Origin: a virus
Length of the DNA stretch: 25,884 nt
IMG/VR virus record: IMGVR_UViG_3300014325_000037
Location: 1 to 25,884 of that record
Strand: one strand, 5' to 3'
The notes under the pieces are model-generated. The model worked only from the letters and a program-made list of their open reading frames with translations, ran no database searches and had not been told where the DNA came from. Shown here piece after piece: positions 1 to 25,884 of this stretch (positions within the stretch are counted from its first letter, which is position 1; each line of letters opens with the position of its first letter). The translations under genes were made by a program, and so were the position numbers.

Positions 1-6
1 ACCCGC

Positions 7-621
7 ATGAAGATCGATCGCAAGCTAAATCTCGTTATCCCTGTTGAACGGGAGGATGGTACGTCGTTATGGATTCATTCGACTCCCATCCGAAAAGAGG
101 TCTTCGAGATGTATTATCTCGTCCTCGCCAAGACGTTCTCGAATCTGTCGCGCTCGGGCCTCGACCCGCGCTCAGGGCCGACGGTTGCCGCGCTGATGCT
201 CAAGGAGGTCGCAGCCACTACGGCTCGCGACGCCGAAACCAATTGGCTCGAAGGGGACGACGGGGTGAACGGCAAGGCGGGACTTCTCGCCGAGATCGTG
301 CGGCTGTCCAACTGCCTTGTGGGCACAGCCGACGGGTGGCAAACTGTCCCCCTGCAAGAGGCGCTCGACAAGAAGCTGATCTCGGACGACGAAAAGTCGG
401 AGGTGATGAATCTGCTTGCTTTTTTTACTGTGAGCTCGCTCATCGCACCGAAAGCGGATCGACCGATCCTAATAAACGGAATGGCCGCGATTTATCGGCT
501 GGAGGTTACATCCTCGGCCTTTTCGGAGTGGGCGAGTTCCTTGAAGACACGGATGCGAGACGCGAGTACTGGCGAGAGCCAGCCGGCGCCACCATCGTCG
601 GATGGCACCTCGGCCGCCTGA
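7..621 (+). CDS. Tail assembly chaperone-like protein
   Basis: This 204-residue soluble protein lies directly upstream of the tape measure gene, the usual place for the tail assembly chaperone that coats the tape measure during tail polymerisation. I recognise the role mainly from position, size and the helical middle part; no catalytic motif is visible. The last 25 residues are rich in Pro, Ser and Ala and look disordered. An unusual run of seven T (420-426) falls in the frame T TTT TTT, a classic -1 slippery heptamer, and the -1 frame stays open from there to 764. Tail chaperones of many phages make a longer product by such a shift. The ATG at 7 is the first start in the window; the ribosome site would fall at or before the window edge, so an earlier start cannot be excluded. 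The stop overlaps the next ATG (TGATG). Confidence 0.6.
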   Translation: MKIDRKLNLVIPVEREDGTSLWIHSTPIRKEVFEMYYLVLAKTFSNLSRSGLDPRSGPTVAALMLKEVAATTARDAETNWLEGDDGVNGKAGLLAEIVRLSNCLVGTADGWQTVPLQEALDKKLISDDEKSEVMNLLAFFTVSSLIAPKADRPILINGMAAIYRLEVTSSAFSEWASSLKTRMRDASTGESQPAPPSSDGTSAA

Positions 622-764
622 TGGGCGACGGATGGCTCGACTTGTTTAAGGACAAGGGCGCGCCATGGGATACTTATCGTACCGCGGAAGATTTCCGGCA
701 TCGTCACTTGACAGACGCGCTGCAAGGCGTGATAACAACACTGCTGCGCACGTCGAGGAGGTAG
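621..764 (+). CDS. Small ORF or frameshift extension of the tail chaperone
   Basis: A 47-residue reading frame starts at an ATG that overlaps the stop of the upstream chaperone gene (TGATG) and ends six bases into the GAGGAGG ribosome site of the tape measure gene. No clear Shine-Dalgarno sequence precedes it, so translation would depend on coupling. It is in the -1 frame relative to the chaperone, so it could instead be the tail end of a -1 frameshift product, as in many tail chaperone gene pairs. The sequence is charged with a helical C-terminal part and has no recognised domain. Either reading fits its place between chaperone and tape measure. Confidence 0.45.
   Translation: MGDGWLDLFKDKGAPWDTYRTAEDFRHRHLTDALQGVITTLLRTSRR
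708..736 (+). promoter_or_regulatory. Candidate sigma-70-type promoter before the tape measure gene
   Basis: A perfect TTGACA (708-713) is followed after 17 bases by GATAAC (731-736), which matches the -10 consensus at four of six positions. Transcription would start near 743, about 25 bases before the GTG of the tape measure gene. It lies inside the small overlapping frame, so chance occurrence is possible. Confidence 0.35.
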
Positions 765-767
765 CCC

Positions 768-2540
768 GTGGCCGATCCCGTATTGCGCATTCCGGTAGAC
801 GACAGCGCTTTCCAGCGATACATGGAGGCGTTTCAACGGTACCAAGAGCAGCTAAAAGAACAGCCCGACATGTGGGCGGAAACAAACTCGGAGGTGCTGC
901 AGGGCATCGCCGCGAATCTGTCGCTTGCTGACGCGATCGGTGAGGCTGTCTCAGCCGCCATCCGCCTCGGTGACGCTGAGCGCCGCAACGACCAGGCGCG
1001 CCGCAAGAATGCGCAAGACGAGGACGCCGAGCAGACTCGTGCATCGAGCTGGCGGCGCAAGGCCCTCGACCACGTGCAAGAGCTCAATCGATCGGCCTCG
1101 ACGGCTGTCCGCAGCTTCTCAGGCTTCGCAGCCGGGGGCAAGGGTGCGGGCGGAATGTTCGGCATGCTCGCTGACGCGGGCAAGGGGCTGGGTGGCGATA
1201 TCGGCGCAATCACCAGCCTGATCGGACACACGCTCAACGCGGGCTATGAGATCAACAATGCCGTGTCCGACAAGGGGCTCTTTGCTCGAGGCATCGGCGC
1301 GACAATCGGACAGCAAGAAGGATTCCACAATAACCTCGGGCGGTACACGAACACCGACCAAGGCATTGATGCCGTCATGAACGCGCGCGGCTCGCCCGAT
1401 CAGTGGTGGCAGTTCAATTCGCTCGGTGTTCGCGGATATCGCGGCGACAAGTCGAACGCGCAGGTGTACGGCGATGTCTTGCGCTCACAAGTCGAGCTTG
1501 CGAAGCGTAATACCCACAATGGCGTAACAGATTGGTTCGCAGCCGACCCCCGCGGTGCGAGCGCGTTCGGAACGACACATGAGGACTTGAACCGTCTCAT
1601 GAAAGCGCCGGATCTTGACAAGGCAATTAAGGATGCAATTGCCTTCAAGACGCCGCTCGCAGATAAGCAAATCGACGCAGCTACAAAGTCCGTTGTCGCC
1701 ATGGACAATCTGACGACGCGGCTAACAGACAACACGCAGGCGTTGACCGTCAGCCTGTCTCCTCAGATTGATAAGTTGACCTCGGGAATGGACAAGCTTA
1801 TCGATATCACGGGCAAGCTCTATGACCTGCTTTCGTTCAACTGGTTCGGCAAAAAGAGCGATAAGCCAGGCAAGAGCCCCTCAGTCGCGGGCCAGATCGC
1901 AAACCAGGCGCTGCTCGGCCCTGTCGGCGGGACGATCGCGAATCTGCTCGGGTTCGATCCTATCCAGATCGCAACCGATTGGTTCGGCGGCGGTGGCGGT
2001 GGCGGCGGCAAGGACAGCAAAGGCAGCAGCTCGAAGAACGATGTCCGCGTCTATCGCGACATAGCCGCGTATCTGAAACGTACTGGGCTGTCGGACGCTG
2101 CATCATTCGGCTCGGCTGCTGGTGCTATTGCCGAGTCGCATGGCAATCCAAATGCGTACAACAAGAGCAGCGGTGCGTTCGGCATCGGGCAGTGGCTCGG
2201 CAAGCGCAAGCAAGGTCTGTTCGCGATGGCTCGCCGAGATCACGTCGATCCTCGCAACTACTACGAGCAGCTCAAGTACCTTGCGTGGGAACTCCATGGG
2301 GGCGATGCGGGCGGCAAGGCTGTCATGGGTGCAGGATCAGTGGACGCTGCCTTGAAAGCATACGTCTATAAATTCATGCGTCCGCAAGGCAAGAACAATG
2401 AGCACGTAGCCGATGCCATCAGCGACGTGAACCGTGGCTCTAATGTCGTGCGCGCAGCAAACGTCCAAGTCAACGTCAAGGTCAGTGCGCCACCCGGGCA
2501 TCAGACGGCAGTATCAACCAATAGCGCGGCGAAGGGCTAA
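768..2540 (+). CDS. Tape measure protein with C-terminal tail lysozyme domain
   Basis: A 590-residue protein placed between the tail chaperone and the baseplate genes. Residues 1-400 are Ala/Gly-rich and mostly helical with hydrophobic stretches, as in tape measure proteins, which set tail length and leave through the tube during infection. A run of eight glycines near residues 407-414 links to a C-terminal domain (about 425-560) that resembles the phage tail lysozyme family: a Glu in the context AIAESHGNP (Glu456, presumably catalytic) followed by a GAFGIGQW stretch. This domain would cut peptidoglycan during DNA entry. The start is GTG at 768, six bases after a strong GAGGAGG. At 590 residues it is short, which would imply a short tail. 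The stop overlaps the next start (TAATG). The assignment of the lysozyme domain is firmer than that of the N-terminal part. Confidence 0.75.
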   Translation: MADPVLRIPVDDSAFQRYMEAFQRYQEQLKEQPDMWAETNSEVLQGIAANLSLADAIGEAVSAAIRLGDAERRNDQARRKNAQDEDAEQTRASSWRRKALDHVQELNRSASTAVRSFSGFAAGGKGAGGMFGMLADAGKGLGGDIGAITSLIGHTLNAGYEINNAVSDKGLFARGIGATIGQQEGFHNNLGRYTNTDQGIDAVMNARGSPDQWWQFNSLGVRGYRGDKSNAQVYGDVLRSQVELAKRNTHNGVTDWFAADPRGASAFGTTHEDLNRLMKAPDLDKAIKDAIAFKTPLADKQIDAATKSVVAMDNLTTRLTDNTQALTVSLSPQIDKLTSGMDKLIDITGKLYDLLSFNWFGKKSDKPGKSPSVAGQIANQALLGPVGGTIANLLGFDPIQIATDWFGGGGGGGGKDSKGSSSKNDVRVYRDIAAYLKRTGLSDAASFGSAAGAIAESHGNPNAYNKSSGAFGIGQWLGKRKQGLFAMARRDHVDPRNYYEQLKYLAWELHGGDAGGKAVMGAGSVDAALKAYVYKFMRPQGKNNEHVADAISDVNRGSNVVRAANVQVNVKVSAPPGHQTAVSTNSAAKG

Positions 2541-3292
2541 TGGCATACGCAGATTTCCAGCTGTCCTATCAGGTATGCCCGATCGTGTTGGTAGGGGGCA
2601 TCGCTGGCACTGGCGTGCTCCCGATCTCGAATCTGCTCAACCCGTCCGGTGGCAGCACGACCCTCAGCACGTCATCCACGGGCGGGCAAGCTGGGCAGCA
2701 ACAGTCAGGCACCAACGCCTTCACATTCGGATCCTTTCGCGTTCTGCCCGGCGGCACGCTGATGGATAACGACACTGCGAAGTATCCGCTTGCCACGATG
2801 GCGGTCGCAGCCAATGCGATCATTACCAATCCCCTGCGCCTCGGCGTCGAGATGGTGACACCAGCAAGCGCAGATGTGTCGCTGTCGCAGCGTATGTCCA
2901 TTTTCACCTCGCTCAAGAATGTGCTTGACAACCACATTGCGGCAGGCGGCTACTTCAATGTAGCAACGCCAGCGTTCATCTACACAGGGTGTCTGCTGCT
3001 CAACCTGGTCGACGCGAGCGACGTCCCCGACGGCGCGCAGACGCAAACGCGGTGGGTGTGGAACTTCGAGAAGCCGCTGATTACGCTGCAAGAAGCACAA
3101 GCCGTCGTCAACAATGCTATGTCCAAGCTGACTGGGCAGACGTATAATGCCGGCAATCCCCCGGGCAAGCTGCCCCTGCTCACCTCGGTGTCGAATCCAA
3201 CGATCGGCCAGCAGATCACACCAGGCGCCGATAACGCTGCCAGCGTCACGCAACCGAACCCGATTACGCCAGGCAGCGGGGGCTACATATGA
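2540..3292 (+). CDS. Structural protein of the tail-baseplate junction
   Basis: A 250-residue protein encoded between the tape measure gene and the baseplate plug gene. It has a low-complexity Ser/Thr/Gly/Gln stretch around residues 34-60, a central mixed region whose aromatic and hydrophobic pattern suggests a beta-barrel core, and a Pro/Gly-rich tail. The position matches the hub or tail-terminal baseplate protein that sits directly after the tape measure gene in myophages with simple baseplates, but I see no diagnostic motif. Its start overlaps the tape measure stop (TAATG), and its own stop overlaps the next start (ATGA), so the block is translationally coupled. Confidence 0.5.
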   Translation: MAYADFQLSYQVCPIVLVGGIAGTGVLPISNLLNPSGGSTTLSTSSTGGQAGQQQSGTNAFTFGSFRVLPGGTLMDNDTAKYPLATMAVAANAIITNPLRLGVEMVTPASADVSLSQRMSIFTSLKNVLDNHIAAGGYFNVATPAFIYTGCLLLNLVDASDVPDGAQTQTRWVWNFEKPLITLQEAQAVVNNAMSKLTGQTYNAGNPPGKLPLLTSVSNPTIGQQITPGADNAASVTQPNPITPGSGGYI

Positions 3293-3561
3293 CCACTATG
3301 ACTCAGTTCGCGCCAAGCGTCTCGCGGAACTTCACGTTCCAGCCGACTCTCGACGGGCAAGTGTATAACGTCATCGTCACGTGGTCGCTCTTCGGGCAGC
3401 GCTGGCTTGTCAACTGTTACGATCTGTCAGGCAATCTGGTGTTCGCGCGCCCCCTGCGCTCGAGCCCGAACAATGCCGATATCAATATCGCTGCCGGATA
3501 CTTCAAGACGTCGCTTCTTGTCTACCGTGAGCAGACGCGAAACTTTGAAGTAACGCCGTGA
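3289..3561 (+). CDS. Baseplate plug protein, similar to Pam3 gp18
   Basis: This 90-residue protein consists of short beta strands with the pattern of the small baseplate plug proteins first described in cyanophage Pam3: an N-terminal FTFQPTLDGQVYNV stretch, a central W.L.G.RW segment, then a conserved NLVFARPL segment followed by a loop and a final YFKTSLLVYREQTRNFEV strand. In Pam3 the plug closes the tail tube at the baseplate. It is coupled to both neighbours by 4-base overlaps (ATGA upstream, GTGA downstream). An internal ATG at 3298 could also be the start. I assign the family from remembered sequence pattern and gene order. Confidence 0.6.
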   Translation: MTTMTQFAPSVSRNFTFQPTLDGQVYNVIVTWSLFGQRWLVNCYDLSGNLVFARPLRSSPNNADINIAAGYFKTSLLVYREQTRNFEVTP

Positions 3562-4598
3562 GCCGGTATTACAAGCTGACAGTCACGCCCACGTCATCGG
3601 AGGGCAAGACGTCCTCGCCGACAACGTGGACGAATAAGGACGGCAATAAAGCCGTTCTTAACGCGCAGCGCATCGAGTTCGACCTTGCGGTCACCGCGGG
3701 GGCAACGCCAGCTGGCGGCGCATGGGTTCGCGTATGGGGGCCGACGCGGGAGCAAATCGATCAAGCGTCCGACTTCAACGGCGCCGCGATCGAGCTCTAC
3801 GGAGGCATGCAAAACGGGCTTCCCCTCGCTACGCAATCGGTGCAGGCGGGCCAGCCGGGGCTGCTTATCAAAGGGACAGTGTTCCAAGCATTCGCGAATT
3901 GGCAAGGGACAATTCAGACGCTGGAATTCGTCATCATTCCCGCACCGTTGGACGATGCTGTCAACACCGACGATGCCAGGCAAGCGGCGAGCGTCGGAGC
4001 ACCGCCGCCGCCACAGAACTTCTCATTCACGTGGAAGCAAGGCTCCTCGCTCACAGACAACGTCCAAGCTGTGCTGCAGCAGGCATATCCGGGTTCGTCG
4101 GTGACCACGTCGGCGGCAAGCGATATCACGCTCCTCCACGATGAAGCAGGCGTGTTCTCAGACCTGCGGACATTCTCGACATTCGTTCTCGGCATCTCGC
4201 GCGATATCAAGGGGCCGAAGTACGCAGGGCTCAATATCACCGCGAGCGGCGTCAAGACATTCTTGGTATTCGACAACACCAAGACGAACGGCTCGGTAAC
4301 AAAAGTCACCATGTTCGATCTCATCGGGCAAGTAACGTGGTTGTCTGCCTATACCGCGACATTCACAACTGTTCTCCGCTCGGACGTGAATATCGGCGAT
4401 ACAGTGACGTTCCCGCCCCTCGCACAAGCGCAGGCGATCACGACCGCGGACAGCCAGTCGCAGGCCCGAACCAAGAATACGTTCAATGGCAACTGGCAAA
4501 TTACCGAGTACGTCCGGCATGTCGGTGACAGCCGCTCGCCGGATGCGCAATCATGGGTATCCGTGTTCCAAGCGGCTGCAATGAATGAGGACGGGTGA
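3558..4598 (+). CDS. Baseplate hub protein
   Basis: A 346-residue protein between the plug and the spike-like protein. The N-terminal half reads as beta strands with a segment near residues 35-60 (RIEFDLAVTAGATPAG, then WVRVWG), typical of hub proteins related to gpD of Mu and P2. A Pro-rich linker (near 145-152) separates a second half with a hub-like segment about SLTDNVQAVLQQAYPG and a C-terminal strand-rich part. Hub proteins form the trimeric ring that carries the spike. The start is GTG, overlapping the stop of the plug gene. No enzymatic motif is visible. Confidence 0.6.
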   Translation: MSRYYKLTVTPTSSEGKTSSPTTWTNKDGNKAVLNAQRIEFDLAVTAGATPAGGAWVRVWGPTREQIDQASDFNGAAIELYGGMQNGLPLATQSVQAGQPGLLIKGTVFQAFANWQGTIQTLEFVIIPAPLDDAVNTDDARQAASVGAPPPPQNFSFTWKQGSSLTDNVQAVLQQAYPGSSVTTSAASDITLLHDEAGVFSDLRTFSTFVLGISRDIKGPKYAGLNITASGVKTFLVFDNTKTNGSVTKVTMFDLIGQVTWLSAYTATFTTVLRSDVNIGDTVTFPPLAQAQAITTADSQSQARTKNTFNGNWQITEYVRHVGDSRSPDAQSWVSVFQAAAMNEDG

Positions 4599-5161
4599 TG
4601 GCTGGCAACGAACTCAAGACGCCACTTGCGCAGAGCCTGAACCAGCTTGGCGACAAGCGCGCGTCCGATGCCCTCGCGAAGCTCGGTAAGGGGCTCCCCT
4701 GCACCGTCGAGTCCGTCGTGTCGCCCGGCATCGTAATGGTTAACTTTGAGGTCGAGGCGATCCCGTTCGCGCTCCCCAAGATCAAGATGGCGGTGTGCAA
4801 GCACAAATCGATCCAATACCCGATCAAGGCAGGCGACCCGGGTGTCGCACTATCTGCGGATCTGCGAACGGGCGCGCTCACCGGCCTGTCGACCAGCAAG
4901 GCTCGATTGACCGACACGGTCGCGAATCTGTCGGCAATGACGTTCTTCTGGTTGGGGCAGCTTGACGAGGAATGGCTTGATGAAGACGCGCTCGGGCTCA
5001 ACGGCAACATTGCGGTAACGCCTGACAAGCTCGGCTTCTTCGCGCAAGATAAAGTATCGCGGCAAACGATCGCGCCCGAGGCAACCGATTTGGGCACCGT
5101 TATCACCCTTGCGAACTCCATTCGTACCCTGTTAATCAATTATGGTCTGGCAGAGGGTTGA
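4598..5161 (+). CDS. Baseplate spike or gp138-N-like OB-fold protein
   Basis: A 187-residue protein following the hub gene. Residues about 30-95 have the pattern of the N-terminal OB domain of phage Gp138-type central spike proteins (PCTVESVV...VMVNFEVEAIPFALPKIKMAV, then YPIKAGDPGVALSADLRTGALTG), a domain that attaches the spike to the hub. The C-terminal half contains a short acidic segment and a final helical part instead of a long spike. The ATG at 4598 is preceded seven bases upstream by GAGG and overlaps the hub stop (TGATG); a GTG directly before it is the alternative start. It is part of the tightly packed baseplate operon. Confidence 0.6.
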   Translation: MAGNELKTPLAQSLNQLGDKRASDALAKLGKGLPCTVESVVSPGIVMVNFEVEAIPFALPKIKMAVCKHKSIQYPIKAGDPGVALSADLRTGALTGLSTSKARLTDTVANLSAMTFFWLGQLDEEWLDEDALGLNGNIAVTPDKLGFFAQDKVSRQTIAPEATDLGTVITLANSIRTLLINYGLAEG

Positions 5162-5164
5162 GGC

Positions 5165-5584
5165 ATGCGCACTTGGGGTCGAGTTCCAGCTGAGACGAGC
5201 ATCTTTCCGGCGGGCATCGGCGAGTTCATCATTGGCGTCTCGGCGATCGGCGGGCAGGACGCCAACAACTATGTGTGGGTAGAAGTCGCCACCGACGAAA
5301 ACGGCAATAACGACGCGGTGTGGCTCACGACATTGATCCAAGTCCTCAAGCTGAATTACGGCGAGAGCCCGATCTATGGCAATTACGGCATTCCTGGTCA
5401 ATCGAGTGTCATGAACCAGATTGTGCCTGATTACTACGCGACCCTCGCTCAGCAGCAATTCGCGCAGTACTTCGTGACTCTGAACCTCGCGCGGCAAGCG
5501 TTGACAGATTCACCGAACCCGACTTATGATGTTGCGATTACTGCCAACCCTGGCAGCGTTCTCCTGAACCCCGTTCCGGTGTGA
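5165..5584 (+). CDS. Baseplate wedge protein, gp25-like
   Basis: A 139-residue protein directly upstream of the baseplate J-like gene, the standard position of the gp25/gpW wedge subunit. The middle part (VWLTTLIQVLKLNYGESPIYGNYGIPGQ) carries the pattern of this family, in which a Gly/Glu-rich loop follows a helix, and is followed by a DYYATLAQQQF helix. With the J-like protein, gp25 forms the core of the wedge that triggers sheath contraction. A GAGGG site sits seven bases upstream of the ATG at 5165. A candidate promoter lies inside its 3' end. Confidence 0.6.
   Translation: MRTWGRVPAETSIFPAGIGEFIIGVSAIGGQDANNYVWVEVATDENGNNDAVWLTTLIQVLKLNYGESPIYGNYGIPGQSSVMNQIVPDYYATLAQQQFAQYFVTLNLARQALTDSPNPTYDVAITANPGSVLLNPVPV
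5501..5530 (+). promoter_or_regulatory. Candidate sigma-70-type promoter before the baseplate J gene
   Basis: TTGACA (5501-5506, perfect) and TATGAT (5525-5530, five of six matches) are separated by 18 bases. Transcription would start near 5537 inside the end of the wedge gene and give a leader of about 55 bases for the J-like gene at 5593. Good match by eye, but embedded in coding sequence. Confidence 0.4.
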
Positions 5585-5592
5585 GGCATTAA

Positions 5593-7029
5593 ATGGCTGA
5601 TCCTACTGTCTCCATCAATATCGCCGTCACTCCGGAAGGCGCTCAGCAGACGTCGCCCCTGATCCTGTGGCAGCGGTTTATCAACATCGTTGCCGAGATT
5701 AATCCTGGCTACAGCGTGCTGCCGGCAGGACTTGTCGAGGATCTCGCGAGCACTGGCGTCTACGGCATCGCGCTCATGGATTCGGCCGCCTGCGAGACCA
5801 TTAACTCGCTGACTCCGTTCTCTGCGAATCCGTTTATCTTGACCGAGCTCGGAGCGCAGTTCGGCATCCCGCGGAACACGACAACGCGGACGTCCGTCTT
5901 CGTCAAGTTCGCAAGCACCAGCATCGGCTATCGCATTCCGATTGGCTTCTTGGTGTCGGATGGCACGTACACTTATGCCGTGCAGGACGGAGCCATCATC
6001 GAGTCCGGCGGCACGTCAGATCTCGTCTTTTGCCTCGCGACACAAGAGGGGTCGTGGCCTGTTCCGCCGAACAGCGTAACCGATCTCACGTCATCGATTC
6101 CCACGGGATACGTTGTGACCGTGACAAACCCGCAAGCGGGCACGCCTGGCGCAGGGAACCAGACGGAGGCCGAATATGCCTCGCTCGTGTTGTCTGCGCA
6201 GCAGCTCAACGCTCAGGGCACGCAGGCGAAGGCGAAGTCGCTGTTGACCAACGTGCCAAACGTACAGCCGCGGCTCGTGTCGATCGTGCCAGTCGGTGAC
6301 CTGTGGAAGATCATTTGCGGTGGTGGCGATCCCTATGCTGTCGCAAACGCGATCTACTCATCTGGCATTGACATCTCGACGCTCACGGGCTCGACCACCA
6401 ATATCCTCAGCGTGACGAAGGCGAACCCGGGTGTCGCCACGACCGACATAAACCACGGGCTTGTCACCGGGCAGTCGGACGTCCATATCGCCGGCGCGCT
6501 GGGCATGACAGGAATCAACGGCGGCCCCTATACTGTGACCGTCATTGACGAGAAATCGTTCTCGTTCGCGATCGATACGACCGGCTTTCCTGATTACGTC
6601 AGCGGCGGTGTGGTCACGCCGAACACTCGAACCATCAACGTATCGCTTTTCGACGCGCCGGACACGTATGCCATCCCGTATGTGAGCCCGCCCGCGCAGA
6701 CCGTTTCGCTGCAGCTGTCATGGGCAACGATCTCGCCCAACTTCATCAGTGAAGCGTCGGTCGCACAATACGGCATTCCCGCGGTTGTCAACTACGTCAA
6801 CAGCATTGCGGTCGGCCAGCCTCTCAACTTGATTGCGCTTAACCAGGCGTTTACGAACGCGGTGGTTCAGCTCTTCAACAATGATCCCGCGCTGATCTCT
6901 GAGCTCAGCTGGACAGTCAGCATCAACGGTGTCGAGACGCCGCCAACGGGCGCGACGTCCTTGGTGTATGGCGATCCCGAATCCTCGATGAACTGCACGT
7001 CCGCCAACGTCACCTTTACGGAGATTTGA
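5593..7029 (+). CDS. Baseplate wedge protein J-like, with an inserted small beta domain
   Basis: A 478-residue protein of the baseplate J / gp47 / gp6 family, which forms the wedge ring holding the baseplate in its pre-contraction state. Family features are the N-terminal helical segment (about 45-95, including AACETINSLTPFSANPF), the segment FVKFASTSIGYRIPIGFLVSDG, and the sequence NPQAGTPGAGNQTEAEYASLV near 178-200, which matches the conserved GxG..ETDxEYRxRI-type motif of this family. Residues about 274-343 look like an independent small beta domain placed into the fold (HGLVTGQSDVHI, NGGPYTVTVIDEKSFSF, VSGG). Similar segments occur in other virion proteins as surface decorations. GAGG precedes the ATG at 5593. 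The stop lies one base before the next start. Confidence 0.75.
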   Translation: MADPTVSINIAVTPEGAQQTSPLILWQRFINIVAEINPGYSVLPAGLVEDLASTGVYGIALMDSAACETINSLTPFSANPFILTELGAQFGIPRNTTTRTSVFVKFASTSIGYRIPIGFLVSDGTYTYAVQDGAIIESGGTSDLVFCLATQEGSWPVPPNSVTDLTSSIPTGYVVTVTNPQAGTPGAGNQTEAEYASLVLSAQQLNAQGTQAKAKSLLTNVPNVQPRLVSIVPVGDLWKIICGGGDPYAVANAIYSSGIDISTLTGSTTNILSVTKANPGVATTDINHGLVTGQSDVHIAGALGMTGINGGPYTVTVIDEKSFSFAIDTTGFPDYVSGGVVTPNTRTINVSLFDAPDTYAIPYVSPPAQTVSLQLSWATISPNFISEASVAQYGIPAVVNYVNSIAVGQPLNLIALNQAFTNAVVQLFNNDPALISELSWTVSINGVETPPTGATSLVYGDPESSMNCTSANVTFTEI

Positions 7030-7030
7030 C

Positions 7031-7684
7031 GTGGCAGCAATCACCGACGTAACGTGGCCCGCAGAATCGCCGACCTCGGTCCTGAAGACGATTCCTGCCT
7101 ACCCGTATGTGCAGTATCAGGAAGACGACAACATAACCGCGTTCTTCGACGCGTTCAATATCTACGCGCAAGCATATGTGGATTGGTTCAACTCGCTCGA
7201 TCTGCCGATCTACACGAAGGCCCCGGTGGAGGGTACGCTGCTCGATTGGGTCGCAACTGGCCTATACGGCATCGCACGCCCCGGGTTGCCTGTCAGCGAG
7301 GGCTCACCCGATATTGGCCCGGTCAACACCTTCACGCCGAACCAGATCCCTGTCAATGGATTCATTGCTGGAACGCCAGATGATTACATCGCGGTCAATG
7401 ACGATTTCTTCCGATGCCTCTTGACGTGGAAGCTCTACCGCGGCGATGGCGATTTCCCCTCGCCCCCTTGGCTCAAGCGCAGGATCAATCGCTTCCTGAA
7501 CGGCATCAATGGTTTGGACGTGAATGACAATACCACGTATGACGTGAGCGTGGTGCCAACCGACGTGCGCAAATGGACAATCACTGTCCCCGCGACCACG
7601 GCAGGCATTATCTTCAAGCATGCGGTGGATGCGAACGTCATTTCGCTGCCATTCCAAATCCAATGGTCTGTCGCGACTGTATAG
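7031..7684 (+). CDS. Baseplate wedge / tail protein I-like
   Basis: A 217-residue protein directly after the J-like gene, where myophages encode the tail protein I (gp53-like) wedge component that bridges the baseplate to the tail fibres. The N-terminal half contains a pair of helices with DAFNIYAQAYVDWFNSL, then GTLLDWVATGLYGIARPGL, a pattern seen in this group. The C-terminal half ends in beta strands (TYDVSVV, KWTITVPA, FQIQWSVA). The start is GTG at 7031 with a weak GGAG upstream; no ATG in the early part of the frame gives a better fit. I infer the role mainly from order. Confidence 0.55.
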   Translation: MAAITDVTWPAESPTSVLKTIPAYPYVQYQEDDNITAFFDAFNIYAQAYVDWFNSLDLPIYTKAPVEGTLLDWVATGLYGIARPGLPVSEGSPDIGPVNTFTPNQIPVNGFIAGTPDDYIAVNDDFFRCLLTWKLYRGDGDFPSPPWLKRRINRFLNGINGLDVNDNTTYDVSVVPTDVRKWTITVPATTAGIIFKHAVDANVISLPFQIQWSVATV

Positions 7685-7701
7685 GCACTAAACGTCGCGC
7701 G

Positions 7702-7730
7702 TTGACAGTCCAACTCAGCGCCTGTATGTT
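7702..7730 (+). promoter_or_regulatory. Sigma-70-type promoter for the tail fibre gene
   Basis: In the 72-base gap between the wedge gene and the tail fibre gene, TTGACA (7702-7707) is followed after exactly 17 bases by TATGTT (7725-7730; four of six matches). Transcription would start near 7737 and the fibre ATG is at 7757 with GAGG before it. The location in one of the few non-coding gaps of the structural arm supports function. Confidence 0.55.
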
Positions 7731-7756
7731 GCGGGCATTCGTATAAGAGGCATTGC

Positions 7757-8800
7757 ATGACTACTTACCGGTTCGCAAATAATGCCTCCACAACGCTCGG
7801 CAGCGCGATCTCGCCGACGGCAACCACCATTACGGTCGCGAGCGGCACAGGCGCTCGATTCCCGAACCCTGCCGCGGGGCAGTACTTCACGGCAACATTG
7901 TTCGCCTCGGGCTCCTCGACTGGGCTCCCGAACGAGATTGTCCGGGTAACAGCACGCACCGGTGATACCATGACCGTTGTCCGCGGTCAAGAGGGCACGA
8001 CCGCGCAATCGTGGAACGTTGGCGACACGTTCGCAAACTTCATCACCGCAGGGTTCTTGAACCAGCTTGTGGACGCGAGCTCACAGCAGGTGCAGGCGGG
8101 AAACTACGCTGTCGATTCCGGCACCGCAAACGCGGGTGCGGTCACGCTGCTGCCTGTCCCTGCAAACCTCGCGGCGCTCGTCGGTGTCCCGATCCGCGTC
8201 AAAAAGGGCGGCGCAACGAGCACAGGGGCCTATACCCTCAATGTCAACACGTTCGGCAACGTGCCCGTGTTGATCGGCGGTCAGGCGCTCGAGGGCGGCG
8301 AGCTTATCGCATCTGAGATCTTCGAAGTTGTCTACGACGGCACGCAGTTTAACCTGATCTCAAACCCTGGCGTGCTGCACGGCGACCGCATCGCCGCAAA
8401 CTCGATCATAAACGCGGCATTGGCCACAATGACTGCGATGACGCTCAAGGGCAATCTGACAAGCGGCACAACTACCCCTTACGACGTGCCACTGTCCGCT
8501 CTCACCGCTTTGCTCGGCATCGGAACTATTCACGCAAACGCGAACGGTTATTGGTTCATTCTCGGGACCACATACGTTCAGTTCGGCTATCTGCCGGCAA
8601 CGTATAACACGTTCACTTTTCCAGTGCCGTTTCCATCTGCGTGCTTGGCAATTGTCGGCATGCCAACGGCGATGGGTCACTACGCAGATCCGCCGTTTGG
8701 CTATCCTGTTTCGAACACGCAGTTCTTCTTGGGCTGCAAAGCCAGCGACGATGGCCATCCATCGGGCTTTCCCTGCTACTGGGTAGCGATCGGCGAGTAA
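7757..8800 (+). CDS. Tail fibre protein with gp53-like C-terminal domain
   Basis: A 347-residue protein rich in Thr, Gly and Ala. Residues 1-95 form a beta-rich N-terminal segment (TITVASGTGARFP, EIVRVTARTGDTMTVVRGQEGT) found at the start of many phage fibre proteins. A central part carries an AYTLNVNTFG..PV segment like those of tail fibres. The last 95 residues (GYWFILGTTYVQFGYLP, TFTFPVPFPSACLAIVG, CYWVAIGE) match the gp53-like C-terminal domain, a trimeric knob that binds host receptors. It is preceded by its own candidate promoter and by GAGG at 7748. Receptor specificity cannot be read from sequence. Confidence 0.7.
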   Translation: MTTYRFANNASTTLGSAISPTATTITVASGTGARFPNPAAGQYFTATLFASGSSTGLPNEIVRVTARTGDTMTVVRGQEGTTAQSWNVGDTFANFITAGFLNQLVDASSQQVQAGNYAVDSGTANAGAVTLLPVPANLAALVGVPIRVKKGGATSTGAYTLNVNTFGNVPVLIGGQALEGGELIASEIFEVVYDGTQFNLISNPGVLHGDRIAANSIINAALATMTAMTLKGNLTSGTTTPYDVPLSALTALLGIGTIHANANGYWFILGTTYVQFGYLPATYNTFTFPVPFPSACLAIVGMPTAMGHYADPPFGYPVSNTQFFLGCKASDDGHPSGFPCYWVAIGE

Positions 8801-8811
8801 CGGAGTATATC

Positions 8812-9117
8812 ATGGGTCAGCTCTTTCCATATCAGTTCGCGCCGCTCAAGCCAAAGGGCTTTGTCTCGACGGCGATCACGACCGGTGCTGTCATCGAGCT
8901 CACGCCGCCGCCTGCAGCAAAGGGTGCACTGATCCAAGCAGTCGGAGGCAACATCAACTGGACCGATGACGGCGAAGATCCAACGAACGCAGTCGGCGGT
9001 GGCATGTCGCTGACGGCAGGGGCGGAGCCAACGTGGTACGGCTCGCCTGATCTTTCGGTATTGAAGTTCATCGCGGTCGGAGCCACGACTCACTTGCTTG
9101 TCTCTTACTACGGGTGA
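8812..9117 (+). CDS. Small virion-associated protein of unknown function
   Basis: A 101-residue beta-rich protein between the tail fibre and the lysis genes. The start at 8812 is chosen because GGAG at 8802-8805 lies six bases upstream and just after the fibre stop; a longer frame would run back into the fibre gene. The sequence (VIELTPPPAAKGALIQAVGGNINWTD, MSLTAG, LKFIAVGATTHLLVSYYG) has the pattern of a small beta-sandwich, with WTDDGEDPT suggesting an acidic loop. Proteins of this size next to fibres are often fibre-associated or head-decoration proteins, but I recognise no named family. Confidence 0.6.
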   Translation: MGQLFPYQFAPLKPKGFVSTAITTGAVIELTPPPAAKGALIQAVGGNINWTDDGEDPTNAVGGGMSLTAGAEPTWYGSPDLSVLKFIAVGATTHLLVSYYG

Positions 9118-9125
9118 GCTTGACC

Positions 9126-9638
9126 ATGCTTGATCTCATCACCGTCATTCCGTTTGCTATCGTATCCTCCGCCGTCACGTGGGTAGGGCAGGCATGGGTA
9201 TATCGCGATAAGCGAAAGATCCAGCACGTCGAAGCATCCGACCGCCTCGAGATCCATCGTGATGAGTTCACGCTGAGTCTCTTGCAGAATGCACGTTCTG
9301 AGATTACGCTGGTGCGCGCCGAGATCAACGAACTGCGCGAGGAACGAAGCACGCTACTCAAGCTCGAGCAGCACGTATATCATTTCCAAGAATCGCTCGA
9401 TCACCTCGAGCGCGTGCTGTTCGCCGAGACGCCTGAAGACCTAGCGCAGGCAAAACGGAATGCGACTGCATTCTTGAAACGGATGCGACGCTTGCAAGAT
9501 GCAAAAGGCGCAGTAGCAAATGAGTTGCAGATTCGTGCTGCGGAACAGAGCGTTGGCGTGCATCCAGTTGATGCTACGACAACGATCAAGACAACGTTGA
9601 TAGTGCCATTACCGCCAGAGGACGAAGGCAATGCGTAA
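9126..9638 (+). CDS. Membrane-anchored coiled-coil protein of the lysis cassette
   Basis: A protein of 170 residues with one N-terminal hydrophobic segment (about 3-24) followed by YRDKRK and a long heptad-rich helix (about 40-110: LSLLQNARSEITLVRAEI, LREERSTLLKLEQHV). Its place directly before the holin candidate and endolysin would suit an inner-membrane spanin, but the positively charged cluster immediately after the membrane segment predicts, by the positive-inside rule, that the coiled coil is cytoplasmic, not periplasmic as required for an i-spanin. The role is therefore open. The ATG at 9126 has GGTGA eight bases upstream; a GTG at 9114 overlapping the previous stop is the alternative. 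It overlaps the holin candidate by eight bases. Confidence 0.6.
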   Translation: MLDLITVIPFAIVSSAVTWVGQAWVYRDKRKIQHVEASDRLEIHRDEFTLSLLQNARSEITLVRAEINELREERSTLLKLEQHVYHFQESLDHLERVLFAETPEDLAQAKRNATAFLKRMRRLQDAKGAVANELQIRAAEQSVGVHPVDATTTIKTTLIVPLPPEDEGNA

Positions 9639-9981
9639 GATTTGGGATTGGCTTAATGCGCGGATGGTACCCGAGTGGCGCATCTGGTGGAAGATGCACT
9701 CGATCCAGCTCGGCATGGCTGCAACCGCGCTGCTGACGTATCTTGCCGCAAACCCCGATGCGTGGACGCAATTCGTCGCAAAGCTGCCACCGCAGATCGC
9801 GTCCACTATCCCTGTATGGGTCGGCACCGTTGTCGGGGGCACTATCTTCTTCGCACGTTTCTGGAAACAATACAGCGGAGACATTATTGCCATTATCAAA
9901 ACGAAGTCGGCTACAGACTCGACAGTCGAGGTTGTGAAGCCAAATACACCGGAGGGCACAAATGACGCTAATCCCAGTTAA
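9631..9981 (+). CDS. Holin candidate
   Basis: A 116-residue protein with an aromatic, positively charged N-terminus (IWDWLNARMVPEWRIWWKMHS), a first hydrophobic segment at about 25-41, a short amphipathic loop with PPQI, and a second at about 60-75 (IPVWVGTVVGGTIFFAR), followed by a charged tail. Two membrane segments, small size and position immediately upstream of the endolysin make it the best holin candidate, the protein that forms the membrane lesion releasing the endolysin. No holin family signature is certain. GAGG and GAAGG precede the ATG. It overlaps the endolysin gene by 20 bases. Confidence 0.6.
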   Translation: MRKIWDWLNARMVPEWRIWWKMHSIQLGMAATALLTYLAANPDAWTQFVAKLPPQIASTIPVWVGTVVGGTIFFARFWKQYSGDIIAIIKTKSATDSTVEVVKPNTPEGTNDANPS

Positions 9982-10528
9982 GCCGTTCGCGCTCGGAGAG
10001 CGATCGCAGAAATTCATGAGCGGCATGCACCCGACGCTCATTGCCGTCTTCGAGCTCGCGATCTCGATCTCGCCTGTCGACTTCGGCTTCTCGGAGCCGC
10101 AGGTGCGCACGCTCGCCTATGAGAAGGAGCTGGTCGCTCGCGGCGCGTCGAAGACGCTAAAGTCGAACCATATCTTGCATATCGACCGCACGGGCAAGAG
10201 CGAGAACGAATATGGCCATGCTGGCGATGCAGTCCCATGGCTCGGCGGCAAGTTCGTGTGGGATTGGAATCTGCTGTATAGCGTTGCCGCGGCTGTCGCA
10301 GAGGCAGCACGACAGACGAAGGTCCTCGACCAAATGTGCTGGGGCGGCGTGTGGGATCAGTGGATGAGTCAGTACGCCGGCAAAGGCCCTGCGAAGGGCC
10401 AAACCGTGACTGATTACCTCGCCGCGCAGGCAGCGGTCATGCGCAAAGCGGAGGCTGACTATTGCGTCCGTCATCCGGGCAAGGACTTCGTTGACGGGCC
10501 GCATTTCCAGTTTGCCGTCAAAGGCTGA
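9962..10528 (+). CDS. Endolysin, M15-type peptidase
   Basis: A 188-residue enzyme resembling the T5-type endolysins of peptidase family M15 (L-alanyl-D-glutamate peptidase), which cleave the peptide stem of peptidoglycan. Visible family features are SNHILHIDRTGKSENEYGHAGDAV (residues about 68-91, carrying the first zinc His and the Asp of the HxxxxAxD-like segment, here spaced by an insertion) and the C-terminal DGPHFQF (about 179-185), which matches the conserved PHF/PHW zinc-ligand motif. No signal peptide is present, so export depends on the holin. The start ATG is preceded by GGAGGG and overlaps the holin candidate. Confidence 0.75.
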   Translation: MTLIPVKPFALGERSQKFMSGMHPTLIAVFELAISISPVDFGFSEPQVRTLAYEKELVARGASKTLKSNHILHIDRTGKSENEYGHAGDAVPWLGGKFVWDWNLLYSVAAAVAEAARQTKVLDQMCWGGVWDQWMSQYAGKGPAKGQTVTDYLAAQAAVMRKAEADYCVRHPGKDFVDGPHFQFAVKG

Positions 10529-10538
10529 GGAGGACACG

Positions 10539-10919
10539 ATGAAGAAGATTGTTATGGCTGCGCTGCTAGCTTGCAGCCTCAGCGCATGTGCGGGTTTCGG
10601 CAACACGGTGTACTCGGCATCTGCGAAGGCGCAGGGCAGCGCGGACACCCTGTACGTTGCCGCCGAAAAGGCTGGCGAGGTGCTGGTCGCAACGAAGGTC
10701 ATCACGCTCGCGCAGTTCAACGCGGCCGAGACAAAAGCATATGCTGCGCTGCAGGTATTCCGCAGTGCGAGCCTCGCTGTCCGTGCGGCTGCAACCACGG
10801 GCTCCGACACGACGGCGATGCTCGTCGCCGAGGCGGACGCGCTCGCGAAGTTCAACCAGGCGCTCGCTGATTTCCAGAAGTTGGCGCATGTCGCGCCGGC
10901 TGCTGCAACCACGCTATAG
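10539..10919 (+). CDS. Phage lipoprotein of the lysis cassette
   Basis: A 126-residue protein with a typical lipoprotein signal: MKKIVMAALLACSLSACAG, with lipobox LSAC and Cys17 as the likely lipidation site. The mature part is Ala-rich and predicted helical. Being lipidated and next to the endolysin, it might be an outer-membrane spanin or another envelope protein, but o-spanins are usually shorter and often Pro-rich. The start is ATG at 10539, four bases after a very strong GAGGAGGA that overlaps the endolysin stop. A longer upstream frame exists but has no comparable ribosome site. Confidence 0.7.
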   Translation: MKKIVMAALLACSLSACAGFGNTVYSASAKAQGSADTLYVAAEKAGEVLVATKVITLAQFNAAETKAYAALQVFRSASLAVRAAATTGSDTTAMLVAEADALAKFNQALADFQKLAHVAPAAATTL

Positions 10920-10928
10920 GAGGCTCCA

Positions 10929-11132
10929 TTGATCGATCTGCAAACAGTGCTCAACGCGATCGCGCTGGCGACGACGCTCGAGCCGCAAGCCGCCTCTGTG
11001 GTCATCACGTTGGTGAACGAAGTCAAGAGCCTCTTCGGTGCACAGGATCGAGCTACGATCGACGCATCCTTGGCTGTTCTCGATAAAGCCGCGGACGACG
11101 CCCACGCATCCGCGGGCAAGCTCAGCGGCTGA
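10929..11132 (+). CDS. Small hypothetical helical protein
   Basis: A 67-residue protein beginning with TTG at 10929, five bases after a perfect AGGAGG (10918-10923) that overlaps the stop of the lipoprotein gene. It is Ala/Leu/Val-rich with two probable helices (LQTVLNAIALATTLE and ASVVITLVNEVKSLF) and a charged C-terminal part. It is the last gene before a hairpin terminator and is presumably co-transcribed with the lysis genes. No family recognised; a lysis accessory role is possible only from position. Confidence 0.55.
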   Translation: MIDLQTVLNAIALATTLEPQAASVVITLVNEVKSLFGAQDRATIDASLAVLDKAADDAHASAGKLSG

Positions 11133-11141
11133 AACGCAACT

Positions 11142-11172
11142 ACGGGGCGCCTGCCCACACGCGGCGCCCCGT
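11142..11172 (+). terminator. Hairpin terminator after the lysis genes
   Basis: A perfect 10-base inverted repeat, ACGGGGCGCC (11142-11151) and GGCGCCCCGT (11163-11172), with an 11-base loop, lies ten bases after the last stop. The following sequence is only moderately T-rich, so it may need Rho or act as an RNA-processing hairpin. It separates the lysis cassette from the second tail-protein block. Confidence 0.6.
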
Positions 11173-11205
11173 CATACATTCGATTAACCGCGCGATAGGA
11201 CGACC

Positions 11206-11997
11206 ATGGCAGTTCCTTCAAATCCCGGCTGGAAATACGGGTATGTTCCCTCGCCGGGCGAATGGAACAACACGTTCGCAGGCAAAGCCGATTATCCTGT
11301 CCCCGTCGACCAAGGCGGCACGGGCGGGCAGACGTCCTATGACGGCAACTATGGCTTGCAGCAGCGCGAGCAGGTGTCGACCTCGACCGTGACAGCGCAG
11401 GCGTTGACGTTCTATAGCGTTCGCACCGATCTGTCCGCGACCACGATGGCGTTGCCTGCCGCGAGCTCGCTCAAGCCCGGCGACTGGATCGACGTCCTCG
11501 ATTCCGGCAATAACGCCTCGCTCAACCATATTCTCGTCAACGCAGCTGGCACCGATACGATCATTGCCGGCGGCGTATCGGCGGCATTCATACTGCTGTC
11601 AAACAACGGCATTCGCTGCATTTTTGTCTCCGATGGCGTCAGCGCCTGGCATGCGCAGACAACGGTGCCAACGTCCCCGCCTGTGCCTCGACAGCTTGCA
11701 GACACAGCATACACGCTTCAGGCAAGCGACGCCGGACAGTACCTGCAATTCACAGCCGCGGTTGATATCACGGTCACGGTGCCGCCAAATGGCACTGTTC
11801 CGTTCCCGCTCGGTACCGTTATCGTCATCGAGCAGTTTGGCGTTGGCACCGTGACCCTCGCCGCAGGGGGCGGCGTTGTGCTCAACAGCCATAACGGCTT
11901 GAAGTCGGGCGGGCAATTCGCCGTGTTCCAGTTCAAGAGCGGGTCGAACGGATCAGCCGATATCTGGACCGTCCTCGGCGACACGAAGACAGTATAA
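11206..11997 (+). CDS. Tail fibre or tail-associated structural protein
   Basis: A 263-residue protein with the short sequence YPVPVDQGGTG (about 30-40), a motif typical of the ends of collar or neck regions in tail fibre and tail spike proteins (PLPVSQGGTG type). The rest consists of beta-rich Thr/Ser/Gly segments with repeated DTxxxLQ and VTLAAGGGVVLN strands, probably a fibre shaft or a decoration domain. No enzymatic motif is visible. AGGA lies upstream of the ATG at 11206. It opens the second virion-protein block, after the terminator. Confidence 0.6.
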   Translation: MAVPSNPGWKYGYVPSPGEWNNTFAGKADYPVPVDQGGTGGQTSYDGNYGLQQREQVSTSTVTAQALTFYSVRTDLSATTMALPAASSLKPGDWIDVLDSGNNASLNHILVNAAGTDTIIAGGVSAAFILLSNNGIRCIFVSDGVSAWHAQTTVPTSPPVPRQLADTAYTLQASDAGQYLQFTAAVDITVTVPPNGTVPFPLGTVIVIEQFGVGTVTLAAGGGVVLNSHNGLKSGGQFAVFQFKSGSNGSADIWTVLGDTKTV

Positions 11998-12008
11998 GGA
12001 ACGCAGCA

Positions 12009-12974
12009 GTGACTCTTTACTTCGGCGGGCATGGGCTCGATAGTTTTCGTCTTACGCCTGTCCAAGCGCAGGACGCGGGCGCAAACGGTATCAGCACGAA
12101 CGGCAGCAGCGCTTGCTTCGTCTACGCCGACATGATCGATCCAGCGACTGGGGCACTAACGTCGGCAACGTCGGTGTGGTCGCACTGCGTCTTCAATCCT
12201 GACAGCGGTGTCTTCGATAGCGGTCGACAGGTGTTCTACTGGTATAATTCGTCCAACGTTGCAATCATCAAAGCCGATGGCGACAACAACCACGGATTGA
12301 CCATTTCATATTGGAATGGTTCGGGCTATACCCTTTGGGGCGATTTCCCGAGCTTGTTTGGTGGCACGTTCGACTTCTTCTTCAAGGTCGATGCTGTCTC
12401 GGGCGAGCTCAATATCTTTCTCAACCAGACGCTTGTTAGCCGCCTGGCAAGCATCGATACGTCCGCCATGGGCAATATCGCGTACTGGCGTGCTGGCAGC
12501 GCGTCCGGCTTCGGAAGTCAGCCGTTCGGACAGTGCATCATGGCGAGCTACTCGACCATCGGACATACGGTGCGTTATCGTCGCCCAAGCGGTAATAGCG
12601 CGGTGCAGGACTGGGATGGCGATTACACCGATATCAACGGCGGCAATATCAATGACTCGCTGAGCATCAACACCAACACGACGGGAGACATCTCGACGTT
12701 TACGGCACCCGATTTCTCAGCGACGCCGGCAGGGTCAGTTATCAAAGCCGTTGTGCTCGGCAACCGCGTCCGCGTTGTGACGGGGGGCGGCGGGCCTGAG
12801 CATATCCAGCCTGTCGTGACAATCGGCGGTATCCAATACCCTGCGCCGGCTGTGCCGATCACCGCAGGGTTCAACGGCTCGATTGCGATCTACGAGCACG
12901 ACCCGAGCACGTCGGCGCCATGGGCTTCGGTAACGAACGTCAATAATCCGTTTGGCGTTAAGGCAGTCGCATAA
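12009..12974 (+). CDS. Hypothetical virion protein, possible lectin-like fold
   Basis: A 321-residue protein, mostly beta with Gly, Ser and Asp-rich loops and aromatic strands, including a segment (YADMIDPATG, then WSHCVFNPDSGVFDSGRQVFYWYNSSNVAIIKA, TISYWNGSGYTLW, TFDFFFKVDAVSGELNIFLNQ) that resembles concanavalin A-like lectin/glucanase beta-sandwiches. I infer a virion surface or adhesin role. The start is GTG at 12009 with AAGGA upstream (11997 region). The stop overlaps the next start by one base (TAATG), so it is coupled to the following F5/8-like protein. Confidence 0.5.
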   Translation: MTLYFGGHGLDSFRLTPVQAQDAGANGISTNGSSACFVYADMIDPATGALTSATSVWSHCVFNPDSGVFDSGRQVFYWYNSSNVAIIKADGDNNHGLTISYWNGSGYTLWGDFPSLFGGTFDFFFKVDAVSGELNIFLNQTLVSRLASIDTSAMGNIAYWRAGSASGFGSQPFGQCIMASYSTIGHTVRYRRPSGNSAVQDWDGDYTDINGGNINDSLSINTNTTGDISTFTAPDFSATPAGSVIKAVVLGNRVRVVTGGGGPEHIQPVVTIGGIQYPAPAVPITAGFNGSIAIYEHDPSTSAPWASVTNVNNPFGVKAVA

Positions 12975-14062
12975 TGGCCGCGCATCGTGCTTGGAGGCTA
13001 CAGTACGACAGCTCGCCTCGCGGATTCGGCTCGTGTGCGACGTTGCAGCTACGTGGCGTCATAGGCGGGCCTGATCTCACGCAAGGTGCGACAGGCGGGC
13101 CGATCGGTAGCGATTACTACAGCGGCACATATGACTTCGCCAAAGCATTCGACAATAATCCATCCACTTTCTGGTCGTCAAGCAGTGGCACCGGAAATGC
13201 ATATATCGGCTGGGATTTCGGGCTCGGCAATAGCAAAGACATTGTGCAGTTCACGTTTCTCATTCGTCCTGATAGCTTTGGTCCGCAAGACGCACCGACG
13301 ACGGGCGGCCTTGAATGGACAGACGATGACCCCGGTGTTTCGCCAACGTGGACACGAGCTTACTCGTTCGGACCGACTTCTGGTTGGACAATCGGAGTAC
13401 CACAAGCGTTTCCGCCAACGCCACTGCCTACACCGACTCCTCGCCGCGCCTGGTCACTTGTCGGCGTCACAGCGATCCCCGGGCACGAAGGCGACGGCTT
13501 CGGCCTGTGTGGGCATGACTGGAAAGCTGGTGGCGTATCACTGCTCGGCTCGGGCACGTTGGGTGCCTCGAGCACAGACGGCGCGTGGTCTCTCCCCCAA
13601 GCGATTGATGGGCCAACAGGCCCCGGGCATGGTTGGTATTCAGGTAACTTCGGCTTCACGAACGGCCGTATCTGGTACGACTTCGGAACGCCAACGGCCC
13701 CTGATACCGTCACGCTTTGTAGCCTCTACAGCTACCCATGGACAATCGGCAGTCAGCTCGCAATCGAGTGGACAGACGATAATCCAGCAGCGTCGCCGAC
13801 GTGGACGCGGGACTGCGTCATTGATGTTGCCGGCAGCGACAACACGATTCTATCTTTCGTCACGGTGCCACCAACGGGCGTCTTCGATAGCCGCATGAGC
13901 GAGTATTTGGTCGAGGGGCCGTTCCCCGGCGTCTACGATAGCCGGATGAGCGAATACCTGCTCGAGGGCTCGAACAACAAGCTCTTCGTCTCGCGGACGT
14001 CGCAATATATCATCCTCGGCCCTGGCGGCTCGACTTCGCAGTTGATGCTCGGAACATTTTAG
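12974..14062 (+). CDS. Tandem F5/8C-like carbohydrate-binding protein with C-terminal 17-residue repeats
   Basis: A 362-residue protein with two homologous halves. Each has the pattern of F5/8 type C (discoidin-like) domains: DFAKAFDNNPSTFWSS followed by YIGWDFG in the first, and SLPQAIDGPTGPGHGWYSG followed by RIWYDFG in the second. Each half also carries a nearly identical EWTDDxPxxSPTWTR strand (residues near 114 and 264, 150 residues apart). A Pro/Thr linker (about 145-155) joins them. Such domains bind sugars or surfaces, so a receptor-binding or host-adhesion role is likely. The C-terminus (302-352) is three 17-residue repeats. The start ATG overlaps the preceding stop. Confidence 0.6.
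   Translation: MAAHRAWRLQYDSSPRGFGSCATLQLRGVIGGPDLTQGATGGPIGSDYYSGTYDFAKAFDNNPSTFWSSSSGTGNAYIGWDFGLGNSKDIVQFTFLIRPDSFGPQDAPTTGGLEWTDDDPGVSPTWTRAYSFGPTSGWTIGVPQAFPPTPLPTPTPRRAWSLVGVTAIPGHEGDGFGLCGHDWKAGGVSLLGSGTLGASSTDGAWSLPQAIDGPTGPGHGWYSGNFGFTNGRIWYDFGTPTAPDTVTLCSLYSYPWTIGSQLAIEWTDDNPAASPTWTRDCVIDVAGSDNTILSFVTVPPTGVFDSRMSEYLVEGPFPGVYDSRMSEYLLEGSNNKLFVSRTSQYIILGPGGSTSQLMLGTF
13877..14029 (+). repeat. Three tandem 51-base coding repeats
   Basis: Three consecutive 51-base units (13877-13927, 13928-13978, 13979-14029) encode GVFDSRMSEYLVEGPFP, GVYDSRMSEYLLEGSNN and KLFVSRTSQYIILGPGG. The first two are close in DNA as well as protein sequence; the third has diverged. The conserved core is SRxSxYxxxG. 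Confidence 0.75.
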
Positions 14063-14101
14063 AGTTGTCTGTCGCCGCATAATGGTGGACAAGGGGGCAT
14101 C
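14063..14101 (+). promoter_or_regulatory. Copy 1 of a 39-base element repeated before two gene starts
   Basis: The element ends with TGGACAAGGGGGCATC (14086-14101), identical to copy 2 at 15065-15080. An AGTTG lies at the same distance upstream in both copies (14063 and 15042), with scattered shared C and CCG bases between. It ends 14 bases before the ATG at 14116, with AAGGAGA between. It could be a phage promoter whose transcripts start at the G run, or an RNA or operator element. It is not a standard sigma-70 promoter, because no -10 box lies 17 bases after the TTG. Confidence 0.5.
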
Positions 14102-14115
14102 AAAGGAGATGTTCC

Positions 14116-15036
14116 ATGTGCGGCAACTGCAATGACCCGTTCCATTTCGAAGACGATCTGGATGACGCTGTAATCGTTCCCATGACCGAGATCGAGCGTG
14201 CTGAGAGCCAACGGCTCGCGCAGTTCGAAGTCGATCGCGCTCGTCCCTCTCACACCGAAGACTGCGGCAACTGTCGCGGCACGGGACGCTTCCGGCTCCG
14301 TAACGGTGCGTCTGGCAGCTGCTTCAAGTGCAACGGCACCGGCAAGCTCGTCTACAAGACGTCAAAAACGCAACGCAATGCTGCTCGCGTGAAGCGCGAA
14401 GCCACTGCCGACCAGAAACGTGTTGATCTGCAAGCAGCTCGCGAAGCATGGATTGCTGCAAACCGCGATGACTTCGCGTGGATGAAGGCGAAGGAGGAAA
14501 CCTTCGAGTTCGCCCGCTCGATGTATGATGCCCTTATGCAATACGGCACGCTCACCCCGCGGCAGCACGAAACCGTCACGCGCTTGCGCCTCGCTGATGC
14601 CGAGCGCGCTGCAGCTCGTCAAGCCGAAGCGATTGCTCGCCAGGCAAATGCACCCGCGATCGACGTTTCCGCGATCGAGACAGCTTTTGCCCACGCAAAG
14701 GGCAAGGGGATCAAAAAGCCGAAAATGAAGCTTGCGGGCTTCAAGTTCAGCGAAGCCCCCGCGCATGGCCGCAATGCCGGCGCCCTGTACGTCGTGCGGG
14801 TCAGCGATGACCAGTACCTCGGCAAGGTGCTTGACGGCAAGTTCACTCGCGTCCGTGAGTGCGACGAAGCGACACAGGCCGAAGTGCTTGCCGTCGCAAG
14901 CGATCCGCACAATGCAGCGATTGCTTACGGTCGCCGCACCGGCAACTGTGCGATCTGCGGGCGCGAGCTCACCAATCATGCGTCGATCGATCTCGGGATC
15001 GGCCCCATCTGCGCCGAGAAATACGGCTGGATGTAA
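14116..15036 (+). CDS. Zinc-finger protein with DnaJ-like and DUF6011-like modules
   Basis: A 306-residue protein with three cysteine clusters. The N-terminus begins MCGNC. Residues 50-75 carry CGNCRGTGRF then CFKCNGTGK, two CxxCxGxG repeats of the DnaJ zinc-finger type (Cys50, 53, 69, 72). The middle (about 85-200) is Ala/Arg/Glu-rich and helical. The C-terminal end (278-306) has CAIC then GIGPICAEKYGW, the pattern of DUF6011, a small zinc-binding domain found in phage proteins. The role is unknown; nucleic-acid or protein binding is plausible. AAGGAGA precedes the ATG by six bases. It lies next to the arm junction and is not obviously structural. Confidence 0.65.
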   Translation: MCGNCNDPFHFEDDLDDAVIVPMTEIERAESQRLAQFEVDRARPSHTEDCGNCRGTGRFRLRNGASGSCFKCNGTGKLVYKTSKTQRNAARVKREATADQKRVDLQAAREAWIAANRDDFAWMKAKEETFEFARSMYDALMQYGTLTPRQHETVTRLRLADAERAAARQAEAIARQANAPAIDVSAIETAFAHAKGKGIKKPKMKLAGFKFSEAPAHGRNAGALYVVRVSDDQYLGKVLDGKFTRVRECDEATQAEVLAVASDPHNAAIAYGRRTGNCAICGRELTNHASIDLGIGPICAEKYGWM

Positions 15037-15041
15037 TCACC

Positions 15042-15080
15042 AGTTGACAAGCACCGATGCCTCCTGGACAAGGGGGCATC
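15042..15080 (+). promoter_or_regulatory. Copy 2 of the 39-base element, with an overlapping hairpin
   Basis: The 16-base core TGGACAAGGGGGCATC (15065-15080) is identical to copy 1. Here it is also the 3' part of a hairpin: GATGCCTCC (15056-15064) can pair with GGGGGCATC (15072-15080) around TGGACAA, with one G-T pair. Copy 1 lacks the 5' arm, so the hairpin is not the shared feature. TTGACA is present at 15044-15049 but no -10 box follows at the right distance. The element ends 17 bases before the ATG at 15098. Confidence 0.5.
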
Positions 15081-15097
15081 GGAACTGGAGACACACG

Positions 15098-15250
15098 ATG
15101 GCACGCAAGTATAACCCGCTCAACTCACGGACGCTGACGAAACCGACGATTAAAAGCGCTGTGAGGGGTGAGCAGCGCCCGCCGCACCCAAGGGTGCCCC
15201 CTCACCTCGCTTGCCCCTGTACGCCTAGCAAGGGCGCTCGTTTCGATTGA
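15098..15250 (+). CDS. Small basic hypothetical protein overlapping the polymerase gene end
   Basis: A 50-residue frame starting at ATG 15098, with GGAG seven bases upstream and the 39-base element just before that. The N-terminal 24 residues (MARKYNPLNSRTLTKPTIKS) look like a real basic protein. The second half is Pro/Arg/Cys-rich and is encoded by the hairpin region at 15161-15205. Its last 26 bases overlap the 3' end of the convergent DNA polymerase gene. It could be a real small protein, or a truncated gene whose 3' part has been replaced by the terminator region. Confidence 0.35.
   Translation: MARKYNPLNSRTLTKPTIKSAVRGEQRPPHPRVPPHLACPCTPSKGARFD
15161..15205 (-). terminator. Nested hairpin at the convergent gene junction
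   Basis: GTGAGGGG (15161-15168) pairs with CCCCTCAC (15198-15205), and inside it GCACCC-AA-GGGTGC (15184-15197) forms a second stem. Read on the minus strand it lies about 20 bases after the DNA polymerase stop and is followed by a TTTTAAT run, as expected of a terminator for the leftward operon. On the plus strand no T run follows. Confidence 0.5.
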
Positions 15251-17270
15251 ACGTGGCAGGGTCACCCACATCGCCCCAATTCCATCCGATCTCGTAATCA
15301 GCTCGCACGGGGACGCGCAGCTTGAGGCAGGTTTCCATGACGCGTTGCATCTCGCGGAATGCCTCATCCCTGCCGCCCGCATCGATGAAATCTAGTTCAT
15401 CGTGCACCGTCAGCGAAGGCACACCCGTTGCGTCGAAGATGCCGTCTTTCCAGCATTGGTGCATTGCCTTCTTCATCTGATCGGCTGCGCTGCCCTGCAA
15501 GCGACGGTTCAGTGCCTTGTGGGTATAAGCTCGCTTGATCGACCCGTACTTCATCAGCGCATTGGCATAGGTCGTCGGCGCACCGTCAACGCCGTAGCTA
15601 TCGGGTTGCCACAGATCGAACCGCGACTTGCGCCCGAGTATGGTGGTGATCGTGCCGTAAAGCGATGCCTCCTCAATACAGGCTTGCATTGTCGCTTTGG
15701 CATAGGGCGCACCCGTATGGTACGCGGTAAACATTTCCTTTGCCTTACTCGCCGTAACGCCAAGCTGGCGGGCTAGCTTGGGCTCGCCCATGCCATAGAT
15801 CAAGCCGAAGTTCATGTTCTTGATATGCGGACGCGAGATCTCGAGGTGCGCGATCTCGCGAACCATCTGCTGCGTTTGCACGTGGTAGTCGGTGTCAGGA
15901 TTCAGAGCGTAGGCGGCGCGAACGCGATCGGCCGAACCGTCGCCCTTGTCGACTGCATAGTGTGCGAGGAAGCGATACTCGATCTGCGAGTAATCGTACT
16001 TGCGCCATGGCAGGTACTCGTCGCCGAAGATTCGACGGATGCGCTTGCCGATCTCGGTGCGGATCGGGATGTTCTGTAGGTTCGGGGTGTCTGACGAGAA
16101 CCGGCCAGATCGTGTGCCACCCTTCTCGCCTCGCAGCTGGTTAAATGTCCCATAGACAATCCCGTTGACATGGTTGTCAAGGATGTAAGACTTGATGAAG
16201 ACTGAGCGCAGTTTTTCGCGCTGCCGGATATCAACGACTAGCTGGCCAATTGGGTGGTCGACGTTCTCGAGGAAGTCTGCTGTGAATGATGGCTTGCCAT
16301 CGGGGTTCTTTTCTGTCGGCGCTGTGCGGCTATATGGAATGCCATGCGTCTTGAAAGCGCGCTCGAGATCAACAGCTGAGTTCGTGTTGATCGGGAAGCC
16401 GACGATATCGCGCAGCTTGCGCTCAATGTCGACTACCTCGAGACCGAGCGACTCATACATCTCCTCCGCCCGCGGAATGTTGACAGGGACGCCGCGCATC
16501 CGCATTGCCGTAATGAGCGGGATGAGCTCGCATTCCATATGGAACAAATCGAGCAGGTTCTCCTTGTGCAGGAGCTCCCACTGATGCTCCATGATCTGCA
16601 GGGGCAGCGCGGCGTCGGACTCACCGTAAGGCCCGACGAGCGACGGCGGCGAACGATAGATGTTCTTTCGCTGTCGATCATTCGCAGGCCCGCCATAGGC
16701 GTCTGCACACCAACGGTACAAAAGTGAGCCTTCCTTGTGCAGGCCGAGGTACTTGCCTGCGAGAATATCAAGCCCGACACGAGCACGCTCATCGAGCAGC
16801 GCTTCTGCAAACTGCACGTCAAAGAGCGGACCCATGACGCGGATGCCTTCGTGCAGCAACCATCCGTAGTCATATGGTGCGTTGGCCGCGACCTTAGGGA
16901 TCTCAGGTGTCTCGAGCCAGTGCTTTGCGAACGCCATGCACTGCGCGGGATCAAGATTGTCCTCGGGCGTGTCTTCGTGCTTCATCGGGAAGTACCACTG
17001 CCCGAGATTGCCTAGCGAGTCTTTTGCTCCTAGCGAGAAGCCGACGATATGCCCTTTGCCGCGAGCCCACCCGGGGCCGGAATCGAGCAGCTCAGGATCG
17101 TATGTCTCGGTATCGAATGAGATCACTCGAGCTGCCGACAGGTTCGGAAACTCAGTCGGGGCTTTCCACCCCGTCTCGGGTACAGGCGGGCGGACACGTA
17201 TGCGATCCCCTGCCCCGCGCCCCGTTGGGACGTCCTGCCAGAACATCCCGATGTTGTCGAACCGGCTCAC
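15225..17270 (-). CDS. Family A DNA polymerase with 3'-5' exonuclease
   Basis: A 681-residue replicative polymerase of the Pol I family. The exonuclease domain has all three DEDD motifs: SFDTET (Asp53, Glu55), NAPYDYG (Asp134) and YGESDA (Asp219). The polymerase part shows TRSGRFSS (386-393), motif A DYSQIEYR (426-433), motif B RPHIKNMNFGLIYG (480-493) and motif C VHDE (622-625). In motif A a Tyr follows Glu431 where E. coli Pol I has Leu, a position near the sugar of the incoming nucleotide; motif B keeps the Phe equivalent to E. coli Phe762. No 5' nuclease domain precedes it. The start is GTG at 17270, overlapping the NADAR stop (GTGA). It is the last gene of the leftward operon, before a hairpin. 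Confidence 0.9.
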   Translation of the reverse strand: MSRFDNIGMFWQDVPTGRGAGDRIRVRPPVPETGWKAPTEFPNLSAARVISFDTETYDPELLDSGPGWARGKGHIVGFSLGAKDSLGNLGQWYFPMKHEDTPEDNLDPAQCMAFAKHWLETPEIPKVAANAPYDYGWLLHEGIRVMGPLFDVQFAEALLDERARVGLDILAGKYLGLHKEGSLLYRWCADAYGGPANDRQRKNIYRSPPSLVGPYGESDAALPLQIMEHQWELLHKENLLDLFHMECELIPLITAMRMRGVPVNIPRAEEMYESLGLEVVDIERKLRDIVGFPINTNSAVDLERAFKTHGIPYSRTAPTEKNPDGKPSFTADFLENVDHPIGQLVVDIRQREKLRSVFIKSYILDNHVNGIVYGTFNQLRGEKGGTRSGRFSSDTPNLQNIPIRTEIGKRIRRIFGDEYLPWRKYDYSQIEYRFLAHYAVDKGDGSADRVRAAYALNPDTDYHVQTQQMVREIAHLEISRPHIKNMNFGLIYGMGEPKLARQLGVTASKAKEMFTAYHTGAPYAKATMQACIEEASLYGTITTILGRKSRFDLWQPDSYGVDGAPTTYANALMKYGSIKRAYTHKALNRRLQGSAADQMKKAMHQCWKDGIFDATGVPSLTVHDELDFIDAGGRDEAFREMQRVMETCLKLRVPVRADYEIGWNWGDVGDPATFNRNERPC

Positions 17271-17707
17271 TTGCGGTTTTCAGCACGCACAAGCATTAAC
17301 AGATGTCCGAGCTTATTGAACCCGACGCCTTCACACATTCCCCAGTAGCGATCGCCCCAATTGTTACCCTCAATCAGTAGCGCGTCCCCTGTCGCCTCGA
17401 GCTTCGCGGCAAGCTCGGTTCCGCGAGCAAACTTGATCCGCAGGCAGACGAGCATTATCCCGTCTTTGACTTGCTCCCAGTCTGCACGACGTTTGAGCTT
17501 ACGCCCGCGGCGCTTTGCTTCACCAGGCGTCGGCGCAGCTAGCACCCATGCAGCTTCAGCTGGATTCGTCGCCTTTGCGGCTTGGAACGCGTGCTCGCAC
17601 GTCCGCGCAACGTCTGCGCCGAACGCAAGCGGGTGCCGACTGAAATTACTGAGGAACGAATACTCGCCCGAGAAGCTATCGATCGTTACCGAGCTAGGCA
17701 GGAACAT
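17267..17707 (-). CDS. NADAR-family N-glycosidase-like protein
   Basis: A 146-residue protein with the signature of the NADAR (YbiA-like) family: FSGEYSFLSNF (12-22), EHAFQAAK (38-45), the GEAKRRGRK basic segment (62-70), RADW (74-77), and the C-terminal TGDALLIEGNNWGDRYWG (106-123) followed by GFNKLG (129-134). Some family members hydrolyse the glycosidic bond of riboflavin precursors; others remove ADP-ribose from guanine in DNA, antagonising DarT1-type toxins. In a phage, the second activity is the more likely benefit, protecting modified or unmodified DNA from toxin-based defence. The gene lies between the clamp and polymerase genes with overlaps of 14 and 4 bases, so it is an integral part of the replication operon. 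The ATG at 17707 has AAGGA upstream. Confidence 0.8.
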   Translation of the reverse strand: MFLPSSVTIDSFSGEYSFLSNFSRHPLAFGADVARTCEHAFQAAKATNPAEAAWVLAAPTPGEAKRRGRKLKRRADWEQVKDGIMLVCLRIKFARGTELAAKLEATGDALLIEGNNWGDRYWGMCEGVGFNKLGHLLMLVRAENRK

Positions 17708-18671
17708 CGTGTGTCCTTAATCCGATGATTGCGCCGCGCAGCATGTCGCCGAAAAACAGACACGGACCAGGATATAACGTAAAGTCGATAGTTGTGGCAA
17801 CACCATCGAGCTTCGCTGTCTGCGACAGGAAATGACAACCGACGCCGCCGAAGTCCTGTAGATCAACGGTTGCGCCGTCACCTTCGTGCATACTGGTCGC
17901 GAGCGTGCCCCCTCGAAGATACAGCCGATCCTCCTTACCCTTGAACGCGGCAAGATCGTCAACGCCTCGAAAGAAGCCATCTACGAACGGCACAGCCTTG
18001 CTCGGGTTGTCGAGGACGCGCGATAGGTCGGGCCATGGGTCGGTAGCATGCGCAGTTCGCAGCCATGCACCATTTGGGTAGTGGAACGTTACCGACCGTT
18101 CAGACGCCTGCACCGATATCGGCTCGATGCCAATTCGCACCATCTCGCTCACAGCGTCCGCGGGCAGCGTCAACTCGACGGGGAACACGAACGGGAGCCA
18201 ATGCTCAATGAGCACGATGTTATTGGTGGCGAATGCCGATTGCCCACGCAGCAGGACGCCACGCGACCACGGGCGAGACGCATCCACGCCCATGAACGGC
18301 TTGAGCTTGTCGAGGATCGGCAGAAGCCCGCCTGGCAGCAGCGTCGTCGCCCCTTCTGGCTCAACCTCAGGGAACGCTGCCTCGTCCTCGAGACATTCGA
18401 TGTAGACGGTTAGCGCGCCGGCTTTGACCGAGATACGCCCCGCCTTCGTCAGATTGAGTCGCACCTGTGCCCCGTCGGGCACCTTCTCGATCGCTTTGAG
18501 GAATGACGCCGCTTTCGGTATCGCCGTCACTTCGAGGTCGGTTGGCGTGCTGATCGCAAGCGTTCCATTGAACCCGTTGATGCGCTTATTCTTGATGCGG
18601 AAGAACGTCAGCGCAGGGACGAAGTCCTTCTTGGCGATCGCGCCCGCGACAAACTTAAGATCGTTTAACAT
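17694..18671 (-). CDS. Sliding clamp-like protein (DnaN-like)
   Basis: A 325-residue protein with the fold pattern of bacterial beta clamps: an N-terminal LKFVAGAIAKK-type helix, repeated beta strands separated by short helices (VPALTFFRIKNKRINGFNGTLAISTPTDL, FLKAIEKVPDGAQVRLN, RISVKAGALTVYIECL), and a central LPILDKLKPF helix. It would encircle DNA and hold the polymerase, which is encoded two genes downstream. Identity to host DnaN is low and no polymerase-contact motif can be read by eye, so the call rests on pattern and context. ATG at 18671 is chosen because AGGTGG lies five bases upstream; a GTG at 18680 with AGGA is a real alternative. The end overlaps the NADAR start by 14 bases. Confidence 0.65.
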   Translation of the reverse strand: MLNDLKFVAGAIAKKDFVPALTFFRIKNKRINGFNGTLAISTPTDLEVTAIPKAASFLKAIEKVPDGAQVRLNLTKAGRISVKAGALTVYIECLEDEAAFPEVEPEGATTLLPGGLLPILDKLKPFMGVDASRPWSRGVLLRGQSAFATNNIVLIEHWLPFVFPVELTLPADAVSEMVRIGIEPISVQASERSVTFHYPNGAWLRTAHATDPWPDLSRVLDNPSKAVPFVDGFFRGVDDLAAFKGKEDRLYLRGGTLATSMHEGDGATVDLQDFGGVGCHFLSQTAKLDGVATTIDFTLYPGPCLFFGDMLRGAIIGLRTHDVPA

Positions 18672-18834
18672 CGGTGCCACCTACGATCCTGAGCGGATTA
18701 TTCCGCCTGACAGGCTGAGTGCGCCCCGGGCAGTTCGGGCCTAGCGCAAGCGCGGCCTCGCGATCGGTGCACAAGCAGTTTTTGCACTGCATCGTGCCAT
18801 GGTTCAAACGAGATGGTCCCCAGTCATGTTGCAT
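18655..18834 (-). CDS. Short Cys-rich protein between dpdA and the clamp gene
   Basis: A 59-residue reading frame fills the 150-base gap between the DpdA-like gene and the clamp. Its ATG overlaps the dpdA stop (TGATG, 18836-18832), and its end overlaps the clamp start by 17-26 bases, the coupling style used throughout this operon. The protein has an N-terminal HDWGPSRLNHGTMQCKNC stretch followed by LCTD and a later NCPG. The His/Trp/Gly-rich start with CxxCxC and a distal Cys suggests a small zinc-binding module like those common in phage proteins. It was found by translating the gap by hand. The role is unknown; small zinc proteins here might accompany DNA-modification enzymes. Confidence 0.6.
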   Translation of the reverse strand: MQHDWGPSRLNHGTMQCKNCLCTDREAALALGPNCPGRTQPVRRNNPLRIVGGTDVKRS

Positions 18835-19784
18835 CAGAATAGCCCCGGTGTTTCTTGCACGTATCGCGTTGCTGGCTCACGTAGATCCACGTAGTGCGGG
18901 AACGCCCAGCAGTTGTATGCCCACCTTGCATAATACAGCTCGCGCAAACGGTCAATGTCCTGACCGTCCCCTAACACGATTTCTTTCCAGATCGGCTCGC
19001 GCATCACGTCGGGCAACGAGTCGTAATGCTGCAAGTGCATCTTGCGGGCCGAGCTCTGTGCAGACACGTTGAGCTGTCGGCCGCTTGTGGGCATGAGCAC
19101 TAGGCCGTTCGCCGCCCACTGCACCCACGTCGAGGAATCAACCGACCACCACGGATACTTGAGCATGAGCTGAAGCGCCGTCAGCGAGAACGCATGAAAC
19201 TTCGTCTTCGGCGTTCCGTCTGGATTGCATGTCCGCTCGAAGACCTGCTTGAACCAAGACTCGAGCGAGAACAGGTCAGAACGGATCAGGCCACCGAGCG
19301 CGATGTACTTATACTTGCTCACGTAGTAGTCGAGGTATTCCCATGGTTCGCCATAGTGGAAACATGGCAGAGGCTCGCACCCCTGCCGTTCCATCTCCTC
19401 CTGGTTTCGCCACGACATTTCGGCCGTCTTCGCTTTCGGGTAGAACTCGCCGCCGGGCCCGCCGATAACGTCGAGCGGTGCAATCATCTTGATGCCTTCG
19501 TCCCTCGCTATCACGTCATCATTCTGGTGAATGAAGTCGCAGTAGTGAGACATGTCGATCGTCGTTCCCAGCGTGAAGGCTGAGAAGGCACCCGAGTCCA
19601 AGAATATCTTAACGCCGTCGCGCCGAATGTGCTCCAGAGCCCGGCCCGACTTGATGTAGTGAAACGATTCCAGGTACCACTTGTTGGACCTGCGCTTCGC
19701 TTGTTCGTCGGGCGTGAGCTTCTGAAACACGGTACCCGTGTAGCTGAAATTGGAAGTATACAACCCTGCATTATACAGCTTCAC
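18834..19784 (-). CDS. dpdA: DpdA-like DNA 7-deazaguanine transglycosylase
   Basis: A 316-residue protein related to tRNA-guanine transglycosylases and to the phage DpdA enzymes that replace guanine in DNA with a 7-deazaguanine. Recognisable features in order are FLDSGAFSAF (61-70, active-site Asp63), APLDVIG (102-108, Asp105), CFHYGEPWEYLDYY (141-154), YIALGGLI (160-167), and HAFSLTALQLMLKYPWWSVDSSTW (197-220), where Asp216 fits the nucleophile Asp of the TIM barrel. The start is GTG at 19784, six bases after GGAGG, and overlaps the end of the GIY-YIG gene by 14 bases. Its stop overlaps the next small gene (TGATG). The base inserted depends on the pathway genes at 23415-25522. The subfamily cannot be assigned by eye. 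Confidence 0.85.
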   Translation of the reverse strand: MKLYNAGLYTSNFSYTGTVFQKLTPDEQAKRRSNKWYLESFHYIKSGRALEHIRRDGVKIFLDSGAFSAFTLGTTIDMSHYCDFIHQNDDVIARDEGIKMIAPLDVIGGPGGEFYPKAKTAEMSWRNQEEMERQGCEPLPCFHYGEPWEYLDYYVSKYKYIALGGLIRSDLFSLESWFKQVFERTCNPDGTPKTKFHAFSLTALQLMLKYPWWSVDSSTWVQWAANGLVLMPTSGRQLNVSAQSSARKMHLQHYDSLPDVMREPIWKEIVLGDGQDIDRLRELYYARWAYNCWAFPHYVDLREPATRYVQETPGLF

Positions 19785-20271
19785 CGCGCGCCTCCGCTTC
19801 CTTGCGACGCCAATAGCGCATCATCGCTTCGCTAGCACGATTTTTCTGTTGTTCCGTTTGCGGTCCGCGAGCTCGGCGCGATGCGCTCATTCTGGCTCGC
19901 GTTTCAGCGCTGATCGTTCGCCCTGTCATAGCGACGCGTATCTTTTCGCGTGCTTCGACCGATAGTGGTTCGCGCGGCGGTACGAGCACTTCGCGTGCTA
20001 TATTGTAGCCGAGCTCGACAGCCTGCAACGTATCGAGATAATACTGCTCGCGCTCATACATCGTTGCTTCATCGCAATGCTCAAGCACCTCGAAGACGAA
20101 CGCTCTTTCGCCGTATTTCACATATGCCGCTTGCAAGTGCTTATTGTGATGGGTGCCGAGCGACAATGAGTAGAAGTGTTGCTCGCAGCGCTCGTGCACC
20201 ACCGCACTCGATCCGACGTAGAATTTGCCGCTAATTGTGTTGCGGATAATATAGACGCCGGACTGCATCAT
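19771..20271 (-). CDS. GIY-YIG homing endonuclease-like protein
   Basis: A 166-residue protein. The N-terminal domain has GVYIIR (5-10) and FYVGSS (17-22) of the GIY-YIG nuclease fold, a catalytic-type Arg nearby (RCEQH), a HHNKHLQ segment, and a Glu in MYEREQYYL typical of this nuclease. The C-terminal part (about 104-133, LSVEAREKIRVAMTGRTISAETRARM) resembles NUMOD3 DNA-binding repeats. Freestanding homing endonucleases of this type are phage selfish elements that cut related genomes and spread by repair. The gene overlaps the methyltransferase stop (ATGA) and the dpdA start, so it is neatly inserted into the operon with no intron visible. Another possibility is a nuclease used against competing phages. 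Confidence 0.85.
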   Translation of the reverse strand: MMQSGVYIIRNTISGKFYVGSSAVVHERCEQHFYSLSLGTHHNKHLQAAYVKYGERAFVFEVLEHCDEATMYEREQYYLDTLQAVELGYNIAREVLVPPREPLSVEAREKIRVAMTGRTISAETRARMSASRRARGPQTEQQKNRASEAMMRYWRRKEAEARGEAV

Positions 20272-20846
20272 TTGGCGGTCAGCTCGTAGATGACGATCCT
20301 TTCATCATGAGACGAAGGATTCGGGTGGTTGAGGCGCAGCCGATAAAAATCAGCATCGACTGTGTAGTCGTGGAATCGCCTCGCCTGCACCTGCCAATCG
20401 AACGACACCAGCGAATGAGTGTCGTCGGTGTCGCGGAAGTACTTCGTCTCGCCGACGCTGTTCGCGTACTTCGAGATCAGGTCGTCATTGACGAACTGGA
20501 TAATCAGCAGCCGCCCGTCGTGGAACGATGCGATATGGCGAAGCAGCCGCAGCACCTCTGCGTCTGTCATGTAGTGCAGGACATACCGCATTACGATAAG
20601 ATCATAGACGCCAACGTGTGTCATGATGTCTGCGACGATATCGGGATACTTTGACCCGTCATAATCGACAGAGACGCTATGCGGGATCCAATGCTTGAGC
20701 AGCCCGTTTGCGCCGCCGTAATCAGCAACGCGCCCCGACGTGTCTACGCCCGTGAGTGCGAGCTCCATGATATCGTGGTACATGAGTCGAGCAGTGGGAT
20801 TGTCCCATGTGCCGAATGCTCCAGCTTGATCTTCTGCGTGTATCAA
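20268..20846 (-). CDS. SAM-dependent methyltransferase
   Basis: A 192-residue class I methyltransferase-like protein. Motif I is VADYGGANGLLKHW (40-53), with an acidic residue at the end of the next strand (SVDYDG), VADIMTHVGVYDLIVMRYVLHYM (71-93) fits motifs III-IV, and GRLLIIQFVNDD follows as the next strand. No NPPY or DPPY is present, so it is not a standard adenine or N4-cytosine DNA methyltransferase. It lies immediately upstream of the homing endonuclease and dpdA, so methylation of a 7-deazaguanine side chain or of DNA/RNA is possible. The start is TTG at 20846 after GGAGG at five bases. Confidence 0.75.
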   Translation of the reverse strand: MIHAEDQAGAFGTWDNPTARLMYHDIMELALTGVDTSGRVADYGGANGLLKHWIPHSVSVDYDGSKYPDIVADIMTHVGVYDLIVMRYVLHYMTDAEVLRLLRHIASFHDGRLLIIQFVNDDLISKYANSVGETKYFRDTDDTHSLVSFDWQVQARRFHDYTVDADFYRLRLNHPNPSSHDERIVIYELTAK

Positions 20847-20884
20847 TTTGTCCTCCGTATAGAAGCGCTATGAGGGCGGTTTAC

Positions 20885-20948
20885 AGGGGCGCCCCTCCCT
20901 TGGGTGCCCACAAGGCGCCCGATCGCGTATAATCCCGGTCAGGGCGCC
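20885..20948. other. Hairpin-rich gap between thyX and the methyltransferase gene
   Basis: The 105-base gap holds several inverted repeats: the palindrome AGGGGCGCCCCT (20885-20896), GGGTGCC / GGCGCCC (20902-20920, one G-T pair) and GGCGCCC (20914-20920) / GGGCGCC (20942-20948) around a TATAAT-containing loop. The stems share bases, so they may be alternative structures. On the minus strand they follow the thyX stop and precede the methyltransferase start, suggesting a terminator or RNA-processing point between two halves of the operon. No convincing promoter for the downstream half was found; only a weak TGTAAA (18 bases) TATACG. Confidence 0.5.
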
Positions 20949-20951
20949 TCG

Positions 20952-21698
20952 CTACGGGCGTTTCACGAGCTCGTCAAACAAGCCCATGAGTCCTGGCAAG
21001 TGAGGCCGCAGCAGATCAATGATCGCATAGGCGTAGATCTGCGCCTCGATTTGGGCATGGCTATGTGCCCGCAACGCGAGGAACTGAAACATGTTGCCGA
21101 GATCGACATTGCCGAGCCAATGCACGTAATGGTTGACGTGCAAGAACATGCGCGCATGCTCAGGTGCAACGCCATCAGCGATTGCCATCGTGTAGTCTTC
21201 ATACCCGTGAGCGCAGGCGAGGTTCAGCTTCTCTTTGAACCAGCGTTGTGTGTGCTCGGGCAGGTTGTCGGCTTGTCCCTGCTTCGCGTTCGGAGCCTTG
21301 CCGCCGACGATCTTTGGAATATACCACTCGGGCGGCAGCGTGATATAACGGCCAGAGGACTCGTTGCGCCGCCAGGTGCGGTGCCGCACGAGTTGACGAT
21401 CCACGAAGATCGGCACCTTGACTTCGAGCCAGACCGAGATCATCTCGAAAGGCGACGTGTGCCGGTTTTGCAGCAGGTAGCGGCACAGCTTCATATCCTG
21501 CTCATACGTGCGCTCGGCGTCCAAGTTGTCGAATGACATCCGAGCAGCGTTCGCGGGGTCAGTGTCGTCGGCGTCGAACTCGCGCCAGGTGATATGGCTC
21601 TCGCCTGGCACCTTGAGGTCGGCTGGTTCATCGAACGCGCGGCGCGTCGGCCCTGCGAGATTGCGGAGGATGACGAAACCGTGGTCAAGTACGTTCAT
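20952..21698 (-). CDS. thyX: Flavin-dependent thymidylate synthase ThyX
   Basis: A 248-residue enzyme that makes dTMP from dUMP with FAD and NADPH. It shows HTSPFE (80-85), the ThyX motif RHRTWRRNESSGRY (105-118) and the C-terminal FLALRAHSHAQIEAQIYA (206-223) with Arg210. The usual motif is RHRxxSxNExSxRY; here the first Ser is Arg110 while the catalytic Ser of RHRx7S (Ser115) is kept. The ATG at 21698 has AAAGGG six bases upstream; an upstream extension would run through the adjacent gene. It overlaps the DUF3310 gene by 14 bases. Together with MazG-like and DUF3310 it belongs to the nucleotide pool part of the operon. Confidence 0.9.
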   Translation of the reverse strand: MNVLDHGFVILRNLAGPTRRAFDEPADLKVPGESHITWREFDADDTDPANAARMSFDNLDAERTYEQDMKLCRYLLQNRHTSPFEMISVWLEVKVPIFVDRQLVRHRTWRRNESSGRYITLPPEWYIPKIVGGKAPNAKQGQADNLPEHTQRWFKEKLNLACAHGYEDYTMAIADGVAPEHARMFLHVNHYVHWLGNVDLGNMFQFLALRAHSHAQIEAQIYAYAIIDLLRPHLPGLMGLFDELVKRP

Positions 21699-22077
21699 GG
21701 CGTGCCCTTTCGGCAATGACGAGATCGAGGATGACGTGGATCTCATCGAGATTGTACCCGCGCCACAGCAGGCGAGCAATCGTCTGCGTGAACTCGGGCT
21801 GGTCGACAATGCGGTCATGGAGGAACGCAGCGGGATCGGCGAGGTCGAAGATCAGCGGCGCGGTGCGCATGGCGATGCCCGCGGCAGCAAGGTTCGCAAA
21901 GAGCTGGCATTCGCTGTCAGCGTACCACGCAGCCTTGCCGAGCTCTACGACGGCTTCATCCTTTCGCGTGAGGCGCCAGCAGTATTTCAAGATCTGAAAC
22001 CCGTTGGCGGTCAATCGCTCGCCGATGTCCGCGCATGCTCGGCCCGCGTAGTGCGCGGGATTGATTGGATCGCTCAT
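21685..22077 (-). CDS. DUF3310-family protein (gp1.7-like)
   Basis: A 130-residue protein with DPINPAHYAGR (3-13), the hallmark opening of DUF3310 (SaV-like) proteins, followed by QILKYCWRLTRKDEAVVELGKAAWYAD (28-54), the conserved helix with the YxxR and KAxWY pattern. The family includes T7 gp1.7, described as a nucleotide kinase, though the activity is not visible in the sequence here. The C-terminal half (FDLADPAAFLHDRIV, FTQTIARLLWRGYNLDEI) is extra. It overlaps both neighbours (ATGA upstream, 14 bases downstream), placing it between MazG-like and ThyX as a nucleotide-pool gene. Confidence 0.75.
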   Translation of the reverse strand: MSDPINPAHYAGRACADIGERLTANGFQILKYCWRLTRKDEAVVELGKAAWYADSECQLFANLAAAGIAMRTAPLIFDLADPAAFLHDRIVDQPEFTQTIARLLWRGYNLDEIHVILDLVIAERARHERT

Positions 22078-22427
22078 TGTTTGTCTCGGCGCTCAGCCGC
22101 CTCTTCATCCGTATAGCCTGCACGGTAGCGGACATCGAGCTTCGCCATATTGCCGAGCAGCGTTTCCTCGCGCGTGATGCCGAGACGTTGCCGCAGCCCC
22201 TCCATGAAGAACTCGAGGTCGCCAAGCTCCTCGATCACGTTCGCCCGATCGAGCGGCTTCTGATAAACAGCCCAGCGCTTGATGGCGTCAAGGCATTCGC
22301 CGCCCTCGCCTGCGATCCCTGTCGCCATATGCCATGCGTCGGCCTGCTCGGGTGTCATGCGAGCGATGATATCCTCGCCAGGCTTCTTCTTGCTCGCGAC
22401 GAATGCCGCGTAATCTGCAACGCTCAT
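22074..22427 (-). CDS. MazG-like nucleotide pyrophosphohydrolase
   Basis: A 117-residue all-alpha NTP pyrophosphohydrolase. The metal-binding pattern ExxE...ExxD is present as Glu41, Glu44, Glu67 and Asp70 in GIAGEGGECLDAIKRW and VIEELGDLEFFMEGL. Such enzymes hydrolyse (d)NTPs to the monophosphate and PPi; in phages with modified DNA they can remove canonical or unwanted dNTPs or provide dNMP substrates. The ATG is preceded by GAGGG and overlaps the stop of the upstream gene. Its own end overlaps the DUF3310 start (ATGA). Confidence 0.85.
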   Translation of the reverse strand: MSVADYAAFVASKKKPGEDIIARMTPEQADAWHMATGIAGEGGECLDAIKRWAVYQKPLDRANVIEELGDLEFFMEGLRQRLGITREETLLGNMAKLDVRYRAGYTDEEAAERRDKQ

Positions 22428-23404
22428 AGAATACCCTCACGCTTGACGCTGATAGCGTCGTTTATGCCCCATTTGGGCGGAAAGAACGGATCGGGCATCG
22501 GTGCCCCCACCGCGCGGTTATATTTCTGCTTGATGCGCTCGCGACCGGCTTTGCCCTTGATCTCGGGATGAGCGACGCGTGAGTACTTGCTGATCTCGCA
22601 GAACAGGTTTTGGCAATCGATCGGCTGGAGCCGTCGACCGAACAACCCCGGGAACTCGATGCCGAGTCGTGCAAACTCGTAGTCTTGATGCTGCGTAATC
22701 AGCATAACGACGTCTTCCGGCTTTCGCCGTCCGATATCGCTAAAGCACTTGCTGATCCCATCGAGCGCGCCGGGGCCGCACACCACGAACGATGCTTCGT
22801 CATGATCGATCAGCGACGAGTAGTTTAGATCGATGGTATATTGGAAAGCCAAAAAGGGTCCAAGGCCTGAGTAAGCTAGAAGCAGATCATACACCTGCTT
22901 GAGCCCGCGCGCCTGCTGCATCCGAGCAGGCAGCTCGTCTGCAACCATTTTGTATAGTAGCCGAAGGTGGTTGGCATGTTTACGCCCGCCGCCGTAGCTT
23001 GGAATATCCGGCATGATATATGCAGCAGAGTAGACGGGTGTCTTGCCAGCGAAGATGCCGTCGAGTATCGTAACCGCCCCGTCCCAGTTAAAGCCGTTGA
23101 ACTCGATAGGGCCTAAGCCGAGCTCGAGAAGCTCCCACGTAGTCACATTGTTGAATAGCTTGAAAAGCATTGTCCGGAAGAACACGTCAACAGGAGCTTG
23201 GCTGCGATGATCGGCATATTGCACTTCGCGGATCAAGTATTGGCTCACGCGATCGGCTGCGCGATACGGGTTCGTAAACCTGTACTCGCGCAGTATCGGA
23301 TCATCTGTCCATGGGCCTACGGTGCTCGCAAGCCGACGCAAGTACGTAGCTTGTCGCTCGGCGGCAAAGCGCCAGTAGGTATCGAGACAGACGGTCGGCG
23401 TCAT
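22424..23404 (-). CDS. Protein resembling the 5-hmdU DNA kinase helical domain (aGPT-Pplase2)
   Basis: A 326-residue protein with the signature of the group named alpha-glutamyl/putrescinyl thymine pyrophosphorylase type 2, seen as the helical domain of 5-hydroxymethyl-dU DNA kinases: TYWRFAAERQATYLRR...GPWTDDPILREYRFTNPYRAADRVSQY (9-56), LLAYSGLGPFLAFQYTIDL (175-193) like a helix-hairpin-helix, WVVCGPGALDGI-type segment (VVCGPGALDGISK, 207-219), and DCQNLFCEISKYSRV (263-277). No P-loop is visible; GKT at 120-122 lacks the GxxxxGK context. Known relatives act in thymine hypermodification, so its role beside guanine modification genes is unclear; DNA glycosylase-like binding is possible. The ATG at 23404 follows GAGGA; an upstream extension lacks support. 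Confidence 0.65.
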   Translation of the reverse strand: MTPTVCLDTYWRFAAERQATYLRRLASTVGPWTDDPILREYRFTNPYRAADRVSQYLIREVQYADHRSQAPVDVFFRTMLFKLFNNVTTWELLELGLGPIEFNGFNWDGAVTILDGIFAGKTPVYSAAYIMPDIPSYGGGRKHANHLRLLYKMVADELPARMQQARGLKQVYDLLLAYSGLGPFLAFQYTIDLNYSSLIDHDEASFVVCGPGALDGISKCFSDIGRRKPEDVVMLITQHQDYEFARLGIEFPGLFGRRLQPIDCQNLFCEISKYSRVAHPEIKGKAGRERIKQKYNRAVGAPMPDPFFPPKWGINDAISVKREGIL

Positions 23405-23414
23405 CGTGCTATCC

Positions 23415-24302
23415 TCAATTGGCCAGCTGCAAGAATTCTTGGCGAGGCAGGCCCTCGAATAGCACGCCTCTGAGCGAGCTTGTGACCGTGTGGTGCCCTT
23501 GCTGGCATACGCCGCGCGATTCCATGCAGAGATGGCGCGCCTTGACAATGACACCGACGCCTAGGGGCTTCAAGTGTTCCATGATCGCATCAGCGACTTG
23601 ACCCGTCAGACGTTCCTGCACCTGCAAACGCCGCGCGTAGCAATCGACCAGACGATTGATCTTCGACAGCCCGACGATCTTACCGTCTGGAATATAGCCG
23701 ACAGTCGCCGTGCCAAAGAACGGGGCCATGTGATGCTCGCAGTGCGTGTAGAACGGGATGTCTTTGACAAGCACCATCTCGTTGACGCCTTCGGCACCGT
23801 CCTCGAAGACTTTGAGGATTTCTTCTGGCTTCTCGTCATAGCCTTTGCACCAGAACTTCCACGCGGCCGCGACCCGAGCTGGCGTCTCCTCGAGACCGCC
23901 ACGCGTTGGATCGTCACCGATATACTGGATCAAGCGCGTAATGTGGTCGGCGATCCCTGTCTTCGCGTCACCTTCCCACGGCCAGACAACCCAGTCGTTT
24001 GCGTCGCCCCATGACCGCTTATCGATCAGCGCGAACACGGGCTTCCCGTAGTGCGCAAACTTCGCTGCCGTCGCTCCCGTGTCGATCAGATCGTCCATGA
24101 TGAAGTTAGCTTGCGCTGGATCATCAACGAGCATGAGCGAGAGCGGCGTGCCGAACAGCGCGAGCGTTGCAGGTACGCCCCCTCGCGGAATAGCATACAC
24201 CGACAACGTCTGATATGCGGTTGGTCCGAAATACTCGCGGATAGCATCAGCGCAGTTGAGCGCAAGCGTATTGAGCTGGCTATATGAGACGTTGTGGATC
24301 AT
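23415..24302 (-). CDS. folE: Phosphoribosyltransferase-GTP cyclohydrolase I fusion
   Basis: A 295-residue two-domain protein. Residues 1-108 resemble a type I phosphoribosyltransferase: AIPRGGVPATLALFG (37-51) and FIMDDLIDTGATA (67-79), the PRPP-binding acidic loop. Residues 118-295 are GTP cyclohydrolase I: LEETPARVAAAW (137-148), FYTHCEHHMAPFFG (184-197) with zinc ligands Cys188 and His191, GLSKINRLVD (211-220), QVQERLTGQ (227-235) and ARHLCMESRGV (255-265) with Cys259. FolE converts GTP to dihydroneopterin triphosphate, the first step to 7-deazaguanine. The fusion partner may supply or salvage nucleotides. It overlaps the queD stop (ATGA); the ribosome site is weak, so translation is probably coupled. 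Confidence 0.85.
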   Translation of the reverse strand: MIHNVSYSQLNTLALNCADAIREYFGPTAYQTLSVYAIPRGGVPATLALFGTPLSLMLVDDPAQANFIMDDLIDTGATAAKFAHYGKPVFALIDKRSWGDANDWVVWPWEGDAKTGIADHITRLIQYIGDDPTRGGLEETPARVAAAWKFWCKGYDEKPEEILKVFEDGAEGVNEMVLVKDIPFYTHCEHHMAPFFGTATVGYIPDGKIVGLSKINRLVDCYARRLQVQERLTGQVADAIMEHLKPLGVGVIVKARHLCMESRGVCQQGHHTVTSSLRGVLFEGLPRQEFLQLAN

Positions 24303-24772
24303 ACCGAAAACTTGCCCCCTTCGTAGATTGCAGCATTGCCGCCGTGCTCGCGCACCATGACCGATTTAATGTGGAGCCCGCGCGCGTCGATCGAGTGCAG
24401 ATAGTTCGCATGAAGCCACTCGTCTACGACGCCATAGGCGTGCTGCGCGAAGGCTTCGCATCCGACAGTCGGCAGCACCAGAATGTCGCGGAAGCCCCAC
24501 TTTGCATAGAGCGCCTGGAAGTCGGGCAAAGCGGGATCGTTGGCTGCGAGCACGGTGCGGTGATCGAACTCGTCTGCAAGCCGTTCCTTGATCGGCTTGA
24601 GCCCGCCGAAGTCGAGGACCCAGTTGTTATTGTCGAGGATCATTGCACCGAAGCGCAGCCCGAACGCGAGCGGGTAGCCATGCGGATCCTTGCAGTGGCT
24701 TTCCGCCCCGGGTTGACGGAAGCAGGTGCTCCAGCCAAGCGTGTGGTCGTATAACTTGTCTATGTAGAACAT
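24299..24772 (-). CDS. queD: 6-carboxytetrahydropterin synthase-like protein (QueD)
   Basis: A 157-residue protein of the QueD/PTPS family, which turns dihydroneopterin triphosphate into 6-carboxytetrahydropterin. Alignable features are CKDPHGY (27-33), equivalent to CxxxHGH, WVLDFGGLK (51-59), ADEFDHRTVL (66-75, catalytic Asp70-His71) and VMVREHGGNAAIYEG (138-152, Glu142). By eye, only one of the three usual zinc His ligands (His31) is kept: the first is replaced in WSTCFRQP (14-21) and the third by Tyr33. Cys17, His26 or Tyr33 may compensate. The ATG at 24772 follows GAAGGG at six bases; the longer GTG start is less likely. It lies between queE and the FolE fusion and overlaps the latter by four bases. 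Confidence 0.75.
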   Translation of the reverse strand: MFYIDKLYDHTLGWSTCFRQPGAESHCKDPHGYPLAFGLRFGAMILDNNNWVLDFGGLKPIKERLADEFDHRTVLAANDPALPDFQALYAKWGFRDILVLPTVGCEAFAQHAYGVVDEWLHANYLHSIDARGLHIKSVMVREHGGNAAIYEGGKFSV

Positions 24773-24826
24773 TCGCGTCCCTTCGATTACGCCGAGCACA
24801 ATAGCCGCGACGTGTTTCCAGGCGGG

Positions 24827-25522
24827 TTACTCGAGGCCGAGTACCTTGTGGATTTGGATCTGCAGCGTGTGCCCGTGCGCCATGGCGCTGTCGATCGTGG
24901 CACGGGTGTTTGCCTGGTTGAGCATCGGGTCGAGCTCATCCATGGGCTGCACGTAAACAGGGGCGCCCGGGCGGGGCCTCGCGACGACCGGCGACGCGGG
25001 GTGGCCGAGTGCGATTGTGGGCAAGCCATCGTCGGCGATCTCGCCGTCCCGCAAAACATACTTGAAGGCCATTGCCCGCTTCATGATCTCGTCACTGATG
25101 CGGCTCGTCTTCGGCGAGCATACGATCGAGAATTTCTGGAAGTGGTCGAGCGCTTCGATCCCCGGCGGTGCGAGCACGCCATTGGTTTCGACCTGCACCC
25201 GCCAGCCCGCGGTGATGAGCGCGTAGATCGCTGGGAACACGTTTTGCCGGAACGGCTCGCCGCCCGTCAGCACGATCAGCGCGCCAATCGGCCACTCGAG
25301 CACGCTAACACCGTTGACGAGCTCGGCGGGCGTCATGTTGTGACGCGTTTCGGTATATTCGGTATCGCAGCCCGGGCAACGAAGGTTGCAGCCGTATAGC
25401 CGAATAAACAGGGCACGCTCGCCGCAGAACGGCCCCTCGCCTTGGATCGTTTTGAAGATCGAGTGTACGTCGATTGATCCGTCCAAGCGATAGTCGGCGG
25501 CGATGGGTTTCTGCTCGTTCAT
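24827..25522 (-). CDS. queE: 7-carboxy-7-deazaguanine synthase (QueE)
   Basis: A 231-residue radical SAM enzyme that makes CDG from 6-carboxytetrahydropterin. It has FKTIQGEGPFCGERALFIRL (23-42), typical of QueE, CNLRCPGC (45-52; the CX3CX2C cluster Cys45, Cys49, Cys52), LTGGEP (85-90), VETNG (111-115) and VQPMDE (191-196). A full-length QueE, first gene of the leftward operon, directly after its promoter. The ATG at 25522 has GGAGGG just upstream. The 54-base gap to queD contains no visible structure. The presence of queE with queD and folE argues that the phage makes its own 7-deazaguanine precursor. Confidence 0.9.
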   Translation of the reverse strand: MNEQKPIAADYRLDGSIDVHSIFKTIQGEGPFCGERALFIRLYGCNLRCPGCDTEYTETRHNMTPAELVNGVSVLEWPIGALIVLTGGEPFRQNVFPAIYALITAGWRVQVETNGVLAPPGIEALDHFQKFSIVCSPKTSRISDEIMKRAMAFKYVLRDGEIADDGLPTIALGHPASPVVARPRPGAPVYVQPMDELDPMLNQANTRATIDSAMAHGHTLQIQIHKVLGLE

Positions 25523-25541
25523 ATGCCCTCCATAAAGGGCG

Positions 25542-25571
25542 ATCATAGGGGGCAACCTTAGTTTTTTGCAA
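25542..25571 (-). promoter_or_regulatory. Sigma-70-type promoter of the leftward operon
   Basis: On the minus strand TTGCAA (25571-25566, four of six) is followed after 18 bases by TATGAT (25547-25542, five of six). It lies in an AT-rich stretch unlike the rest of the window, between a terminator upstream and the queE ATG at 25522 downstream. Transcription would start near 25535, leaving a leader of about a dozen bases with GGAGGG. Confidence 0.6.
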
Positions 25572-25588
25572 ACGAAAAATAAGGGCAT

Positions 25589-25619
25589 AAAAAAAGAGCC
25601 ACCGGATTGCTCCGGTGGC
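25589..25619 (-). terminator. Rho-independent terminator of the upstream leftward gene
   Basis: GCCACCGG (25598-25605) pairs with CCGGTGGC (25612-25619) around a 6-base loop. On the minus strand the hairpin is followed by TC and seven T (A run at 25589-25595 on the plus strand), a textbook intrinsic terminator. It separates the gene at 25678-25884 from the queE operon. Confidence 0.85.
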
Positions 25620-25677
25620 CCTTCCTCGCCAGCTCAGGGGGGATTGAGCCGACGCCAGCGCTGGGGGGATGCGCTGG

Positions 25678-25884
25678 TTACGCGGAGGGTGCCTCGGGCG
25701 CGACCGGTGCCACAGGGGCCTCGGGAACGACCGGGGCTGCGCCCTCGATCACAAGGGCAACGGATATCTCGAGCACAGCCGGCACGGCCGGCGTTTCGCC
25801 TTCCGACTTCACCGCACAACCCGGAGCCAACGTGCCGGTCAAGCCATGGAACTTACGCCAATGGCTGTAAAGGCTCGCGAACAT
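25678..25884 (-). CDS. Pro/Ala/Val-rich hypothetical protein, possibly cut by the window edge
   Basis: A 68-residue frame begins with an ATG at the very last bases of the window and ends about 60 bases before the terminator. The N-terminal part (MFASLYSHWRKFHGLTGT) is followed by a low-complexity C-terminus made of PEAPVAPVAP-type repeats. The terminator just downstream on the same strand supports its being a real leftward gene, not the plus-strand collagen-like frame that overlaps it. The true start may lie outside the window. No function recognised. Confidence 0.45.
   Translation of the reverse strand: MFASLYSHWRKFHGLTGTLAPGCAVKSEGETPAVPAVLEISVALVIEGAAPVVPEAPVAPVAPEAPSA

Follow-up and report, generated by a model that had tools for sequence, protein, structure and literature searches.

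A 39-base element that occurs twice in the viral DNA analyzed here (25,884 nt; hereafter, the window) is very probably a promoter standing before two phage genes, as judged from sequence comparison. Each copy is likely to be a sigma-70-family promoter in its own right, copy 1 serving a DUF6011 gene and copy 2 the next open reading frame (ORF), and both would be read by the host vegetative RNA polymerase. They would belong to a class reused by alphaproteobacterial phages, chiefly for the terminal-repeat genes of Bertelyvirus Caulobacter phages. The case for a promoter rests on what the copies share in sequence, their fixed spacing, their location before genes, and their recurrence; the host sigma factor as reader, the exact start, and early timing are what we infer. 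No description of this promoter class was found in the openly licensed literature. Its pattern provides a testable sequence signature for the class in alphaproteobacterial phages, and it allows start sites to be predicted for dozens of genes of Caulobacter phages that are named and in culture.

Two copies of a split element

The element is composed of AGTTG, 18 variable bases that are unrelated between the copies, and the 16-mer TGGACAAGGGGGCATC, which is identical in both (Table 1). Both copies lie where the earlier note had placed them, each shortly before an ATG, with 14 nt between the end of copy 1 and the ATG at 14116 and 17 nt between the end of copy 2 and the ATG at 15098. The equal spacing of the boxes that it described also holds, although its figure of 21 bases does not: 18 variable bases separate the boxes, and a count of 21 results when one measures from the T of TTG to where the 16-mer begins.

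A 16-nt direct repeat is no rarity by itself: of 300 second-order Markov windows, 56 contained one. None of the 300 contained the split 5+16 repeat with its spacing fixed, which rules out a chance repeat. Further copies, for which the earlier note had suggested a search of the phage genome, were found in other phages, and none more in the window (the entire record for this virus) with up to three mismatches allowed.

The copies are located at the end of a tail gene cluster, with tape-measure, baseplate, and tail-fiber genes upstream on the plus strand and DNA polymerase, clamp, thymidylate synthase, and queuosine-type genes downstream on the minus strand. The ORF following copy 2 has only its first residues (MxRKxNPL) in common with a 130-amino-acid (aa) gene of the nearest relative (L009, contig G001), and its sequence suggests that it is perhaps a shortened form or remnant of that gene, beside the end of the DNA polymerase gene. 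Short inverted repeats, recognized by eye at 15140 to 15250 between the two convergent gene sets, possibly form a two-way terminator. Farther along, the minus strand from 18834 to 25588 encodes a queuosine-type set (tRNA-ribosyltransferase-like, QueD, QueE, and GTP cyclohydrolase proteins), a thymidylate synthase, and a GIY-YIG-type homing endonuclease, for which a part in DNA base modification is possible.

Table 1. Features at the two copies of the element (window coordinates)
Feature	Position	Strand	Remarks
Copy 1, predicted promoter of the DUF6011 gene	14063..14101	+	24.5 bits with the RB23-trained matrix, rank 2 in the window
Copy 1, AGTTG	14063..14067	+	
Copy 1, predicted -35 box TTGTCT	14065..14070	+	17 bp from the -10 box
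Copy 1, TGGACAAGGGGGCATC	14086..14101	+	
Copy 1, predicted -10 box GACAAG	14088..14093	+	GACAAR near invariant at RB23 sites
Copy 1, putative discriminator and start region GGGGCATC	14094..14101	+	Conserved as GGNNCATC at RB23 sites; start probably at 14099 or 14100
Possible small hairpin GGGGCATC/GATGTTCC whose loop holds the Shine-Dalgarno (copy 1)	14094..14115	+	Predicted fold; similar GGTTCATC/GATGAACC in L009
Shine-Dalgarno of the DUF6011 gene	14103..14109	+	
DUF6011/phrog_4046 protein, 306 aa	14116..15036	+	Downstream of copy 1
Copy 2, predicted promoter of the next ORF	15042..15080	+	33.2 bits, best in the window; resembles RB23 10540-10596
Copy 2, AGTTG	15042..15046	+	
Copy 2, predicted -35 box TTGACA	15044..15049	+	From sequence and spacing
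Predicted hairpin CCGATGCCTCCT/AGGGGGCATCGG over spacer, -10 box, and start of copy 2	15054..15082	+	-23.9 kcal/mol, z -6.6; spacer-shuffle z -5.7
Copy 2, TGGACAAGGGGGCATC	15065..15080	+	
Copy 2, predicted -10 box GACAAG	15067..15072	+	From sequence and spacing
Copy 2, putative discriminator and start region GGGGCATC	15073..15080	+	From the RB23-trained matrix; start probably at 15078 or 15079
Shine-Dalgarno of the ORF downstream of copy 2	15086..15091	+	Partly pairs with 15041-15046 in the local fold of read-through RNA
50-aa ORF	15098..15250	+	Downstream of copy 2; only the N terminus is common to it and the 130-aa L009 gene at this position

Probable promoter architecture and reader

In the proposed reading, AGTTG would contain the -35 box (TTGTCT or TTGACA), and the shared 16-mer would comprise the -10 box GACAAG, a GC-rich discriminator GGGGC, and a start region CATC. 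The spacer is exactly 17 bp in both copies, and the -10 box lies 22 nt (copy 1) and 25 nt (copy 2) from the start codon. Transcripts would begin ~5 to 6 nt past the -10 box, at or beside the A of CATC, giving a leader of ~17 to 20 nt with the ribosome site included. The two-box promoter with a short, ribosome site-containing leader that the earlier note had proposed is supported. Its start at the G run is less probable, as that run occupies the expected place of a GC-rich discriminator; transcription more likely begins at the conserved CATC that follows.

The objection that the spacing does not fit host sigma-70 falls away, since 17 bp is the commonest spacer of alphaproteobacterial sigma-A promoters (PMC7566282). 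In Zymomonas and Caulobacter, these promoters follow TTGNNN-17-TANNNN, lack a conserved T at -7, and have a discriminator of ~6 bp (PMC7566282), and the Caulobacter RpoD consensus is TTGaCgS and GCtANAWC (PMC8144410). By our reading, the GCGACAAR of Caulobacter phage RB23 (L341) fits GCtANAWC at six of eight positions. It is because of this resemblance that a host-polymerase promoter is the best reading of the element. Compared with TANNNN, GACAAG matches with the A at position 2 and has G, not T, at position 1, which makes it a weak -10 box by the published consensus. Because the -10 box has no T at -7, which a strict E. coli-type promoter scan demands, such a scan misses the element, and an E. 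coli-based search misses the class as a whole. A further sigma-70-type promoter candidate, TTGACA-17-GATAAC, is found on the plus strand at 708 to 736, 31 nt before a tape-measure-like gene at 768; it has the -35 box and the spacing without the GACAAGGGGGCATC block.

Recurrence in relatives and in Caulobacter phages

The split element recurs at 17-bp spacing in other viral sequences, among them L004, where it precedes an unrelated gene; L036, where it precedes two genes; and the L066 contig, with three occurrences. Another gene of contig G001 and its L004 ortholog both carry it, and a pattern scan of viral contigs retrieved additional members that are followed closely by a ribosome site and a start codon. 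The complete phage of the window would be expected to have more copies, including one ahead of its counterpart of the MTFKAYSNR gene of G001. Exact matches to the 16-mer in other viral contigs, L004 aside, are apparently due to chance. Before the same two genes as in the window, relatives carry either the element or a GATAAC/GATACG form of it; L009 presents TTGCAT-17-GATAAC and TTGTCT-17-GATACG there, showing that the second box can vary toward an ordinary -10. Among DUF6011 genes at greater distance, the hexamer that follows TTGNNN after 17 bp again resembles a -10 box: GATAAT in L008, TAGAAG in Caulobacter BL64, TAAACC in Erythrobacter XM05, and TATCGA in Sphingobium Lacusarx. When copies in hosts were sought with TTGNC-N17-GGACAAGGGGGCAT, in 84,980 species represented by a single genome each, the scan yielded six scattered matches, approximately the chance level, none of them titled as an alphaproteobacterium.

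Among named phages, no match was found in the first searches with the whole region or in DNA similarity searches with copy 1 and with an L066 element. The search with copy 2 retrieved RB23 (80.7% identity, E value of 7e-5) at 10540 to 10596, just before gp019. The pattern TTGACN, 17 to 18 bp, GACAAR GGNNCATC stands before many terminal-repeat genes of RB23 and CcrSC. In 26.5 kb of RB23, 17 sites share one strand and the opposite strand has none; most stand immediately upstream of a gene. In its strict 17-bp form, the pattern is present eight times in the whole RB23 record, always near its two ends, and the reversed-pattern control gave none. In the CcrSC terminal repeat, a matrix trained on RB23 only identified 17 sites; every one is on the coding strand, and 16 lie 24 to 38 nt before an annotated coding sequence. 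This is a held-out but not a distant test, CcrSC being a relative of RB23. The same matrix also marked two sites within part of the sequence of Brevundimonas phage Gurke. The records of RB23, CcrSC, and CcrBL9 contain no promoter annotation of the repeated elements. In the predicted promoters of the RB23 terminal repeat, GCAT after the -35 box and ATGC before the -10 box make up a small dyad that is fixed, and GCAAGAAAGCTG is conserved upstream. A 27-nt match to the -10 and start part of an RB23 element (92.6%, E value of 0.05) occurs in Mycobacterium phages such as Goku and Eureka (~69.2 to 69.5 kb); it is found in 14 similar records and may be due to chance.

Applied to the window, the RB23-only matrix ranked copy 2 first and copy 1 second, with the next best site at 8.6 bits. 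Among 1,000 second-order Markov windows, the best score reached 24.5 bits twice and the second best never did. The distances from the -10 box to the start codon in the window match those of the RB23 and CcrSC class. Terminal repeats enter the cell first in T5, and by analogy the location of the class in RB23 and CcrSC would point to early expression.

Predicted hairpins around the probable promoter

A tentative addition to the promoter reading, which we consider possible but not the likelier case, is that the promoter lies inside a hairpin formed only in read-through RNA, where it would hide the ribosome site or mark the RNA end. RNA initiated at the element itself would lack the 5' arm and hence be translated, much as for T4 gene e, whose promoter is embedded in the 5' arm side of a hairpin that keeps the ribosome site covered when RNA reads through (PMC3014915). 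The full hairpin could arise in read-through RNA alone, because the promoter's own transcripts would start after the 5' arm. Complementarity of the spacer to the -10 block was detected in copy 2, both L036 sites, L066-1 to -3, and L009-2 (z of -3.5 to -5.8 against shuffled spacers). The five L036 and L066 stems present three double compensatory changes and 95% pairing, in an alignment placed by hand with loops masked. In predicted folds, the ribosome site is paired in the long RNA and free in the short one, clearly so in L008, L036-1, and L004 and partly in copy 2.

Against this layer, no significant spacer hairpin was found by the shuffled-spacer test in copy 1, L004, or any Caulobacter site. 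As the box spacing is kept at these sites, the hairpin is not the sole conserved feature. Hiding of the ribosome site was not seen in the predicted fold of copy 1 and is weak over 59 orthologs, giving little support to a general rule that DUF6011 genes hide theirs. Silencing of read-through RNA by the hairpin is perhaps a role, a plausible extra layer only. A protein operator with a fixed dyad is unlikely, because the arm sequences covary and the gaps differ; the varying loop sizes fit RNA better. The copies were also considered as intrinsic terminators and rejected, as no T-run follows them.

Less likely readings: a dedicated factor or a duplication

The GGNNCATC block after the -10 box is more conserved than sigma-70 alone would require. 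A wider interpretation, which we regard as rather unlikely, takes GACAARGGNNCATC as a distinct block common to unrelated alphaproteobacterial phages, serving a dedicated host or phage factor or a special response of the G-rich discriminator; it would mark the first transcription wave and, in one phage group, be wrapped in hairpins that silence read-through RNA. Less probable still is a special promoter at which GACAARGGNNCATC and TTGAC are recognized together, whether by a polymerase that the phage encodes or modifies, by an alternative sigma factor of the host, or by a host activator. The near-invariant block past the -10 box in unrelated phages, the G at the first -10 position, and the confinement of the strict pattern to the terminal repeats in RB23 are consistent with such a promoter. 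However, TTGAC at 17 to 18 bp is the geometry of a vegetative -35 box, and relatives have the second box swapped for GATAAC or GATACG. The earlier note had also envisaged a phage polymerase or sigma-like factor. No sigma region 2 or 4 was found in the window or its relatives, including a 59.6-kb contig. The single-subunit phage RNA polymerase profile (PF00940) matched no record, nor did its control, and the records are mostly fragments. A local duplication of recent date, or a conserved context for ribosome binding, with no promoter role in either case, is very improbable. In its favor, the two 16-mers are identical, and AAGGGGG could base-pair with the anti-Shine-Dalgarno. Against it, a separate Shine-Dalgarno follows downstream for each gene, the boxes keep their spacing with 18 unrelated bases between them, and the split element also precedes unrelated genes in other phages.

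Comparison with known promoters

The host-polymerase promoter proposed here can be set against three known systems. In the leaders of T4 genes e, soc, 49, and I-TevI, the 5' portion of a hairpin encloses a promoter, and the ribosome site is hidden in read-through RNA (PMC3014915). Copy 2 and L008 resemble this arrangement. In contrast, the T4 promoters are late and silencing was measured for gene e, whereas the hairpins described here are predicted folds alone and do not occur at every copy. The element differs from alphaproteobacterial RpoD and sigma-A promoters by the G in first position of the -10 box and by the GGNNCATC block, which lies outside the consensus; it shares with them the TTG of the -35 box, the 17-bp spacer, and an A-rich -10 box without T at -7 (PMC7566282, PMC8144410). 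The Bertelyvirus elements are located in terminal repeats, and their spacers carry GCAT..ATGC, with GCAAGAAAGCTG upstream, whereas the window copies have neither and lie by a late gene cluster, known from a 25.9-kb fragment. The likeness to these Caulobacter phages (RB23, CcrSC, and CcrBL9) consists of TTGACN, a spacer of 17 to 18 bp, and GACAARGGNNCATC, placed 24 to 28 nt before a gene.

Follow-up and report, generated by a model that had tools for sequence, protein, structure and literature searches.

A stand-alone 5-hmdU DNA kinase helical domain protein beside viral deazaguanine genes, a possible base-handling module of host origin

Helical domains of the HMUDK_hel family ("5-hmdU DNA kinase, helical domain", Pfam PF18723) are tied to phages that hypermodify thymine, as the preliminary description of the locus reported here had rightly stated. 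SN1, an M6-like phage, has an HMUDK_hel protein with the annotation aGPT-Pplase clade 1; its gene lies beside a P-loop kinase, near a TS-type hydroxymethylase. Clade 2 corresponds to PF18724, the amino acid:DNA transferase (ADDT). A stand-alone member is gp38 of Brevibacterium phage LuckyBarnes, which has no kinase beside it; its neighbours are a thymidylate synthase and two TAGT glycosyltransferases. The family also occurs in bacterial cassettes with TS-family, MazG-MazG_C, DCD, ThsB-TIR, Nmad2 and ImmA genes. DefensePredictor lists aGPT-Pplase, MazG, MazG-C, dUTPase and NMAD as predicted defence domains without experimental validation, and describes, as a separate result, an E. coli system that was validated and contains a 5-hydroxymethyluracil kinase (PMC13092281).

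The window, that is, the whole stretch of DNA analysed here, is an entire IMG/VR record of 25,884 bases, and for this genome the gene searches covered that 25.9-kb fragment. The preliminary description had placed in it a 326-residue ORF without a P-loop kinase part, and both statements held. The gene, hereafter HEL, lies on the minus strand at 22424-23404, with an ATG start at 23404 and a TGA stop at 22424. The HMM search that had been proposed as a check matched HEL to PF18723 with an E-value of 2.6e-97 and 326 bits (cut-off 25), far beyond chance. Profile positions 3-281 of 281 were covered, which makes HEL a full-length member. The WTDDPIL.EYRFTN and QN.FCE.SKYSRV patterns noticed earlier start at residues 32 and 265. 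All residues invariant in a 74-sequence alignment, window protein included, were present (N45, R48, D51, A128, F184, Q188, D192, G210, G216, Q265, C269, E270, K273 and Y274). The M6-like SN1, ViI-like and SP10 phages carry the same full-length domain with the same invariant residues, but at just 22-28% identity to HEL; LuckyBarnes gp38 was the best named phage relative (36% by tblastn). PF18723 was the sole Pfam match of HEL at E ≤ 0.1, PF18724 was not matched, no kinase profile matched any window ORF, and neither NCBIfam nor PADLOC had a model matching HEL. Solved structures, searched by sequence, gave no real match. The earlier assignment to the "aGPT-Pplase2 / 5-hmdU DNA kinase helical domain" was correct in the domain and not in the clade: HEL belongs to clade 1, because the SN1 HMUDK_hel protein is annotated as such and PF18724 is clade 2.

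The AlphaFold2 model of HEL was all-alpha and confident (pLDDT 95.7). Its best viral fold match was the 5-hmdU DNA kinase of Bacillus phage SP10 (E 4e-14), with weaker matches to ADDT proteins. The latter have a similar predicted fold but form a separate family; homology by profile comparison was rejected (hhalign E 0.098, not significant), and the likeness is by fold only. The best PDB matches were HhH-GPD DNA glycosylases, with weak scores (E 0.14, probability 0.89). Kinship of the predicted HEL fold with these glycosylases is likely but not proven, because the best PDB E-value was only 0.14. The position of the HhH-GPD catalytic Asp, judged by eye, fell outside the PF18723 invariants.

The minus-strand gene order in the window is QueE, QueD, FolE, HEL, MazG-like, DUF3310-like, ThyX, methyltransferase, GIY-YIG, DpdA, clamp, NADAR and DNA polymerase. 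Pathway genes for 7-deazaguanine DNA modification (PMC6884629) are thus encoded: QueE (24827-25588; phrog_2076, 4.3e-49), QueD (24299-24799; PF01242, 1.1e-10), FolE (23415-24302; PF01227, 2.1e-66) and the guanine transglycosylase DpdA (18834-19784; phrog_887, 1.5e-57), all on the minus strand. FolE has an N-terminal extension (23955-24302), read by eye as phosphoribosyltransferase-like, which was matched in 33 other phage records; where annotated, these matches were mostly GTP cyclohydrolases. On the other side of HEL, also on the minus strand, are a MazG-like NTP pyrophosphohydrolase (22074-22427; PF03819, 3.4e-4, just below the curated cut-off; bacterial MazG-MazG_C profile, 1e-4), a DUF3310-like protein (21685-22077; PF11753, 1.6e-4, below the cut-off) and the flavin-dependent thymidylate synthase ThyX (20952-21698; PF02511, 1.1e-35; TIGR02170). 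The company of DpdA and ThyX claimed earlier is therefore real. The MazG-like start lies over the HEL stop, and the DUF3310-like gene overlaps both of its neighbours. These overlaps of 4, 4 and 14 bases suggest that HEL, MazG-like, DUF3310-like and ThyX may share a single transcript.

Profile searches of the window ORFs gave no match to a TS-type hydroxymethylase, an M6-type kinase, a TAGT, an ADDT or QueC. HEL in the window thus has neither the kinase nor the hydroxymethylase that accompany its SN1 counterpart, nor the thymidylate synthase and TAGT setting of LuckyBarnes gp38. It shares a MazG-domain neighbour with the bacterial cassettes, but their DCD, TIR and Nmad2 genes were not found in the window, and near HEL there was no TS-family or MazG_C domain, only the MazG-domain gene and ThyX. 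The MazG-MazG_C profile touched the MazG-like gene alone.

The sister phage G067 (contig L201), near-complete at 59.6 kb, is collinear with the window and keeps the block from QueE, QueD and FolE to ThyX and DpdA, including the DUF3310-like gene. DNA identity was 75% for the DNA polymerase, 74% for DpdA (77% identity in a separate comparison), 71% for QueE/QueD, 70% for FolE and 68% for ThyX/DUF3310. The alignment stops at 22072 and restarts at 23400, which are the bounds of the MazG-like and HEL pair (22074-23404). Both genes are missing from G067, and their slot holds two unrelated genes, one of them nucleoside deoxyribosyltransferase-like. As G067 keeps the deazaguanine block without HEL, the block does not need HEL, and the most economical reading is that the pair is accessory cargo, lying between ThyX and the deazaguanine genes. 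Compared with G067, the window has three insertions; the pair is one, and a NADAR-domain gene (17267-17707; PF08719, 8e-22) between the clamp and DNA polymerase genes is a second. The GIY-YIG gene is likewise absent from G067. Some members of the NADAR family remove ADP-ribose from guanine in DNA, and the window gene is a possible counter-defence candidate. QueC was found neither in the window nor anywhere in G067, and the same profile detected it in the majority of the other phages examined; this lineage may rely on 7-carboxy-7-deazaguanine or on preQ0 made by the host.

The closest relatives of HEL were bacterial. A scan of bacterial genomes gave 71 HEL loci, with 56-62% identity over the whole protein for the nearest ones. 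In the tree, HEL was nested in a 28-row clade (SH-aLRT 99) that is otherwise bacterial, mostly Alphaproteobacteria, except for phage contig L093, its nearest row. A TS-family gene and/or MazG-MazG_C was present in 60 of the 71 loci, and deazaguanine genes in none. Recurrent neighbours were MazG-MazG_C, two TS-family groups, DCD/dUTPase-like, ImmA/IrrE, papain-like, Nmad2, ThsB-type TIR and holo-ACP-synthase-like genes. The catalytic cysteine was kept in 31/31 and 8/8 members of the two TS-family groups; the larger group (F3) and its plasmid counterpart had no Pfam match and are called TS-family by the cysteine motif, for the plasmid gene also by annotation. Plasmids carry the family too, for example in Allocoleopsis, with the order acyl carrier protein-HTH-ImmA-TS-HEL-MazG. 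On an Erythrobacter aureus plasmid (L231:7300-12670), HEL overlaps dnaQ by 4 bp, and after HEL comes a dnaE gene that is also carried by the plasmid. The bacterial loci L022-L046 combine HEL with holo-ACP-synthase-like genes and small acyl-carrier-like DS-motif proteins, whose acyl-carrier likeness was unconfirmed by Pfam; their gene content suggests acyl or aminoacyl chemistry. A MazG-like reading by eye of L093:9372-9992 and L201:7051-7743 was dropped, as Pfam did not confirm it.

Among 84 viral HEL contigs collected by codon pattern, 62 had a TS-family gene within 4 kb of HEL, 29 a kinase and 15 a TAGT glycosyltransferase; kinase and TAGT never occurred together, and no DpdA or Que gene was near HEL. 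Of the 44 contigs of at least 9 kb, 30 had TS no more than 2.5 kb away from HEL, with 12.5 expected for a random position. Since its neighbours vary in this way, HEL is not bound to its namesake kinase. Eight phage cassettes (L105, L114, L128, L137, L152, L167, L180 and L190) combine a TS-family gene, HEL and TAGT with no kinase nearby, and L150:1526-3034 is a natural fusion of a thymidylate kinase (PF02223) with HMUDK_hel. The nearest viral HEL is in G006, a whole record of 78.8 kb, which encodes no TS, M6-type kinase, TAGT, ADDT or MazG_C.

We give about an even chance to the reading that HEL serves as a module for handling 5-substituted uracils, accessory cargo that originated in a host cassette and works on the dU/T side rather than with DpdA. 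As a stand-alone, all-alpha module remotely like HhH-GPD DNA glycosylases, it would most likely hold a 5-substituted uracil of the 5-hydroxymethyl-U type, in DNA or as a nucleotide, for a partner enzyme. Candidate partners are a kinase or a glycosyltransferase, presumably encoded by the host or elsewhere in the phage genome. We infer that HEL and its MazG-like neighbour were gained together, the probable source being a TS/MazG_C/HEL cassette of an alphaproteobacterium, and would have been inserted between the deazaguanine genes and ThyX. Against the base-handling reading count the lack of a partner gene (TS, M6-type kinase, TAGT, ADDT, MazG_C) in the window or in G006, the weak matches behind the glycosylase-like fold, and a likeness to ADDT that is by fold only.

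A rather unlikely alternative, in our judgement, is counter-defence, in which HEL, as a copy taken from a host of one part of the bacterial HEL/TS/MazG_C/TIR cassette, would block, mimic or consume the product of that system. This would be consistent with its closeness to host-type cassette proteins with every invariant residue kept, with the lack of partner genes in both the window and G006, and with the NADAR gene among the three insertions relative to G067. Related domains are also predicted to be defensive, and the validated E. coli system has a 5-hmdU kinase domain (PMC13092281). In most phages, however, HEL is found within modification cassettes. Doubtful, too, is a more specific version, by which TS-family, MazG-MazG_C and HEL proteins would form a bacterial immune or modification system whose product, a nucleotide or base of modified thymidine type, has TIR/Nmad2 as its read-out, and the phage HEL would be a stolen, intact counter-measure.

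The preliminary description had proposed either two base modifications in one genome or a role of the domain in the guanine pathway. Two modifications, hypermodified thymine and 7-deazaguanine, with the hydroxymethylase and the kinase or glycosyltransferase encoded outside the window, are possible but unsupported by this fragment, and we consider them quite improbable. They would fit the typical role of HEL in phages and the nearby ThyX, and HEL also co-occurs with ThyX and no ThyA-type TS, as in the window, in G016, G053 and Nodularia phage 2AV2. However, a search of near-complete G067 for thymine-modification genes, including a TS-type dUMP hydroxymethylase, gave none, partner genes lie close to HEL in most phages and not in the window, and the usual product of ThyX is dTMP. 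A substitution of ThyA by ThyX in HEL phages is no more than an idea, drawn from few lineages.

As for the guanine pathway, the conserved linkage with DpdA in other phages that had been named as its test was not found. PF18723 was detected in 0 of 30 related FolE/DpdA phage records; the controls of this search gave no match, but the search was able to detect HEL, because the same model matched the window and 16 other viral records. Conversely, of 50 HEL-bearing virus records, several of them fragments in which absence is not proof, one (G006) had a DpdA-family gene, a distant one, and no convincing QueE was present in any; a single radical-SAM-like match of 22 bits was disregarded. The G006 gene was set aside as linkage support: tblastn gave no match between it and the window DpdA, its region lies ~40 kb from HEL, and G006 has no Que genes. 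Although HEL adjoins FolE and a DpdA-family gene occurs in G006, a part in the deazaguanine pathway (PMC6884629), e.g., base recognition for DpdA, is very improbable and largely refuted by G067.

Under the preferred reading of HEL as a base-handling module, an accessory cargo gene in the window is told apart from the deazaguanine pathway next to it. Although its name comes from the 5-hmdU kinase, the helical domain is not bound to kinases: in phages it occurs with glycosyltransferases, and in bacteria it recurs with TS, MazG_C, TIR and Nmad2 genes, without an M6-type kinase or TAGT. Its own function is probably base recognition. HMUDK_hel thereby links phage thymine hypermodification to poorly known bacterial defence-type cassettes.
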